A DNA stretch of 64,000 nucleotides from Leptolyngbya sp. Lineage in GTDB: Bacteria; Cyanobacteriota; Cyanobacteriia; Leptolyngbyales; Leptolyngbyaceae. The number at the start of each line of letters is the position of its first letter. Position 1 is the stretch's first letter. The stretch spans positions 24,698-88,697 of the forward strand of contig QBMH01000001.1 of assembly GCA_003249025.1 (NCBI GenBank), read 5' to 3'. This document shows positions 1 to 64,000 of this stretch, piece by piece. The notes under the pieces are model-generated. The model was given only the letters and a program-made list of their open reading frames with translations. It was not told the origin of the DNA and searched no databases. Both the position numbers and the translations under genes were made by a program.

Positions 1-1
1 A

Positions 2-475
2 GGAGCCGGATTAGTCTTACGAGTGGCAGCGACCTCGACGGGACCAGGCACGTCTATTTTTCATACCGAGCAATCCTTTCCTCCATTTGAAAATTGGCCT
101 GGTGCGGCACCCCCCACTGCCCCTTCTACGTCTTATTCGTCTCCTGTGATTGAAATTCCTAAAAAACGGGAGGAAACCTCTCAACGTACTCAATCTAAAA
201 CTCCTGTGATTGCCCCGCCTTCTGCTCAAGAGTCAGCAACAACCAAGCCAGTGATTGAAGATCCGGCACCTTCAGATTTGAGTCCTCAAGTTCCTGCAAT
301 CGATCCTACGCCGCGTGCGATCGCGCCTACCCCAAACTTACCCACTACTCCAGAACCGGAACGCCCCCCCGTGACCATTCCATCTCCCGCTCCTGTGGAG
401 GTTAGACCAGAACCAGAACCAGTTCTCCCTCCTTCAACGATCGCACCCAACTCTGGTGAGCTTCCACGGCAATAG
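2..475 (+). CDS. C-terminal part of a proline-rich protein (5' end outside window)
   Basis: The frame is open to the left edge, so only the last ~157 codons are seen. The track's start at 23 is an internal GTG, not a demonstrated start. After a short stretch at the edge the protein is almost all Pro, Ser, Thr, Ala and Glu, with many PxP-type steps. Such a composition suggests an unstructured, possibly cell-wall-spanning or linker tail. No domain is recognisable in the visible part, so I assign no function. It ends 44 bases before the next gene on the same strand. Confidence 0.6.
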   Translation, partial: GAGLVLRVAATSTGPGTSIFHTEQSFPPFENWPGAAPPTAPSTSYSSPVIEIPKKREETSQRTQSKTPVIAPPSAQESATTKPVIEDPAPSDLSPQVPAIDPTPRAIAPTPNLPTTPEPERPPVTIPSPAPVEVRPEPEPVLPPSTIAPNSGELPRQ

Positions 476-519
476 AGTATCCACGCTATAATTCAAGCGG
501 AGCGTATAGGAATTTTCTG

Positions 520-843
520 ATGAGTAACCCCATTGTTCATGCCTTTTTTATTGGCAGAGCGCTAGCAGACACCTTGTATGATCACGCAGAACTTGCATTT
601 ACGGATGCATTAAGTGAGTTGGGCAAGCAAGATGCAGAACTCCGAGAGAAATTACGTAACTTGAGCGATCGCGTGGTAGAACGGGCAGCCCAAGAAGAAG
701 CGGCAGCTACCCAGGGGAGATCGAGTTATTCAACTGCATCCCCGTTTCAATCGGATGATTTACAAACCGTGATTGATGAACTACGGGCAGAAGTGGCTCG
801 GTTGCGCTCCGAACTGAAGCAATATCGCAGCCGCACTTCATAA
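520..843 (+). CDS. Conserved cyanobacterial coiled-coil protein (DUF6825-like)
   Basis: 107 residues. The N-terminus (about 1-35) has a conserved-looking 'HAFFIGRALAD' stretch, followed by charged helices. Residues 76-103 are a heptad-rich Leu/Arg/Glu coiled coil. I think this is the small family named DUF6825 in cyanobacteria and plastids, but that is from memory and unconfirmed. No signal peptide or membrane segment is seen. It lies 57 bases upstream of the ABC1 kinase gene on the same strand, so co-transcription is plausible. The molecular role is unknown. Confidence 0.75.
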   Translation: MSNPIVHAFFIGRALADTLYDHAELAFTDALSELGKQDAELREKLRNLSDRVVERAAQEEAAATQGRSSYSTASPFQSDDLQTVIDELRAEVARLRSELKQYRSRTS

Positions 844-900
844 CCACGTTTGTGTATCCTTCGATAGCATCCAAGATATTAGCCTAGGGATAAGAATCGA

Positions 901-2907
901 GTGCCTGTTTTTCCTCACGACTCCAATCTGTCTAAACAGCCTATGGAGCCACATCCTGAAGGCGATATGCCTCTTGCCCATTTGGATACTCTATTCACTG
1001 CAAACGCTCAGAATGGGAAAGCTCCTAAAGATAGGAAAGACCCACAATTGGTTTTGGGTTTAGAGGAAGATGGTGCTGCTGCTTTAAAAGCGGTTCATTT
1101 CCACGAAAGTAACGATGTTGGAACGTCAGTTATTGCGGGAGACATGGCTTATGAGCGGGAATACTTACCTCAGCAAATAGCGACATCCGTTGACCCGCCT
1201 CCGCCAATCAAACCTGTGAAAGAAAAACCCTACCGTGACCAAGCCTATCGCTGGAACCGAAATAACTACTCTCGGCAGCGGCGCTTTGTAGATATTTGGG
1301 GCTTTGTGCTGACGCTATTATATTCTCAATGGCTGTATGGTAAGCCTTGGAGTTATCCCGGTGGCATGACGGATGCCAAACGAGAACAGCGTCGGCGATC
1401 GCAAGCGATTTGGATGCGAGACACCCTGCTGGATTTAGGGCCTACCTTCATTAAAGTAGGTCAGCTTTTTTCGACTCGCGCCGATTTGTTTCCAACGGAA
1501 TATGTTGAAGAACTGTCTAAACTGCAAGATCGAGTGCCTGCCTTTGGTTTTGAGCAAGCAAAAACTTTGATTGAGCAAGACTTGGGCAAATCTTTGCAAG
1601 AGCTTTATCTCAGTTTTGACCCAATCCCGCTTGCCGCTGCTAGTTTGGGGCAAGTCCATCGCGCCACCTTGCATTCTGGTGAAGATGTGGTGGTGAAAGT
1701 GCAGCGTCCTGGGTTAGTCAAGCTGTTTCAAATTGATCTAGCTATTCTTAAAGGAATTGCTCGGTACTTTCAGCGACACCCAAAATGGGGACCAGGGCGA
1801 GACTGGCTCGGTATTTACGATGAATGCTGCAAGATCTTATATGAAGAAATTGACTACCTCAATGAAGGACGCAATGCCGACACCTTTCGCCGTAACTTTC
1901 GGGGTGAAGATTGGGTGATGGTGCCGCGTGTCTATTGGCGCTATGCCTCTCCACGGGTGTTGACGCTGGAATATCTGCCGGGAATTAAAATTAGTCATTA
2001 CGAAGCCCTAGAAGCGGCTGGACTTGATCGCAGTAGGCTTGCCGAACTGGGTGCAAGAGCATACCTAATTCAGCTTTTAAACGATGGCTTTTTTCATGCT
2101 GATCCTCACCCCGGTAACATTGCAGTTAACCCAGATGGGTCGCTGATTTTTTATGATTTTGGCATGATGGGACAGGTTAAACTGGTCACGCGTGAAAAGC
2201 TTCTAGAGACCTTTTTTGGGGTTGCTCAAAAAGATGCTGATCGCGTCGTGGCTTCTTTGATTGATCTCGGCGCTCTGACTCCTACAAGCGATATGGGTCC
2301 CGTCCGTCGCTCGGTTCAGTTCATGTTAGATAACTTCATGGATAAGCCTTTTGAAAACCAATCCGTGGCAGCTATTAGCGATGATCTCTATGAAGTTGCC
2401 TATGGTCAGCCGTTTCGCTTTCCGGCAACGTTTACCTTTGTTATGCGCGCCTTTTCCACTCTCGAAGGGGTTGGCAAGGGATTAGATCCTGAATTTAACT
2501 TTATGGAGGTTGCAAAGCCTTTTGCACTAAAGATTATGGCAGATGGAAATCCTACAACGGATGCAAACAACATTTTAGGCGAATTGAGCCGCCAAGCTTC
2601 CCAAATCAGCAATACCGCCCTAGGATTGCCCCGACGAATTGAAGAGACGCTAGAGAAACTGGAGCGCGGCGATATTCGAGTTCGGACGCGATCGCTGGAA
2701 ACAGAGCGCATTTTACGCCGATTAAGTGGTGTAAATATGGGGACAAATTATACGCTACTGGTGTGTGCGTTTACATTGTCGGCTACGATTCTATTAGTCA
2801 GCAATTATGTCTGGCTAGCCCTAGCTGCTGCCGCCGCCGCCGCCTTTACAGGGTTCACTCTTGTCCGCTTGATGATTCGCCTTGATCGGAGCGATCGCAT
2901 GCCATGA
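901..2907 (+). CDS. ABC1/UbiB (ADCK)-family atypical protein kinase-like protein
   Basis: 668 residues. Family hallmarks are in order: KxGQ motif 'FIKVGQLFSTRADLFP' at ~184-199, the Ala-rich loop 'AAASLGQVHRA' (~245-255) that replaces the usual Gly-rich loop, the VVVKVQRPG lysine (~266), 'HADPHPGN' catalytic loop (~399-406) and DFG (~419-421). A hydrophobic hairpin near the C-terminus (~620-660) would anchor it in membrane. Family members support quinone/prenyl-lipid metabolism in bacteria and plastids; the exact substrate here is unknown. The ~110-residue N-terminal extension is low-complexity, and an internal ATG at 943 could be the real start, since the GTG at 901 has no obvious ribosome site. 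A PP2C phosphatase gene follows by 37 bases. Confidence 0.92.
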   Translation: MPVFPHDSNLSKQPMEPHPEGDMPLAHLDTLFTANAQNGKAPKDRKDPQLVLGLEEDGAAALKAVHFHESNDVGTSVIAGDMAYEREYLPQQIATSVDPPPPIKPVKEKPYRDQAYRWNRNNYSRQRRFVDIWGFVLTLLYSQWLYGKPWSYPGGMTDAKREQRRRSQAIWMRDTLLDLGPTFIKVGQLFSTRADLFPTEYVEELSKLQDRVPAFGFEQAKTLIEQDLGKSLQELYLSFDPIPLAAASLGQVHRATLHSGEDVVVKVQRPGLVKLFQIDLAILKGIARYFQRHPKWGPGRDWLGIYDECCKILYEEIDYLNEGRNADTFRRNFRGEDWVMVPRVYWRYASPRVLTLEYLPGIKISHYEALEAAGLDRSRLAELGARAYLIQLLNDGFFHADPHPGNIAVNPDGSLIFYDFGMMGQVKLVTREKLLETFFGVAQKDADRVVASLIDLGALTPTSDMGPVRRSVQFMLDNFMDKPFENQSVAAISDDLYEVAYGQPFRFPATFTFVMRAFSTLEGVGKGLDPEFNFMEVAKPFALKIMADGNPTTDANNILGELSRQASQISNTALGLPRRIEETLEKLERGDIRVRTRSLETERILRRLSGVNMGTNYTLLVCAFTLSATILLVSNYVWLALAAAAAAAFTGFTLVRLMIRLDRSDRMP

Positions 2908-2944
2908 CCACTCTCATGTTTGTTGACACTCTAGTAACCACCCT

Positions 2945-3676
2945 ATGAAGCGTCTGTCTACAGGCTTAACAGATGTCGGCGTTGTCCGCAAAGTCAATCA
3001 GGACGATTATTATATCGATCCGGAAGGTCGCTTTTTCATTGTGGCAGATGGCATGGGAGGACATGCCGGCGGTGAAGAAGCCAGCCATCTTGCGACTCAA
3101 ACCATTCAGGCATATTTAGAAAGCTACTGGCACACGGCTGAATCATCCCAAACTATTCTGGAACAAGCACTGCTAAAGGCAAACCAAGCAATTATTGACG
3201 ACCAGCGGCACCATCCAGAGCGGGGCGATATGGGCACCACTGTGGTCGTGTTATTGTTTCGGGATGACCAGCCTTTGTGTGCCCACATTGGCGATTCCCG
3301 GCTCTATCGGTTACGCGGCGCTAAGCTCGATCAGATTACCGAAGACCATACCTGGGTGGCACTTGCTATCCGAATGGGTGAAATTTCGCCGGATCAAGCA
3401 AGAGTTCACCCCTGGCGACATGTACTAGCTCAATGTTTAGGGCGGGAAGATTTGCGCCAAATTGATATTCAGCCGGTGCAGATACAGCCGAGCGATCGCC
3501 TGTTGCTATGTAGTGACGGACTCACCGAAGAACTATCTGATCAAGTGATTGCGTCCCAGCTAAAATCTATTCGAGTCTGCGAAAAAGCCGCTGCCGCTCT
3601 AATCAACGCCGCAAAAGAGCATGGTGGGCGCGATAACATCACAGTCATTGTATTGACCATTGATGGATCGGGATAA
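2945..3676 (+). CDS. PP2C-family serine/threonine phosphatase
   Basis: 243 residues, the size of bacterial Stp/PrpC phosphatases with no extra domain. PP2C motifs are complete: '[12 protein letters not shown]' (~11-22), metal-binding '[11 protein letters not shown]' (~33-43), 'GDMGTTVVV', 'HIGDSRLYR', 'ITEDHTW', '[12 protein letters not shown]' and '[11 protein letters not shown]' at the end. The metal-ligand Asp residues are intact, so it should be an active Mg/Mn-dependent protein phosphatase in the cytoplasm. It follows the ABC1-kinase-like gene on the same strand. A regulatory pairing with that kinase-like protein is only an inference, because ABC1 proteins are not established protein kinases. 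Confidence 0.95.
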
Positions 3677-3759
3677 GTGGGTAGGGTTAGAATCTATCAA
3701 AATGATCACAGCGACCCAAGCAGTTCAATGCTCCTGCTATGATTAAATCGAATTCAATT

Positions 3760-3833
3760 GGGGTTGTAGCTCAGCAGGATAGAGCGGTCGCCTCCTAAGC
3801 GACAGGTCGCGCGTTCGAATCGCGCCAGTCCCG
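3760..3833 (+). tRNA. tRNA-Arg (anticodon CCT)
   Basis: Folds as a full cloverleaf. The acceptor GGGGTTG pairs with CAGTCCC (two G-T wobbles). The D stem is GCTC/GAGC. The anticodon stem GTCGC/GCGAC carries the loop CTCCTAA, and the T stem GCGCG/CGCGC carries loop TTCGAAT. Anticodon CCT at 3794-3796 reads AGG. The discriminator is G. CCA is not encoded and must be added post-transcriptionally. Confidence 0.95.
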
Positions 3834-4094
3834 TTCAGAAAGTTCAAAATCCCTGAGGAGCTTGCTTTGCAAGGATTTTATGCTGTTCTGATAACCCTTG
3901 TTCTGTTCAGCACTCAACCAGGCAGTGTTTGATTTCACGGAATTTAATAAATATTTAAGCAAATACTAAAGCGTATTTTCTAAATTTTGTATAACTTGCA
4001 CTGTAGAGGGAGGAATTAATCCAAAAAAAGCTCTAGAGTCTCAGGTATACAAGAGTGTTTGATTTATTAAACTTTAACCTGAGAGGTTTACCTC

Positions 4095-5846
4095 ATCGCT
4101 AAGCGATCTCTTCAGATAGCACCCACAAAGATTCAACGCGCAAAACGAGCCTTTGCCCTCAAGGGATGGACGCAGGAGAACCTAGCGGGAGAGGTGAACT
4201 TGAAAACACGTCAACCTGTTTGGCGATTTTTTACCGGGCAACCTGTTGAGCGCCATACTTTTTTAGAAATTTGTTCGGTGCTGGAGTTAAATTGGCGTGA
4301 GATTGTCCTTGATCCGCCAGCAGAATTTCCTGAAACCGGACGATCGGTTCGCTTTCCCCCATCTGCCCTGGATGCCCTAGTGCAAGAGGTGCGATCGCAG
4401 CGTCGGGACAAAATTCAAGATCAGTGCGGCATCTTGCAGCTATTAGACATCAGCCATCCTGTCAGCTTGGATGATATCTACATTGATGTCAATATTTTGG
4501 AAGCCATTGCCAGTCAACAGCAGTTAGAGCTTGCGAATCTACAAACTCTTGAACCAGAAGATTTCGATCGCGTGGGCTTGGGTGACGTTGACCAGGTACA
4601 AGTGCTAGGCGTTACCGCCGTAGAAAACTACTCAAAGGTCAGAGTGCTAGGCAAACCGGGTTCTGGCAAAACCACATTCTTGCAATATCTCGCCGTTCAG
4701 TGCAATCAAGGCGAGTGGGAAGCCGAGCGAGTTGCCATCTTCATCACACTGAGGCATTTTGTTGAAGACTCTAGAGTCAACGGCGAATTTAGCTTGTTAA
4801 ACTACCTACGTCAAGAGTTTTTTACAGACGGCATTGCTGACTCCTCGACGATTGAGACGCTGCTGCAAGCGGGTCGGGTGGTGCTGCTATTGGATGGTAT
4901 TGATGAAGTACTGCACGAAGAGAGTCTGATAGTCCTCAAAGAAATTCGTCGATTTTCAGATAAATATCATAAGAATCGGTTTGTAGCGACCTGCCGTACC
5001 GCCGATCGAAAGCTCAGCTTACGCGGGTTTACCGACGTGGAGGTGGCTCCATTTACCCAAGCTCAAATTGTGGCATTTGCCCAAAAATGGTTTGTGGCGT
5101 TTACTAAAACGACTGCTCCGGCAGGGGTGGTGCAGTCTGATCAGTTTATTGAAAAGCTGGACTTGCCGGAAAACTGGCAGTTTCGCCGACTGGTGGTGAC
5201 TCCTCTGTTTTTGCACATGGCGTGTTGGGTATTTCAGGGGGAGGGTAGATTTCCAACGAAGCGAACCGATTTTTATAAAGAAGGGTTAGATTTACTGCTG
5301 GGCAAATGGGATGAGGCGAGAGGGGTGGAACGAGATCAGGCTTACCAAGGGTTTCGCCTGCCCCAAAAGCTGAAATTGCTGAGTCAGATTGCGGCAGCTA
5401 CCTTTGAGCAGGGGCAATACTTTTTTGAGCAACGGACGCTTGAGCAATATATTGAGGACTATATTCGACATCTGCCCAATGCTTCGACTGATGCCGAGGA
5501 ACTGCACCTCGAAAGTGGAGCGGTGCTAAGGGCGATCGAATCGCAACATGGATTAATCATCGAACGGGCGCGGGGGATTTTCTCGTTCTCTTATCTGGCG
5601 TTTCAAGAATATTTCACGGCACGTAATATTGTTGCCAGTTATAACCTCCAATCCCTAGAGCAGGCATTGGGTGGCTTGGTCAGCCACATCACCGATCCTC
5701 ACTGGCGGGAAGTTTTTTTGTTGACGGCTGCCATGCTGCGGAGTGCTGATTCGTTAGTGCAGTTGATGAAGCAGCAAATTGATGCTCTAGTTGCCGAAGA
5801 TGCTTATCTGCAAGAGTTTTTGGTATGGGCAAGTCGAAAGTCGTAG
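4095..5846 (+). CDS. NACHT NTPase (STAND/NLR-like), N-terminal and NTPase part; ends at an in-frame TAG
   Basis: The track starts at GTG 4194. The reading frame upstream encodes the conserved start of cyanobacterial NACHT proteins ('AKRSLQIAP...GWTQENLA', an XRE-like helix-turn-helix), and the position where these usually have Met is ATC at 4095, with GAGAGG eight bases before it. The NACHT domain carries Walker A 'GKPGSGKTT' (track residues ~153-161) and Walker B 'VVLLLDGIDEV' (~229-239), followed by winged-helix/helical regions. The frame stops at TAG 5844-5846, and the same frame continues with the family's normal C-terminal domain. Bacterial NACHT proteins include anti-phage sensors. Here the gene looks decayed, or requires a non-AUG start and readthrough. 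Confidence 0.85.
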   Translation: MAKRSLQIAPTKIQRAKRAFALKGWTQENLAGEVNLKTRQPVWRFFTGQPVERHTFLEICSVLELNWREIVLDPPAEFPETGRSVRFPPSALDALVQEVRSQRRDKIQDQCGILQLLDISHPVSLDDIYIDVNILEAIASQQQLELANLQTLEPEDFDRVGLGDVDQVQVLGVTAVENYSKVRVLGKPGSGKTTFLQYLAVQCNQGEWEAERVAIFITLRHFVEDSRVNGEFSLLNYLRQEFFTDGIADSSTIETLLQAGRVVLLLDGIDEVLHEESLIVLKEIRRFSDKYHKNRFVATCRTADRKLSLRGFTDVEVAPFTQAQIVAFAQKWFVAFTKTTAPAGVVQSDQFIEKLDLPENWQFRRLVVTPLFLHMACWVFQGEGRFPTKRTDFYKEGLDLLLGKWDEARGVERDQAYQGFRLPQKLKLLSQIAAATFEQGQYFFEQRTLEQYIEDYIRHLPNASTDAEELHLESGAVLRAIESQHGLIIERARGIFSFSYLAFQEYFTARNIVASYNLQSLEQALGGLVSHITDPHWREVFLLTAAMLRSADSLVQLMKQQIDALVAEDAYLQEFLVWASRKS

Positions 5847-6407
5847 ATTATCCCAGCCGAGACCCAAGATGCAACGGTGCGAGCCTTTTACTTGGCAATG
5901 GCTCGCACCCCTCACATGGCATCTGATTTTGCGCTTGCCTGTACGCTCGACCAGGGGATATTTTTGGATACCGCTTTGGATGATGTGTTGCAATCCTGTG
6001 CGATCGCCCAAAGTCCAGATTTTGCCCACGCCCATCTGTGTAGCAATGCCCTCAGCAATATTTTAGGCATCGTGCTGGATGCGGGTTTGCATAAATCGCT
6101 GCAACAACTCCAAGATGAATTCCCAGATATTGATCAAAACCAGCCACGGTTTCAGGCATGGCGGCAGGGGCACTATGCCGCTTGGGAAGAACGTCTCAAA
6201 AGTGATATCAATAGCTATCGACAGATTCACCAGCACTGGCAGTTTAGCTCAGAACAACAGCAAGTGCTGCAACGCTACTATGCTGCCAATCAACTGCTGC
6301 TCGATTGTCTGCATAGCAACTGTGAAGTGACGGCGGCGGTTCGGCAGGATGTTGAAGCCAGTTTATTGCTATCCCAAACGGAGCTTGAAGCGAGGGAATG
6401 GCAATAA
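5847..6407 (+). pseudogene. C-terminal domain of the same NACHT gene, cut off by an in-frame stop
   Basis: Same reading frame as the preceding NACHT gene, immediately after its TAG. Translation resumes with 'VRAFYLAMARTPH' and an Ala/Leu/Asp-rich helical stretch typical of the NACHT C-terminal module, ending in helices with 'WEERLKSDINSYRQIHQHW'. The track's start at 5877 (GTG) has no convincing ribosome site. I read this as one gene broken by a single substitution to TAG rather than two genes. A sequencing error is the main alternative. Confidence 0.75.
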
Positions 6408-6582
6408 ATCTATCTTTAGGGGGGTTTCTATCAAAAGACTGAACTTTCTAACCTCAGCGTATACAAATCAAACGCGATTTCAAACATCTGACCGTTAGAT
6501 TATTGGAACATACCTGCTCAAGCTATTGGTGAAAGCCTTTCAGAGAGTTTTGGGGAGTAGGGAGAGTAATTCGGATTTTAAT

Positions 6583-6792
6583 ATGACTACTTTATTGAAG
6601 TATCCAATACCCGTATCAAAACGTCTCAAATTCGATCGCAGCCAACAGTTAAGCTCTACAACGGCGATCGCGTGCGCTATGAACGCTCGGCATACTTGCC
6701 CCTGCTGCTCTAGAATTTTGCTGCGCCACATGCGCTTGGGTGGGCTTTACTGGCGCTGTGACCATTGTCGTGAAGACATGCCCACTTTATAA
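6583..6792 (+). CDS. Small zinc-ribbon protein
   Basis: The C-terminal ~37 residues contain two Cys pairs, 'CPCC' and 'CDHC', about 20 residues apart, flanked by 'LLRHMRLGGLYW'. This is a zinc-ribbon layout that I recall from many short cyanobacterial proteins. The start is uncertain: TTG 6526 (track), ATG 6583 and ATG 6679 are all in frame, and the conserved block begins exactly at 6679 (MNARHTCPCC). The region upstream of 6679 has little family character. Function unknown; nucleic-acid or protein binding is likely for the fold. Confidence 0.55.
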   Translation: MTTLLKYPIPVSKRLKFDRSQQLSSTTAIACAMNARHTCPCCSRILLRHMRLGGLYWRCDHCREDMPTL

Positions 6793-6871
6793 GTCAACGG
6801 CGATCGCGGCAAAAGTTGCCTTTTGGTTATCCATCGTCTTACATCCACAGTTTTTATAGTTAGAGGTGAAA

Positions 6872-7192
6872 ATGTCCCACGGATTAGTCAATTTAACGTT
6901 GCCAGCAGTTCTTCAAGAAATTGAATATGTCTTAGAGGAATACCCTGAACATCCGTATCAAACTGCTTTTTCACTGCCTGAACTGCGCCAAAAGCTGGTT
7001 GCCCATATTCTCAGTAATGTCCCCAACCGCTATGTTGTCGAAGATGAACAAGAAACATTTGGCAAGCCTAAGGCTCATGCCTCTTCTCCTTTGCAGGAAC
7101 GGCTACGAATGGAAATGGTGATTCGTACCAGTATTTTGCATATCCTGCGCGAAAACGCTGACTGGCTCAGCCGCAATCTGTCACGCGTTTAG
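6872..7192 (+). CDS. ComFB-like small cyanobacterial protein
   Basis: 106 residues from ATG 6872, chosen because TTAGAGG sits five bases before it; the track's GTG 6866 overlaps that ribosome site. The sequence 'EYVLEEYPEHPYQTAF' followed by 'ELRQKLVAHILSNVPNRY' resembles the cyanobacterial ComFB-type proteins (small, helical), some of which are reported to bind cyclic dinucleotides. I place it in that family by pattern only. No signal peptide or membrane segment. The gene stands alone between the zinc-ribbon gene and a convergent TPR gene. Confidence 0.7.
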   Translation: MSHGLVNLTLPAVLQEIEYVLEEYPEHPYQTAFSLPELRQKLVAHILSNVPNRYVVEDEQETFGKPKAHASSPLQERLRMEMVIRTSILHILRENADWLSRNLSRV

Positions 7193-7281
7193 ATTGATGC
7201 AAAAACGGGTGTATTTTATTACTGGTTGCGATCGCGGCTTGGGCAAAGAGGGCAGTTCCTAAAACGGTGAGAGTAAGTTGC

Positions 7282-7908
7282 TTACTTCGATGCGTTCTCC
7301 TGAACTAGCTGCTTAAATAACTCATCGGCTCGAATGGGATCAAAGAACTGGCTAGATAGCAGCCCTTGGCTGGCGCTTGATGGATCTAGACTAATTGCTT
7401 TTCGGAGATTTTCAACCGCTAATCTGACATTGTTGAGCAGTGCATAGTGAAATGCGTTGTTCTGATAGGCTTGGGGCTTTTCTGGTGCAAGCGCGATCGC
7501 TTTATTGATGGATGCCTCAAAGTCTTCATGTCTTCCCAGGTTATCCAATGAAAAACCTCGATTGACCCAAGGATCGTAATAGGTGGGATCAAGTTGAATT
7601 GATTTTTCAAAACAATCTAAAGCGTCTTGATATAAACCCAGTTTATTCAGAGTATTTCCCTTGCCGTTCCAGGCATTTGCGTCATGTGCTTGAATTTCAA
7701 TTGCCTGGTTATAAACCTCTAGAGCCGCTTTATATTGCTTCAATTGCCTCAAGGCTTTGCCCTTGCCAATCCAAGCTTCAAATGTTGATGGCTGAATCTG
7801 AATTGCTTTTGTATATGAATCAACTGCTTCTGCATATCGCTCTTCAAATAACAAACTATCGCCTTGCATCACATAGTCATTTGCTGTTGACAATTGAGGG
7901 TATACCAT
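7282..7908 (-). CDS. Tetratricopeptide-repeat protein
   Basis: 208 residues from the ATG at 7908. GGAG lies nine bases before it, whereas the track's TTG at 7917 directly abuts that GGAG. There are four to five TPR units in a row ('AWIGKGKALRQLKQYKAAL', 'AWNGKGNTLNKLGLYQDAL', 'PWVNRGFSLDNLGRHEDF'), with the W-x-x-G-Y/A-F-P spacing of TPRs. It has no transmembrane or catalytic domain, so it is most likely a protein-interaction scaffold. Partner unknown. It is followed on the other side by a Uma2 gene on the same strand, 36 bases away. Confidence 0.85.
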   Translation of the reverse strand: MVYPQLSTANDYVMQGDSLLFEERYAEAVDSYTKAIQIQPSTFEAWIGKGKALRQLKQYKAALEVYNQAIEIQAHDANAWNGKGNTLNKLGLYQDALDCFEKSIQLDPTYYDPWVNRGFSLDNLGRHEDFEASINKAIALAPEKPQAYQNNAFHYALLNNVRLAVENLRKAISLDPSSASQGLLSSQFFDPIRADELFKQLVQENASK

Positions 7909-7944
7909 CAGTAACAACTCCAGTTTTTAAGAAAATTTTTGAAT

Positions 7945-8523
7945 TTACGGCGATGTTTGATCCTGTCCAAGCTTGAGCCAGCTAAAAATTTGAATTGGTG
8001 TGATCAATAGAATGAGTTTGTCGAGAATGGGTAAAGGCTGTTCATCGGCATACAGTCGAGGGGTTTGATTGGGGGAAAATGTCAGGATCGAGCGATCGCT
8101 GGTATCGATCAACCAGCCTAATCGAGTGCCATGGTTGAGGCAATGCAAGATTTTGTCGATGACTGGGTTGGCGCTTTGGTTTGGCGACAGAATTTCAATT
8201 GTCCAATCGGGTGCCACAAAAACATCATCCGTAGGTTCACCCTCTGGATCAAATTCAATGGTTTGCCACTCCAGCACAACCAGATCCGGCACCAGGGAGC
8301 GATCGCCAAACGTGCAGCGTAATTCTGGAAAGGCGTAAGCAATCTTGAGCGGCTTGGCAACCTGATTAATAGCAGTGCATAGTTCGCTTTGAATAATGGA
8401 ATGCTTGCGCTTTGGCATTAGCTTTTGGATGATTTTGCCGTCCAGAAATTCGCTGGCAGGTTTAGTTTCGGGCAGGGCAAGAAATTCGCTGAGCGTCAGG
8501 GATTTGGTGGGGGTTGCAACCAT
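7945..8523 (-). CDS. Uma2-family (DUF820) putative endonuclease
   Basis: 192 residues. It has the Uma2 PD-(D/E)XK-like core: 'FPELRCTFGDRSLVPDLVV' with the acidic residue, then 'DWTIEILSP'. The start 'SLTLSEFLALPETKPASEF' is typical of the family. It is clearly paralogous to the Uma2 gene at 23948-24508 (shared 'FPELRCTFGDRS', 'DWTIEILSP', 'ILHCL.HGT..GWLID'). Family members are very numerous in cyanobacteria and their biological substrate is not settled. No companion gene is evident. Confidence 0.9.
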   Translation of the reverse strand: MVATPTKSLTLSEFLALPETKPASEFLDGKIIQKLMPKRKHSIIQSELCTAINQVAKPLKIAYAFPELRCTFGDRSLVPDLVVLEWQTIEFDPEGEPTDDVFVAPDWTIEILSPNQSANPVIDKILHCLNHGTRLGWLIDTSDRSILTFSPNQTPRLYADEQPLPILDKLILLITPIQIFSWLKLGQDQTSP

Positions 8524-8632
8524 GTTGATTTCCCAAAATGTCGTAGGTCTAGCTTATCGTGCGAACTGACAAGTTAGCGCTTGTGCGATCGCGGTTAGTT
8601 TTAAGTAGTTGCGAAGTATGAGACGATCTCCC

Positions 8633-10633
8633 TCACTTACGTCCCAGTAACTTATCTCGTAAGTGTTTGATTTTGTCGCGAAACTCAGCAGCTTTTTCAA
8701 ACTCCAGTTTCTTCGCCGATTCCTTCATTTGAGCTTCCATTTGCACGATGATATCCGGAATATTTTCCATGGGAATATCGCTGGCGTGAACGTAGACCTC
8801 TTCTAGTTCATTTGCCTTAAGGCGGCGCGACACATCCAGAAACTTGAGGATGGAGTTGTTTTGGCGTTTGATAATGGAGTAAGGCGTGATGCCGTTGTCT
8901 TCGTTATGTTTGTTCTGAATGGCGCGACGGCGTTCTGTTTCAAAGATGGCTTTTTCCATGCTCTTAGTCATGTTGTCGCCATATAAAATTGCCTTGCCGT
9001 CTACATGGCGCGCCGCTCGTCCGATCGTTTGAATCAGCGATCGCTCTGCCCGCAGATAGCCTTCTTTGTCTGCATCTAAAATGGCGACTAAGGAAACCTC
9101 CGGCAAATCTAATCCTTCCCGCAACAGGTTTACCCCAATCAGTACATCAAAATCCCCTTCCCGCAGCCCTTGCAAAATTTCAATCCGCTCAATTGAGTTG
9201 ATTTCTGAATGCAAATAGCGGACTCGAATACCGCGCTCCTGAAAATATTCCGTCAGGTCTTCCGCCATTCGCTTCGTTAACGTCGTCACCAACACCCGTT
9301 CGTCCTTGGGCACTCGCTCCTGGATTTCACCAAACAGATCATCTACTTGCCCTTGAGTTGGACGCACAAAGATTTCTGGGTCAAGCACCCCAGTCGGACG
9401 AATGATTTGATCGACAATGTGGTCTTCGGAGATTTCCTGTTCCCACTCGCCCGGTGTGGCAGAGACAAACACGCACTGGTTCACCTTCTCCCAAAATTCC
9501 TCGGATTTCAGGGGGCGATTGTCGGCGGCACTGGGCAAGCGAAACCCATGTTCAATTAGTACCCCTTTACGGGCTTGGTCGCCGTTATACATGGCGCGTA
9601 GTTGAGGAAGAGTGACGTGGGATTCATCAATTACCAACAGCCAATCTTTAGGGAAATAGTCGAGCAGGCATTCGGGGGATTCTCCAGCTTGCCGTCCGGC
9701 GAGGTGACGCGAATAGTTTTCGACCCCGTTGCAAAAGCCCACTTCTCGCAAAATTTCCAGGTCGTAGCGGGTGCGTTGTTCGAGTCGCTGAGCTTCCAGC
9801 AGTTTGCCGTGGGTTTCTAAAAAGAGGAGGCGATCGCGCAATTCTTTTTCAATATCATCACAGGCTTCCTTCAGCCGATCTTCTGGCGTGACAAAGTGAC
9901 GAGCGGGGTAAATATTCACGCCTTCCATGCTTTGCAAGGTAGTGCCCGTCACCGGATCGATGTAGCGGATCGCTTCAATTTCGTCGCCAAAAAACTCTAC
10001 TCGAATGATTCGATCTTCGTAAGCGGGACCAATCTCCAGCACATCGCCCTTAATCCGAAATCGACCGCGCCCTAGCTCCAAATCATTGCGGGTATATTGC
10101 ACCGAGATCAAATCCCGAATCGCCCCCCGCAGGTTGACTTCTTCCCCCACTCGCAGAGAAATCGCCGCTTTCAAATATTCCGAGGGAATCCCCAAACCAT
10201 AGATGCAGCTAATGGAGGCAACCACAATCACATCTCGCCGCTCGAACAGCGATCGCGTTGCCGAGTGCCGCAACATATCGATTTCTTCGTTAATCGACGA
10301 GGTTTTGGCGATATAGGTATCGCTAACGGGAATGTAGGCTTCGGGCTGGTAGTAGTCGTAATAGCTAATGAAGTACTCAACCGCGTTGTCTGGAAAAAAC
10401 TCGCGCAACTCATTGCACAACTGCGCCGCTAAGGTTTTATTGTGTGCCAGAACCAGGGTCGGTCTACCCAATGTGTTAATCACTCGCGCCATCGTGTGGG
10501 TTTTGCCGGTGCCGGTTGCGCCTAGCAAAGTTGTGTAGCGGTTGCCAGCATTGATGGATTCCAGAATCTGGGCGATCGCCTTGGGCTGGTCGCCTGCTGG
10601 CTCAAATGGTGCTTGAATATCGAACTGCGCCAT
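8633..10633 (-). CDS. uvrB: Excinuclease ABC subunit B
   Basis: 666 residues, standard UvrB length. The N-terminus '[11 protein letters not shown]' and Walker A '[10 protein letters not shown]' (38-47) are canonical. The beta-hairpin that clamps DNA is present ('[13 protein letters not shown]', ~94-106), as are DESHV (helicase motif II), the helicase C-terminal motifs ('QTIGRAARH') and a terminal UVR domain that binds UvrC ('[17 protein letters not shown]'). In nucleotide excision repair UvrB receives damaged DNA from UvrA and loads UvrC. The start ATG is secure. The first 18-19 codons and ~130 bases upstream are duplicated at 11352-11536. Confidence 0.98.
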
Positions 10634-10765
10634 CGTTCAAAAAATTCCCAAACTAGCGGTGAAACTGAAAAATGCGATCGCGCTTAGGCTGTCAAATCAC
10701 TCGCTTGACCATCAACCAAACGCCTTTCCAGTGTAACGATTTCCCCAGTTTGCGATCGCGATCGC
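10581..10765. repeat. Direct repeat copy 1: uvrB 5' end and upstream region
   Basis: Contains the first ~18 codons of uvrB plus its upstream sequence. It reappears, same orientation and same length (185 bases), at 11352-11536; by eye I count about nine mismatches. Both copies end at the HIP1-rich TGCGATCGCGATCGC. This is the functional copy, because it is continuous with uvrB. Confidence 0.9.
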
Positions 10766-10801
10766 AGCCTATTAGCAACGCTCCAGTTTTCTCGTCTCCA
10801 G

Positions 10802-11073
10802 TTTTCTGTCTATGGGTGATTGGCTCAAGGGCAAAAGTTCAGTAAAAACGAACCAATAATCCTTAACGTCTAAAAATCCTACTGTTCGCAAAAACACTGC
10901 TGGAAGGCACTGAACTGGTCGATTGCGCCCGTGCCAATGCCAAGTAAGGAAGCGAAACGGCTGCGGACTTATGCGGCTATGGAGATAATTTGAATCACTT
11001 TAAGCAGTCTGTGAAACAGGCTTGTGATGCAATGAGCGTACAGTTTAATGAATTGACCAATCTGGCTAAAGAA
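10802..11073 (+). pseudogene. Degenerate copy of the small gene at 14491-14745
   Basis: Aligns base for base, from 'ttttctgtctatggg' onward, with ~14412-14680, which contains the intact 84-residue ORF. Here the start is lost (ATGTCT is CTGTTC) and the codon CAA is TAA ('NAK*GSETAA'). The remaining frame is otherwise conserved up to 'LAKE', where similarity stops abruptly at 11073, the junction with a toxin fragment. It is a decayed paralogue left by a tandem duplication. Confidence 0.85.
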
Positions 11074-11100
11074 TGGAAACACCACGACATCACCTTTTAC
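11071..11100 (-). pseudogene. MazF/PemK-type toxin, N-terminal stub only
   Basis: Immediately downstream of, and overlapping, the stop of the antitoxin-like gene, the minus strand reads VKGDVVVFPF, the characteristic first residues of PemK/MazF-like toxins. The frame then runs into the duplicated small-gene sequence, so the rest of the toxin (~100 residues) is missing. The initial codon is GTA rather than GTG/ATG. This is a remnant, not a working toxin. Confidence 0.7.
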
Positions 11101-11297
11101 AAATCCTGCCAAGCCTCCTCCTCCTCTTGGCTCAACCAGTCTTTGCTTAAAGAGGATTCGCTGAGAACGGTGATCTCTATCCGCTCTGTTGAATGTTTCC
11201 GCTTGAGGAATTGCAAGAAATCCAATACTTCCTCCACAAGAAAGTCTGGTGCCTGTTGAAGTTCGTGAATGATCAGGTCTTTAGAGTTCATCATCAT
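11097..11297 (-). CDS. DUF2281-like antitoxin (toxin partner truncated)
   Basis: Starts at one of three consecutive ATGs (11297, 11294, 11291); the track's longer version adds residues without support. Family features are 'IHELQQAPDFLVEEVLDFLQFLK', a helix typical of DUF2281/VapB-like antitoxins, and the acidic tail 'EEEEAWQDL'. In related loci a PemK/MazF toxin overlaps the antitoxin stop, and here exactly that start is visible but cut off. The antitoxin is therefore an orphan. It may bind DNA or cross-neutralise another toxin, or be decaying. Confidence 0.8.
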   Translation of the reverse strand: MMMNSKDLIIHELQQAPDFLVEEVLDFLQFLKRKHSTERIEITVLSESSLSKDWLSQEEEEAWQDL

Positions 11298-11351
11298 GAG
11301 CGTGCTGCCAGTATCTTTCAACGACGATCGCGTTCACTCTACTGTACTGCT

Positions 11352-11536
11352 TTGGGTTGGTCGCCTGCTGGCTCAAACGGGGCTTGAATATCGAACTGCG
11401 CCATCGTTCAAAAAATTCCCAAACTAGCGGTGAAACTGAAAAATGCGATCGCGCTTAGGCTGCCAAATCACTCGCTCGACCATCCACCAAACGCCTTTCC
11501 AGTGTAACGATTTCCCCGATTTGCGATCGCGATCGC
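11352..11536. repeat. Direct repeat copy 2: displaced uvrB 5' end
   Basis: Near-identical to 10581-10765. On the minus strand it encodes [18 protein letters not shown], the start of UvrB, then loses homology, so it is a truncated and non-functional 5' fragment. It lies just beyond the 3' end of the NACHT-pentapeptide gene and could carry a duplicated uvrB promoter firing toward the antitoxin gene. Confidence 0.9.
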
Positions 11537-11571
11537 CGAATCCTTCAGGGCAACAGACCCTCAACTCACGA

Positions 11572-14274
11572 TCACTCTGGATCTGCTTCCTCAGTTGAGG
11601 CGATCTGCACCTTGCCCTCAAGGATGGTTCCCCTCAGATTCGCTCCTTCAAGACTCGCCCCTTCAAGACTCGCCCCTTCAAGACTCGCCCCTTCAAGATT
11701 CGCCTCTGTAAGACTCGCCCCTTCAAGATTCGCCCTTTCAAGATTCGCCCCTAAAAGCTTCGCCCTGAAAAGCTCCGCCCCTCGAAGATTCGCCCCTTGA
11801 AGATTTGCCCCTTCAAGATTCGCCTCTTGAAGACTCGCCCCTTCAAGATTCGCCCCGAAAAGCTCCGCCCCTCGAAGATTCGCCCTTTCAAGATTCGCAT
11901 TCACGAAGTCTTTGAAGGCAAGCAAGCAGTTTTGCAAGGGTAAAAAGCTTAAGCACTTCAGGCAAAACACAGTTGCATCTACTCGTTGTCCTTGCAGCCT
12001 GGAGATCCAGCTACCAAAGGAAGTTTCAGAAGACCATTCAATTTCTGAAAGTTCTTGAGTTAACCGGGCACAGGTATTGAGAACCGCTAGTAGGGCTTCC
12101 TCTGCATTACGAGCTTGCTTGTTTTCCGTCTGAAAATCAGGTCGAGGATTTAAGCGTTCCATTGGCATTCCATGCCACAGCATAAAACCAATTAGATTGC
12201 AGAGAGTCTGCTGCCAAGCGGCAACATCGCCCGGGTTTTGCTGATAGTGCAGGCGCATTTCATCCAAAACAAAGTTAAACAGATACTCATCCATAACCGA
12301 AGCCCCACAGACCAATGCCCACTGATACAGGGCAGAGTGCTCATCCCAGTTGTCATAGCGATCTTTGCCGCGATTTTGCAGTCTATGGTGAATGTATTGC
12401 ACTTCCTGCACAATCCGGCGGGCAGTCAGGTATTCCCCAAAACTTTTGTGGGTAAACTCGAAGGTCTTGTCGCCAGACTGATCGTGTCCACTTTGACGGA
12501 AATAGAAGGCAGTCATCAGTCGAGTAATATTTGCTTTGGAGTCGTCTCGAAAGCCCGCTTGAAAGCGGTTCAGCAATTTTTTGAGAGTGCTGTTGTTATT
12601 ACAATGACGCTCAATCTTCCCCACCGTTGTGGTTCGTCCGTTGCCATGCCAAGCGGCGAGGGCAATTTCTTCTAAAATGTGAACAAAATCTTTTTCCTCA
12701 ATCCCCTGAATGGCGGTGTGTTGATGTTCTGCCCAACCGCGCTCATAGATGGCTTTGATCAGGTCGGCATAAACCGCATTCAGATTGGTTCCTTCCGAAA
12801 ACTGGAGTTTTCCTCGTCTGAGACTGAGGGCAACCAGATAATTCAGCAAGGGTTGCGCCGTAATCTCGGTCAAGTTTCCCTGGTCTAGCTCGGTGGGTAA
12901 GCCCGCGTAGCCACTGCCACTCGCCGCGCCATAGTTTTGCCACCAAAGCTGCCGCTGGTCTGGCTCCAGCAGCTTTTTCGCATCCACGTAACGCTTCTGT
13001 TCCTGTTTAGGCACAAAATAGGGCAAGACATGCAAAATCTGTCCGTCCTTGCGAAAGTCAGTTTCGTTTGCCTGCACGACTAGCTCTCGTCCGCTAATTA
13101 ACACCTGCAAACACGTTTTCTGCTGGTTAAACCGCTCCACCTTGCGCTGCACCTCTCGCACGAAGTCTTGAGCGGTCTTCTCGGCAATCTTCCCCTGCAT
13201 CGCCAACTCATCCAAGCCGTCAAAGATGATCAGCAGGCGAGATTCCCGTTGCTCGGCAGCCAGCGGATTGTGCGGTAATATCCCATCTATCTGGACAAAT
13301 TTGCCCACTGCATCAATCAGGTCGTCCGAGGGTTCAAAGTGATGCAGCGGAATAAACAAAACGGGAATCGTGCCTTTTGCTGCCAGCTTTGCGGCAAACA
13401 TTTTGGCAAAGGACGATTTGCCGCTGCCGGGACCACCGCTAATCAAGCGAATCGCATCCGTTTTTACTGCCTTACTGAGCCAGCTTTCTAACTCTTTCTC
13501 TAGCTCGACGACGACTCGCTCAGATTGCTTACGACCTACAAGTCTCTCTTCTAGCTCCTCAGCTTTCTGTCCCTCAAGCTTACGGTTGTAGTAAGCCCGT
13601 AGCGGCACATACACCCGCTTCAGGCTGAAGGCTTCCAAAAACATCGGCTCTTCCACCTGCTTTTGCAGCCAGGTTGCATACCGCAGCCATGCCTGAACGC
13701 GCTCATTTGCCTGCGTAAAGGGAGTATCCAGCTTTTCTTTCAGTGCCCCATAGTCTTTGGCATGGCTACCCCACTCCTCATGTAGTGCCCCTGCAAAGTA
13801 GATGGGCAGTCGATCGCTAATGGCTTGGGCATCCGCTTCACTCAATCCACACTGCTTGAGCCATCCCATAAAGGTAGGTTTTACCACCTCAACAATGGAG
13901 TCTTTGTCGGGATGCTCAAAAAACTTCTTATTGATGGTTAAGCTGCTAGTTTCTAGAGCCTGATTAATGTTGGTTTGCAAGGCTTTAATATCAAATTTCT
14001 CCGGCTCCAACTCAGTTTTCTCATCAATCAGAGTCTTCATTGCCTGAAGCAGAGATCGGTAAACCAGCAACCAGGCAATTTCCTCGGCGTTCGCGGCTAA
14101 ACCCAGAGCAGTCAGAGCTTCAACTCCATCTCCCGCCAGACTATCCCACTTGCCAAAACCCAGGTCTACTAAACCTTTCCCCAAAGCTTTGGAGAAATCT
14201 TTGAAATTGACCTTGATCGATTTCTTCAAAACCGAAGTCGGCTTGCTAACTGAGAGTCCAGATTCACCATTCAT
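11572..14274 (-). CDS. NACHT NTPase with C-terminal pentapeptide repeats
   Basis: 900 residues in three parts. Residues 1-270 are a helical region with no domain I recognise, perhaps the effector. Residues ~275-420 are a NACHT NTPase with Walker A 'GGPGSGKSS' (280-288) and Walker B 'LLIIFDGLDEL' (347-357), followed by helical NACHT-associated sequence to ~790. Residues ~795-885 are pentapeptide repeats (A-N-L-x-x; 'ANLEGANLQGANLRGAEL'), predicted to form a right-handed quadrilateral helix. In STAND proteins the C-terminal repeat region usually senses a ligand and the N-terminus acts, so an anti-phage or stress-sensor role is a reasonable inference. It is flanked by duplicated segments. Confidence 0.9.
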   Translation of the reverse strand: MNGESGLSVSKPTSVLKKSIKVNFKDFSKALGKGLVDLGFGKWDSLAGDGVEALTALGLAANAEEIAWLLVYRSLLQAMKTLIDEKTELEPEKFDIKALQTNINQALETSSLTINKKFFEHPDKDSIVEVVKPTFMGWLKQCGLSEADAQAISDRLPIYFAGALHEEWGSHAKDYGALKEKLDTPFTQANERVQAWLRYATWLQKQVEEPMFLEAFSLKRVYVPLRAYYNRKLEGQKAEELEERLVGRKQSERVVVELEKELESWLSKAVKTDAIRLISGGPGSGKSSFAKMFAAKLAAKGTIPVLFIPLHHFEPSDDLIDAVGKFVQIDGILPHNPLAAEQRESRLLIIFDGLDELAMQGKIAEKTAQDFVREVQRKVERFNQQKTCLQVLISGRELVVQANETDFRKDGQILHVLPYFVPKQEQKRYVDAKKLLEPDQRQLWWQNYGAASGSGYAGLPTELDQGNLTEITAQPLLNYLVALSLRRGKLQFSEGTNLNAVYADLIKAIYERGWAEHQHTAIQGIEEKDFVHILEEIALAAWHGNGRTTTVGKIERHCNNNSTLKKLLNRFQAGFRDDSKANITRLMTAFYFRQSGHDQSGDKTFEFTHKSFGEYLTARRIVQEVQYIHHRLQNRGKDRYDNWDEHSALYQWALVCGASVMDEYLFNFVLDEMRLHYQQNPGDVAAWQQTLCNLIGFMLWHGMPMERLNPRPDFQTENKQARNAEEALLAVLNTCARLTQELSEIEWSSETSFGSWISRLQGQRVDATVFCLKCLSFLPLQNCLLAFKDFVNANLERANLRGAELFGANLEGASLQEANLEGANLQGANLRGAELFRAKLLGANLERANLEGASLTEANLEGASLEGASLEGASLEGANLRGTILEGKVQIASTEEADPE
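11640..11900. repeat. Tandem 15-base repeats encoding the pentapeptides
   Basis: Near-perfect 15-base units such as 'ttcaagactcgcccc' repeat head to tail. Several adjacent units are identical at DNA level, not just in protein. This indicates recent expansion by slippage or unequal crossover within the repeat domain of the NACHT-pentapeptide gene. Confidence 0.9.
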
Positions 14275-14490
14275 ATGTTCTTCGGGTTGGCTGTTTTTGG
14301 GTTGGCGATCGCTAAAAAATCTCTGGCTAATCTATTTAAGCAAGCCGTTTAGCAAACGTCAGCAGAGGCGATGGTTAAAGTTGGAGTGAGCGATCGCTTT
14401 CAGTGCCTAATTTTTCTGTCTATGGGGTGATTGGCTCAAGGGCAAAAATTGAGTAAAACAGAATCAATAGTTCTAACGTACAAAAATACT

Positions 14491-14745
14491 ATGTCTGCAA
14501 AAACGCCGCTGGAAGGCACCGAATTGGTCGATTGCGCTCGTGCTAATGCAAAGCAAGGAAGTGAAACTGCTGCGGAACTGTGCGGCTATGGAAGTGATTT
14601 GAATCGTTTTAAGCAAGCTGTGAAGCAAGCCTGTGATGATATGGGGGTGCAGTTTAACGAACTGACCGACCTTGCTAAAGAAGATAGTAGCCTGTTGGAA
14701 GTAGAGGGCGAAATTGTGGCTCCTGACTCCGCTGGGCAACTTTAA
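14491..14745 (+). CDS. Small uncharacterised protein (intact copy of a duplicated gene)
   Basis: 84 residues from ATG 14491 ('MSAKTPLEGTELVDCARANA'). The track's start at 14431 is further upstream and unnecessary. It is divergent from the NACHT-pentapeptide gene, 216 bases away. Residues ~33-65 ('YGSDLNRFKQAVKQACDDMG') form amphipathic helices; no signal peptide or membrane segment. The degraded second copy at 10802-11073 keeps most codons. Repeated association with the NACHT gene suggests a linked function, but I do not recognise the family. Confidence 0.65.
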   Translation: MSAKTPLEGTELVDCARANAKQGSETAAELCGYGSDLNRFKQAVKQACDDMGVQFNELTDLAKEDSSLLEVEGEIVAPDSAGQL

Positions 14746-15044
14746 AGATCAAAGATTGAATTTGGCAGTTTGTCGTTCTATTGATCGACCTGTGTATTTA
14801 AGCAGCGATCGCGTTACAGTCCCTCTTTGAATACATTTCCGTAAAAATTGGTCTTCCACAATCTGCACGACTTGGACTTAATCAAAACGTCAGCAAAAAA
14901 ATCAGGCGTACTTGCTAGACATTTAGGCAAATGCTTTAACTTATCTTCACTTCTTTCCCCTTGCCCCTTGTCGTTAGAGCATTTTCACGCCAGCATGGAG
15001 AGACTAGCGTCTTTGTGCTATCCGCAGAAAAGAAAAGGATTTGA

Positions 15045-16835
15045 ATGCGCGACTTTCTTAAATACACCTTCGCCAGTTTGCTAGCATTGCTAATTTTTCT
15101 GGGCGTAAGCATTGGCGGACTTGTACTCTTAGTGATGTCCATTTCATCTAGAAATCCCGCGCCACCAGTCAAAGATAAGTCTGTGCTTGCGTTCGATTTG
15201 TCAGTGGATATTACCGATGGGCAGAAAGGCTCTAGTGGTAATCTGGGCGATGCATTACTCAGCGGCACTCCCGATACAATACCGCTGCGAATGGCACTGA
15301 ATGCGATTGATCGCGCTGCCAAAGATAAGCGGATTGTGGCGCTATATCTTTATGGGGATATGGAGAGTTCTAGCAGCGCGGGTTATGCGGCACTCAAAGA
15401 AGTCCGTGAAGCATTGCAGCGGTTTCGGGCGACAGGCAAACAGATCATTGCGTATGGAGTAGCTTGGAGCGAACCAGAGTACTATTTGGCATCTGTGGCA
15501 GATACGATCGCAATCAATCCTTACGGCTCATTTGAACTCAACGGTCTCGCTTCCAACACGGCGTTCTATGCGGGTGCCTTAAAGAAATTTGGCGTAGGTG
15601 TGCAGGTGACGCGAGTGGGCAAGTATAAATCCGCCGTAGAGCCATTTTTGCTAGATAAACGCAGCCCTGAAAGCCGCCGGCAAACTCAAGCGTTGCTGGG
15701 GGATGTGTGGGGTGAGTTCTTGACCGCAGTGGGCAAAGATCGCAAGCTCACCCCCACTCAGTTGCAGACTGTCACGGATAACCAACCCGTTTTAGACGCG
15801 GAGGATGCGGTCAAGCAAAAGTTAGTCACAAAGCTAGCCTATGAAGATGAAATGATTAGTCAGCTTCAACAGCTTGGAGAAAAGGATGATGACTCGTTTC
15901 GCCAGATCAGCTTAAAGAGCTATGCCAAAGTTGCAGAGCAAGCGTTAGAGAGAGAGCGGCAATCCAAAAATCAAATTGCCGTGGTGTATGCAGAGGGCGA
16001 AATTGTCGATGGAGAGGGGGATGCTGATCAGGTGGGCGGCGATCGCTTTGCTCAACAGTTGCGAGAAATTCAGCAGGACGACGATATCAAAGCGGTGGTG
16101 ATTCGGGTGAACAGCCCCGGCGGCAGCGTGATTGGCTCTGAGGTAATTCAGCGAGAAGTGATTCAAACTCGCAAGAAAAAGCCCGTGGTGGTTTCGATGG
16201 GCGGGGTGGCAGCTTCCGGTGGCTACTGGATTTCCACCTTTAGCGATCGCATTTTTGCCCAACCCAATACCATTACCGGATCAATTGGCGTGTTTGGCTT
16301 ACGTCCGAATGTGCAAAAACTCGCAAATGATAACGGCGTGACCTGGGATGTGGTGAAGACAGGGCGCTATGCCGATATCTCTAGCATCACTCGTCCTCGA
16401 ACGCCGCAAGAGTTAACCATTTTTCAGAAATCTGTCGATCACATCTATGACCGATTTGTTAGCAAGGTCGCAGAGTCGCGCAAATTGCCCAAAGCAAAAG
16501 TGGCAGAAATTGCCCAAGGTCGCGTCTGGTCGGGCAAACAAGCATTGGCGATCGGGTTAGTCGATCAGATGGGCGGACTGCAAGATGCCATTCAAGATGC
16601 GGCTCAACGGGCAAAACTGGGAGATAACTGGAAGCTCACCGAGTTTCCAGAGCCACGCGGACTTGGGGAAACACTGCTGAAAAATCTATCTAGTGAAAGC
16701 TTGCAAAAAAACAGGTCAAAAAGTCCAATTTTCAAAGAGCTAGGAAAGCTTCAGACAGAGTTTACGGTGCTGAGGGGAATGAATGATCCGTCAGAAATCT
16801 ATGCCCGATTGCCGTTTAATTTCCGCCTAGACTGA
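15045..16835 (+). CDS. sppA: Signal peptide peptidase SppA, 67 kDa type (protease IV)
   Basis: 596 residues, the long tandem-domain form. It has one N-terminal membrane anchor (~8-32). The catalytic dyad is visible: Lys195 in 'GKYKSAVEPF' of the N-terminal half, and nucleophile Ser391 in 'GGVAASGGYWIS' of the C-terminal half, with the oxyanion region 'RVNSPGGSVIGS' (~354-365). This membrane-bound peptidase clears cleaved signal peptides; in cyanobacteria SppA homologues have also been linked to phycobilisome/light acclimation. AAAAGGA precedes the ATG. A DUF1345 gene follows 50 bases later. Confidence 0.95.
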   Translation: MRDFLKYTFASLLALLIFLGVSIGGLVLLVMSISSRNPAPPVKDKSVLAFDLSVDITDGQKGSSGNLGDALLSGTPDTIPLRMALNAIDRAAKDKRIVALYLYGDMESSSSAGYAALKEVREALQRFRATGKQIIAYGVAWSEPEYYLASVADTIAINPYGSFELNGLASNTAFYAGALKKFGVGVQVTRVGKYKSAVEPFLLDKRSPESRRQTQALLGDVWGEFLTAVGKDRKLTPTQLQTVTDNQPVLDAEDAVKQKLVTKLAYEDEMISQLQQLGEKDDDSFRQISLKSYAKVAEQALERERQSKNQIAVVYAEGEIVDGEGDADQVGGDRFAQQLREIQQDDDIKAVVIRVNSPGGSVIGSEVIQREVIQTRKKKPVVVSMGGVAASGGYWISTFSDRIFAQPNTITGSIGVFGLRPNVQKLANDNGVTWDVVKTGRYADISSITRPRTPQELTIFQKSVDHIYDRFVSKVAESRKLPKAKVAEIAQGRVWSGKQALAIGLVDQMGGLQDAIQDAAQRAKLGDNWKLTEFPEPRGLGETLLKNLSSESLQKNRSKSPIFKELGKLQTEFTVLRGMNDPSEIYARLPFNFRLD

Positions 16836-16885
16836 GAAACTTTTAGTGGCGGCATCTAAAATCACAACGCTAAGATAAAACGCCG

Positions 16886-17569
16886 ATGGCACGATCGCAA
16901 CTGACCCCATTTCATAATCCAAAACTCCGCTTGCTTTTGGTAGGGGTGACCACAGCGATCGCGGCAATCTTGCTCCCAGAATGGCTATCTCTCCCCATTC
17001 GCTTGCTGGCGGCGTGGGATGCTGGGATGATTTGCTTGCTGGTGCTGACGTGGTGGGTGATGCTGCGATCGACTCCCGCCATGATGCGGAAAGTTGCCCA
17101 ACAGCAAGATGTCAGCCGGTTGGTGATCTCCATTGTCGTGACGACTGCCGCCGTCGTCAGTGTCCTAGCGATCGCCTTAATGCTGCAAGAAAGCAAACAA
17201 ACCTCATCTATCCTGTTTGCACTGTATCTAGCGCTCTCGTTAGTCACCATTCTCAGCGCTTGGATGCTGGTGCATACGATCTTTGCGCTGCACTATGCCC
17301 ACGGCTATTACCGCGATGGTAGCCAATCATTGCAAGAGGCAAAAGCTGAAGAACTAGACTTTCCGGGTGAAGTTGATCCGGACTATTGGGATTTTCTCTA
17401 CTTTTCCTTTGTGATTGGCATGACCAGCCAAGTGTCGGATGTGGAAATTATTTCGCGATCGCTCCGCAAGCTTGCCCTACTCCACAGCATCCTCTCCTTC
17501 TTTTTCAACACCATGGTTTTGGCGATGAGCATCAACATTGTTGCCAGCTTAATTCAGGGAGGAAAATAG
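16886..17569 (+). CDS. DUF1345 membrane protein
   Basis: 227 residues with about five hydrophobic helices. The conserved family block is 'DYWDFLYFSFVIGMTSQVSD' near residues 165-185, followed by a last helix 'FFFNTMVLAMSINIVASL'. Integral inner-membrane protein of unknown function. Same strand as sppA, 50 bases downstream. Confidence 0.9.
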   Translation: MARSQLTPFHNPKLRLLLVGVTTAIAAILLPEWLSLPIRLLAAWDAGMICLLVLTWWVMLRSTPAMMRKVAQQQDVSRLVISIVVTTAAVVSVLAIALMLQESKQTSSILFALYLALSLVTILSAWMLVHTIFALHYAHGYYRDGSQSLQEAKAEELDFPGEVDPDYWDFLYFSFVIGMTSQVSDVEIISRSLRKLALLHSILSFFFNTMVLAMSINIVASLIQGGK

Positions 17570-17694
17570 AGGATTTTCTTCTTTTCCCCGTTTATGGTGC
17601 AGGGTCGATAGGATGAGATAGGATTTTGGCATAGTTTTGTTTGCAGTACGCCTGATCGCTTCTTTTCTTTCACCTTCTTTGTTGATAAGTATCC

Positions 17695-19653
17695 ATGCTG
17701 CTGTTTCTGCGAATTGAAAATTTTGCCCTAGTCGATCGCTTGGAGTGGGAGTTAGGCGCGGGGCTAACCGTGCTGACGGGCGAAACGGGTGCGGGGAAAT
17801 CCATCATTTTAGATGCGATCGATGCGGTATTGGGCGGCAAGGTGACCAGTCGCGCCGTGCGAACGGGGGCAGACCGCGCGTTGGTGGAAGCCACCTTTCG
17901 GTTAGATGCCGATCTTTGCGGTTGGTTGACCGCGCAAAACATTGATACACCATCGCGTGATGGCGCATCGGCTGACGAGGCAAAAGCGGGAACACTGGTG
18001 TGTAGCCGAGAAATCGTTGCCAGTGGTGGCAGTCAGCGCAGCCGATCGCGGGTGAATGGGGCATTGGTCAACAAGCAGCAAATGGAACACCTGCGCGATC
18101 GCCTCGTAGAACTAACCGCCCAGGGGCAAACCGTGCAGCTTGGGCAACCAGGGCTACAGCGCGACTGGCTAGACAGCTATGGCGGCGAGGCTTTGCTCAA
18201 AACCCGTGAACAGGTAGCGGGTGCTTTCCGGGTTTATCAGCAAGCGGTGCAGGCATTGGAACACTGTCGTCGTGCCGAACGGGAGCGTCTGCAACAATTA
18301 GATTTGTTTGACTATCAACTGCGAGACCTGAACTCGGCAAACCTGACAGAGCCAGATGAACTAGAGCAACTAGAGCAAGAAGCCAAGCGCCTCAGCCACA
18401 GCGTTGAACTTCAGCAGCAAAGCTATTTGGTCTATCAAACTCTCTATCAAAGCGACACCGATGCCAAAGCCTGCGTTGATCTGCTGGGTCGTGCTGAAAA
18501 AACTCTGACCGACATGGTGGAAATTGATACCGAATTGCAGCCGATTTTAGAACTGGTGACGGGCGCATTTGCCTCGGTAGAAGAAGCTGCACGGGAAATC
18601 AATGCCTATGGTGAAAATATTGAAGCCGATCCCCAACGGCTGAGCGACGTGCAAGATCGCACCTCGGAGCTAAAGCAAGTCTGCCGCAAGTATGGACCCA
18701 CCCTAGCAGAAGCAATTGATCTGCGCGATCGCCTGCAAACTGAACTCCTCGAACTCACGGGCGGCGGACAATCCGCAGAAGAACTAGAGCAAGCAGTCAA
18801 AAATACTCAGCAAGCCTTAAAAACGCGCTGTGCCGAGCTAACTCATCTGCGCCAAACTGCCGCCAAAGATTTGGAAAGTCGCCTAATTGGGGAACTGAAG
18901 CCCTTGGCAATGGAAAAGGTGAAATTTCAGGTCGGAATCGCAGCGATCTCGCCGACTGCCCTAGGAGCCGATCAAATTACCTATTTATTCAGCCCCAATC
19001 CAGGCGAACCGCTGCAACCTCTGACCGAAACTGCCTCTGGCGGTGAAATGAGCCGTTTTCTGCTGGCACTGCAAGCGAGTTTCTCCCAAGTCGATCCCGT
19101 GGGAACGCTGGTGTTTGACGAAATTGATGTGGGTGTATCGGGACGGGTCAGCCAAGCGATCGCCGAAAAACTCTTCCAGCTTAGCCAGCATCACCAAGTC
19201 CTTTGCGTCACCCACCAGCCTATCGTTGCGGCCATGGCAGATCATCATTTTCGAGTCAGCAAACAAATCATTGAATCCAGTGAATCGACTGACGATTTGA
19301 CCTCTAACAATGGCGCAATCAAACCAGACAAATCTAAACGAGGCAGCAAAAGCAAAACAGAAACCATTAACAATACGCCCCCCGATCCGCACACCACACC
19401 CCCCTCTGTTACTGATGCCGTTCGGACCGTCGTGCGGATTACGCCCCTCTCCAACGAAGATCGCAAACAAGAACTTGCCCAACTCGCAGGTGGACAATCT
19501 GCCCAAGAAGTCATTGCCTTTGCAGAATCCTTGTTAACCCAGGCTGCTGTTATTCGACAGGCTCAGACGGGCGGAGGGGATAAAGAGGCGATCTCCGCAG
19601 AGCCAACTCCTTCATCTAAACCCTCTCGTGCCAAAACTGCTAAAAAAGCTTGA
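17695..19653 (+). CDS. recN: DNA repair protein RecN (SMC-like ATPase)
   Basis: 652 residues versus ~550-590 usual. Walker A 'GETGAGKS' at 29-36, a central coiled coil (~180-390), ABC signature 'SGGEMSR' (~449-455) and Walker B 'TLVFDEID' (~471-478) are present. RecN helps join DNA ends in recombinational double-strand-break repair. Unusual here is a ~50-residue hydrophilic Pro/Ser/Thr/Lys segment (~525-575) between the D-loop/H-loop region and the last strand, plus a Lys-rich tail. Both account for the extra length and look like unstructured insertions. Confidence 0.95.
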   Translation: MLLFLRIENFALVDRLEWELGAGLTVLTGETGAGKSIILDAIDAVLGGKVTSRAVRTGADRALVEATFRLDADLCGWLTAQNIDTPSRDGASADEAKAGTLVCSREIVASGGSQRSRSRVNGALVNKQQMEHLRDRLVELTAQGQTVQLGQPGLQRDWLDSYGGEALLKTREQVAGAFRVYQQAVQALEHCRRAERERLQQLDLFDYQLRDLNSANLTEPDELEQLEQEAKRLSHSVELQQQSYLVYQTLYQSDTDAKACVDLLGRAEKTLTDMVEIDTELQPILELVTGAFASVEEAAREINAYGENIEADPQRLSDVQDRTSELKQVCRKYGPTLAEAIDLRDRLQTELLELTGGGQSAEELEQAVKNTQQALKTRCAELTHLRQTAAKDLESRLIGELKPLAMEKVKFQVGIAAISPTALGADQITYLFSPNPGEPLQPLTETASGGEMSRFLLALQASFSQVDPVGTLVFDEIDVGVSGRVSQAIAEKLFQLSQHHQVLCVTHQPIVAAMADHHFRVSKQIIESSESTDDLTSNNGAIKPDKSKRGSKSKTETINNTPPDPHTTPPSVTDAVRTVVRITPLSNEDRKQELAQLAGGQSAQEVIAFAESLLTQAAVIRQAQTGGGDKEAISAEPTPSSKPSRAKTAKKA

Positions 19654-19669
19654 ACCTACTTTCAGCCCT

Positions 19670-20044
19670 ATGAACATTCTCGAAGCCCTAAAAGCAGACT
19701 ATCAACGGTTTCCCCATAACCAAACCTATAGCCTCTACGCCGAAGATGTTTTCTTCAAAGATCCCATGACCCAATTTCGCGGAGTCAAACGCTACCAGGC
19801 AATGATTCGCTTCATCCAAACCTGGTTTCGTAACTGCACTATGCAAGTCCATGATATTCAGCAAAATGGCGATCGCATCCGTAGCGACTGGACGCTCAGT
19901 TGGAATACGCCACTGCCCTGGAATCCCCGCATTGCCATCAGCGGTTGGAGCGATCTAACTTTGAACGAACAAGGACTGATCACCTCCCATATCGACTACT
20001 GGCATTGCTCCAAACTTGATGTCATCAAACAACACTTCAGATAG
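19670..20044 (+). CDS. DUF2358-like protein (NTF2/SnoaL-type fold)
   Basis: 124 residues from ATG 19670, 16 bases after the recN stop; the track start at 19628 lies inside recN. The pattern 'LKADYQRFPHNQTYSLYAEDVFFKDPMT' and 'FRGVKRYQAMIRF' is that of the DUF2358 family, predicted to have an NTF2-like cone fold. Such proteins are common in cyanobacteria and plastids with no fixed biochemical role. Likely co-transcribed with recN. Confidence 0.85.
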   Translation: MNILEALKADYQRFPHNQTYSLYAEDVFFKDPMTQFRGVKRYQAMIRFIQTWFRNCTMQVHDIQQNGDRIRSDWTLSWNTPLPWNPRIAISGWSDLTLNEQGLITSHIDYWHCSKLDVIKQHFR

Positions 20045-20048
20045 CGAT

Positions 20049-20087
20049 CAACTCTGAACTCAAAACTTAAAACTCAAAACTCAAAAC
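20049..20087. repeat. Heptamer short tandem repeat (AAAACTC-type)
   Basis: 'aactcaaaacttaaaactcaaaactcaaaactt' is a run of seven-base units (consensus AAAACTC/T). Such heptameric short tandemly repeated repetitive sequences are a known feature of cyanobacterial genomes. It lies between convergent genes. Confidence 0.8.
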
Positions 20088-20095
20088 TTCTCTCC

Positions 20096-20374
20096 TTACC
20101 ATCCATCCGTCTCCGCTTCGTCCCAAATCTCCAAGTCCAGTTCACGTAAATAGGTTAACGCGCTTTGAATATTGGCATGAGTTCCCCGCAACTCCAACGC
20201 AAACCAGCCGTCCCCCTTTGCATTGCTGCCCAAAACTGCCGCAGTAATATTAATCGTCAAGTGAAACTGCGACACCAAGCGAGAAATCACTGGATCTTGG
20301 TGATGATCTTTGGGAATTCGGACTCGGATTAACTGCTGGGTAAGGCGCTGGTCTTCCACAATACCAATTGACAT
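20096..20374 (-). CDS. NIL-domain protein
   Basis: 92 residues forming a single ferredoxin-like ACT/NIL fold ('RVRIPKDHHQDPVISRLVSQFHLTINI'). NIL domains usually sit at the C-terminus of methionine ABC transporter ATPases and in some ferredoxins; free-standing ones occur in cyanobacteria and may bind a small ligand. No transporter lies nearby. It is divergent from the ArsA-like ATPase gene, and a 10-base inverted repeat lies in the shared upstream region. Confidence 0.85.
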   Translation of the reverse strand: MSIGIVEDQRLTQQLIRVRIPKDHHQDPVISRLVSQFHLTINITAAVLGSNAKGDGWFALELRGTHANIQSALTYLRELDLEIWDEAETDGW

Positions 20375-20401
20375 AAGACAACCTTCTTTTAGTGATTAAG
20401 T

Positions 20402-20437
20402 AATCTCTATCAAAACAACGGTTTGTCGATAGAGATT
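20402..20437. promoter_or_regulatory. Inverted repeat between the NIL gene and the ArsA-like gene
   Basis: AATCTCTATC ... GATAGAGATT, a perfect 10-base inverted repeat with a 16-base centre, about 28 bases upstream of the NIL-domain start and ~155 bases upstream of the ATPase start. It could be a regulator-binding site or a hairpin in the NIL leader. No T-run follows on the NIL side. Confidence 0.45.
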
Positions 20438-20590
20438 TTGTATTTAACTAGTTTAAGAGCTAAAGTCCTGAGTTTGCAACCCCAAAGAAATTCTCAATTT
20501 TGCTGAGATTCGCTTCCTTCAGACCTTTCACCCTTAAGATGCGGTGTTAAAGTAAAAGAATGTAAACAAATTCTCAGGAAAGTGGCACCC

Positions 20591-21772
20591 ATGCGCGTAA
20601 TTCTAATGACAGGCAAAGGTGGCGTTGGCAAAACCTCCGTTGCGGCTGCGACCGGGTTACGTTGCGCCGAAATGGGTCACAGAACTCTCGTCCTCAGTAC
20701 TGATCCGGCTCATTCCCTGGCAGACAGTTTTGATATTGAACTGGGACATGATCCCCGCTTGGTGCGTCCCAATCTGTGGGGTGCGGAACTGGATGCCCTG
20801 AAGGAGCTAGAAGGCAACTGGGGAGCGGTGAAACGCTATATTACTCAAGTTTTGCAGGCACAGGGTTTAGATGGCGTGCAGGCTGAAGAGTTGGCGATTC
20901 TTCCCGGTATGGATGAGATTTTTGGCTTGGTGCGAATGAAGCGCCACTACGATGAAGGTGAGTATGATGTGCTGATTATTGACTCAGCACCCACGGGAAC
21001 CGCGTTACGCCTGTTGAGTCTGCCAGAAGTGGGCGGTTGGTATATGCGCCGCTTCTACAAACCGTTTCAGGGAATTTCGGTGGCATTACGACCTTTGGTG
21101 GAGCCATTTTTCCGTCCGATCGCTGGCTTTTCCTTGCCCAACAAAGAGGTTATGGACGCACCCTACGAGTTTTATGAACAAATCGAATCCTTAGAAAAAA
21201 TCCTCACCGATCCAACGCAAACATCGGTGCGGCTGATCATGAACCCAGAAAAAATGGTGATTAAGGAATCGCTGCGTGCCCATGCCTACCTGAGTTTGTA
21301 TAACGTGGCAACCGATATGGTCGTAGCAAATCGGATTATTCCTGAAGAAGTTAGCGATCCATTCTTTGCCCGTTGGAAGGAAAACCAGCGGCAGTATCGC
21401 CAAGAAATCCACGATAATTTTTCACCTCTGCCGATTAAAGAAGTGCCGCTTTATTCTGAGGAAATGTGTGGTTTAGAAGCCCTCGATCGCCTCAAGGAAA
21501 CCCTTTATCCTGATGGCGAAGATCCCGCGCAGATCTACTACAAAGAAACCACCATGCGAATTGTGCAAGAGCAGCAGGAATATAGCCTGGAAGTGTACCT
21601 ACCCGGCATTGAAAAGCGCCAGGTAGAACTGAGCAAAACGGGCGATGAACTTAACATTCGCATTGGCAACCATCGCCGCAACCTGGTTTTGCCTCAAGCC
21701 TTGGCAGCGCTTCAGCCCTCCGGAGCCAGAATGGAAGAAGACTACCTCAAAATCCGCTTTGCTGCGGTTTGA
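20591..21772 (+). CDS. ArsA/Get3-like ATPase with C-terminal Hsp20-like domain
   Basis: 393 residues from ATG 20591 (AGGAAAG upstream); the track's GTG 20582 is less likely. The deviant P-loop 'GKGGVGKTS' lies at residues 8-16, with '[12 protein letters not shown]' (switch I/A-motif region) and '[14 protein letters not shown]'. The last ~75 residues ('[17 protein letters not shown] ...') form an alpha-crystallin-like module found in cyanobacterial and plastid ArsA homologues. The ArsA metal-site cysteines are not apparent, so arsenite transport is unlikely. Targeting of membrane proteins or another chaperone-type role is inferred. The 3' end of the gene is duplicated at 23800-23932. Confidence 0.93.
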
Positions 21773-21785
21773 GGAAAGCTGGAAA

Positions 21786-21842
21786 TCATCCCAACAACCA
21801 AGCCAATCAATCCCTTGGGGTGAGATGCTGTATGTCAAACAC
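21786..21842 (-). pseudogene. C-terminal remnant of a Uma2 gene
   Basis: The minus strand ends in ...AWLLG-stop (TGA at 21786-21788), matching the end of the Uma2 gene at 23948 (...FAWLLG-stop). The two 3' regions align at DNA level from the ATPase stop codon to about here. A one-base length difference and an in-frame TGA break the frame. It is half of a Uma2 copy interrupted by the oxidoreductase/TetR cassette. Confidence 0.65.
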
Positions 21843-22863
21843 GAATGGCGACTTTCCCCACCACTTGCCTCTGTTCCAGGTGGCGGATTGCTTCGGGGAC
21901 TTCGCTGAGGGTGTAGTGCTGGTCAATCAAGGGGTTGATCTTGCCTGCAACCATTAACTCTCTCAATGTAATGAGATCCTTTTGATTGGGTTTTACAACT
22001 ACGCATTTCACCCTGCGGCGACTGATTCTCGAAATCCAAGATCCAAAAATCATGATCTGAAAAAGTCGAGCAGTAGATCCGCCGACGATGACGTAGGTTC
22101 CCTGGGTCGTCAATGATGGCAAATAGTCGAATACTGAACGGTAGGCTGCCGCATCCAGCATCAGGTCATAACGCTGCCCATTTTGGGTGATGTCTACTTG
22201 AGTGTAGTCAACAACATGGTCTGCGCCGAGCGATCGCACCCTGTCCATTTTTTTCGTGCTGCATACAGCGGTCACCTCAGCGCCAAATGCCTTGGCAATC
22301 TGCACGGCAAACGACCCCACCCCACCAGAGGCACCATTGATCAACACTTGCTGTCCTGACTGAATCTGACCCATATCCCGTAGTGCCTGCAAAGCGGTAA
22401 GGGCGGCTCCAGGAACCGTTGCCGCGTCTTCAAAGGTTGTGGCGATCGGTTTCAGCACCAATGCCGCTTCGGTTGCACAAACGTACTCGGCAAACGCACC
22501 AAAACCACACTCCGACAAATCTCCAAAGACCTCATCACCAGGCTTAAACTGTGTGACATTTTTACCAACCGCTTCAACCCGTCCGGCTACATCAAAGCCG
22601 AGGATCTTGATTTTCGGCTTGAGTAGCCCCCCGAACATGAGGCGACTGAGGAATGGAGTTCCTCGCATGAGATGCCAGTCTCCAGCATTGACAGACGCAG
22701 CATGAACCCGAACCAGTACGCTATTGTCTAGCACGACGGGCTTGTCAATTTCCTCCAGCCTCAACACATCGGCTGAACCGTATTCGGTCTGGACGATCGC
22801 TCTCATTTTGTCGTTCCTGTTGCTATCTCCTTGAACAGCGGTGGGGACATTCGATGTTTTCAT
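21835..22863 (-). CDS. Zinc-independent NAD(P)H quinone oxidoreductase-like alcohol dehydrogenase (MDR family)
   Basis: 342 residues from ATG 22863, which has AGAAGG just upstream; the internal ATG at 22806 ('MRAIVQTEYGSADVL') begins the conserved domain and is the alternative start. The GroES-like N-terminal domain is followed by a Rossmann fold with 'INGASGGVGSFAVQIAKAFG'. No structural-zinc cysteine cluster is seen, as in quinone reductases. Likely reduces a quinone or reactive carbonyl with NADPH. Divergent from a TetR gene, with paired palindromes between them, so repression and substrate induction by that regulator is likely. Confidence 0.92.
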   Translation of the reverse strand: MKTSNVPTAVQGDSNRNDKMRAIVQTEYGSADVLRLEEIDKPVVLDNSVLVRVHAASVNAGDWHLMRGTPFLSRLMFGGLLKPKIKILGFDVAGRVEAVGKNVTQFKPGDEVFGDLSECGFGAFAEYVCATEAALVLKPIATTFEDAATVPGAALTALQALRDMGQIQSGQQVLINGASGGVGSFAVQIAKAFGAEVTAVCSTKKMDRVRSLGADHVVDYTQVDITQNGQRYDLMLDAAAYRSVFDYLPSLTTQGTYVIVGGSTARLFQIMIFGSWISRISRRRVKCVVVKPNQKDLITLRELMVAGKINPLIDQHYTLSEVPEAIRHLEQRQVVGKVAIRV

Positions 22864-22919
22864 GACCTTCTCTCCAATGGGGACATTGACTCAGGAATGA
22901 GCCAGTTTTTACCCTGTTG

Positions 22920-22953
22920 ACTTACACTGTAAGTTTAACTTACGCCGTAAGTT
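22920..22953. promoter_or_regulatory. Tandem palindromic operator for the adjacent TetR regulator
   Basis: Two palindromes sit back to back: ACTTAC-ACT-GTAAGT (22920-22934) and AACTTAC-GCC-GTAAGTT (22937-22953), sharing the half-site ACTTAC. Their centres are 18 bases apart, about two helical turns. They lie in the 166-base region between the divergent oxidoreductase and tetR starts, as expected for a TetR operator binding two dimers and controlling both promoters. Confidence 0.8.
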
Positions 22954-23029
22954 TGTCAAGATGAATGACAACTTAATCCCCCACGAATGACTTTCTTTGT
23001 ACTTTGAAAATCGATAGCGAGATCGGTAA

Positions 23030-23701
23030 ATGGCTAAGACGAGCAACCTTGATACATCTCCTCCTGCCCCGTTAAGTCGGGAACGGTTGCTGCACGCGGC
23101 TCTCCGCATAGCTGACGAGGGCGGTATTGAGTCATTGTCCATGCGGAAGCTGGCTGAGGATCTGGGAGTCAAAGCGATGTCGCTTTATAACCACGTGGTC
23201 AATAAGGATGATGTGCTATGTGGCATTGTCGATATGGTGGTTAGCGAGATTGAGTTGCCTAGCCTTGAAACTGACTGGAAGATAGCAATGCGACGGCGGG
23301 CGATCGCGGCTCATGAGGTACTGTTGCGTCATCCCTGGGCGACGATGGCGCTGATGTCACAGATTAACATCGGCTCAGCAATGTTGCGCTACGTGGATGC
23401 AACGTTGGGCTGTCTGCGCGAAGCAGGCTTTTCGCTTGAGATGGCAGATCATGCATGGAATGCGATCGACAGCCACATCTATGGGTTTACACTCCAAGAG
23501 CTTAACTTTCCGATTGAGGCAGCAGAATATTCCGAAGTGGCAGAGAACTACCTTTCACAGATCCCCGCTGACCAATACCCCTACCTCAATCAACTCACCC
23601 ATCATGTGATAGAGGGTGACTATGACGGTATTCATGACTTTGAGTTTGGTCTCGAATTGATTCTCGATGGTCTTGAGAGGTTTCGACACGGCACTCCCTA
23701 A
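23030..23701 (+). CDS. TetR-family transcriptional regulator
   Basis: 223 residues. The N-terminal helix-turn-helix is at ~17-63 ('LLHAALRIADEGGIESLSMRKLAEDLGVKAMSLYNHVVNKDDVL'). The C-terminal ligand-binding helices include 'HAWNAIDSHIYGFTLQEL', of the type seen in TetR proteins with the TetR_C tetracycline-repressor-like domain. Divergent from the oxidoreductase gene, which it presumably controls through the twin palindromes. It ends just before a Uma2 fragment, marking the right edge of the inserted cassette. Confidence 0.93.
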   Translation: MAKTSNLDTSPPAPLSRERLLHAALRIADEGGIESLSMRKLAEDLGVKAMSLYNHVVNKDDVLCGIVDMVVSEIELPSLETDWKIAMRRRAIAAHEVLLRHPWATMALMSQINIGSAMLRYVDATLGCLREAGFSLEMADHAWNAIDSHIYGFTLQELNFPIEAAEYSEVAENYLSQIPADQYPYLNQLTHHVIEGDYDGIHDFEFGLELILDGLERFRHGTP

Positions 23702-23715
23702 CACTATATTCACGG

Positions 23716-23781
23716 CAAGTTTTGTTTCTGCCCACTAGAGAAACTCTGCCAATTCAGTGTTTTAGATGATGCTTGTGCCAT
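23716..23781 (-). pseudogene. N-terminal remnant of a Uma2 gene
   Basis: Minus strand reads 'MAQASSKTL', then loses frame. The DNA aligns with the first ~25 codons and the leader of the intact Uma2 gene at 23948-24508 ('MVQAPSKPLTLAEFLQLPETK'), and similarity continues upstream to ~23798. With the C-terminal remnant at 21786 it forms one Uma2 copy split by 1.87 kb containing the oxidoreductase and tetR genes. Confidence 0.75.
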
Positions 23782-23799
23782 TTTGGGCTTGCCCCTAAC

Positions 23800-23932
23800 A
23801 CAAAAGATGAATTCAACATCCGCATAGTAAGCCTCGCTGAACCTCATTCCGCCTCAACCCTGAGCAATGTTCTAGCCTTGAGGAGCCAAAATGGAAGAAG
23901 ACTATCTCAAAATCCGCTCTGTCGCTGTTTGA
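23800..23932 (+). pseudogene. Duplicated 3' end of the ArsA-like ATPase gene
   Basis: Aligns with 21640-21774, the Hsp20-like tail. The stretch 'atggaagaagacta.ctcaaaatccgct' is nearly identical, ending at the same TGA. Internal indels destroy the frame in the 5' part. It is followed by the intact Uma2 gene exactly as the real ATPase end is followed by the Uma2 remnant, so the two genes were duplicated together. Confidence 0.8.
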
Positions 23933-23947
23933 AGAATGATGAACTGT

Positions 23948-24508
23948 CTACCCTAACAACCAAGCAAACAAAGCCTTGGAAGTAAGCTGTAAGTCTGCAA
24001 AGAATGGTGTAGGAAGAGACTCATCTGGCTGATCAAACACTTCCGTTTCTTGCTTGGGACGATAGACAAACACGGTTTTCTCGTCTGGATCAATTAGCCA
24101 ACCCATCTGGGTTCCATGCTTCAGGCAATGAAGAATATTCTTCGTTACTTTCGTTTGGCTTTGAGCGGGAGACAAGATTTCAATCGTCCAGTCGAGCGCG
24201 ACAGAAAATGTATTGGCAACTTCTCCATTTTCATCGCAGGGAATCCGGCTCCACACAAACACTGCGATGTCGGGAACGATTGAGCGATCGCCAAACGTAC
24301 ACCTTAACTCTGGAAACGCACGAGCAATCCGCTGAGGCTTAACGACACTGTTGATCGCGGGTACAAGTTCTCCTTGAATAGCACTATGTTTCCCTTGGGG
24401 CAACGGTTTCAGGATAATTTGACCATCAATATATTCACTGGCAGGTTTTGTTTCTGGCAACTGGAGAAACTCCGCTAATGTCAACGGTTTAGATGGTGCT
24501 TGTACCAT
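23948..24508 (-). CDS. Uma2-family (DUF820) putative endonuclease
   Basis: 186 residues, full length. Core 'FPELRCTFGDRSIVPDIAV' followed by 'LDWTIEILSPAQSQTKVTK' gives the Asp and Glu of the PD-(D/E)XK-like site. Close paralogue of 7945-8523. This is the surviving member of a duplicated pair; the other copy is broken at 21786 and 23716. Confidence 0.9.
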   Translation of the reverse strand: MVQAPSKPLTLAEFLQLPETKPASEYIDGQIILKPLPQGKHSAIQGELVPAINSVVKPQRIARAFPELRCTFGDRSIVPDIAVFVWSRIPCDENGEVANTFSVALDWTIEILSPAQSQTKVTKNILHCLKHGTQMGWLIDPDEKTVFVYRPKQETEVFDQPDESLPTPFFADLQLTSKALFAWLLG

Positions 24509-24762
24509 TTTGGGCTTACCTCTTAATCTGCCATATCAGATACCGATCCCCATTTTACCTAGAAACTCAACGGAAAAATTGCCCTCACTCAAGTGTCCTA
24601 GAACACTGCTCTGTAGAAGCACTCATCAATAAGTGCCAGTACTACTGCTGTCTAGACAATTGTTATCCAGCGTAAGCTTACTGTAGTGGCGTAACCGAAA
24701 ATTAATTTGCTAATGTTGAGGTTTAAGTTACCTGTAGCTTCAAGAGGAAAAGCAGAAGTTTA

Positions 24763-25818
24763 ATGAAAGAAACAACGCTTGTAGTAGATCCTGGTTTTGT
24801 GCATCATCGAAAGATCGAAGCAATTTTGGGGCAAACAGGAACAGAAATAATTAATCAACAAATTGCAGAAATACCTTTGCGAACTCCTGACTGGAGAGTA
24901 GAAGTTTTAACAGATCAAATATATTCAAAAATTATCTTAGATTTTTGTGGAGTCAACGAGATCAAAACATTACAACAGATTTTGCTTGATGAATGCGGTC
25001 AACTATTTTGCTCTATTGTTGATGTTTTACCTTGTGAAGAAATCTACGACTTTAACCGTGTGGTTGCTAATTGTAAGGGAATTGAAGGCATTGATTATAA
25101 GGTTGAGCTTCATATCACTTCTGGCAGATTTAGGTCTGAAACTTTAAAATCCTGTTTGTACCGAGGTGGTGATTTTGCAGTAGTAGCACAGTACTACACT
25201 AGAGATGACAAGACGCTAGTGTTTCATCCTCTGTTAATCGGCTTTCCATATTTGGCAGATGTTGAAACGGGAGATTTGTTATGGAAAAAATATACAGATT
25301 TTTATCAAGTACATCTTGAAGATTTTAAGGAGTTTGAGATAGTAAAACAATATCCTTTACCAAGCTCTATAGAGAAGATGAAATTTATCAGGGAAAGTGT
25401 ATTTAAGCAGTGTTTGGGCAAGATATTAACAGAATCAACTCCAAAAGACTGGGGTGGAGAATCATCGGATTTCTTCACTTCCCATCTTCATATTCGAGAA
25501 AGTAGACTATCGGCTGCGTTTCTATTAAAGGGACCAGCTAAATACTCGCCAATGACACCTAAGCATTTAGGAAAAAATGGCGATCAAATTATCAGGTTGT
25601 CTAAAGAACCTGCTAACGTTCTAGTTATCCAACATTGTCATGATATTTTGCCAACTGTCATAGAAACGCTTAAGGTCTTTGCTACACAGCCGTCTAACCC
25701 GCGTCATTACTGCATCATTGACGGTCGAGAATCATTAAGGATGCTAGAAGCTTTCAATCTAGTTGATTGGGCTATTGAAGAGTCTGCTAATCTTGATCAA
25801 GAAAAAAATTTAGCTTAA
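24763..25818 (+). CDS. Uncharacterised protein with a conserved, possibly nuclease-like C-terminal domain
   Basis: 351 residues. I do not recognise the N-terminal ~200 residues. The C-terminal block (~225-325) has strongly conserved-looking motifs: 'DWGGESSDFF' (~229-238), 'AAFLLKGP' (~251-258), 'LGKNGDQIIRL' (~269-279), 'VIQHCH' (~288-293) and 'CIIDGRESLRML'. An Asp/Glu pair followed ~20 residues later by a strand ending in Lys resembles a PD-(D/E)XK nuclease core, and I recall similar blocks in proteins near defence genes. Both are unverified. The gene is visibly more AT-rich than its neighbours, stands alone, and borders duplicated Uma2 fragments, which suggests transfer. Confidence 0.8.
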   Translation: MKETTLVVDPGFVHHRKIEAILGQTGTEIINQQIAEIPLRTPDWRVEVLTDQIYSKIILDFCGVNEIKTLQQILLDECGQLFCSIVDVLPCEEIYDFNRVVANCKGIEGIDYKVELHITSGRFRSETLKSCLYRGGDFAVVAQYYTRDDKTLVFHPLLIGFPYLADVETGDLLWKKYTDFYQVHLEDFKEFEIVKQYPLPSSIEKMKFIRESVFKQCLGKILTESTPKDWGGESSDFFTSHLHIRESRLSAAFLLKGPAKYSPMTPKHLGKNGDQIIRLSKEPANVLVIQHCHDILPTVIETLKVFATQPSNPRHYCIIDGRESLRMLEAFNLVDWAIEESANLDQEKNLA

Positions 25819-25949
25819 ACTCGTTGTATAGTTGCTAGCTTCCGTTGACCGGAACTGTTACTTGATTAAAGTCGAGAATTAGAAATTTCTTAACCGCCAT
25901 TAGCGATAAAGCTGCTTTGAATGCATTATGTGTTAGTTGTTTAAAGCAA

Positions 25950-26065
25950 CAGTCCGGACAATTTTAAATCGCTAACGGTAGAATGCGGGTTTTAGCCTCC
26001 TCAGGGAGGTCAAATGCCAACGGCAGAATGGGGGTTTCAGCCTCTGTCTCAAAAACTGTCCGGAG
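25950..26065. repeat. Small element with inverted ends (MITE-like or structured repeat)
   Basis: Ends CAGTCCGGACAATTTT and AAAAACTGTCCGGAG are inverted copies sharing CTGTCCGGA. Inside lie two imperfect direct copies of 'aacggtagaatgcgggttttagcctc'. About 115 bases, non-coding. It could be a miniature mobile element or a pair of regulatory repeats. No target-site duplication is obvious. Confidence 0.45.
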
Positions 26066-26077
26066 TATTGTTAAAGG

Positions 26078-26980
26078 TTAGCTGGTAACGCCTTTTAGAG
26101 CTTTCAGGGTTTCTTGTAATTCGCGAACGTGTCCCCAGCCGACGAAGCCACTGTAGAGACAGGTTCCTTCTGGGCAGGCGACGAACACATGGTCGATGCC
26201 CCAGGGGTTTGTCCAGGTGCGGAGAGTAGTGCCGTCCTCTAAGGTGAGGAAAACAGAAGATTGGTTGAAGCCTCGGCGGTGTCCGTCGGTCATGCCCTCG
26301 ATCGCTTGCAGTCTGCGAATTAACAGGATGGCAAGATCGGGTTCTATCGGCTCAACGGTGCGATCTTTGGGCACGTCCCAAAATCGGCGAATTGCCACGG
26401 CAACGGCAGGATGGTTTTTCAACGCGGCGTGGGCAACGTTGGGAATGCTAACGAATTCTGCGCCAAACACTTTGGTAGCCGCGATCGGCACGGTGCCATC
26501 ACTGCCATCATCAGTATCTCCCGCAATCACCAACATGGGAATTTGTGCCGCGATCGCTTCTGCCATCAGTCTACGAGTGGCACCGAGATCACGGGCAATG
26601 CCCAGACCCCACTTCATTGGGTCAAGCGCCCTCGCTAAATCAGCGCCGCCCACGGGTGAGCCGACCAGCACAATCGACTCCACTTTCGACCACCATTCGG
26701 GATGGCGATCAAGTATTTCCAGCCAGATCAAGCCGCCCATGGAGTGACCCACAATCCGCATGGGTAGTTCGGGATACTGCAATGTAGTGGTAATGACCAG
26801 CTGTTCGACTGCCTGAATCAATGGCTCAATTCGCAGCCAGGTTTTCACATATCCCAGGCTAGGCGCAATCACCAAGGCTTCTGATGTTGCCAGCGCTTGA
26901 GCCAGCGATCGCATTGCCCGACCACCATCTGCCCAACCATGCTGGGCGTAAAGTACAAATTCTGGAGCAGTTGCAGGCAT
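26078..26980 (-). CDS. Alpha/beta hydrolase
   Basis: 300 residues. Nucleophile elbow 'GHSMGG' with Ser80, candidate acid in 'VIAGDTDDGSDG', and candidate His in 'IPNVAHAALKNHP', all in the right order. No signal peptide. Residues ~225-300 are an extra beta-rich tail ('FLTLEDGTTLRTWTNPWGIDHVFVACPEGTC'). Substrate unknown; lipase/esterase type. Confidence 0.85.
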   Translation of the reverse strand: MPATAPEFVLYAQHGWADGGRAMRSLAQALATSEALVIAPSLGYVKTWLRIEPLIQAVEQLVITTTLQYPELPMRIVGHSMGGLIWLEILDRHPEWWSKVESIVLVGSPVGGADLARALDPMKWGLGIARDLGATRRLMAEAIAAQIPMLVIAGDTDDGSDGTVPIAATKVFGAEFVSIPNVAHAALKNHPAVAVAIRRFWDVPKDRTVEPIEPDLAILLIRRLQAIEGMTDGHRRGFNQSSVFLTLEDGTTLRTWTNPWGIDHVFVACPEGTCLYSGFVGWGHVRELQETLKALKGVTS

Positions 26981-27069
26981 TGGTTTATTGAAGTATCACA
27001 AGTTTGATTGTGTCGGCGATCTCGCCCAACTATCAATTTACTGTGACACTCGCTTAAATGGATATAAAT

Positions 27070-27120
27070 GGCAAGTGGTGAATGACGAATGGCAAGTGGC
27101 GAATGACGAATGGCGAGTGG
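27070..27120. repeat. 21-base tandem repeat
   Basis: Two near-identical 21-base units, GGCAAGTGGYGAATGACGAAT, followed by a partial third. This is a short tandem repeat typical of cyanobacterial intergenic DNA. It directly abuts the prolyl-oligopeptidase fossil. Confidence 0.85.
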
Positions 27121-27121
27121 T

Positions 27122-27250
27122 AATCGCGTGGTTGCTGCCCACAGGTTCAAGTTTGCCGCTGCCCTGCAATCTGCCCACAAAGGGACTGTTCCCGTGCTGA
27201 TCAGAATTGAAACCAAAGCTGGGCATGAACCCACTAAAGTGTCAAAATAA
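27122..27250 (+). pseudogene. Fossil of a prolyl oligopeptidase (S9A) C-terminus
   Basis: The plus strand encodes 'RVVAAHRFKFAAALQSAHKG' then 'PVLIRIETKAGH', the highly characteristic C-terminal block of S9A prolyl endopeptidases, including the catalytic-His segment (TKAGH). It then runs into a premature stop, with the usual GAGKPT loop shortened. Only ~40 codons remain and nothing upstream encodes the rest. It is too short for the ORF track. Confidence 0.75.
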
Positions 27251-27383
27251 AGCAATAAGAAGCGCCAAGGCAAGTGGAACGAGTAAAGTTGGCATTAAGA
27301 AATAATGACTGACGTTGGATTGTCTAATCGCGGCTTCAGCATTAAGGCACCATTTCAGAATTCTTAGGTAGGAACACAGAAAG

Positions 27384-27614
27384 ATGAACAAAATTCAAGA
27401 AACAGTTTTGTCAAGAATGCAAGACCTACCCACCTCCGCGCAGGAAGCCGTGTTGTGGTTTGTTGAGCAGTTGCAACAGAGCCATGTTCCTTCATCTAAA
27501 GAACTATTGGATGCCATGCTGGTTACTGGGTTGGAGAGTGGAGACGTGATTGAGGTGACCGATGAGTGGTGGGCACAACAGCGACTCGCCTTCGCCCAGA
27601 GAAACCAGCCGTAA
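27384..27614 (+). CDS. Antitoxin-like protein upstream of a truncated ParE-type toxin
   Basis: 76 residues. Helical N-terminus 'IQETVLSRMQDLPTSAQEAVLWFVEQLQQ' and an acidic/Trp tail. Its stop overlaps the ATG of the next ORF (TAATG), the usual translational coupling in toxin-antitoxin pairs. The family is not certain; assignment rests on size and position. GTAGGAAC precedes the ATG region. Confidence 0.65.
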   Translation: MNKIQETVLSRMQDLPTSAQEAVLWFVEQLQQSHVPSSKELLDAMLVTGLESGDVIEVTDEWWAQQRLAFAQRNQP

Positions 27615-27763
27615 TGAGCCGCAATATTTCGATTCGACCTCAAGAGATCGCGGATCTCAACACCCATGCAGACTATCTATCCCAGCAGGATACATCCGTA
27701 GGATTTCGCTTTTTTGATACCGCTCGACAACTGTATCTACCACGGGTTAATAACTCAATTTAG
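27614..27763 (+). pseudogene. Truncated RelE/ParE-family toxin
   Basis: 49 residues from ATG 27614. 'RPQEIADLNTHADYLSQQ' and 'RFFDTARQ' are the N-terminal helices of ParE/RelE toxins, which normally run ~95-100 residues. After 'DTARQ' the frame reads unrelated 'LYLPRVNNSI' and stops, so the beta-sheet carrying the active surface is lost. The end overlaps the stop of the opposite-strand membrane gene, implying a deletion or rearrangement junction near 27735. Confidence 0.75.
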
Positions 27764-28471
27764 GCGCTGGACTTCTTGATGGACGCTGATACCAATTTGT
27801 AGAGCTTCGTTCAAAAATTGTCCATATTCGTCAGCCTGGTGCTTAACTTCCAGGCTTCTGACCAGGGACAGATTGGTTTCAATGCTGCTCAGCAAATCTT
27901 GCTGACGGGCGAGTAAACCCCGATTTTCTCGCAGAATTTTTTCGGTTGTTAACCCTGCAATTAGATTATCGCGGGTGAGATGAATGGCTTCCAAGATCTC
28001 GGATCGATTTTGCAAAGCGGAGTTTAGGTTCCTTTCAATATTGACTGTTTCTAGTCGATCTAAAACCGCGATCGCGCTCAGCATATCCTCATATCGATCC
28101 ACCTCATCCAGCAATCGCATCAAACTTCGCAGGTGTTTTCCTTGCCACTTCATATACAGATTCCAGGCAAGCAAAAGGGCGATCGCGATGCCAACAGCTA
28201 CGAGCAAAAATCGTAGAATGCTGGAGGCATCAGCAATGCCATTTGCGCCACTGGTTAAAAACAAACTCAGCGGTAAAGTGAAGACGACAATTAGCAAAAA
28301 AACAACCGCTTCCGTCAGGCAAAGTGCAATCAGCTTTTTGGGATTTTTCAAAGCAGAAATGCGATAGGTGCCGCCAAATACTCCACCGATGAAAATATCG
28401 CCCACATCGCACCCGGTTAACTGCTCCAATTCGCGATCGCTAATCGTCAAATCTGCTAAATCTGATCTCAT
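27755..28471 (-). CDS. Uncharacterised two-helix membrane protein
   Basis: 238 residues. Cytoplasmic N-terminus, two membrane helices (~46-72 and ~84-108), then a long charged helical C-terminal region (~110-238) that could form a coiled coil ('ILEAIHLTRDNLIAGL'). No catalytic motif. Same strand and downstream of the multi-pass membrane gene at 28515-29180, separated by 43 bases; probably one operon. Confidence 0.75.
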   Translation of the reverse strand: MRSDLADLTISDRELEQLTGCDVGDIFIGGVFGGTYRISALKNPKKLIALCLTEAVVFLLIVVFTLPLSLFLTSGANGIADASSILRFLLVAVGIAIALLLAWNLYMKWQGKHLRSLMRLLDEVDRYEDMLSAIAVLDRLETVNIERNLNSALQNRSEILEAIHLTRDNLIAGLTTEKILRENRGLLARQQDLLSSIETNLSLVRSLEVKHQADEYGQFLNEALQIGISVHQEVQRLN

Positions 28472-28514
28472 CCAGTTCCCCCAGTTCCTAATATTTAGCT
28501 CCTGTTTACTTCTA

Positions 28515-29180
28515 CTAGGTCAACAGATTAATCAGTGCAGTCCACACGCCGCTAAAGAAGCTGCCTTCCCGTGGGCGAAATAGCTCAAACTGACCAGGAG
28601 AGCCAAAGAATGGGCGCAGAGTCCAGCCAAGCTGAGTGCCTACAAAACCATATAAGCATAGCCAAAATCGTAGGATACTGGTTCGCACTTTTGCCCCGTC
28701 CCCATCGGCGATCGGCTTCATCATTTGGTATAGAAAAGAAATCCCTAAAATTCCAGTTAAGGAAAAAATAATCACATTCATTAACAAGAAGAAACTGTAA
28801 TCATTCACTGTGATTAAGAAGAACAAAGTGACTGGCGCAAAGGCACACAGTAGCACTGCAATGACACACACAGCCGTCAACAAATAGGTGAAGTGTTGGG
28901 CAATCGTTTTTTTGGAGCCAAACAATGCATTAAAGATATACAGTGTGGGCAAACAGACCAACAGCGTAATCAAGTAAAGAGCCGGAAGTTTAATCGCCGA
29001 AGCTAACGCCTGAAGTGGGCTATGAAACATGCCAATGATGGCACCATAAATCGCGAAAAAACAAAAGCTAGAAATCATTAAGGCGGAAATTTTGCTCTTA
29101 AGTTTGACTCCTTCATGAACCTCTTCTAAAAAAACTTGGCGATCGCGCAGTAGTGTAACAACCGTTGAGAAGTAATTCAT
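28515..29180 (-). CDS. Multi-pass membrane protein (Yip1-like)
   Basis: 221 residues with about five to six hydrophobic helices between ~33 and ~205. The conserved tail 'GTQLGWTLRPFFG' then 'FELFRPREGSFF' recurs in cyanobacterial membrane proteins of this size, some mislabelled in databases as WH2-domain proteins. Function unknown. GGAGAGTCC precedes the ATG at 29180. First gene of a likely two-gene operon. Confidence 0.8.
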   Translation of the reverse strand: MNYFSTVVTLLRDRQVFLEEVHEGVKLKSKISALMISSFCFFAIYGAIIGMFHSPLQALASAIKLPALYLITLLVCLPTLYIFNALFGSKKTIAQHFTYLLTAVCVIAVLLCAFAPVTLFFLITVNDYSFFLLMNVIIFSLTGILGISFLYQMMKPIADGDGAKVRTSILRFWLCLYGFVGTQLGWTLRPFFGSPGQFELFRPREGSFFSGVWTALINLLT

Positions 29181-29380
29181 TTGGACTCTCCTTCACAGAA
29201 ATTAGTCAGTCAAGATGATGCGTATAAACTGGCTTACAGGTTTCAGAAAATACAGCCCAGGTCTAAAGGATTTCGGAAGTTCACACAAGCTTTATGACGG
29301 CGATTTTTATTCAAGAAACAGGCGCTCACGCTGCTCCAATGTAGGAAAATAATGCAAGCGTTTTCCATGCATTTAGGCTC

Positions 29381-29635
29381 ATGAACAAAAAGTTGGTTTG
29401 GTATCTCAAAGCTCAAGCAGGTGTGTTGCTATTTCCCCTGGGGCTTTGCTTATTGGGAGAAGCGGTGATTCACAAAGGCTCCGGTCAGCCCTGGTTTTGG
29501 CTGGGTACCCTTAGCTTAGTTGTCGTCAATACGGGCGTTGGGTTGATGATTGAAAGTGGTTTGATTAGCGGCTTTCCAAGAGATGCTGATGTGATTAACG
29601 CACCGGGCACAAAACCTGACTTGAAGCCAGAGTAG
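29381..29635 (+). CDS. Small two-helix membrane protein
   Basis: 84 residues with two hydrophobic helices (~9-27 and ~38-60) and a soluble Pro-rich tail. No family recognised with confidence. Stops 4 bases before the convergent methyltransferase gene. Confidence 0.7.
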   Translation: MNKKLVWYLKAQAGVLLFPLGLCLLGEAVIHKGSGQPWFWLGTLSLVVVNTGVGLMIESGLISGFPRDADVINAPGTKPDLKPE

Positions 29636-29639
29636 CCAT

Positions 29640-30425
29640 TTAATTGTCTTTTTCTGAATCGGGCGATCGCGTTCTTGCTGCCCACTGCATCTGGCTCAAA
29701 ATTCCCCGCAGCATTGTCACCTCGTCGCTGGATGGCATTGCCCGATTAAACAAACGCCGAAACTTTTTCATCCGGCTGCTAGCGGTGTGCGGTTGTAAAT
29801 AGCCGATGTTAAGCAGGAGCGATTCGAGGTGCTGGTAGAAGCCTTCGAGTTCGTTGATGGGAGCAGAAGAAACGTTGGCAGTTGGGAGTACGGGATTAAG
29901 AGTGCGGGGTTGAAAAGTGTTAATTTGTGGGTTGCGAACCGCTTCGTGTAGCTCGTAGCAGCAAATTCCGACTGCCTGCGCCAAGTTGAGGGAGGGATAA
30001 ACGGGATTGGTGGAAATGGTGATGAATCGGTGAGCATGGCTCAATTCGTCGTTGCTGAGTCCTCGGTCTTCGGGACCAAAAATGAGGGCGGTAGTGTTGG
30101 TTTCTAAGTCTTCTACCAGCCAAGGGAGTACATCGCGGGGATGTTCGGGGATAGCGGCGGCGTAGGGTCTACCTAGGGTGGCGATCGCGCGACGGCATCC
30201 CGCTAACCCCTCTGGCAAGGTTTTCACCACTTGTGCAGTTTCTAACACCTCCTTCGCATGAACCGCCATATGCTGCGCTTCTTCGTCTAGATGATCGCAT
30301 TGCGGATTCACCAACGTAAGATGTTGCAACCCCATATTCTTCATCACCCGTGCCACAGAGCCAATATTGCGCGCGCCAGCAGGTTCAACGAGGATAATCC
30401 GAACAGAGGTTAGAGAAGGAAACAT
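29640..30425 (-). CDS. TrmH/TrmJ-family RNA 2'-O-methyltransferase (SPOUT)
   Basis: 261 residues from ATG 30425; the track's GTG 30458 lies within an inverted repeat and adds residues not typical of the family. SPOUT motifs: 'EPAGARNIGSVARVMKNMG' (motif 1), 'ALIFGPEDRGLS' (motif 2) and 'PSLNLAQAV' (motif 3, SAM-binding knot). The arrangement is that of TrmJ, which methylates position 32 of tRNA; the precise target is inferred. The C-terminal ~80 residues are the helical extension seen in TrmJ. Confidence 0.9.
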   Translation of the reverse strand: MFPSLTSVRIILVEPAGARNIGSVARVMKNMGLQHLTLVNPQCDHLDEEAQHMAVHAKEVLETAQVVKTLPEGLAGCRRAIATLGRPYAAAIPEHPRDVLPWLVEDLETNTTALIFGPEDRGLSNDELSHAHRFITISTNPVYPSLNLAQAVGICCYELHEAVRNPQINTFQPRTLNPVLPTANVSSAPINELEGFYQHLESLLLNIGYLQPHTASSRMKKFRRLFNRAMPSSDEVTMLRGILSQMQWAARTRSPDSEKDN

Positions 30426-30436
30426 GAAAGGCGATC

Positions 30437-30488
30437 GAGTTTTGAGCCATTGTCCCACGGAGTAGCATGAGACAATGGCTCAAAACTC
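30437..30488. promoter_or_regulatory. Perfect 18-base inverted repeat between divergent genes
   Basis: GAGTTTTGAGCCATTGTC and its exact reverse complement are separated by 16 bases. The repeat spans the region between the divergent methyltransferase and DUF2256 starts. It could be an operator controlling both genes or a hairpin in either leader. The ATG that the track uses for the DUF2256 ORF lies inside the right arm. Confidence 0.7.
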
Positions 30489-30501
30489 AAAACTTCTATC
30501 C

Positions 30502-30666
30502 ATGCCACGCGGTGTTTCTAAATCAAATTTGCCCACTAAAATCTGTCCGGTATGCCAGCGTCCTTTTACTTGGCGTAAAAAGTGGGAAGATTGCTGGGAT
30601 GAAGTAAAGTATTGTTCCGATCGCTGTCGTAAGCGGCGCTCGGAAGCAAGCACGAGTGATGACTAG
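30502..30666 (+). CDS. DUF2256 small zinc-finger protein
   Basis: 54 residues from ATG 30502. The track's ATG 30475 lies in an inverted-repeat arm and its extra nine residues are not family-like. '[34 protein letters not shown]' shows the CxxC...CxxxC zinc site that defines DUF2256. Found widely next to cryptochrome/photolyase-related genes elsewhere; here it precedes the isoaspartyl peptidase by 12 bases. Confidence 0.9.
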
Positions 30667-30678
30667 GAGATTAAAGGA

Positions 30679-31641
30679 ATGTCTGTTGAGCGGGTGCAAC
30701 CGAAAATTATTATTCATGGCGGGGCGGGCAGTTCGCTGAAGGGCAAGGGTGGAGTGGAGTCAGTCCGGCGATCGCTTCATGCCGTGCTGGAAGAGGTGTA
30801 TCCGATGCTGGTGGCGGGGGCTTCTGCAGTGGATGCCGTGGTGCTAGGCTGTCAGCTATTAGAAGATGATGCTCGGTTTAATGCGGGTACGGGATCGGTG
30901 CTGCAATCGGATGGACAAATTCGCATGAGTGCCGCGCTGATGGATGGTGCAGCACAGCGGTTTAGCGGCGTGATCAATGTGTCGCGAGTGCAGCATCCGA
31001 TTGATCTAGCGTTCAAATTGCAAGAATCGAGCGATCGCGTGCTTTCCGACTATGGCGCACTGGAGTTTCTGCGCGAACTTGGCTTGCCATCCTATGATCC
31101 GACGACCGAAATTCGTCTCCAAGAATGGATACAGGAACGGGCAGGCAACTTTTCGAGAGAAATGGCAGGGGTCGTTGCCGAAAAAGAATTGGTGGATAGC
31201 GAAGCCGGACGCGGCACGATTGGCGTAGTGGTATTGGATGGAGAAGGGCGCGTGGTGGCAGGCACTTCTACAGGCGGCAAAGGGTTTGAGCGGATTGGGC
31301 GGGTCAGCGATTCTGCTATGCCTGCGGGTAACTATGCCACGGCGCAAGCGGGGATTAGCTGCACGGGTATTGGCGAAGACATTATTAATGAGTGTTTGGC
31401 GGCGCGGATTGTGGTGCGGGTGGCAGATGGCATGACGTTACATCAAGCCTTCGATCGCTCCTTCACCGAAGCCCACAAAAATAAGTGCGACTTGGGCGCG
31501 ATCGGTCTGGATGCAATGGGCGCGATCGCGTGGGGCAAAACCAGCGAAGTCCTACTGGCGGCATATCACACCGGCGACGCGATCGGCGATACCCTGGAAT
31601 GGTCGGACGGTAACCTAGTGGGCAGTATTGGGATGGGTTAG
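30679..31641 (+). CDS. Isoaspartyl peptidase / L-asparaginase (plant-type, Ntn hydrolase)
   Basis: 320 residues. 'IIHGGAGS' near the start, 'DDARFNAGTGSVL' (~63-75), and the autocleavage site 'GRGTIGVV' with Thr180 as the N-terminal nucleophile of the beta subunit. It is made as a precursor that cleaves itself between Gly179 and Thr180; the mature enzyme hydrolyses isoaspartyl dipeptides from damaged proteins, and asparagine. In cyanobacteria this enzyme also finishes cyanophycin degradation (beta-Asp-Arg), a plausible role here although no cyanophycinase is in the window. Confidence 0.95.
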   Translation: MSVERVQPKIIIHGGAGSSLKGKGGVESVRRSLHAVLEEVYPMLVAGASAVDAVVLGCQLLEDDARFNAGTGSVLQSDGQIRMSAALMDGAAQRFSGVINVSRVQHPIDLAFKLQESSDRVLSDYGALEFLRELGLPSYDPTTEIRLQEWIQERAGNFSREMAGVVAEKELVDSEAGRGTIGVVVLDGEGRVVAGTSTGGKGFERIGRVSDSAMPAGNYATAQAGISCTGIGEDIINECLAARIVVRVADGMTLHQAFDRSFTEAHKNKCDLGAIGLDAMGAIAWGKTSEVLLAAYHTGDAIGDTLEWSDGNLVGSIGMG

Positions 31642-31679
31642 TCTGGGCGATCGCCATTCACCATTAGTTGTGCAGGCAT

Positions 31680-32186
31680 TTAAAGCGCTTGACCAAGGCT
31701 CTGAATGAGTTCTATTAATTTTGTTTCTAGCTCATTAATTCGCTGCTCTTGTTTCGAGAAAAGTTGTTCAAGACTGGCTAGCCGCTGCTCAGGCGATCGA
31801 GCATCTAAATTACCATTAAATATATCAACCAATTTTTTCCAACTTCGTTGCTTCACTCGAATATTGTGAACATCGCGTAGATATTGATAAGCCGCATTAA
31901 AGCTGCCAAATCGAGCTTCGAGCAGTTTTTGTGTCCAACAGGTTGTTTGATTGAGTTGGTCAGCATCCAACATTTTTGGGTTTAGATCAAGCAAACGCTC
32001 TGTTTTTTCACCTGTCTTACCAGACTCAGCCTTAGCGTAAGCATAGCCAGTACGCAAAGCCGCATCGGCAACCTCGAGCGTATTGTCAGCTAAATCACGA
32101 CCCAACTGTTGCATTTCATGAATGCCGTGCTTAAGGTCACTCATTTTTTGAGTTGCGCCCTTAAGAGAATCTGTTAATTTACCCAT
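31680..32186 (-). CDS. Uncharacterised helical protein, second gene of a coupled pair
   Basis: 168 residues, no membrane segment. The N-terminus 'LTDSLKGATQKMSDLKHGIHEMQ' is amphipathic. Residues ~85-125 ('TCWTQKLLEARFGSFNAAYQYLRD') look globular, and the C-terminus (~135-165) is a coiled coil ('LEQLFSKQEQRINELETKLIEL'). Its ATG begins two bases after the stop of the upstream coiled-coil gene, so the two are translationally coupled and their products probably interact. Family not recognised. Confidence 0.75.
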   Translation of the reverse strand: MGKLTDSLKGATQKMSDLKHGIHEMQQLGRDLADNTLEVADAALRTGYAYAKAESGKTGEKTERLLDLNPKMLDADQLNQTTCWTQKLLEARFGSFNAAYQYLRDVHNIRVKQRSWKKLVDIFNGNLDARSPEQRLASLEQLFSKQEQRINELETKLIELIQSLGQAL

Positions 32187-32188
32187 GC

Positions 32189-32767
32189 CTATTGGTCATC
32201 TAATAAAGATCGATTGATATTCGCGGGTGTTTCATCAGTCCACTCTTCAGGTTTTGCAGATCCTATCGGGTGAGCTTTTGGCACCATTGAACTGATATCG
32301 GTGTTGAGCAGTCGGTTTGCGGCTGCTAGCAACCGTGAGAATCGCTGCCAAATAGTGAAAATGCCCCCTTCAGCCTTCACTTCCTCATAAGCAGATTCAA
32401 ATGTTTCCAAAAGCTTTGTGGTTGCTTGCATCTGGTCAGTCAGGGCATCCACTTGAACTGCCAAATCGTTACCCCAATTTTCTACCTGACTACGCATCTC
32501 TGAACTATGAACTAAGGCGTTTTGGAGCCTTTGCTTTTCTTGTTGAACTGCCTCAAGAGTACTGCCTAGCATTTGCAGTTTTTGATTCATGCTGACCAGA
32601 TTTTGCTTAGCTTCTGTTTGGCGACGAACAAGCTGACCACGGCTAATTGTCAGACTTCGATAAGAATCGCGAAGTTCTTTGTAGGATGTTTCTAACTCTT
32701 CACGCTTCAATTCGTCAGTATGTAGTGGAAACTCAGTGACGCTTCTATAGTCCTTGTATCCTGCCAT
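32189..32767 (-). CDS. Uncharacterised coiled-coil protein, first gene of a coupled pair
   Basis: 192 residues. Residues ~15-130 are nearly continuous heptad-rich helix ('ELETSYKELRDSYRSL', 'LGSTLEAVQQEKQRLQ'), then 'GIFTIWQRFSRLLAAANRLL', a possibly amphipathic membrane-associating helix, and a disordered tail. No enzyme motif. With the downstream 168-residue partner it forms a two-gene cassette between a housekeeping peptidase and a Uma2 gene. Function unknown. Confidence 0.75.
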   Translation of the reverse strand: MAGYKDYRSVTEFPLHTDELKREELETSYKELRDSYRSLTISRGQLVRRQTEAKQNLVSMNQKLQMLGSTLEAVQQEKQRLQNALVHSSEMRSQVENWGNDLAVQVDALTDQMQATTKLLETFESAYEEVKAEGGIFTIWQRFSRLLAAANRLLNTDISSMVPKAHPIGSAKPEEWTDETPANINRSLLDDQ

Positions 32768-32913
32768 TGTCTGCTTGCCCGTACATGTTACTTAGCTCCA
32801 AATTGGCACAGTTTATTGCTTTGTAGCAACTCAAACTAAATCTCTTTATGAATGCTAAGCATCATATATGGTGAGAAGGGAACAGACTATCAAGCTTTGG
32901 GAATTAAAGTGCC

Positions 32914-33495
32914 ATGATTGCCCAGACCGAGAGAAGAATCTACACCGCTGAAGAGTATCTAGAACTGGAGCTTGCGGCTGAAACGCGCAGCGAATATCGC
33001 GATGGAGACATCATCCCAATGACTGGCGGCACCCCCAACCACAACGATATTTCTGGGAATCTCTATATCCTGCTTAAATCTGCTCTCAAGGGTAAGGATT
33101 ATCGGATTTTCTACGCCGACCAGCGGCTACGGATTCCAGCAGTCAATCTTTATACTTATCCTGATATCATGGTGGTGCCCAAGCCGCTGGAGCTTCAAAC
33201 TGGGCGCAGAGATACCGTTGTAAATCCTTGCTTTATTGCTGAAGTGTTATCCAAATCCACTCAAAACTATGACCGCAGCGAAAAATTTGCCGCCTACCGC
33301 ACCATTCCTACCTTTCAGGAATATCTCTTGGTCGATCAACATCGGGTTCACGTCGAGCATCATGTGAAAACTGCCGTCAATCAATGGCTGTTCTCGGAAT
33401 ACGATGATCCAAGTGTGGTCTTGTCTTTCAATGCTTTTGAGGTTCAAATTCAAATCGCAGACCTGTACGAAAACATCGACTTCACCAGCGTCTAG
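32914..33495 (+). CDS. Uma2-family (DUF820) putative endonuclease
   Basis: 193 residues of a different subgroup from the other two Uma2 genes: it begins 'YTAEEYLELELAAETRSEYRDGDI', the commonest Uma2 start. The core is 'YTYPDIMVV' and 'CFIAEVLSKSTQNYDRSEKFAAYR' with the catalytic-type Asp, Glu and Lys positions (D...E...K). Start ATG 32914. It lies 39 bases upstream of the DNA ligase gene on the same strand. Confidence 0.9.
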   Translation: MIAQTERRIYTAEEYLELELAAETRSEYRDGDIIPMTGGTPNHNDISGNLYILLKSALKGKDYRIFYADQRLRIPAVNLYTYPDIMVVPKPLELQTGRRDTVVNPCFIAEVLSKSTQNYDRSEKFAAYRTIPTFQEYLLVDQHRVHVEHHVKTAVNQWLFSEYDDPSVVLSFNAFEVQIQIADLYENIDFTSV

Positions 33496-33534
33496 GGTTT
33501 CCAGCAATAGCAGCAGACAGTAGCAGCAGGAGAT

Positions 33535-35136
33535 ATGCAGCGCTTTACGGAATTATTTCAGCAGGTGGATGCCACCACCTCAACGAACGGAAAAATTCGG
33601 ACGTTGCAAGCTTACTTTCAGACAGAAGAGGCTCACAATGCGGTGTGGGCACTGTATCTACTGCTGGGCAAAACCCGCAAGCGACTGATCACCTCTCGGA
33701 TGCTCCGCGTTATCTTTCTACAAATCTCCGATATTCCCGAATGGTTATTTGAAGACTGCTATGCCCAAGTAGGCGATACTGCCGAAGTCATCGCCCTATT
33801 GCTACCCTCCACGCTTCCTCCAGATTCCACGTCCAATTTCCCGTTACACCAGTGGATGGAGGAAATTATTCCCCAGGTCAAAGCAGTGGAGTCGGACGCA
33901 GCTTTAAAGGACCTGGTGATTTCCTGGTGGTTTTCGCTCAATTCCGTGGAAGTATTTGTATTGAATAAAGTGCTGACGGGAGCCTTTCGGATCGGGGTAT
34001 CGACGAAGCTGGTGATTAAAGGATTAGCGGCAGCATCGGGCGTATCGGAAGCGGTGTTAGCGCATCGATTGATGGGGGATTTTGCACCGTCGATCGCCGC
34101 TTACACCCAACTGATCCAACAGGAAGAATCGGCGCGTGCCCCCAGTCAACCCTACCCATTTTTTCTGGCATCATCCTTAGAAGAAGATAAGTTTGCGGTG
34201 GCAGCGTTTGATCGGTGGCAAGCCGAGTGGAAATGGGATGGCATTCGAGCGCAGATTATTCGCCGCAATGGAGAAGTCTTCATTTGGTCGCGGGGCGAGG
34301 ATTTGATTACCGAGCAGTTTCCCGAACTTGCCACAGGCTTTTTAGCATTGCCCGATGGATTGGTGTTTGATGGCGAGATTGTCTGCTGGCAGGGCGATCG
34401 CCCCCTCAGTTTCAACCATTTGCAAAAGCGGTTGGGCAGAAAGCGGGTGACACAAAAAATGATGCAGGAGAACCCGGCGCACTTGATTGCCTATGATTTG
34501 TTGGAATGTGAGGGGCTGGATATTCGCGAAACGTCCTTACGCGATCGCCGTTCCCTGCTGGCAGCATCCCTGCAAACCGCAGATCCCGCATTGGTTACTT
34601 TGTCTGAAACGATGCCCATTGAGTCGCTGGAACACCTGCGATCGCTGAGAGAACAAGCCCGTGATCAAGCAGCCGAAGGTTTAATGATCAAAGCCTTAGA
34701 TAGCCCCTATTTGGTCGGCAGAAAGCGCGGCTACTGGTGGAAATATAAAGTCGAGCCGATGTCACTGGATGCGGTGTTGATCTATGCCCAGGCAGGCAGC
34801 GGCAAACGGGCAAACCTGTTTACCGACTACACTTTTGCGCTGTGGCAAGGCGAAGAACTGGTGCCTTTCGCCAAAGCCTATTCGGGTCTAGATAACAAAG
34901 AAATTGACGAGCTAGACAAATGGATACGCAAACACACCATCGAGAAATTTGGACCCGTGCGATCGGTGGCACCCATCCATGTGTTTGAAATTGGTTTTGA
35001 AGGAATTTCTCAATCTAAGCGTCATAAATCTGGCATTTCAGTCCGCTTTCCCCGCATCTTGCGCTGGCGAAAAGACAAATCCGCCCCCGAAGCCGATGCG
35101 ATCGCCGCTGCCCTCCAGCTATTAGAGATGACGTAA
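33535..35136 (+). CDS. ATP-dependent DNA ligase
   Basis: 533 residues. An N-terminal DNA-binding domain (~1-200) is followed by the nucleotidyltransferase domain with adenylated Lys233 in 'EWKWDGIRAQ' (motif I), 'GLVFDGEIVCW' (motif IIIa region), 'AEGLMIKALDSPY' (motif IV) and 'YWWKYKVEP' (motif V), then an OB fold. This is the bacterial LigB/LigC-like class that coexists with the NAD-dependent housekeeping ligase and is thought to serve repair. Helicase and exonuclease partners common in other bacteria are not seen next to it. Its stop lies 6 bases from the convergent ABC gene. Confidence 0.95.
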   Translation: MQRFTELFQQVDATTSTNGKIRTLQAYFQTEEAHNAVWALYLLLGKTRKRLITSRMLRVIFLQISDIPEWLFEDCYAQVGDTAEVIALLLPSTLPPDSTSNFPLHQWMEEIIPQVKAVESDAALKDLVISWWFSLNSVEVFVLNKVLTGAFRIGVSTKLVIKGLAAASGVSEAVLAHRLMGDFAPSIAAYTQLIQQEESARAPSQPYPFFLASSLEEDKFAVAAFDRWQAEWKWDGIRAQIIRRNGEVFIWSRGEDLITEQFPELATGFLALPDGLVFDGEIVCWQGDRPLSFNHLQKRLGRKRVTQKMMQENPAHLIAYDLLECEGLDIRETSLRDRRSLLAASLQTADPALVTLSETMPIESLEHLRSLREQARDQAAEGLMIKALDSPYLVGRKRGYWWKYKVEPMSLDAVLIYAQAGSGKRANLFTDYTFALWQGEELVPFAKAYSGLDNKEIDELDKWIRKHTIEKFGPVRSVAPIHVFEIGFEGISQSKRHKSGISVRFPRILRWRKDKSAPEADAIAAALQLLEMT

Positions 35137-35142
35137 TGACAA

Positions 35143-36960
35143 TTACGCCAACAATTCCCCTGTTTCTTGCAGCGAGTGTAACCGTTGATAAATGCCGCCG
35201 TGATTGAGCAATTGATCATGACTACCTACTTCCACAATGCGCCCCTGTTCCAACACCACAATTTTGTCTGCCTCCCGCACCGTGCTGAGGCGGTGGGCAA
35301 TGATAATCAAAGTCCGGGTGCCTAGCAGCGATCGCATTGCCAATTGAATTGATCGCTCCGACTCATAATCCAAACTAGAAGTCGCCTCATCAAACACCAG
35401 CACATCCGGGTTCATAATCAACGCACGAGCAATGCCTACCCGCTGCCGCTGTCCACCCGATAAGCGAACCCCTCGCTCTCCAACGGTGGTCGCGTACCCT
35501 TTAGGCATTTGGCGAATAAACTCATCCGCTTGGGCAATCCGGCAGGCATCCTTCACTTCTGCCAAGGTCGCCTGGGGATTGCCATAGGTGAGGTTCTCCA
35601 GCAGTGTACCGTTGAAAATATCTACTTCTTGATGAACGATCGCCAGTCGCTTACGATACGCCGTAATATCCAAGCGCCGTACCTCTTCCCCATCGATCAA
35701 AATGGCACCACTCTCCGGCTCAAAATAGCGGAACAGCAGCTTAACCAGCGTGGATTTTCCAGACCCCGATCGCCCCACCAGCGCCACCGTTTGATATGGC
35801 TCCACCAGCAGATTGATATCTTGCAGCACTGGACGACCTGGACTGTAGCTAAACGTGAGATGGGAAAATTCCACCTTGCCCGTAAAATCATACGTTGGCG
35901 CGGATACCGGATCGATTACTAAGTTCCCTGCATCTTTTCCAGGCGGTAGCTGCATAAATTCATGAAACCGAATCATTGAGGCATAGCGACGGGCAAATAT
36001 TTCTGCCAGTTGGCTGATGGGTTCCACTTCTGCATAAGCCATGCCAGAAACCGTTAAAACCGTAATGAAATGCCCGATCGAAATCTGATTTTGAACGGCT
36101 GCCCATAACGTCAGCACCAGCACCAAAAAAACACAGGTTTGAACGATGGTGCGTTCGTAGGTGCCCAAGATCACGTAGCCTTTGTGAATCCGATAATTCA
36201 GCACCTTAAATTCGCGATTGATTCTTCGCTGCTGCCGTTTTAGCTCCTCAGCTTCCGTGGCAAATGCTTTCACGGTTTTGATATTGGTAATAATCTCAGA
36301 AGTACGGCTTTCCGTGTCCTCCGTGTATTTATCCAGCTTTTCTTCTTGATCTGCCAGACTTTTTAAGCCAAACGCACTGAAGCTGATGATCCCGACAAAG
36401 GAAATCAGCAGCAGTAAAGCAATTTTCCAGTCGATTAACCAAATTACGACAAAAATGCCCACCACACGAAACAGTTTCGGGATCAACTGTCCCGTTATTT
36501 CTGGATAAGTCCAGGTGTGATTTGCTATGCCCTTTGCCACTCGCGAAGCAATTCGCCCTGGATTGTTTTCATCATAAAATTCTAGGGGTAGCGTCAAAAC
36601 TTTCTCTAAGGATTTGCGGGTATAGTCTCGTCGTGCTCGAAATGCCGTATCCCAGTTAAACCAAGTACCTAACCACGGCTGAATCGGTGCGCGCCCCACA
36701 GACACGATGCCAATCAACACAACCAAAATGATTAAAGACAAAGATTTATTTTGCGATTGACCCGTCAGATTTGCCGCGATCGCTACGATTCCTTGCACAG
36801 GGAGATCGAGGGGTTGCTCGGATAATACGTTCAAGATCTGCCCGATCGCATAGGGCACAAACAAATCAATAATCTCAAAAACACTAATTGCCACAACACT
36901 GAAAAGCGAAATCAGCCAGTAGTTGCGGTAATAAAGAATGACATCTCTAAACTTCGCCAT
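35143..36960 (-). CDS. ABC exporter, fused permease and ATPase
   Basis: 605 residues: a six-helix type-1 exporter membrane domain (~1-330), then an ATPase with Walker A 'GRSGSGKST', Q-loop 'VHQEVDIFNGTLLENL', signature 'LSGGQRQR', Walker B 'DVLVFDEATSSLD' and H-loop 'IIAHRLST'. Works as a homodimer or with a paired half-transporter; no second half is adjacent. Substrate cannot be read from sequence; lipid or drug export is usual for this class. The start ATG 36960 is well placed. Confidence 0.95.
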   Translation of the reverse strand: MAKFRDVILYYRNYWLISLFSVVAISVFEIIDLFVPYAIGQILNVLSEQPLDLPVQGIVAIAANLTGQSQNKSLSLIILVVLIGIVSVGRAPIQPWLGTWFNWDTAFRARRDYTRKSLEKVLTLPLEFYDENNPGRIASRVAKGIANHTWTYPEITGQLIPKLFRVVGIFVVIWLIDWKIALLLLISFVGIISFSAFGLKSLADQEEKLDKYTEDTESRTSEIITNIKTVKAFATEAEELKRQQRRINREFKVLNYRIHKGYVILGTYERTIVQTCVFLVLVLTLWAAVQNQISIGHFITVLTVSGMAYAEVEPISQLAEIFARRYASMIRFHEFMQLPPGKDAGNLVIDPVSAPTYDFTGKVEFSHLTFSYSPGRPVLQDINLLVEPYQTVALVGRSGSGKSTLVKLLFRYFEPESGAILIDGEEVRRLDITAYRKRLAIVHQEVDIFNGTLLENLTYGNPQATLAEVKDACRIAQADEFIRQMPKGYATTVGERGVRLSGGQRQRVGIARALIMNPDVLVFDEATSSLDYESERSIQLAMRSLLGTRTLIIIAHRLSTVREADKIVVLEQGRIVEVGSHDQLLNHGGIYQRLHSLQETGELLA

Positions 36961-37534
36961 AACGCCTCTCTAACAAACCCTGACCCCATTTAGTCAGTCT
37001 TCCCCCATAGAATTAGAATTGCCACCTCACACTGTTCAAGCGATCGCACCTTTGATCCAATCACCAGCACCGCAATGGCTCATCAAGCATCGTAAAACTG
37101 CTCGTTGAGTTGTCCGATTGATAGGCAAAACTACTTTTAAAATCTTGGGCAACCTTATAGTCGAGTTGCCAAAAAAGTCACACTACAGAAGTAGTATTGT
37201 AATACAAATACATTGGGAAAAGTAAAATTTCGGAAATGCATCACTTAAATTTCAGAAAAGATAAAAACTGCTAAATTTTCTGTGGGCAAAGAGGAAATTT
37301 TTATGAAGTCTTAATAAAGTCTCAGTAGGATTACTGGGCACTTACCTTGGGGCTTGGCTAGGTTGCATTAGGAATTGCATAGAAAAACAAATCATCACTA
37401 GAAACAAACTCTATGGGATGTGCGTCATACCTTGTTAAGTTGGGCGTTTAAGGCTTTGTGCGATTTGAAAGCTGATTAAGGTTCTTACAAAGTTTTCAAC
37501 TTTTTTCTCAAAGTTAATTTCCTGCGAGACGTTT
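36961..37534. other. Long AT-rich intergenic region, no gene seen
   Basis: 574 bases between the divergent ABC-exporter gene and the PEP-CTERM gene. I see no ORF, RNA or fossil I can support. It is AT-rich in its right half and contains the palindrome GTATTGTAATAC near 37193. It presumably holds both promoters. Confidence 0.5.
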
Positions 37535-38182
37535 ATGGTAGAACCCGTAGCTGTAGTTTTGAAAACTGTATCCGCGATCGCGGCAGGAGCCATTTCCCTT
37601 GGGTCTTTGACCTCTAAACCCGCTCAAGCAGTCACATTAACCTATGACATGACCGTCGATGTGACTCAGGGAAATTATCAGGGAACCTATCAAGGCAGCT
37701 TCAGCTACGATAATTCAAACCCACTGCAACCCTGTCAAGATAGCGCCGCTTTCACTTGTGCAACAGTGAAGCAAAACAAACTATCGATCCTATTCAACTT
37801 CCTGGGCAAAACTTACTCAGAAAAACAAGATCTAGATTATGAGTTAGGTTTTCCAGCGGTTTACTTTCAAAATAACGCTCTTGTGGGCTTAAGTTTCGTC
37901 GTCATTCCGCCTACTTCAGCTATCAGTTTCTCGATTTTGGGTGAGAGCTTTTATATGGGGTTTGAGACCTATCCAGATACTTTGACTAAGCAAGGATTGG
38001 TTGGCACAATATCCTACAAATTGAAGCAATTACCACCCGGTCCTGCCCCCGGTCCTGCCCCCGGTTCTGTTCCTCCTTGTCCTGGAAATTGTGAGAGCAT
38101 ACCAGAACCGTCCGAAATAGCAGGGAGTGCTTTAGCGATCGCGCTTCTAGGGCTAGCGCTAAAACTACGACGAAAGGAGTAA
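37535..38182 (+). CDS. Secreted PEP-CTERM-anchored protein
   Basis: 215 residues. Signal peptide (~1-32, cleavage after 'KPAQA'), a beta-rich mid-section ('GNYQGTYQGSFSYDN'), a Pro/Gly-rich spacer with repeated PGPA, and a C-terminal sorting signal: 'PEPS' then a hydrophobic helix 'GSALAIALLGLALKL' and RRKE. This tripartite tail targets proteins to the exosortase pathway. The sorting enzyme is not in the window. Function of the mature protein is unknown; likely an exported, surface-associated product. Confidence 0.85.
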   Translation: MVEPVAVVLKTVSAIAAGAISLGSLTSKPAQAVTLTYDMTVDVTQGNYQGTYQGSFSYDNSNPLQPCQDSAAFTCATVKQNKLSILFNFLGKTYSEKQDLDYELGFPAVYFQNNALVGLSFVVIPPTSAISFSILGESFYMGFETYPDTLTKQGLVGTISYKLKQLPPGPAPGPAPGSVPPCPGNCESIPEPSEIAGSALAIALLGLALKLRRKE

Positions 38183-38250
38183 AGCTAGGACCGTTTGAAA
38201 CAACTCGAATATGATGAAGATAGGTTGTTTAAGATTCATGGCTTCTGACG

Positions 38251-38898
38251 ATGCACCGCTTGTCTAAATTCATAAGGGATACTGTGACAATCAGCATAGT
38301 GGGTCTAGTGTCGCTGCCTCAGGTTGCCTTCTCAGCCCTCGCTCCCGTGCAATCGGGTGAGGCTGCGCTCGGCATTCCCACTTCTCCCTCTAATACACCG
38401 TCGCCAATTCTGCTGCAAGATCTAGAGCCTGAGTTACCGCCTGCCAACTCAGAATTGAAACCACTATACATTCAAGAGCCATTTCAAAAGCCAGATAAAG
38501 AGCAACCGCTGCGCCTGGAGATTAGACTCAGTCGCCGTCAGGTCAGCCTATATCGAGGTGACACAGTTGTTAAAAGCTACGCGATCGCGGTGGGTCGTGC
38601 TGGCTGGGAGACTCCCAGAGGCACCTTTCAGGTCAAACAAATGTTTCGCAATCCTACTTGGATTCATCCCCTCAAAAAAGGAATTGTTATACCGGGTGGC
38701 GATCCAGAAAATCCTTTGGGGCGCTACTGGATAGGGTTCTGGAGCAATGGAAAAAACTGGATCGGCTTCCACGGCACCGATAACCCCAAATCTGTTGGCA
38801 AAGCCGCATCCCACGGCTGCATTCGGATGCATAACGAAGATATCGAAGAGCTTTTCAAGAAAGTTAGCTTGGGAACGGAAGTAAAAGTTGTGAAATGA
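38251..38898 (+). CDS. L,D-transpeptidase (YkuD/ErfK family)
   Basis: 215 residues. Signal peptide (~1-30), Pro-rich linker, then a YkuD domain (~88-213). Catalytic motif 'SHGCIRMHN' with Cys190 and His188; upstream His174 in 'GFHGTDNP' completes the site. It crosslinks peptidoglycan stem peptides in a beta-lactam-tolerant manner, or attaches proteins to the wall, in the periplasm. 68 bases downstream of the PEP-CTERM gene on the same strand. Confidence 0.95.
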   Translation: MHRLSKFIRDTVTISIVGLVSLPQVAFSALAPVQSGEAALGIPTSPSNTPSPILLQDLEPELPPANSELKPLYIQEPFQKPDKEQPLRLEIRLSRRQVSLYRGDTVVKSYAIAVGRAGWETPRGTFQVKQMFRNPTWIHPLKKGIVIPGGDPENPLGRYWIGFWSNGKNWIGFHGTDNPKSVGKAASHGCIRMHNEDIEELFKKVSLGTEVKVVK

Positions 38899-38969
38899 GA
38901 ATGGGCAGGTTTCGGGTTTCGGGTTCTAGGTGTCAGAATCTTTCACCTGCCCCCCTGATCTCTACTCCC

Positions 38970-39914
38970 CTAATCCCTATCACCTGTCCAAGCATTGATC
39001 CAGTTCAAAATTTCTTGGTTGACGATCTCAGGGCATTCATCATGGGGGCAATGTCCTGCATTTTCAATTTCTACCAGTTTTAAATTTGGGTTATATTTCA
39101 CAAACAGTTTTGCCAGTTGAGGCGGCACCATCCTGTCTTTTAGTCCCCAAAACAGCAACATGGGGATCGTTAGGGTTGGGAGTACTGCTTTTGCGGTGTA
39201 GTCTTGCGTGGGTTTGGCTGTCGATCGCACCATTGCTCTTAGGGCGTTTACCGCATTGCGATCGTAGGCAGGAGTCGAAAACATATCCACTAATTCATCC
39301 GTTACTGCTGACTTTCCGGCGTAAGCTTGGCGTGCCCAAAACAGGCGAATAGCTTGCGGATGACGTGCCAGCCAAAATACTCCGTCAAAGATCAATGGAG
39401 AAGTCACGATCCACTTGGTTAAGGCAAGGGCAGGACGGGAAAGCGGTTTAATTAAAGCGATCGCTTGCTTAACCAATGGCGGCACTTCCAACACCGACGC
39501 ATCCGGTAAATTCAGCATCACGATTCCACTCACCATTTCTGGATGTGCTGCTGCTGCCGCCAAAGCTACTAAAGATCCAATAGAATTTCCGACTAAAATT
39601 ACAGGCTGTTTCACAAACGATCGCCAAAAATCATACACTTGCTCCACCCATAGCTCAATGCCAAAGGAAGTGGTCACCTTTTCGGATGCCCCAAAACCCA
39701 ATAAATCCAGAGCATAAACCGTGTGATTCTGCCCCAGTTCAGGCAAATTATGTCGCCAGTGCCCAATTGAGCCGCCAAACCCATGTAATAAGAGCAACGG
39801 CGTTGAGCTAGGGGAAGCAGATCGCATACAGGTGTAGCGCGTTTGCCACCCTCGCCAAACCCAATCTCGCTGGTTACCTAATCGTTGTTGCCAGGAAAGA
39901 GCAGTTATCGCCAT
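38970..39914 (-). CDS. Alpha/beta hydrolase
   Basis: 314 residues. 'LLLLHGFGGSIGHWRHN' oxyanion region, nucleophile elbow 'VGNSIGS' with Ser111, acid in 'FWGLKDRMVP', and His in 'IENAGHCPHDE'. A cap-domain insertion is seen at ~150-210. Fits the plant/cyanobacterial hydrolases related to haloalkane dehalogenases and esterases. Substrate unknown. 'ALDLLGFGASEK' is the typical strand preceding the elbow. Confidence 0.9.
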   Translation of the reverse strand: MAITALSWQQRLGNQRDWVWRGWQTRYTCMRSASPSSTPLLLLHGFGGSIGHWRHNLPELGQNHTVYALDLLGFGASEKVTTSFGIELWVEQVYDFWRSFVKQPVILVGNSIGSLVALAAAAAHPEMVSGIVMLNLPDASVLEVPPLVKQAIALIKPLSRPALALTKWIVTSPLIFDGVFWLARHPQAIRLFWARQAYAGKSAVTDELVDMFSTPAYDRNAVNALRAMVRSTAKPTQDYTAKAVLPTLTIPMLLFWGLKDRMVPPQLAKLFVKYNPNLKLVEIENAGHCPHDECPEIVNQEILNWINAWTGDRD

Positions 39915-40235
39915 TGCTTTCTACCTAATATTATGTAAATAAATCCTAAACAATCACTTCATCTCTCTTCATCATAAAACCCTGTCTAAAGGTCAGGGAG
40001 ACGCGCCAAGAATGTTTTAGACAAGAGTCTGATTGAAAACTTTATGAACAATATCCCAGAAAACAAAGCGGAGTGAGTAAAATGTCAGATACAATCATGT
40101 GTTCAAGGACATAAGCAACAACCTTAATTCTTGCAATGGGCTATTGTTGTCTTAGATCTCTGCCAAAAGCAGGTTGCAACCGGACTACACATTAGTTTAT
40201 TGTTGCGATCTCCATCCAACTTATTCTCTTTAAAA

Positions 40236-40769
40236 CTGCCTGTGACTGGAAATAGACCGACACGCGATCTGCCAACTATCAACGAAAGAATTCGATTCCC
40301 TAAGATTCGAGTGATTGGGGCTGATAACTCACAACTGGGGATTATGACTCCTCGTGAAGCGTTAGAGCTTGCCGAGGAAAAGGAACTGGATTTGGTTTTG
40401 GTGACTGATAAGGCAGATCCTCCCGTTTGCCGAATTATTGACTATGGCAAATTTAAGTTTGAACAAGAGAAGAAAGCGAAAGAGGCTAAGAAGAAGCAGC
40501 ATAACGTTGAAGTCAAAGAAGTGAAGATGCGTTACAAAATTGAGAAGCATGACTACGATGTGCGGATCAATCAGGCAAAGCGCTTTTTGCAAGATGGCGA
40601 CAAGGTTAAGGCAACGGTGATGTTTCGGGGTCGTGAAATTCAGCATAGCGACATGGCAAGAGACTTGCTCTCTCGTTTAGCGAATGACCTGCAAGAATTT
40701 GCCGAAGTTCAACAGTTTCCTAAGCAGGAAGGGCGCAACATGATGATGTTATTGGCTCCTAAAAAGTAG
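40236..40769 (+). CDS. infC: Translation initiation factor IF-3
   Basis: The conserved protein begins at '[19 protein letters not shown]' and ends '...[13 protein letters not shown]'; both IF-3 domains and the Lys-rich linker helix ('[17 protein letters not shown]') are complete. IF-3 prevents premature 30S-50S joining and proofreads start codons. The track start (ATG 40131) adds 35 residues unlike IF-3. The family-like start '[13 protein letters not shown]' falls on CTG 40236, with GTG 40242 also in frame. Many bacteria use a rare start codon for infC to allow autoregulation, so a CTG start is plausible but not proven. Confidence 0.9.
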
Positions 40770-40893
40770 CCAGTAGTTGCGGCGATCGCAGTTTGATGAT
40801 TAAAATTTCTGCAACGAAACGGGTTTGCATCTCTACAATCAAGACCATTCAGGGCACTTTAGTGAAAGTGATGCTCCACTGTTGGCATAGTGA

Positions 40894-43800
40894 ATGGGAC
40901 TAATTGATCAATGGTTTTCTAAAGGTGGCTGGAAGCAACCTCTTCTACAGGGGTTTAATCTTCGAGCAGAAGAGGCTGAGCGAACATTTTTAATGTTTGC
41001 CTTTTATGCCACTACGTCTATTGGCTTAGTTTGGTTAGAGGCAATTACAGCCGATCTGTTTCTGAGCGAGTATAAGGCAGAGGGGCTGCCCTGGATTTAT
41101 ATTGCCAGTGCGGGAATTGGCTCAGGGCTAAGTTTTATCTATTCCCAGCTTCAAAAGGTCTTGCCGCTGCGGCGAGTCATTGTGATTATTGCACTGCTGA
41201 TGGCGGCTCCGCTGCTGCTGTTTTGGGTGGGATTAAGTGCCCAGGCAATTTACCCATTTGAGTTTTGGAAGGTAAGTACGGTCGGCATCACCATTTTTCT
41301 GATGCGGCTGTGGGTAGAAGCGCTGAATGTTCTTAATGATCTGAACACGGCAATTACTGCGAATCAGTTGTTTAATATTCGGGAAATTAAGCGCACCTAT
41401 CCGTTGATCAGCAGCGGGATCTTAGTGGCGGATGTAATCAGTGGCTTTTCCCTGGGTTTCATGATCAGGCTGGTAGGCAACCTGGAAAACATGGTGCTGC
41501 TGTCCTGTGTAATGATGGCGATCGGGGCAGGCATTCTTTTTTACCTAAGTAATGCCTATCAACAGGCGTTTCCAGATTTTTTGCGCCGGCGATCGGGATC
41601 AGAAGAGCAAACCTCAGAATTTTCAACCAATCGTTTAGTGCAAGGCTCCTTGCGTCGCTACGTAATTCTGTTATTTTTGTTTTTCATCTTGTCCCAGGTG
41701 TTGTTTCTGCTGATCGATTTTCGCTTTTTGGGATCATTACAGCAGTTCTCGACTTCAGAAGGAAAAATTGCTGCAGTTTTGGGCGTTTTTAACGGCATCT
41801 TGGGCATTTTTGAGGTGGCAATGCAGTGGCTAGCTTCAAGCCGCTTGATCGAACGAGTTGGCGTGTTTTTTGCTTCGCTGTTGTTGCCCGGTGGCATCGG
41901 CATTTTAAGTGCTTTGGCAATTTCCAGTTTGGCGTGGCAGGAGCCATTAGTCAGTGAATGGGCGTGGACGTTACCGCTGTTTCTGATTCTGATTACACTG
42001 AAATTTTATGATGAGTTGCTGCACTACACGCTATTTGCCAGTGTGGGTCCGGTGTTGTTTCAACCCGTTCCAGATGGGGTTCGCAGCCATGTGCAGGCGA
42101 TGGTGCGGGGTGTTGCAGAGCCATGGTCTACGGGTGTGACCGGGATAGCGTTATTAGCATTGGGTTGGTTTTCGGGCGATCGCCAACTCGATATTTTGTT
42201 TCCAGTCATGCTGGTTCTGTCATTGGTTTGGATTTTAGTGATTTTGCTACTGCGAGCAAAATATGTCAATCTGCTGGTGATTAGTGCAGACCGTGGGCAA
42301 CTGACGCGGGATGTGGATGAGCTAGAACTCCGACGGAAACTACTGGAAACCCTTGAAAAACCAGGACCCGAAAAACGCAAAGAGTCTTGTATTGATTTCT
42401 TAAGTAAGGTCTATCCCAAGAGTGCGTGCGAATTGCTAGCCCCTCGTTTGATGAATTTTTCGCCGACCTTGCAGCGGAAAAGCCTGGAAGCAATGTTGCT
42501 TTATCCAACTGCTGCGGCTCTAAGCCAAGTGAAAGAACTGATTGATCAAAATCCTTCTGCCAATGTGCTTGCTTTAGCGTTGCGGTTTGTTTGGATTACT
42601 GAAGAAGACCCAGATATCCGCCGCCTGCGAGTATATTTGAAATCAGAAGTTGATCCGGTGGTACGGGGAACCGCTTCTTCATTAATGATGCGCCAAGGTG
42701 ATCCTACTCAGAAGGCAGAGGCAACCAACACGCTCAGGCGAATGCTGACCCATAAATCTGAGAAGGAGCGGGTGATGGGCTGTCGGGCATTGGGCGAAGC
42801 GGTCTATTTACAAGCGCTGCGGATTTATATTCCTAGCTTGTTGCAGGATGAATCACTGCGGGTCAGGTGGGCAATTTTGGATGCGATCGCGGCGACCCAT
42901 TTAGAAGAGTTTTATCCATCGTTACTGCGGGGCTTACAGTACAAATCTACACGGGACGCTGCCCTCAAAGCATTAGTACGGTTGCACAATGAAGCTTTGC
43001 CCATGCTAATTAATCTGGCAGAAGATGTGCAAAAGCCTGATGTAGTTCGGCTGCACGCATGGCAAGCGATCGGGTTGATTGGCACCCCAGAAGCCCTAGA
43101 CGCGCTGATTTCTCATCTGGTGGTGGCATGGGGAAATAACCGCCGTAATATTCTCAGAATTTTGCTAGAAATGCCTGGTGAAATTGGCATTGAAAGTACC
43201 TTAAAACAAATAGGGCGAAGTGGCTTAGAGCAGCTTATTGACCAAGAACTGATGTTTATGGGTCAGATATATGCAGCGTTGCTAGATTTGTCGCCTCAGG
43301 CAATGTGGATGCGGGAGTCAGATTTACTGAAACGGGCACTGGAGGGTTTACTGTCAGATGCCCAGGAACGACTATTTTTGTTGATGCAGTTTCTCTATCC
43401 CATTGGGGCAATTAAGGCGGCTGCGTTTAGTCTCCAGTCTGTGTCTCGCAGTAATATGGCGCGTGGCTTAGAGATTTTGGATAACACCTTGGATATTCCG
43501 AATAAACGAGCGTTGCTGAGTATTTTGGATCGCAATTCTCAGGAGGAGAAACTGAGGAATTTATCGGAAATCTTTGAGGATCATCGCTTGTTACCCAGCG
43601 ATCGCTTGCGCCAATTGCTAGAACTGCGTCATTTTTTATCAGATTGGGCGATCGCCTGTTGTTTTCATCTAGCAAAACAAGCTCACTGGAGCTTGACCAC
43701 TGAGCAATCCGTCTCGTGCTTACGGCATCCCAAAGGGTTTGTTCGAGAAGCGGTGCTCTCCTACCTATGGATGGCATCTCCAAGGGCAATGCAGACATTG

Positions 43801-43962
43801 CTACCGCTTTTACAAAAAGACCCAGATCGTTTGGTGACAGCCCAAGTTAAAAAGATGCTCAGAGAGCTTGAGCTAAAAAGGGAAAATTTGGCTGAAGGTG
43901 CTGAAAACTCCTCAATAAATTTATTAAATAGGTCAAATCAGCCCGGATTTGAAACAATTTAA
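40894..43962 (+). CDS. Nucleotide-transporter-like (Npt1/TLC-type) membrane domain fused to HEAT repeats
   Basis: 1022 residues. Residues ~25-460 hold about ten to twelve membrane helices of the ATP/ADP-translocase-like (TLC) major-facilitator type ('DLNTAITANQLFNIREIKRTYPLISSG'). Residues ~480-1000 are tandem HEAT-type helical repeats ('RVMGCRALGEAVYLQALRIYIPSLLQDESLRVRWAILDAIAAT'). Whether the membrane part still carries nucleotides is unknown. In such fusions the repeat part is cytosolic and probably docks a partner. The next gene encodes a cyclic-nucleotide-binding protein on the same strand, a recurrent pairing and sometimes a fusion, so the two may work together. Confidence 0.85.
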   Translation: MGLIDQWFSKGGWKQPLLQGFNLRAEEAERTFLMFAFYATTSIGLVWLEAITADLFLSEYKAEGLPWIYIASAGIGSGLSFIYSQLQKVLPLRRVIVIIALLMAAPLLLFWVGLSAQAIYPFEFWKVSTVGITIFLMRLWVEALNVLNDLNTAITANQLFNIREIKRTYPLISSGILVADVISGFSLGFMIRLVGNLENMVLLSCVMMAIGAGILFYLSNAYQQAFPDFLRRRSGSEEQTSEFSTNRLVQGSLRRYVILLFLFFILSQVLFLLIDFRFLGSLQQFSTSEGKIAAVLGVFNGILGIFEVAMQWLASSRLIERVGVFFASLLLPGGIGILSALAISSLAWQEPLVSEWAWTLPLFLILITLKFYDELLHYTLFASVGPVLFQPVPDGVRSHVQAMVRGVAEPWSTGVTGIALLALGWFSGDRQLDILFPVMLVLSLVWILVILLLRAKYVNLLVISADRGQLTRDVDELELRRKLLETLEKPGPEKRKESCIDFLSKVYPKSACELLAPRLMNFSPTLQRKSLEAMLLYPTAAALSQVKELIDQNPSANVLALALRFVWITEEDPDIRRLRVYLKSEVDPVVRGTASSLMMRQGDPTQKAEATNTLRRMLTHKSEKERVMGCRALGEAVYLQALRIYIPSLLQDESLRVRWAILDAIAATHLEEFYPSLLRGLQYKSTRDAALKALVRLHNEALPMLINLAEDVQKPDVVRLHAWQAIGLIGTPEALDALISHLVVAWGNNRRNILRILLEMPGEIGIESTLKQIGRSGLEQLIDQELMFMGQIYAALLDLSPQAMWMRESDLLKRALEGLLSDAQERLFLLMQFLYPIGAIKAAAFSLQSVSRSNMARGLEILDNTLDIPNKRALLSILDRNSQEEKLRNLSEIFEDHRLLPSDRLRQLLELRHFLSDWAIACCFHLAKQAHWSLTTEQSVSCLRHPKGFVREAVLSYLWMASPRAMQTLLPLLQKDPDRLVTAQVKKMLRELELKRENLAEGAENSSINLLNRSNQPGFETI

Positions 43963-44066
43963 TAATGTACATCCTGTCATTTTGGGAATTCTGTTAATAA
44001 TGGCTCTATTGCATCGGTTATCTCCATTAAAACCAGGCAATTGCTTGCTTCATTTGCATCGTCGCT

Positions 44067-44555
44067 ATGCTTTCTAGTTTTGAACGAGTTTTATTTATTC
44101 GAGAAGTCCCAATCTTTAAAGAGCTGCGGGAAGAATTTTTGGTGCGTTTAGCCTCTGTGATGGATGAGCTTGCCTTTCCGAGTAGCCATACTATTTTTAC
44201 GCAAGGGCAGGAAGGGAGATCGCTCTACATCGTTGTGTCGGGCAAAGTGCGCGTTCACATTGAAAGCCAAGAACTCGTGCAGCTTGAGCAAGGAGCTTGT
44301 TTTGGGGAAATGTCATTGTTTGATGCTGAACCTCGCTCGGCATCTGTCACAACCCTATCGCCCTCGGAGTGTCTCGTTCTGACTCAGCAGCAGTTGTATG
44401 AGGCGATCGAAGAAACTCCAGGAATCGCCGTCAATATTATTCGATTACTATCCCGGCGGATTCGCGAACTCAATCAAAAAATGAATGCCATGCAAAGCTC
44501 AATTGGTGCGCCACCGCCGCCAACGCGACTGTATAAGCCTGCTCAAATGCGTTAA
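44067..44555 (+). CDS. Cyclic-nucleotide-binding domain protein
   Basis: 162 residues: a single CNB domain (~8-135) without a DNA-binding domain. The phosphate-binding cassette 'FGEMSLFDAEPRSASV' keeps both the Glu and the Arg needed for cAMP/cGMP contact, so nucleotide binding is likely. The C-terminus ends in a helix plus a Pro-rich tail. It lies 104 bases after the transporter-HEAT gene and its stop overlaps the stop of the opposite DUF2949 gene by four bases. A role as the nucleotide-sensing subunit of the upstream membrane protein is inferred. Confidence 0.9.
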   Translation: MLSSFERVLFIREVPIFKELREEFLVRLASVMDELAFPSSHTIFTQGQEGRSLYIVVSGKVRVHIESQELVQLEQGACFGEMSLFDAEPRSASVTTLSPSECLVLTQQQLYEAIEETPGIAVNIIRLLSRRIRELNQKMNAMQSSIGAPPPPTRLYKPAQMR

Positions 44556-44755
44556 GCAGTTTCCATCCAATCAAAAATTCGGTCTAAGTCTTCTAACGTC
44601 ACCAATCCGTATTGCCACAAAATCATTGGCAATAGGCTTGGGGTAAATTCTTGATGACGTTGTGCGATCGCGAGCGCACTATCAGAAATTGCCAATTCTT
44701 CTTGCAAAAATTGGATCAATCGTGCATTCACAACTCCTCCCTTCTTTAATTCCAT
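44552..44755 (-). CDS. DUF2949 small protein
   Basis: 67 residues. 'LIQFLQEELAISDSALAIAQRH' and 'LPMILWQYGLVTLEDLDRIFDWM' define DUF2949, a short helical family that is almost entirely cyanobacterial. No known function. Its 3' end overlaps that of the CNB gene by four bases (convergent). Confidence 0.85.
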   Translation of the reverse strand: MELKKGGVVNARLIQFLQEELAISDSALAIAQRHQEFTPSLLPMILWQYGLVTLEDLDRIFDWMETA

Positions 44756-44969
44756 CTTGATTAAAATAACAGTTTTATAAACTTATGTAACAGGCTCTCA
44801 GATTTCTTTTTCGTTTACCTAGCTTACTCGAAGGTTCTCCTTAAGAAAAGCAGAATTCTATGAAATTTTTTCAATTTCTTAAAAACTACATCAATCCTTC
44901 TTCTTACTTTTACGCAATTCACCGATTGACATGGCAGGGTGATTGCCGTACAAGGATAGTCGCAAATAT

Positions 44970-45010
44970 GAAAAATGCCCTAGATTTTCATTGAGATGAA
45001 AATCTAGGGC
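44970..45010 (-). terminator. Rho-independent terminator of the 46-residue gene
   Basis: Perfect 15-base stem GCCCTAGATTTTCAT / ATGAAAATCTAGGGC with loop TGAG (44977-45010). Read on the minus strand it is followed by ATTTTTCAT, a short U-tract. It lies 44 bases past the stop of the small minus-strand gene at 45054. Confidence 0.8.
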
Positions 45011-45053
45011 GCAGTGAATGAGAATCTAGAGCATCAATTTGAAGAAGACCCGC

Positions 45054-45194
45054 TTATCCGGTGGTTCGTCGAGCGTGATCCATAATTTTCTGCTTACGCT
45101 CAGAAGTCTTGCCAGTGGAGCGCTTAATAAAATCTCCAGTACTCTGAGATAGATGTTCCAAGATACGCTTTTTGCGATCGTCTGTGCTTGCCAT
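45054..45194 (-). CDS. Small conserved cyanobacterial protein (46 aa, not in ORF track)
   Basis: Translates as 'MASTDDRKKRILEHLSQSTG' and continues to '...SERKQKIMDHARRTTG'. The repeated K-R/Q-K-I-L/M-x-H-L pattern at both ends is one I recall from short cyanobacterial proteins. Highly basic, so it may bind nucleic acid. It has its own strong downstream terminator, supporting a real, separately transcribed gene. Function unknown. Confidence 0.75.
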   Translation of the reverse strand: MASTDDRKKRILEHLSQSTGDFIKRSTGKTSERKQKIMDHARRTTG

Positions 45195-45281
45195 AAAGAA
45201 GAACTCTACCCATTGCTTTAACATCCTTCTTTATTTTAGAAATTTCACCGAACTATGCCATACCATTTACACCCAAAAGCT

Positions 45282-46148
45282 CTAAAGCCCTGAGTCCTCT
45301 TTGGGTGCAGATACATTCATAGCAGTTAAAATTGCCTGCTGACTCACAGTCTGATAAATCATCTTTAAATGTTGCATTGCAGCTTGAGAAGCCTTTGCCG
45401 CTACCGCCGCATCTCCATCACCTGTTTTCAATGGAATCGCACCTAACACGTCTAGAACCGTCTCACTGCTGGGCGGCGGTGCGATTACGACTAAGGATGG
45501 CTCTAATTCATCGGCATAATGCCAGAATTTTTCCAGATGAAAGACATCAGCGGAAATCGAGGAAACTGGCAGAAATGAAGGTGTATCTTGGAAATTTAAA
45601 TCTTCATCTCCATCTTGGCTACGAGTTTGGCGCAGAGCTTCGATAATTTGCTCCTTAGTTCGCCCTCGTAATTGAAAAAGAACAAAGGGATCTTCACCAA
45701 AGCGATCGCCCAATAGATAATACACTGCACCAATATGCTTACAAGGATTGGCGGGATCAGGGCAAGAACATCGACTGTGAATATCAAACTTAGTAAACGG
45801 AAACAGGCTCAACCCATTCCCAGTAAATACTTCCTCAATCGTTTGCGGCATTTCTCCAGCTAGCAACTTAGCGGAAAAAATTGCCCGCTGTGACATAGAT
45901 TCAATCACATACTTCCACTGTTCATCGGTGAAAGGATCAAGCGATAGCGTCACTTTATAGGGTTCTGGAGCCGTTCCTTGCACGAGGGCTGCTACTTTTT
46001 CGCCGTTAAACTCAATGCTCAAAACATTTCCTTCGCGTGCATAGACCCGCGCTCGTGCCAATCGTCGTATCCAGCCGAAAGACTCTAGGACATCGATCCA
46101 TCGCTGTGCCCACCATTCGCGGATTGGTTGAGAGTAGGCATCGGTCAT
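45282..46148 (-). CDS. SWIM zinc-finger protein
   Basis: 288 residues. The SWIM motif is 'CSCPDPANPCKHIGAVYYLL' (CxC...CxH) at ~132-151, preceded by 'NGLSLFPFTKFDIHSR'. The family often occurs beside SNF2-type helicases in bacteria, and the SWIM domain binds DNA or protein. No helicase is adjacent here. The N-terminal ~120 residues ('REWWAQRWIDVLESFGW...') are typical of these stand-alone proteins. Confidence 0.88.
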   Translation of the reverse strand: MTDAYSQPIREWWAQRWIDVLESFGWIRRLARARVYAREGNVLSIEFNGEKVAALVQGTAPEPYKVTLSLDPFTDEQWKYVIESMSQRAIFSAKLLAGEMPQTIEEVFTGNGLSLFPFTKFDIHSRCSCPDPANPCKHIGAVYYLLGDRFGEDPFVLFQLRGRTKEQIIEALRQTRSQDGDEDLNFQDTPSFLPVSSISADVFHLEKFWHYADELEPSLVVIAPPPSSETVLDVLGAIPLKTGDGDAAVAAKASQAAMQHLKMIYQTVSQQAILTAMNVSAPKEDSGL

Positions 46149-46521
46149 GGTGGGAGTGGGGTAAGGGGTAAGGTGAGAAGTGCGAGAAGAATACCAAGAC
46201 TGTCTTAACTAAAATCTACCGCTTTTCCGAGAGATATTTTCTGTGATAGCGTTTCCTAATAAGCTAATCGCCACTTGAATTGCAACTTTCAAAACTTGGG
46301 AAGCCTCGTGAATAAGGGGCTTCAGTCCCTTGTTGATGCAATTTACACGCATATCAGCTTACCAATTTGAAATTGAAACGTGATAGATGATTTTTGGAAA
46401 GCAGTGACAGGCAATTATTCCAAAATCAAAATATTTCTGCGGAAACGCTACGCAGACAAAATTCAAAACTACAGAACAAAGTATGCTAATGGCGATGTTG
46501 ATTCAGATGTAGGAGGAAGGC
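46149..46521. other. Intergenic region with a short palindrome, no gene seen
   Basis: 373 bases between divergent genes. It contains TCTGCG-GAAACGCTA-CGCAGA (46436-46456), a hairpin of the 'GCGTAGCGTTTCCGCA' kind that is scattered in cyanobacterial genomes, and 'ataaggggcttcagtccctt' near 46313. No ORF, RNA or terminator I can support. Confidence 0.5.
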
Positions 46522-46884
46522 TTGGCGCGTAAACGATTGATTATTGAAATGGGTATGGGAGTGGATCAGCATGGGCAAGAGCCAACGGTTGCGGCTGCCC
46601 GCGCGGTTCGCAATGCGATCGCCCATAATGCGTTGCCGGGAGTGTGGGAAGTGGCAGGGCTAACTCATCCCAATGACATGATTGTGGAAGTGCAGGTTGG
46701 AGTGCCCTATCCCGATCAGGTGAGGCAGGAAGAAGTGTTGGCGGTTTTGCCTTTTGGTCACAAATCCTTGACCGTGGAACTGGGGGGCATGGTGGTGCAA
46801 GGACGGGCGATCGCTGAATTAGAGGACAAAAATGATGAAATGCTAATTGCCGTTGCCTCAGTGACCGTTTGGGTAGACATCTGA
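46522..46884 (+). CDS. Lin0512-family protein
   Basis: 120 residues from a TTG start at 46522, decided by the strong ribosome site AGGAGGAAGG directly before it. 'LIIEMGMGVDQHGQEPTVAAARAVRNAI' is the Lin0512 hallmark. Compact alpha/beta fold, proposed ring-forming; function unknown. Convergent with the PHP gene, 21 bases apart. Confidence 0.9.
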   Translation: MARKRLIIEMGMGVDQHGQEPTVAAARAVRNAIAHNALPGVWEVAGLTHPNDMIVEVQVGVPYPDQVRQEEVLAVLPFGHKSLTVELGGMVVQGRAIAELEDKNDEMLIAVASVTVWVDI

Positions 46885-46905
46885 AAAATTTCTAAAACGC
46901 AGTGC

Positions 46906-47622
46906 TTAGAGGCGCTGAAGCAGGCTGAGTCCGTGAGTATCGCTGCCACAGGTATTCAGCAATCCATGGGTGGAGCTTAAGCGCTGCACTTGCTCGGTTT
47001 GACGAGGACTGGTGCGCCAAGGCGAGGGGTTGTCATAGGCGTAGTAAGCTTCTACGCCGTTAATCCCTAGGGTAGCGGCGGCGGCAATCAGGTCTTCGGG
47101 CGATCGCCGATAGCGAACCGGATGCGCCAGCACTGCCAACCCACCCGCCGCTTGAATGCTAGCAATGACTTGAGCCGCAGAGGAGATCGCGCCTTGGGGG
47201 GCGTGCTTCTGCAAATAAGGCTCCATTGCTGGGTGAGTTAAGTCAAAGGCATAGCCCAAGATATGTACTTCTGTGTCCAATAATCTAGAAGTGACTTCAA
47301 TCCCCGTCCATAAGTGGGGCAGACTGCTAGCCCGATCCGGATTCGCTTGGGTATAGTCAGTTAGCCAAGATTGTGCCTGTTGATAGCCATCAACGGTGTG
47401 ATGATCGGTAATGGCAAATCCTTTCAGTCCGATCGCGATCGCTTGTTCCATCAATTTCTCTGGCTGCAACTGTCCATCCGAGTAAACAGTGTGCATGTGA
47501 AAATTAAATGATGTGGGGCAGCTTTCAGCATGAATCGCCTCAAATACGCCCCTTAGCGCCAGGAGATCCTGGGCAGCGGGCTTGGAGGAAACAACATCCT
47601 CAACCAAATTTACGACAGCCAT
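46906..47622 (-). CDS. PHP-domain metal-dependent phosphoesterase
   Basis: 238 residues. Metal ligands of the PHP fold are visible in order: 'FHMHTVYSDG' (~41-50), 'ITDHHTVDG', 'EVHILGYAFD', 'VLAHPVRY' and 'CGSDTHG' at the C-terminus. It resembles the YciV/TrpH class (3',5'-nucleotide bisphosphate or RNA 5'-end phosphatase/exonuclease). Cytoplasmic. Substrate assigned by family only. Confidence 0.9.
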   Translation of the reverse strand: MAVVNLVEDVVSSKPAAQDLLALRGVFEAIHAESCPTSFNFHMHTVYSDGQLQPEKLMEQAIAIGLKGFAITDHHTVDGYQQAQSWLTDYTQANPDRASSLPHLWTGIEVTSRLLDTEVHILGYAFDLTHPAMEPYLQKHAPQGAISSAAQVIASIQAAGGLAVLAHPVRYRRSPEDLIAAAATLGINGVEAYYAYDNPSPWRTSPRQTEQVQRLSSTHGLLNTCGSDTHGLSLLQRL

Positions 47623-47902
47623 AGTTGCCTCAGAAGGGGTGTGTAGATATGTCTTATCTTTGGCAAGACTTCAACATTCCAATCCTATCTTAACCTTCTG
47701 TTACTTGCTGTTGTCTTTACTGTGTTGTTGAATACTTGTCAATCCTAAACAGGGCAATAGTTTCTAGTCTTTATTATCTACTGATCAAACTTTTAAGGCT
47801 ACTTCATAAAGCAGGCTAATCATTGCAGTACAAAATGGATAAAAATTCTGGATTGAGGAATTTGTCGCTCAAGTCTGAAAATCAAAAAAAGCCAGCGATC
47901 GC

Positions 47903-48559
47903 CTATCTCCGCCGACTTACCCTAGCTTGTTGAGCAATATGGTGATCCACTTGGCGATATAGGGCTTCTGGAGTCGATGAGTTGTCTAACACAACATCCG
48001 CTTGAACCTTTTTTTTCGTAATTTCCATTTGGCTGTTAATCCGAGCTTGCGCTTGTTCCAGGGTTAAGCGATCGCGGTTCATCAACCGTTCAATTTGTTG
48101 ATCTTCTGAGCAAGTGACCACCCAGGTTTCAGTCACTAAGTCAGTCATGCGTGCCTCAAACAGCAGCGGCACCACCATCACCACAATCGAATGGTGTTGA
48201 GAATCATTTAAGGATAAATGGCTGACCGCTTGCACTAAGCGATCTCGCACGTAGGGATGAATACATTGCTCGACCCAAAGACGCTCTGCTGGGCTGCTGA
48301 AAATAATCTCTCCCAACCGCTGACGGTTTAGGCTGCGATCGGGTAGAAGCACCCCAGACCCATAGCGATCCACCATACCTTGCAGCACCAAGCTATCTGG
48401 TAAAACGGCTTCTCTCGCATAAATATCAGCGTCTAAAATCGGCAATTTATAGACAGTGGCTAGATACTCGGAAACCAGCGTTTTTCCCATTGCAATTCCT
48501 CCAGTCAAACCAACGATACGCAGGCAGGAACTGGTTGGGTCGGTAAGTTGGGTTGTCAT
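47903..48559 (-). CDS. coaE: Dephospho-CoA kinase
   Basis: 218 residues. P-loop 'GLTGGIAMGKT' (usual GGIGSGKS), 'ILDADIYAREAV' (substrate Asp), 'HPYVRDRL' and 'VVMVVPLLFEARM' in the CoA-binding lid region. It catalyses the last step of CoA synthesis, ATP plus dephospho-CoA to CoA. The Met in the P-loop is a mild departure from consensus. Confidence 0.95.
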   Translation of the reverse strand: MTTQLTDPTSSCLRIVGLTGGIAMGKTLVSEYLATVYKLPILDADIYAREAVLPDSLVLQGMVDRYGSGVLLPDRSLNRQRLGEIIFSSPAERLWVEQCIHPYVRDRLVQAVSHLSLNDSQHHSIVVMVVPLLFEARMTDLVTETWVVTCSEDQQIERLMNRDRLTLEQAQARINSQMEITKKKVQADVVLDNSSTPEALYRQVDHHIAQQARVSRRR

Positions 48560-48736
48560 AATTTCAAAGCAGTGCGTGTGCCTAGAATTGATACAGGTCT
48601 ACTGAGATCATCCTTCATAACAATTGTGCATTCTTTATCATCCCTACAGAAATCTACAATGTTGTAATAGAGCTAAACACGGCGAAATTACTCCTACAAT
48701 AAAGGCGTAATCTAAAGCGTTCGTCTGAGACTGCCA

Positions 48737-49078
48737 ATGCTGTTAAAGTCTACAACCCGTCATATCCACATTTTCACTGCCACCGTTGAGAATAATGAAC
48801 TCGTTCCTAGCGAGAATGTATTAACCCTCGATATTGACCCAGACAACGAGTTTAACTGGAGCGAAGATGCTTTGCAGCAGGTATATCGTAAGTTTGATGA
48901 AGGCGTAGAAGCCTACAGTGGTGCGGATCTCACAGATTACAACATCCGCCGGATTGGTTCAGATTTAGAACACTTTGTGCGATCGCTGCTGCAAAAGGGC
49001 GAAATTTCCTACAACTTAGAATCTCGCGTGATGAACTACAGCATGGGATTGCCCCAAGTCGTCTCTAATAACCAATAG
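48737..49078 (+). CDS. ndhM: NAD(P)H-quinone oxidoreductase subunit M
   Basis: 113 residues. 'MLLKSTTRHIHIFTATVENNELVPS' and 'RRIGSDLEHFVRSLLQKGEISYNLESRVMNYSMGLPQV' match the oxygenic-phototroph-specific NdhM. It is a peripheral stromal/cytoplasmic subunit of the thylakoid NDH-1 complex (cyclic electron flow, respiration, CO2 uptake), bridging the hydrophilic arm and the membrane. Alone in its transcription unit; other ndh genes are not in the window. Confidence 0.96.
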   Translation: MLLKSTTRHIHIFTATVENNELVPSENVLTLDIDPDNEFNWSEDALQQVYRKFDEGVEAYSGADLTDYNIRRIGSDLEHFVRSLLQKGEISYNLESRVMNYSMGLPQVVSNNQ

Positions 49079-49257
49079 CTAGCGATAAATAGCTGGCAAA
49101 GAAAGATATTTTGCGAATTGTGAAGAACACCTGAAAGCTAGATATCGCCAAGTAAAGCTGATGGAGCCTTCTGGTGCCATCTGTTTCTCTAGAGCCGACC
49201 TTTTACTCTGGAGCAAGTTTGTCGATCAAGTTCTTGACTTCAGAATTTTTAATAAAA

Positions 49258-49276
49258 AGACCGATCAAATCGGTCT
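49258..49276 (-). terminator. Orphan hairpin with minus-strand U-tract
   Basis: AGACCGAT-CAA-ATCGGTCT, perfect 8-base stem, followed on the minus strand by TTTTTATT. In the plus direction (after ndhM) no T-run follows. No minus-strand gene is annotated upstream of it, because heme oxygenase lies on the plus strand, so it would end an antisense or unknown transcript. Confidence 0.45.
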
Positions 49277-49356
49277 AACGTAACAAATTAGGTAGCTTTT
49301 TAGCGTTCTAGAACACATCTGCACCTAATAACTAACGATAGGCTGGACGATTTAAT

Positions 49357-50073
49357 ATGAGTAGTAATTTAGCAACCAAACTGCGTGAGGGTACGAAAAA
49401 ATCTCACTCCATGGCAGAGAATACCGGATTTGTTGCCTGTTTTTTGAAAGGAACCGTCGAAAAAACGTCTTACCGCAAACTCGCTGCCAATCTCTACTTC
49501 GTCTACTCTGCCATGGAAGAAGAGCTTGAGCGCCATCAACATCACCCTATCCTTTCTCAGGTTTACTTTCCAGAGCTAAACCGCAAAGCATCCTTAGAAG
49601 AAGATCTCAACTTCTACTACGGCACGAACTGGCGGGAACAAGTAGCCCCTTCTATGGCGGCTCAAGCTTATGTGGCTCGGATTCGTGAGGTTTCCAATAC
49701 CCAACCTGAGCTACTCGTTGCCCATTCCTACACGCGCTATTTAGGCGATTTGTCGGGTGGACAAATTCTTAAAGGGGTTGCCCAACGGGGAATGAATCTG
49801 GTTGATGGCGAAGGCACCCACTTCTATGAGTTTCCGACGATTTCTGATGAGAAAGCTTTTAAGAACAAATATCGTCAGGCAATGAACGACTTGCCAGTGG
49901 ATGAGGCGACAGCAGATCAGATTGTGGATGAGGCGAATCATGCTTTTGGGCTGAACATGACGATGTTTAAAGAGTTGGAAGGAAGTCTGATTAAGGCGAT
50001 CGGCATTATGCTGTTTAACTCTCTGACCCGCCGCCGCAATCGGGATAGCGCTGAACTCGCAACGGCTGAGTAA
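49357..50073 (+). CDS. ho1: Heme oxygenase (biliverdin-producing)
   Basis: 238 residues, standard for cyanobacterial HO-1. The proximal heme-ligand His17 lies in 'TKKSHSMAEN', the distal helix is 'YLGDLSGGQILKGVAQ', and 'RLAANLYFVYSAMEEELE'-type conserved helices are present. It opens heme to biliverdin, CO and iron using ferredoxin, the first step to phycobilins and phytochrome chromophores. No C-terminal anchor is evident. Monocistronic by its own downstream hairpin. Confidence 0.96.
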   Translation: MSSNLATKLREGTKKSHSMAENTGFVACFLKGTVEKTSYRKLAANLYFVYSAMEEELERHQHHPILSQVYFPELNRKASLEEDLNFYYGTNWREQVAPSMAAQAYVARIREVSNTQPELLVAHSYTRYLGDLSGGQILKGVAQRGMNLVDGEGTHFYEFPTISDEKAFKNKYRQAMNDLPVDEATADQIVDEANHAFGLNMTMFKELEGSLIKAIGIMLFNSLTRRRNRDSAELATAE

Positions 50074-50104
50074 ACTCAAACTACTTTTAACTGGTTAGTC
50101 TCCT

Positions 50105-50160
50105 GAATCCTGGGGACTTGGTTGTGTAGCGATCGCTCCATACCCAAGTCCCCAGGATTC
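50105..50160 (+). terminator. Long hairpin after heme oxygenase
   Basis: GAATCCTGGGGACTTGG and its exact reverse complement (17-base arms) around a 22-base loop that contains HIP1. It lies 32 bases past the ho1 stop. No clear T-run follows, so it may act as a 3' stabiliser or processing site rather than a classical terminator. Confidence 0.6.
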
Positions 50161-50413
50161 ATAGTATTCACCTAATCCATACTTGTAACAGTTGAAACTT
50201 TACAGAGAATTTACGATCCTATCGGCGATCGTAGCTTGGTAATTTTATCGATGTAATTTAACTTGAGATTCAATTACCCTATTTGCATTAGTTCTTCCAA
50301 AGCTAGGACTGTAGCAGCTAGAAAGCGTGTAAAAGAAATTAGCTTAATCTTTCTTTCAAGCCAACCTTTACAGTTCATGAAAATCCATATAGAGTGCATC
50401 GCGGCTATTAGAC

Positions 50414-50614
50414 ATGGAGCAAGCAAAAATCTCAACTACTACCCTTGAGCAAATGGTTCAAAAGATCACCTCCTCTGGACGAATTACCCGTGTAGACCAG
50501 CAGCAATTTATGGCAACACTACTTTCTTTGAATACCCTCAACTCTACAGAAGAGGCGTTGATTAATCGGGTATTTGAACTGCTGCGTGCTGGACGGCTGC
50601 GGGTTGTCGATTGA
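50414..50614 (+). CDS. Small conserved cyanobacterial protein
   Basis: 66 residues. 'LEQMVQKITSSGRITRVDQQQFMATLLS' and 'LINRVFELLRAGRLRVVD' match a short helical family I recall from many cyanobacteria without a functional name. No signal peptide, no cysteine. Convergent with crtH, 31 bases apart. Confidence 0.8.
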   Translation: MEQAKISTTTLEQMVQKITSSGRITRVDQQQFMATLLSLNTLNSTEEALINRVFELLRAGRLRVVD

Positions 50615-50645
50615 GCATCGTATTGCTCCAACTATTTCACTGAGC

Positions 50646-52139
50646 CTATAACCCTAAATCAACCCCTACTCGATGGGCACAAGCAAACCCAGAAAAAGCG
50701 ACCGCGTTGAGTCCTTGTCCTGGAAATGTGCTGTCTCCCACACAGTACAGCCCCGGAATTGCCGTGCGGTTAAAGGGCATTCCTAACAATCCTGCTAGCT
50801 TGCGAACAGGAATTGGACCGTAAGTGCCGTCATCTCGTCCTAAAAAGCGGCGATGAGTGCGGGGCGTTCCCACTTCTTGATAGTCTAAATGGGCAGAAAG
50901 ATTAGGAAAAATTGCTTCTAATCGATCAATGATGCGAGCCGCCGCTGCTTCCTTCCGCGCTTCATAGTCCGTAGGTGAAAGTCCCTGCCAAGTTTCTAGC
51001 CAACTGGGGGTAAACGCATGAATGATATGGCATCCACTGGGGGCAAGGCTTGGATCAAGCAGACTCGGAAGCGATACAAAAATAGTCCCTTCTTCTGACT
51101 CTATTTTGTTCCAGTCTTCCAGCAAAATATGGTGGCATTCTGTTCCCCAAGGTAACGCCTCTGCTTTAACACCAAGATGTAAGCTGAGAAAGCTAGGAGA
51201 TTTGCGATAGCGCTGCTGCCACTTTTTTTCAGCCACGGGCATTTTTTCGGCTGGCAGCAATTTTTCAAAGGTATCCCAGCGGGTCGCGTTGGAAACAATC
51301 CGTTTTGCTCGAAATATTTCACCAGAAGCGAGTTTTACACCGATCGCCCGACCATTCTCTTCAATAATCTGCGTGACTCTGGCTTTATATTGAATCCGTC
51401 CACCATACTTTTCTAAGCCTTGTACGAGCGCTTGGGCAATTTTGCCAACGCCGCCTTTAGGATAGTTGATGCCGCCATAGTGTCGATCGCTAAACACCAT
51501 CCCTGCATTAATCATCGGCGTGAGATCGGCTGGCACCACTGACCAGCAAAAGCACTCCATATCAATAAACTTAAGCAGTTCAGGATCGCGAATAAACTGG
51601 CGGGCATAGTCTCCAGCATTTTTTGGCAGATATTTGACCAAGCCTAAACAGGCAAGGGGATGCTGGAAAAACACCCGCATTAAATAGCGTGGTTCTTCTA
51701 AAGACAACAGTTCGATCGCATTTAAGCAATTAAAGACCTTCCAACACTCATCATAAAATTGTCGAATGCCCTTTTCTTCATGGGGAAACCGTGTGATCAA
51801 TTCTTGCAAGAACTTCTCATAATCTCGATGAACTTTTATCTCTAATTTGTTGGGCAAGTGGTAATGAATTTGCACCGGATCGGCAATAGTTTCAAGCTGC
51901 ATATCCACGGCTGCCAAAGCGCGAGTTAAAAGATTGGTGGTGCCGCGATCGCCAAACCCAAACATCATGGAAGCGCCTACATCAAAGCGATAACCTGATC
52001 GCTCAAAGTACCCAGCACTGCCACCAGGGATCACATACCGTTCTAAAACCAGCACCTTAGCACCCTTGACAGCCAACTGAGTTGCAGTGACCAATCCGCC
52101 AACGCCCGAACCAATCACAATGACATCAAATTCTGTCAT
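50646..52139 (-). CDS. crtH: Carotenoid cis-trans isomerase (prolycopene isomerase)
   Basis: About 497 residues from ATG 52139; the track's GTG 52214 adds a Ser/Asn-rich leader not typical of the family. The FAD-binding dinucleotide fold '[29 protein letters not shown]' lies at the start, then '[23 protein letters not shown]', and the C-terminal carotenoid-enzyme block '[22 protein letters not shown]'. CrtH converts tetra-cis-lycopene to all-trans-lycopene in the thylakoid membrane, sharing ancestry with phytoene desaturase CrtI. Upstream lies a promoter and a terminator that may form a leader or an independent small RNA. Confidence 0.96.
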
Positions 52140-52342
52140 GGTCTTGTTTTCAGAACCAGTGGAATTGGAAAACAATTCAGAGCTAGAAGACACAGGCAGA
52201 TTAGGAGATAACACAAGAATACGCTACAAAAAACCCCAGTTGGGCAAATGATTACCACGACCCTTTTTAGTGTATCTGGAAGTGCCCGTTAGCAGATTTT
52301 TTTAGATCAATAACCCCAGCCCCTACTCTCCCCGATTGTTTG

Positions 52343-52412
52343 CAAAAAAATGGGACTAGCCTGCGAACGCTGACTAATCCCACCTGCCGATCCTTCAGAG
52401 AGGAGAACACTT
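52343..52412 (-). ncRNA. Candidate ~70-nt small RNA or crtH leader RNA
   Basis: On the minus strand a consensus promoter (52420-52448) predicts a start near 52412. The transcript would contain a CU-rich single-stranded stretch (UUCUCCUCUCUG) and end in a hairpin with eight base pairs (GGGATTAG/CTAGTCCC, one wobble) followed by ATTTTTTT. No ORF with a ribosome site fits in it. It could be a trans-acting sRNA, CU-rich like Yfr1 but without Yfr1's core motif, or an attenuator ~200 bases upstream of crtH. Confidence 0.6.
52344..52381 (-). terminator. Rho-independent terminator of the candidate small RNA
   Basis: Minus strand: GGGATTAG, 14-base loop, CTAGTCCC, then ATTTTTTT. Eight pairs with one G-T. 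No annotated coding sequence ends just upstream, which is why an unannotated RNA is inferred. Confidence 0.75.
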
Positions 52413-52419
52413 GAGAATC

Positions 52420-52448
52420 AATATAAGATTGTTGATAGGTAATGTCAA
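52420..52448 (-). promoter_or_regulatory. Consensus sigma-70-type promoter for the candidate small RNA
   Basis: Minus strand TTGACA (52443-52448), 17-base spacer, TATATT (52420-52425). The -35 hexamer is exact and the -10 differs at one base, the best promoter match I noticed in the window. Transcription would run leftward toward crtH. Confidence 0.7.
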
Positions 52449-52588
52449 CTTTATTGAAACTATTTCTCAATAAAGACGAGTTGGATATACCTGTGGGCGA
52501 TCGCCCCGCTAAACCTGCTACTGCAAAAATCCACCAAGGGGAAGTATTATGAGGCAATGCTTACAGCCAAAGTGCTATTTCAGCCGTT

Positions 52589-53239
52589 ATGACTCTTCAA
52601 TTACGGGTTTACGTTCCGCCCCATCCTTTGATTAAGCACTGGCTAGCGATCGCTCGAAATGCAGCGACTCCCTCTTCACTGTTTCGCACCTCCATGACTG
52701 AGCTAGGGCGCTGGCTCACTTATGAAGCAATTCGCGACTGGCTACCCACCAAAGATGTCACCCTGGAAACCCCTTTAGCAAATTGTCCTGGCACCTTTGT
52801 AGACCCAGAAGTGCCGATGGCAATGGTGCCGATTCTCCGGGCAGGGTTGGCGTTGCTAGATGGCGCTCAAACTTTGCTGCCTCTCGCCTCGATCTATCAC
52901 TTGGGTTTTGTTCGCAATGAAGCAACCTTAGAAGCCAGTTGCTATCTCAATAAGCTGCCCGATTCTTTTGATCCTCAGACTCGTATTCTAATTCCAGAGC
53001 CAATGCTGGCAACGGGAGGAACGATTATTGCCGTCATGGCAGAACTCACTAAACGGGGAATTGATCCGGCAATGGTACGGATTATTTCGGTGGTGACGGC
53101 TCCCCCTGCCTTACAAAAGTTGAGTGCTGCCTATCCAACGTTGCATGTTTACACGGCTGCGATTGATGAACAGGTGAATGAACAGGGGTTTATCGTTCCA
53201 GGACTTGGAGATGCGGGAGATCGCACCTTTGGCACATGA
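52589..53239 (+). CDS. upp: Uracil phosphoribosyltransferase
   Basis: 216 residues. 'MVPILRAGLALLDG' (flexible/PRPP region), 'LIPEPMLATGGTIIAVM' (PRPP-binding loop) and 'YTAAIDEQVNEQGFIVPGLGDAGDR', the uracil-binding C-terminus, are all family signatures. Makes UMP from uracil and PRPP (pyrimidine salvage). Divergent from crtH. Confidence 0.95.
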   Translation: MTLQLRVYVPPHPLIKHWLAIARNAATPSSLFRTSMTELGRWLTYEAIRDWLPTKDVTLETPLANCPGTFVDPEVPMAMVPILRAGLALLDGAQTLLPLASIYHLGFVRNEATLEASCYLNKLPDSFDPQTRILIPEPMLATGGTIIAVMAELTKRGIDPAMVRIISVVTAPPALQKLSAAYPTLHVYTAAIDEQVNEQGFIVPGLGDAGDRTFGT

Positions 53240-53344
53240 AATGATACGCTAAACACGGGATGCCGTGCAAACAGCCTAAAGCGATCGACGCTAAGCTGAG
53301 AGAACACTGGTTGGTTTTCTGTAGAGCAAGTGATTTAGTTTGTA

Positions 53345-53704
53345 ATGAGTCAGCAAGACGGATTTTCAGGTGGTTTTTTACTGGGCACTCTTGTAGGTGG
53401 AGTGATTGGCGGTGTCGTGGGCGCACTGCTTGCCACTAAGCAAGTTGAAAATTCATCGGCAACCGAAGAGCCTGCATTAGGTGCAACTCCTTTAGAGAGC
53501 AAAATGTCTAGGCGTAAGGGGTTGTTTAAACCTGCTAGTGCCCAAACGGATATGGAAGCAGCCCGTCGCAGTTTGGAAGACAAAATTGCTCAACTGAATG
53601 AGGCGATCGATGATGTGCGCCAGCAGTTAGGAGGTGTCAATGGTAGTTTGGTCAGCGATGCCAGTGAACCAGCAGTTTCCAAAAAGCCCCATGGACAAGG
53701 CTAA
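53345..53704 (+). CDS. YtxH-like membrane-associated coiled-coil protein
   Basis: 119 residues: a Gly-rich hydrophobic helix at ~9-30 ('GGFLLGTLVGGVIGGVVGALL') of the YtxH type, a hydrophilic middle, and a coiled coil at ~75-98 ('RSLEDKIAQLNEAIDDVRQQL'). Inner- or thylakoid-membrane anchored; no known activity. Confidence 0.8.
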   Translation: MSQQDGFSGGFLLGTLVGGVIGGVVGALLATKQVENSSATEEPALGATPLESKMSRRKGLFKPASAQTDMEAARRSLEDKIAQLNEAIDDVRQQLGGVNGSLVSDASEPAVSKKPHGQG

Positions 53705-53833
53705 CCAAACGAAAAAATCCAGACAAAAAGTAGAATGTTAAACTAGCTATTAACGACGTTAAGCTCAGGCTGTTTTGCAAGCTAGGCAAAGCGCTCTAGC
53801 AATCTACAATCGCTACCACGAGTATTACCGCTT

Positions 53834-54112
53834 ATGACTACTGCCTCTCCTATTGCTCTATTGGTGTCTACCCTAGCGACCTTCGTTAGTATTTACCTGG
53901 CATTGCTGCTGATCAGAATTTTGCTGAGTTGGTTTCCTAACGTCAATTGGTTCGATCCACCGTTCTCAATTCTGAGTCAGTTGACCGATCCCTATCTCAA
54001 CATCTTCCGAAACATTATTCCGCCGCTGGGAGGTCTAGATTTTTCTCCAATGTTGGCGTTTCTACTGCTTAGTTTTATTCAGCAAGCCTTGAGTTCTTTC
54101 CGCCTTTCGTAA
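53834..54112 (+). CDS. YggT-family membrane protein
   Basis: 92 residues with two membrane helices. Conserved 'LLIRILLSWFPNVNWFDPPFSILSQLTDPYLNIFRNIIPPLGGLDFSPMLAFL' is the YggT pattern. The plastid homologue CCB3 and cyanobacterial members are linked to cytochrome b6 heme attachment or membrane organisation; role here inferred from family. Followed by a strong terminator. Confidence 0.93.
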   Translation: MTTASPIALLVSTLATFVSIYLALLLIRILLSWFPNVNWFDPPFSILSQLTDPYLNIFRNIIPPLGGLDFSPMLAFLLLSFIQQALSSFRLS

Positions 54113-54200
54113 TGAAACTGGGTTGATTGTAGGTGCCAAGCTTCTGGTTGATAACGTTTTGAAGGCTACCTCTGTTTGATTTTTCAATGATTTAAGATAT

Positions 54201-54238
54201 AAAGCCCCGCTCGTAACTCTACCAGCGGGGCTTTTTTT
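54201..54238 (+). terminator. Rho-independent terminator after yggT
   Basis: AAAGCCCCGCT / AGCGGGGCTTT stem (11 bases) with a 12-base loop, followed by a run of T. Classical intrinsic terminator 88 bases past the yggT stop. Confidence 0.92.
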
Positions 54239-54273
54239 TATTGATTGATTGATCTCACTCAAACAAAAATCCT

Positions 54274-54714
54274 TTAGCGTCTAACCTTGCCAGTAAATCC
54301 AGCAGCTTTGAACTGCTCTAGCTTTAAGGGGGGCGGCTGATTGGCGGCAACGGTAATTCTTAGCTCAAAATCGCTCATGCCAGGAGGTACTGTTTCAATG
54401 GAGCCAAGTCGAGTGCGGTTCTCCATAACGGAATTATCGTTTGCATCGTAAATGCGTCCGAAAATATCAGCGTTGACCACGGGTTTGCCCAACCTGTTTT
54501 CTGCTTTGCCTGTGACGATGTAGCAGCTAGCTGCCGTTGCGTTACCACTGGTTACCGTCCCTTCTGCCAACTCAGCCGAACAGGGGTGATAGGAAATCTC
54601 TGAGAGCTTGATTTGAACCAGGGCATGGGCTGGAGCCGTCAAGGAAGGGCTGAAAACCAGGCTTAAGCTAATGAGTAGGGCGATCGCAAAGGCTCGAAAC
54701 TGGGTAAGGTGCAT
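54274..54714 (-). CDS. Secreted conserved cyanobacterial protein
   Basis: 146 residues from ATG 54714, which starts a good signal peptide ('FAIALLISLSLVFS', cleavage near 'APAHA'); the track start at 54753 would place it behind a polar leader. The mature part is beta-rich ('GKPVVNADIFGRIYDANDNSVMENRTRLGSI'), with two Cys that could form a disulfide. Likely periplasmic. Related sequences are common in cyanobacteria; function unknown. Confidence 0.85.
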   Translation of the reverse strand: MHLTQFRAFAIALLISLSLVFSPSLTAPAHALVQIKLSEISYHPCSAELAEGTVTSGNATAASCYIVTGKAENRLGKPVVNADIFGRIYDANDNSVMENRTRLGSIETVPPGMSDFELRITVAANQPPPLKLEQFKAAGFTGKVRR

Positions 54715-54941
54715 ACGCTCAGAAAAAGTGGGCAGGCTAGGGCAGCCAAACAATCATCCCCTCAGCTTATCCTGAATCTATCCCTTAGAACTAGAGCAAA
54801 AATCTTTCGATAGCGAAGACAAGAGTTTTGCAATAATAGGGGTTCATCTTGATTCATGAGGATCGCTGTGAAAATCGCTGATGAGCAGTGGTTATGACAG
54901 CGAAATAGGCAATTTATCGCTTTAGGGTTCTCCCTGTGGAA

Positions 54942-55559
54942 ATGCCCAAGACTTTAGCCGAACTTGAAGCTGCTTTAGATGCTGCTCTGAACCAGTGTGA
55001 ATCAGCAGGCTGCTCATTAACGACTACCCAATTGCTGATTTTACGGCAAGCGTTGGGGCTGGTTGATACTCCGCAAGACTCCATCGCAAACCCATTAGAA
55101 GCATTATCGATTGAAGAACGCCAGCTTTTTTTAAGCTTTGTCCGGGAGCAGGCGAGTCAAAATCGCTCCTGGAAGACAACATTGTTGAATGATTGGCTAC
55201 AAGGGCAAGGATCAGGAGATGTGCAATTTTTACGCGATCGCTATGGCATTCAGTGGTTGGAACACATTAAACCCATTCATTTGGCTGATTATGATGGACT
55301 GGATGAGAGTGAATTGTGGAAGCTGAAAGTCGGCGATCGCGTTGAAGTGACCAATGGACTATGGGAGTGGGTGCAAGATACAGGATCTTGCAGCCGCGAG
55401 TGGTTTCTCTGTACGGTGATTGGCATTAAGGACGCAGACGCTGATTCAGATGGACAAAATCGCCACACAAGCTGCATCGTTCGGTTTGACAGTGGCACCG
55501 AGTATGAAATTCAGGGCATTTATGAGTGGAATCGCCCTAACTGGCGCTGGTTAAGTTAG
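54942..55559 (+). CDS. Uncharacterised conserved cyanobacterial protein
   Basis: 205 residues from ATG 54942; the track's GTG 54936 is two codons earlier and equally possible. The N-terminal half is helical; the C-terminal half is beta-rich with many Trp ('GLWEWVQDTGSCSREWF', 'GIYEWNRPNWRWLS'), like an SH3/Tudor-type barrel. No catalytic motif or export signal. Convergent with map. Confidence 0.75.
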   Translation: MPKTLAELEAALDAALNQCESAGCSLTTTQLLILRQALGLVDTPQDSIANPLEALSIEERQLFLSFVREQASQNRSWKTTLLNDWLQGQGSGDVQFLRDRYGIQWLEHIKPIHLADYDGLDESELWKLKVGDRVEVTNGLWEWVQDTGSCSREWFLCTVIGIKDADADSDGQNRHTSCIVRFDSGTEYEIQGIYEWNRPNWRWLS

Positions 55560-55571
55560 AGTGCTGTGCGT

Positions 55572-56396
55572 TTAGAGTGCCGTGCGATCGGTGAGGATTT
55601 CATACCCGGTTTCGGTGACTAAAACCGTGTGCTCAAATTGGGCAGACAGTTTTTTATCCACGGTGACCGCAGTCCAGCGATCGCCCAAAATGCGGACATA
55701 CTTAGAACCTTGATTAACAATTGGTTCGATCGCCAGCGTCATTCCCGCCCGCAGCTTTTCATTGGGCATTTCCTTCGTCCGAAAGTTAAATACCGCTGGC
55801 TCTTCATGCAAATTACGCCCCACCCCATGCCCCGTAAAATCTTCCACAACTGTAAATCCATTCGCCTTCACACAATCTTCGATCGCCCCTGCCAAATCAA
55901 GCAAATAGGCTCCAGCTTTCACCTGCTCAATGCCTTTGTAGAGTGCTTCTTCGGCAACCTGAATCAAGCGTTCGGCTTCGGGAGTGACTGCGCCCACGGC
56001 GATCGTGATACAAGAATCGCCATGAAACCCGTCAAAATAGGCTCCTGTATCCACCTTTAAAACATCGCCAGTCCGAATGACCTTGCGCCGATTAGGAATC
56101 CCATGCACGACTTCATTATTAATCGAAGAACAAATTGACGCAGGAAAGCCGTGATATCCCTTAAAGCTAGAAGTTGCGCCCATTTCACGAATCCGCTTCT
56201 CTGCATAGACATCCAGATCCAACGTCGTCATCCCCGGTTCAACTCGCTCTGAAATTTCCTTGAGAACGGTTGCCACAATCTTTGCAGCCTGCCGCATGGT
56301 TTCAATTTCGCGGGAGGACTTAATCTCAATCCTCCGACGCTGCCGTTTGGGAGCGGGAAGAGCAGGCTTATTTAACAACTGGCTGAAAATATTCAT
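55572..56396 (-). CDS. map: Methionine aminopeptidase, type I
   Basis: 274 residues. The five metal ligands are in place: Asp in 'VDTGAYFDG', Asp in 'FHGDSCITI', His in '[11 protein letters not shown]', Glu in 'LAIEPIV' and Glu/His near '[12 protein letters not shown]'. It removes the initiator Met from nascent proteins. The N-terminal ~25 residues are a basic extension ('[16 protein letters not shown]') beyond the minimal enzyme. Confidence 0.95.
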
Positions 56397-56540
56397 GAAA
56401 AATCGAGGGTGCTGTGGGAAAGGAAAAAATAGCTCAAAGCCTCTCTAAATTTAACTTAATATTTGCCTGCAATCAGTTTAGTTCCGTGAAGCCAAGGGCG
56501 AGTTTTAGGTGCGATCGCCCTATTTTTGGGTAACCAAACG

Positions 56541-56567
56541 TTGTTACAATCTTTGCTGTGATATGAT
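56541..56567 (+). promoter_or_regulatory. Putative promoter of the rpsP-KH-phoH cluster
   Basis: TTGTTA (56541-56546), 15-base spacer, TATGAT (56562-56567) preceded by TG one base before (extended -10, TGATATGAT). About 83 bases upstream of rpsP. The spacer is short, so the extended -10 is the main support. Confidence 0.45.
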
Positions 56568-56649
56568 CAAAAATCCGTAGCTGCATATGGTGCTTTTGTG
56601 TGCCAGCAGACAATTGACCAAATTATTTATTTAGAAACCAAAAACTAGC

Positions 56650-56910
56650 ATGATCAAATTGCGCCTGAAACGGTTCGGAAAAAAGGGAGAAGCTAGCTTT
56701 CGGATTGTGGCGATGAATAGCGCCGCTCGTCGCGATGGTAGACCTTTAGAAGAACTAGGCTTTTACAATCCTAGAACAGACGAAGTTAAGTTGGATGTAC
56801 CGGGTATTATCAAGCGATTGAAAGATGGCGCACAGCCAACTGACACAGTCCGTGATATTCTGCGCAGAGCCAACGTGTTCGATCAACTCAAAGCTGAAAT
56901 CTCAGCTTAA
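56650..56910 (+). CDS. rpsP: 30S ribosomal protein S16
   Basis: 86 residues, complete. '[31 protein letters not shown]' then '[17 protein letters not shown]' is the S16 signature. First gene of a compact plus-strand cluster. A small hairpin, AAGCTGA-AATC-TCAGCTT, overlaps its last codons and may modulate expression of the next gene. Confidence 0.98.
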
Positions 56911-56915
56911 ACTTC

Positions 56916-57320
56916 ATGCCTCAACCTGATGCAGTGAATCCTTCCACGACAGCGCCTCCAGACTACGAGGGCTTGGTGCGCTTTTTGGTCCTGCCTTTTT
57001 TGGAGTCGCCTGATGCCCTGCGACTAGATTGCGAAATATCTTCAAACAAACCAAGAGTTTGGATACGGTTAGCGTTTGAAGGGGTAGACAAGGGGCGAGT
57101 GTTTGGTCGGGGTGGGCGTAACATTCAGGCGATTCGTACCGTACTCTCTGCGATTGCTCAGTTAGCAGGTCAGTCTATCCATTTGGATGTCTATGGTAGC
57201 CCATCTTCTGCGGTGGTTGATGAACCTGAGCGAGAAATGAACCATACCGCCCCTCGTCGCATTGTGCCTAGCCCCAAACGAATCTCACCCCGCAACGAAG
57301 ATGTGCAGGTTGATGAATGA
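56916..57320 (+). CDS. khpA: KH-domain RNA-binding protein (KhpA-like)
   Basis: 134 residues, starting 5 bases after rpsP. A KH domain with 'GVDKGRVFGRGGRNIQAIRTVL' (GxxG loop GRGG) at ~53-75. The ~35-residue C-terminal tail is basic and unstructured. The rpsP-khpA order is widespread in bacteria. Binds single-stranded RNA; thought to influence ribosome assembly or sRNA function. Confidence 0.92.
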   Translation: MPQPDAVNPSTTAPPDYEGLVRFLVLPFLESPDALRLDCEISSNKPRVWIRLAFEGVDKGRVFGRGGRNIQAIRTVLSAIAQLAGQSIHLDVYGSPSSAVVDEPEREMNHTAPRRIVPSPKRISPRNEDVQVDE

Positions 57321-57367
57321 ACATGTTAGGATTCGCTCTTACCCCTTAGAGTAGTGAACCCGACTGC

Positions 57368-58324
57368 ATGGCAGAGGCATTAAAGATTGAATTGCCCAGT
57401 GTTTTAAGTGCGATCACCCTAGCAGGCGACCGAGAAGAAAACCTAAAGCTGATTGCGAAGCAAACGGGGGCGAAGCTAGTTTTACGAGGGCAAGAGCTTC
57501 TAATCTCTGGCACAGATGATCAGGTTTTGTTGAGCCAACGTTTGATTCAAGCATTAGAGCGTTACTGGGGGCAAGAAAAACCTCTCTCTAGTGCAGACAT
57601 TTTGACAGCACAACAGGCGATCGAAACTCAGCAGCAAGATGAACTGCAAGACCTGCAAAAAGATATTCTTGCTAGAACTCGTCGCGGATATGACATTCGC
57701 GCCAAAACCTTTCGACAGCGGCAATATATTCAAGCCGTTCGTACCCACGACCTTACTTTTTGCATCGGTCCCGCTGGTACAGGGAAAACTTTTTTGGCGG
57801 CTGTTCTTGGCGTTCAAGCCTTACTCAACAACGAATTTGAACGGCTAATTTTGACTCGTCCCGCTGTGGAGGCTGGAGAAAAGCTGGGTTTTTTGCCAGG
57901 AGACTTGCAGCAAAAAATTGACCCGTATCTACGACCTCTGTATGACGCGCTCTATGAATTCATCGATCCTGAAAAAATTCCTGGTTTAATGGAACGCGGC
58001 GTGATTGAAGTTGCCCCGATCGCATACATGCGGGGGCGGACTCTTAATAATGCCTTTGTGATTTTGGATGAAGCCCAAAACACCACTCCTGCCCAAATGA
58101 AAATGGTGGTAACTCGGTTAGGATTTCGCTCTCGGATGGTAGTCACGGGCGACGTAACCCAAACTGATTTGCCGAGGCATCAAACATCAGGGTTGGCGAT
58201 CGCCCAAAAAGTCCTACACTCCGTTGAAGGAATCGCTTTTTGCAATCTGACGAAAGCAGATGTAGTCCGGCATCCGTTAGTGCAGCGAATTGTGGCAGCT
58301 TACGAACAGCACGAAACGCCATAA
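57368..58324 (+). CDS. phoH: PhoH-family ATPase
   Basis: 318 residues. A KH-like N-terminal part (~20-75) precedes the helicase-like ATPase: Walker A 'GPAGTGKTFLA' (~137-147) and Walker B 'FVILDEAQNTTP'. It continues the rpsP-khpA cluster, 47 bases after khpA. PhoH/PhoL proteins are RNA-related ATPases connected with ribosome and rRNA maturation (often next to ybeY elsewhere). ybeY is not adjacent here. Confidence 0.95.
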   Translation: MAEALKIELPSVLSAITLAGDREENLKLIAKQTGAKLVLRGQELLISGTDDQVLLSQRLIQALERYWGQEKPLSSADILTAQQAIETQQQDELQDLQKDILARTRRGYDIRAKTFRQRQYIQAVRTHDLTFCIGPAGTGKTFLAAVLGVQALLNNEFERLILTRPAVEAGEKLGFLPGDLQQKIDPYLRPLYDALYEFIDPEKIPGLMERGVIEVAPIAYMRGRTLNNAFVILDEAQNTTPAQMKMVVTRLGFRSRMVVTGDVTQTDLPRHQTSGLAIAQKVLHSVEGIAFCNLTKADVVRHPLVQRIVAAYEQHETP

Positions 58325-58484
58325 AGCTTGCGAGATCGCTGGGTGTAACCCTAAATTTTTTAGTCAAAAAGAGTTAGAACTGTGGAGGTTGCTTTACATC
58401 AAACTCGGCTGAATATAATTGCAATATTGTTGAATTGCTTATTGTGTTGCTCAATCGGTCTGAGTCAGTCCAAAGAGGATTTCC

Positions 58485-60485
58485 TTGATCGTCCGATTTC
58501 GTCGAGTTTTTTCACGGTGGTGCAAATTTTTGCCGCTAATCACTTCTACAGAACTAGGAGTGCTGATACTTACTGGAATCAGCGCTACTGGTTTAGTGTT
58601 GGGAATTCGGCAGTTAGGTCAATTAGAATCCTTAGAGCTAACAGTTTATGACGCAATGGTTCGGCTGCAACCAAAGGCTCCTGCCGATGCTCGGCTGCTG
58701 ATTGTGACCATTACGGAAGCCGATATTCGGACTCAGAAACGTTGGCCACTCCCCGATCGCGTGTATGCGGAAGCGCTCAAGCACCTTCAACAGTATCAAC
58801 CTAGAGCAATTGGATTAGACATCCTACGCGATATTCCCATAGAACCAGGACATACTGCCCTAACGAAAGAACTGCGCCGTTCCAATGTGATCGTTATTCA
58901 ATCCTTAGGAAATACCCCGGACGAAGCAAGTCCTGCTCCGCTTCAAGTGCCTGCTGACCGGATTGGTTTTAACGACTTGATTATTGACCCAGATGGAATT
59001 ATTAGGCGCAATCTCATGATTGTCTCGGATAGTACCTCAGAGTCTGTTTCCTTTTCCACGCGGCTGGCAATGCAATACCTGAATCAGTCTGGCGATCGCT
59101 TACCGAATGGAGACTTTGTGTTGGGGAAGGCAACTTTTTCACCATTAAGGTCTAATTCAGGCGGCTATCAACGGATTGATGTAGGAGGAGAACAGATTTT
59201 ACTGGACTATCGATCAGCTCACTATCCCTCTGCAAAGGTCACCTTAAATCAGGTTTTGCAAGGGCAGGTCGATCCTGCCCTAATCAAAGATCGCGTTGTC
59301 TTAATTGGCACCACGGCTCCTAGTGTCAAAGATTTGTTTTTCACTCCTTTCAGCGCTACCGCAACGGCAAATCCTAAAATGCCGGGAGTGGTGATTCATG
59401 CTCAAATGCTGAGCCAAACGCTTACGGCTGCCATAGAGGGGCGATCGCTGTTCTGGTTTTGGTCTGAGCCGATTGAAGTGCTGTGGATTGTAATCTGGGC
59501 AATTGTGGGAGGACTACTTGCTTGGTGGATTCAGCGTCCATTACTGCTAGCACTGGCAGGAACTGGTCTGCTGTTGCTCTTGGTAGGTGTGGGCTATAGT
59601 CTATTTTTACATCAAGGATGGGTTCCTATTGCTGCCCCTGCACTTGCCGCGATCATGGTAGGCAGCTTTACCATCGCCTACAAAATGCAATATGCCCGTC
59701 AGCAGCAGCAAATTGTGATGAAACTATTGGGTCAGCAAACGTCACCTGAAATTGCTTCAGCCCTGTGGAATTCTCGCGATCGCCTCCTCCAGTCAGGCAT
59801 GTTAACGGGACAAACCCTCACCGTCACCATTTTGTTTATCGATATTCGCAACTTTAGCGGCATTTCAGAGCAGCATCCACCGGAAGTGATGATGGGCTGG
59901 CTGAACGAATATATGGGTAGCATGACTCAAGCCGTCCATCAACACCACGGCATCGTCAACAAATTTATGGGTGATGGGCTGATGGCGGTGTTTGGTGTGC
60001 CAGTACCGCGTTTAACGATCGCTGAAATTGCAGAAGATGCGAGGCACACGGTTGCCTGTGCGGTTGAAATGGGCGATCGCCTACAAACGTTGAATCAGGA
60101 TTGGCAGAAAAGAGGACTACCGGTCGTGCAAATGCGGGCTGGAATCTTTACCGGAGAGGTGATGGCAGGTAGCTTAGGTGGAAAAAATCGTCTGGAATAT
60201 GCGGTGATTGGGGATAGTGTCAACATTGCTGCTCGCTTAGAAGCCTGTAAGAAAGACAATCAAGTCGATCGCTGTCGAATTTTAATTGCTCGTGAAACCC
60301 TTGATCATTTGCAGGATCAATTTCGTGTGGAATCGTGGGGACATCTTCAATTACGCGGCAGACAAAGCCTGGTTGAAGTCTTTCAAGTATTGGGCTATAC
60401 CGATTTATCCAATCAATCTAGTCAACTCGATCAACCACAACCAGAGCTTGATCGCGATCGCCTAATTACGGAAGATCCCAATTAA
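58485..60485 (+). CDS. CHASE2-domain adenylate/guanylate cyclase
   Basis: 666 residues from TTG 58485, supported by AGAGGAT just upstream. A membrane helix (~25-42) precedes an extracytoplasmic CHASE2 sensor (~50-320), three membrane helices (~325-400) and a class III cyclase domain (~445-625). Metal-binding Asp453 ('FIDIRNF') and Asp497 ('KFMGDGLMAVFG') are intact, as is 'VIGDSVNIAARLE' with the transition-state Asn/Arg. Should be an active cyclase sensing a periplasmic cue; cAMP is the likelier product, but base specificity cannot be settled by eye. Possibly linked to the CNB protein at 44067. Confidence 0.95.
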   Translation: MIVRFRRVFSRWCKFLPLITSTELGVLILTGISATGLVLGIRQLGQLESLELTVYDAMVRLQPKAPADARLLIVTITEADIRTQKRWPLPDRVYAEALKHLQQYQPRAIGLDILRDIPIEPGHTALTKELRRSNVIVIQSLGNTPDEASPAPLQVPADRIGFNDLIIDPDGIIRRNLMIVSDSTSESVSFSTRLAMQYLNQSGDRLPNGDFVLGKATFSPLRSNSGGYQRIDVGGEQILLDYRSAHYPSAKVTLNQVLQGQVDPALIKDRVVLIGTTAPSVKDLFFTPFSATATANPKMPGVVIHAQMLSQTLTAAIEGRSLFWFWSEPIEVLWIVIWAIVGGLLAWWIQRPLLLALAGTGLLLLLVGVGYSLFLHQGWVPIAAPALAAIMVGSFTIAYKMQYARQQQQIVMKLLGQQTSPEIASALWNSRDRLLQSGMLTGQTLTVTILFIDIRNFSGISEQHPPEVMMGWLNEYMGSMTQAVHQHHGIVNKFMGDGLMAVFGVPVPRLTIAEIAEDARHTVACAVEMGDRLQTLNQDWQKRGLPVVQMRAGIFTGEVMAGSLGGKNRLEYAVIGDSVNIAARLEACKKDNQVDRCRILIARETLDHLQDQFRVESWGHLQLRGRQSLVEVFQVLGYTDLSNQSSQLDQPQPELDRDRLITEDPN

Positions 60486-60536
60486 TGGCGACAGGACAAC
60501 GACGACACGGAACAGAGGTCTAGGGGAGCAGTCAAA

Positions 60537-60704
60537 CTAGCCTAAACCTAGCCATGCTAGTAGCCCTTGACCACTGGCATACTCGATCGCCAGCATTAAA
60601 GCAAAGCCAATCATGGCAGCACGACCATTTAGGCGTTCAGCATATTCATTAAAACCAAACTTAGGTTCGCCAATTTTAGGCGTTACGGAGGGCTGTTGAG
60701 TCAT
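60537..60704 (-). CDS. hli: High-light-inducible protein (HLI/SCP), not in ORF track
   Basis: 55 residues: 'MTQQPSVTPKIGEPKFGFNE' followed by the chlorophyll-binding single helix 'AERLNGRAAMIGFALMLAIE' (ExxNGR-x-AMxGF, the LHC/HLI motif) and 'GQGLLAWLGLG'. Thylakoid membrane protein that binds chlorophyll and carotenoid and protects photosystem II assembly under high light or nutrient stress. Convergent with the cyclase gene. Upstream lies a GTTACATT..TTTAC element that may be an RpaB site. Confidence 0.93.
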   Translation of the reverse strand: MTQQPSVTPKIGEPKFGFNEYAERLNGRAAMIGFALMLAIEYASGQGLLAWLGLG

Positions 60705-60774
60705 GTCAGTGAACCTTGTTAGTAATTGAAAAAACTGTGAAATAGAAAAGTGCGAAAAAGAACAGAATTGCTCT

Positions 60775-60792
60775 GTTACATTTCTTTACTGC
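60775..60792. promoter_or_regulatory. HLR1-like (RpaB) element upstream of hli
   Basis: GTTACATT-TC-TTTACTGC: the first half is a perfect HLR1 half-site, (G/T)TTACA(T/A)(T/A), and the second, after the expected two-base gap, matches five of eight. It lies ~70 bases upstream of hli but in reversed orientation relative to the gene, so support is moderate. Confidence 0.35.
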
Positions 60793-60918
60793 AAGACCAT
60801 TGTAAAGAGAAACTGGTTTTCGTCAAGGCTATACGCAATCTGAAGTCTGTCTTTTGCTAGACGTTTTTCTAGCTATCTTTTGAGATGATGGAACTGAAAT
60901 CGTAGAGTTTGAGAACAG

Positions 60919-61089
60919 TTGAATTTAACTAAACCGGACGGTAGCAAGCGACAGTTATTCGACGACCCTATTGTTTTAGAACGAGGAAACCGTCTGTCAA
61001 GCTACGGCAATCCCCCTGTTTTGATCCTGCTTTTTGCCTCTAAAGACTATGGAAAAGGCTGTAAATTAGTAGATGAGAGTAATTTATAA
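60919..61089 (+). CDS. Candidate 56-residue protein (not in ORF track)
   Basis: Open frame from TTG 60919 to TAA 61087-61089, product beginning 'MNLTKPDGSKRQLFDDPIVL' with 'GNRLSSYGNPPVLILLFA' and ending '...GKGCKLVDESNL'. Amino-acid usage looks protein-like, and a TGA sits just upstream, so TTG is the only normal start. The ribosome site is weak (TTTGAGAA). The same stretch could instead form RNA structure (GACGGT/ACCGTC). I do not recognise the family. Confidence 0.4.
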   Translation: MNLTKPDGSKRQLFDDPIVLERGNRLSSYGNPPVLILLFASKDYGKGCKLVDESNL

Positions 61090-61247
61090 CTCTTAATAAA
61101 GGGCGAATGAACTTTTAACTTAAGGCGTTAGCATAGTCAATCGAAAAAGGTTGCCTGAGGTGCTTATATGGTGGACATACAGAGACGCTGAGGCGAATAG
61201 TTCCCAATCCTCCCTAACATCATTTCACGTTAAACAAAGTCTAGTAG

Positions 61248-62231
61248 ATGCCAGTTATGCAAAAGAAGCTCATTTCCTATATCAAACCGCTGTTAAAGCC
61301 ATTCATTCTCCTGATCTTAGTGCTGGGTTTATCGCTAGGACAGGCAAATGATGCTTTCGCAGCATCACGGGGCGGCGGGCGAATCGGCGGCGGTTCATTC
61401 CGGGCACCCATGCCTAGCCGTACCTATACGTCTCCTCGAAGCTATTCACCTTCTATGGGCGGTGGTGGTTACTATCCAGGCGGTGGTTTTGGCTTTCCCT
61501 TTATCGCGCCGACTTTCTTTCTTGGCGGCGGCGGTAGCCTAGTGACAATTCTGGTTTTCTTTGCGATCGCCAGCTTTCTCGTTCAAACCTTTCGTCGCAG
61601 TCAAGGAGATGGTTCTGAGTACGATGCCATTGACAATCCAACCGTCAGCGTTGCTCGGCTTCAAGTGGGCTTGTTGGCAAATGCTCGTGAACTTCAGGCT
61701 GACCTAGATAAGTTGGCAGCCAGCGCCAATACGGGGTCAACCGCAGGGCTTGCTCAAGTCTTGCAAGAAACCACTTTGGCATTGCTTCGCCATCCAGAAT
61801 ATTGGACTCATGCCAATTCCACCGTGCAGCAGTCGCGGTTGGCAAGTGCAGAGTCAGAGTTTAATCGGCTTGCCTTAAATGAACGCAGCAAGTTTAGCCG
61901 CGAAACCCTTTCCAATGTAAACAACCAGTTACAGCAAGTGCCCCTTGACGCATTATTGGCTGGTAGTGATGAAGGCGGATCTTTGGTCGCTCAAGAGTTG
62001 AAAGATCCAGGCGAATTTATTGTGGTAACGCTAGTGGTTGGCGCTCAGGGTAAGCTGCAACTGCCTGCGGTCAATAATACTGAAGATTTGCGTCAAGCTT
62101 TGGGTATCTTGGGCGGAGTTGCCAGCGATCGCCTGCTAGCTTTGGAGGTTCTTTGGACTCCTCAAGCAGAAGGTGATGTGTTAACCCGCGATGATTTGTT
62201 GGTCGAGTATCCATCCCTTAAGTTGGTCTAA
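61248..62231 (+). CDS. DUF1517 membrane protein
   Basis: 327 residues (ATG 61248; ATG 61257 also possible). The signal/anchor helix (~14-36) ends in 'ANDAFAASRGGGRIGGGSF', followed by a Gly/Ser/Tyr/Pro-rich linker, a second membrane helix (~96-112, 'GGGSLVTILVFFAIASFLV') and a soluble DUF1517 domain (~125-325). Cyanobacterial and plastid members are thylakoid or envelope proteins of unknown function. A strong terminator lies 27 bases beyond the stop. Confidence 0.9.
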   Translation: MPVMQKKLISYIKPLLKPFILLILVLGLSLGQANDAFAASRGGGRIGGGSFRAPMPSRTYTSPRSYSPSMGGGGYYPGGGFGFPFIAPTFFLGGGGSLVTILVFFAIASFLVQTFRRSQGDGSEYDAIDNPTVSVARLQVGLLANARELQADLDKLAASANTGSTAGLAQVLQETTLALLRHPEYWTHANSTVQQSRLASAESEFNRLALNERSKFSRETLSNVNNQLQQVPLDALLAGSDEGGSLVAQELKDPGEFIVVTLVVGAQGKLQLPAVNNTEDLRQALGILGGVASDRLLALEVLWTPQAEGDVLTRDDLLVEYPSLKLV

Positions 62232-62240
62232 TCGTTTAGA

Positions 62241-63023
62241 TTAATTAGGATTTTGAGAAGGAGGCAACTGTGCCTCCTTTTTGATTGGCGATGTTTTTTG
62301 CTGGGAGATCGCCTGCCTTACCAACCCTGCCAGTTTCTCCTTCCAAAAGCGAATAGAGGGATAATGTTCAACGCGGCTTAAAACCTGATCCCATCTGCCA
62401 TCCCTTAAAGCTTTTTGAGCACTGTAATAGTCTGACTCTGCTCGATTCCAATCGAGTTGCCACTGGGCTGCTGCGTCTGTTGCCATTGGGTAAATCGGAC
62501 TGTCAAAAGGCACCGTTTTGGCTAGAGCAATTGCCCCGTTTAAGTTGCCAGCTTGATATTGCTGCGTGGCGATCGCCATCAAATGAGTACCAGAATCCGA
62601 TGGTGATTGAGCCGCGATTTCCGTAAGAGATCCGCTTTGCGGAATCGCCGCACCATTCACTAAGCCACAGCTAGTCACCGTTAACTCTTTGTAAACCCAC
62701 CCTTGGAGAGGACTACTAATTTTCAACCAGCCTTCATTTTCATCGGTCACGCTCAAGGACAGCCCGTTCGGCAACCGACCTATTACATTGTCAGAAGCAA
62801 CAACTGGGCTGGATCGCACATTCATGGGTGGTTTAGGATCGGCAATAATCGTCTGGCATCCTGGCTGAGATGCAGTCAGCACTGGAGGGGAGGCTCGTTG
62901 CAAACGAAGCATTGCTTTTCCTCCAACGGCGATCGCGATCGGGAACGTAAAGCTAGCTAAAAGCCACAGCCACGAAGTTGAAAGCCGTTTCATCATTTCG
63001 CTCAACGAATGCACCCAGCGCAC
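62241..63023 (-). CDS. SH3-domain secreted or membrane-anchored protein
   Basis: 260 residues. Membrane anchor (~17-40), then a bacterial SH3 domain (~65-118: 'MNVRSSPVVASDNVIGRLPNGLSLSVTDENEGWLKISSPLQGWVYKELV'-like). A helical C-terminal domain (~135-240) resembles TPR/Sel1-type packing ('QQYQAGNLNGAIALAKTVP'). Likely periplasmic, wall- or protein-binding. A close relative layout is common in cyanobacteria; function unknown. Confidence 0.85.
   Translation of the reverse strand: MRWVHSLSEMMKRLSTSWLWLLASFTFPIAIAVGGKAMLRLQRASPPVLTASQPGCQTIIADPKPPMNVRSSPVVASDNVIGRLPNGLSLSVTDENEGWLKISSPLQGWVYKELTVTSCGLVNGAAIPQSGSLTEIAAQSPSDSGTHLMAIATQQYQAGNLNGAIALAKTVPFDSPIYPMATDAAAQWQLDWNRAESDYYSAQKALRDGRWDQVLSRVEHYPSIRFWKEKLAGLVRQAISQQKTSPIKKEAQLPPSQNPN
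62258..62283 (+). terminator. Terminator of the DUF1517 gene, inside the opposite coding sequence
   Basis: AAGGAGGCA-ACTG-TGCCTCCTT followed by TTT (nine-pair stem). It overlaps the last codons of the convergent SH3-domain gene, where it encodes KKEAQLPPS on the other strand. Confidence 0.85.
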
Positions 63024-63141
63024 CTGATTTAAATATCAAAATTCTGCTGAGATTTTTACGAATCTCCAAGTTGCTTAAACTATAGCGGTTCTCAAATCAA
63101 TACACTACACCTTGGTCAAGACAGGTGCCAGGTTTCAGGTT

Positions 63142-63747
63142 TTAGTTCTTGCGGAGGTTTGCAGGAATTCCAACGGGAGATAATTGGGCGATCGTTCGCA
63201 AATTTTGGCTTCGTAGCAAGTCATTCAGGCTGAGGTTGCGTCCTTCAATTTGGGCGACGGCTTCAATGGCGGAAAGTAATGCCTGCGCCGCCTCTGGCTC
63301 GGTGTAACCGCGTCGTTGTGCCACCTGAATGGCAGTTTCATCCGCATCTAGTTCTTTTTGAGTGCTGCGGTTTTCGCGCCAAATCTGCGTGCCCGCGATC
63401 GCGCTCAAGGCTCCAGCGGCAATCATGCCCACTGCATCTGCCTGTACCGCTTGCACCGCAATGCCCACGACACCTACCACGACCCCTGCTTGATACCAAT
63501 TGGGGCGAAACCATTTAATACTAGTCACCCAACTCACCGTACGCAACACCAGCAAATCACATTCAGGACGCGACAGTTGACTGAGCAGATCAAAGTTTAC
63601 CCAGATGGGGCGAGTCGTCATCCAGGGCGTGGGAAATGGATGATCAATCACCTGCCGCTGCTCTGGCTTACTCACCAACTTAGTCATCATGCGACCAGAG
63701 GCTGGCAACAAATCCATTAAGCGATAAATCTCTGAGTCTGAGTACAT
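63142..63747 (-). CDS. DUF3318-like membrane protein
   Basis: 201 residues. The N-terminal 'DSEIYRLMDLLPASGRMMTKLVSKPEQ' and 'HPFPTPWMTTRPIWVNFDLLSQLSRPECDLLVLR' are typical of DUF3318, confined to cyanobacteria. Central hydrophobic helices (~85-120), then 'ELDADETAIQVAQRRGYTEPEAAQ', reminiscent of the region around the third zinc ligand in M48 peptidases; the HExxH motif is absent, so it would not be a peptidase. Confidence 0.85.
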   Translation of the reverse strand: MYSDSEIYRLMDLLPASGRMMTKLVSKPEQRQVIDHPFPTPWMTTRPIWVNFDLLSQLSRPECDLLVLRTVSWVTSIKWFRPNWYQAGVVVGVVGIAVQAVQADAVGMIAAGALSAIAGTQIWRENRSTQKELDADETAIQVAQRRGYTEPEAAQALLSAIEAVAQIEGRNLSLNDLLRSQNLRTIAQLSPVGIPANLRKN

Positions 63748-63749
63748 AG

Positions 63750-63805
63750 CGAAGGGTTTCGGGTTTCGGGTTTCGGGTTTCAGGTTTCAGGTGTCGGGTT
63801 TCAGA
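63750..63805. repeat. Heptamer short tandem repeat (GGTTTCG-type)
   Basis: A run of seven-base units 'gggtttcgggtttcgggtttc' with some GGTTTCA variants. Further heptad-like runs (ctgacac/ctgactc) continue to ~63950, and related 'gggtttcgggtttcggg' occurs at ~38911. Typical cyanobacterial STRR; no gene is seen between here and the window end. Confidence 0.85.
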
Positions 63806-64000
63806 CGGAAGTGAAAGGCGCAGGAATAGAGCACTCATATAGTTACCCTGACACCTATTTTGTGCCTTGGCGAAGCAACTATATTCATGCCAAATCTATC
63901 ATCTAAACCCCTGACTCCTGACACCTATTTTTCTGACCCCTGACCCCAGGGTTAATTCAAGGTGGTGGTAGGAAATAGTAGGATAGCAAGCAACCTTGTT

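Follow-up and report, generated by a model that had tools for sequence, protein, structure and literature searches.

A probable orthologue of the trans-acting small RNA IsaR1 between upp and crtH in Leptolyngbya sp.

Organization of the upp-crtH intergenic region

The window analysed here is a 64,000 nt stretch of a Leptolyngbya sp. genome. It contains upp, which encodes uracil phosphoribosyltransferase (positions 52589..53239, plus strand), and the divergently oriented crtH, which encodes carotene isomerase (50646..52139, minus strand), both identified by open reading frame and synteny. An earlier, sequence-only reading of the region between them had described a TTGACA-17-TATATT promoter on the minus strand and a minimal unit of about 70 bases pointing at crtH, and had offered two interpretations: an independent trans-acting RNA or an attenuator that decides whether crtH is transcribed. 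The sigma-70-type promoter is indeed present (52420..52448, minus strand), with the -35 element TTGACA at 52448-52443, the -10 element TATATT at 52425-52420, a 17 bp spacer and 11 of 12 consensus bases. A promoter scan of a 1.7-kb stretch returned two promoter-like matches against 1.8 expected. As this match alone is not significant, the weight of the promoter comes from its conservation in relatives, TTGACA being invariant in 23 aligned promoters.

Judging from the -10 element and a conserved AGUGUU, the RNA probably starts at A52411. From this putative start to T52344, the last residue of a T7 tract, it measures exactly 68 nt. The resulting RNA (AGUGUUCUCC...CCCAUUUUUUU; 52344..52411, minus strand) has a conserved core in an alignment of 30 homologues and scores 87.1 bits (E = 1.7e-21) with a covariance model. 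Its 3′ portion forms a terminator hairpin (52349..52384, minus strand), seen both in the fold and in covariation, that runs into the T7 tract (52344..52350, minus strand) to give an intrinsic terminator. The predicted folding energy of the hairpin is -25.3 kcal/mol (z = -3.3), and none of 200 shuffled sequences folded as well. The seven T residues had been read correctly, but the 8 bp assigned to the hairpin was an underestimate, as the stem comprises 13 bp plus an inner stem of 2 bp. The hairpin is absent from the output of a terminator scan, probably because of that scan's loop limit of 8.

The crtH start codon (ATG at 52139) lies about 205 nt past the terminator on the same strand, close to the 200 bases given previously, and the promoter scan found no consensus promoter in this interval. 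Just 3′ of the terminator, positions 52325-52334 (minus strand) read CGGGGAGAG, which in a read-through transcript can pair with the CU-rich region of the small RNA according to the fold. An open reading frame of 96 aa (52267-52557, minus strand) crosses the unit; its start is upstream of the promoter, and it was not taken as a gene.

Conservation and covariation

Homologues were matched by blastn in 37 of 58 relatives. The covariance model detected the RNA in 28 of 39 relatives and, under a strict filter, in 102 of 386 genomes of the cyanobacterial phylum, although chance may account for the lowest-scoring among them. There is one strong copy in the Leptolyngbya genome itself, and a homologue is present in each of the five genomes from the genus to which Synechocystis salina belongs. 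Eleven relatives gave no detectable copy with the covariance model, through either loss or strong divergence.

In the oriented alignment of homologues, the first 28 nt or so (AGUGUUCUCCUCUC...AAGGAUCGGCAGG) are nearly invariant. These near-invariant or invariant columns make up the predicted target-pairing region (AGUGUUCUCCUCUCUGAAGGAUCGGCAG; 52384..52411, minus strand). The sequence of the terminator stem varies freely among homologues, with compensatory changes, and changes on both sides were found in 6 of the 10 stem pairs counted. The covariation exceeds that of all 500 shuffles and of all slid versions (90.5% of cells paired versus 81.5%), a control that is weakened by the relatedness of the sequences. 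Conservation of hairpin and promoter in relatives, whose absence the sequence-only reading had named as a refutation, was found by blastn and alignment. Since relatives share the promoter and the core as well as the hairpin, the unit is not a product of chance.

Searches of Rfam 15 at gathering and at relaxed thresholds gave no family match at the position of the RNA, only chance hits, and automated annotation therefore misses it. The alignment assembled here could fill this gap.

Variants of the RNA were also observed. Two genomes of one genus (L080:2040-2160 and L081:2015-2135) carry an IsaR1-like RNA in which the seed GUGUUCUCCUCU occurs twice in tandem (AGTGTTCTCCTCTAAACCGGCAGTGTTCTCCTCTC), possibly a double-seed variant. 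Second matches occur in two relatives, one at L204 (G005:C6:14379-14446, minus strand) and one, a candidate, at L205 (G022:C44:137509-137571, plus strand). The L204 copy keeps the core, with an unrelated terminator stem and a promoter that has no TTGACA -35 box.

Fur-like boxes in the promoter region

Two Fur-box-like sites lie upstream of the putative start. One, TTGACATTACCTATCAA (52432..52448, minus strand), overlaps the -35 element; most homologues have a site near -35, and its consensus, TTGACAATTATTCTCAATAAG, can be read as a Fur-type palindrome covering the -35 element. The other is a palindrome, TATTGAGAAATAGTTTCAATA (52452..52472, minus strand), with an equivalent near -57 in many homologues. 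In a set of 74 promoters, the site closest to TGATAATNATTATCA matched it at 10.7 of 14 positions on average, versus 8.5 in shuffled sequences, with recurring places at approximately -35 and -57. The boxes in the Leptolyngbya genome are moderate, matching 10-11 of 14 positions, in a window that holds 46 sites scoring at least 10.

Predicted mRNA targets

The conserved 5′ region of the RNA was tested for pairing with gene start regions in its own genome and in relatives, with shuffled sequences as the control. Three ribosome-binding regions of the Leptolyngbya genome are predicted to pair with it: that of petF (-27.8 kcal/mol, none of 300 shuffles as good), that of Fe-sodB (-24.7 kcal/mol, p = 0.027) and, marginally, that of acnB (-20.2 kcal/mol, p = 0.033). 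Neither crtH (p = 0.33) nor upp (p = 0.77) showed pairing above shuffles in this genome, five other genes in the window gave nothing notable, and in relatives no pairing was seen for either neighbour (mean z of +0.2 for crtH, for which some start codons were chosen by rule, and +0.35 for upp). Both neighbours were consequently rejected as targets.

The predicted petF interaction is bipartite: GAGAGGA by the start codon pairs with UCCUCUC, and TGCCG or TGCTG farther upstream pairs with CGGCA. A Shine-Dalgarno role is plausible for GAGAGGA too, which leaves some complementarity even without the RNA, and the contrast between groups therefore carries more weight than the absolute values. The mean z for petF was -3.4 in relatives with the RNA versus -1.5 in those without a detected copy (p = 0.0015). 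Across relatives, the mean was -3.1 for Fe-SOD genes versus -0.03 for Mn-SOD genes (p = 1e-4), the two types being set by sequence motif. Some genomes with no detectable IsaR1 still have GAGAGGA before petF.

A genome-wide search for the exact anti-seed GAGGAGAAYA was uninformative, giving 15 sites (one of which is the small RNA gene) versus 6 for the reversed control. Few of these sites lie at start codons; they precede an MgtE-like open reading frame and one other. The former, a predicted magnesium transporter gene, has GAGGAGAACACC immediately before its ATG (L104:1501-1515), and may be an additional target.

Discussion

We conclude that the unit is almost certainly the local orthologue of IsaR1, a trans-acting RNA of 68 nt; the match is made by converging features and not by alignment with the RNA of Synechocystis sp. 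PCC 6803. The latter was described by Georg et al. (2017; as cited in PMC6202907, PMC9915242 and PMC7760821). IsaR1 is 68 nt long and conserved in cyanobacteria (PMC6202907; PMC9915242), is repressed by Fur (PMC7760821), and base-pairs with mRNAs, interfering with protein synthesis (PMC6753628). Its targets include petF, petJ, petABDC1, hemA and sufBCDS (PMC9915242). According to a 2026 review (PMC13414033), IsaR1 'targets upp and crtH', which is probably a garbled gene location; that these two genes are named together with IsaR1 fits the locus described here. An earlier study described NC-181, an iron-induced RNA of about 70 nt that is predicted to target sodB and may have homologues in very diverse cyanobacteria (PMC3516471); we infer that NC-181 is IsaR1. 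The RNA is one already known to science, and the local copy is an ordinary and well explained finding.

That the RNA instead belongs to another cyanobacterial family of similar appearance, such as PsrR1, Yfr1 or NsiR4, or to a new family, is very improbable. In its favour, no Rfam family matches, and CU-rich unpaired segments are common to several cyanobacterial small RNAs, but PsrR1 is 131 nt long against 68 nt here, and the tandem Fur-like boxes, the predicted pairing with petF and Fe-SOD mRNAs and the upp/crtH setting all point to IsaR1. A terminator/antiterminator leader governing crtH transcription is scarcely credible either, even though the RNA lies on the crtH strand a short distance upstream, with no consensus promoter found between, and adjacency is common. 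Among 77 loci, crtH was found within the fetched flanks in 59 and upp in 57, S. salina and a second genome of its genus have the homologue just upstream of crtH, and the order upp, small RNA, crtH looks ancestral. However, as many as 18 of the 77 loci have no crtH match in their flanks, a number that may be slightly lower given that a few flanks, such as that of L021, are short; several of these loci retain upp, and they keep core, promoter and terminator. A position always upstream of and co-oriented with crtH was therefore not observed, and the persistence of the RNA where crtH is not adjacent argues that it is not a crtH attenuator. A near-invariant 5′ CU-rich region beside a freely varying terminator stem is also ill suited to an antiterminator, a single inspected fold of the RNA with its leader showed no rival antiterminator, and crtH is not a predicted target. 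Of the two interpretations proposed originally, the attenuator is thus unsupported, and the independent trans-acting RNA is favoured by class-wide conservation, a putatively Fur-controlled promoter, retention of the core without crtH, and in silico pairing with ferredoxin and Fe-SOD mRNAs.

It is also conceivable, though unlikely, that the IsaR1 gene acts in cis as well, with partial read-through making crtH iron-responsive; this would add to the IsaR1 explanation, not replace it. Same-orientation adjacency to crtH is frequent, and 'actuatons' that join a small RNA to an mRNA are documented for other small RNAs in Synechocystis (PMC5386190), but the terminator is strong, with its T7 tract, and many genomes have lost the adjacency. 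If it is true, such read-through would tie carotenoid isomerization to iron status and would explain the long-lived association of the small RNA with crtH.

In cyanobacteria, IsaR1 is known to switch off the synthesis of iron-rich proteins under iron scarcity. On the basis of the sequence and of published IsaR1 regulation, iron-loaded Fur would, when iron is sufficient, occupy the tandem pair of boxes that covers the -35 region and repress the RNA. When iron is scarce, repression would lift and the RNA would be made, ending at its own terminator, and its predicted mRNA targets would then be repressed. The assignment gives a known global iron-sparing regulator its precise place in this genome and accounts for an intergenic unit that had no annotation. 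Bipartite pairing, kept for petF and Fe-SOD and absent for Mn-SOD, provides a testable view of target choice.

Among known systems, IsaR1 of PCC 6803, whose transcription start lies at 3164320, is the closest counterpart. The Leptolyngbya RNA resembles it as a discrete RNA of 68 nt with its own promoter and intrinsic terminator, and in its putatively Fur-controlled promoter, its wide conservation across the phylum, its predicted pairing with mRNAs for iron proteins including petF, and its link to upp and crtH; at the level of sequence features, with the PCC 6803 RNA taken from its description, no difference was found. PsrR1 (SyR1) is likewise a trans-acting cyanobacterial RNA that acts on photosynthesis mRNAs at ribosome-binding sites, but it is 131 nt long, responds to high light and targets psaL, psaJ, chlN and cpcA (PMC6202907). 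RyhB of enterobacteria and PrrF of Pseudomonas are Fur-repressed RNAs that lower iron-using proteins, including the product of sodB (PMC3516471); the likeness to these RNAs is one of working, and homology is not claimed.
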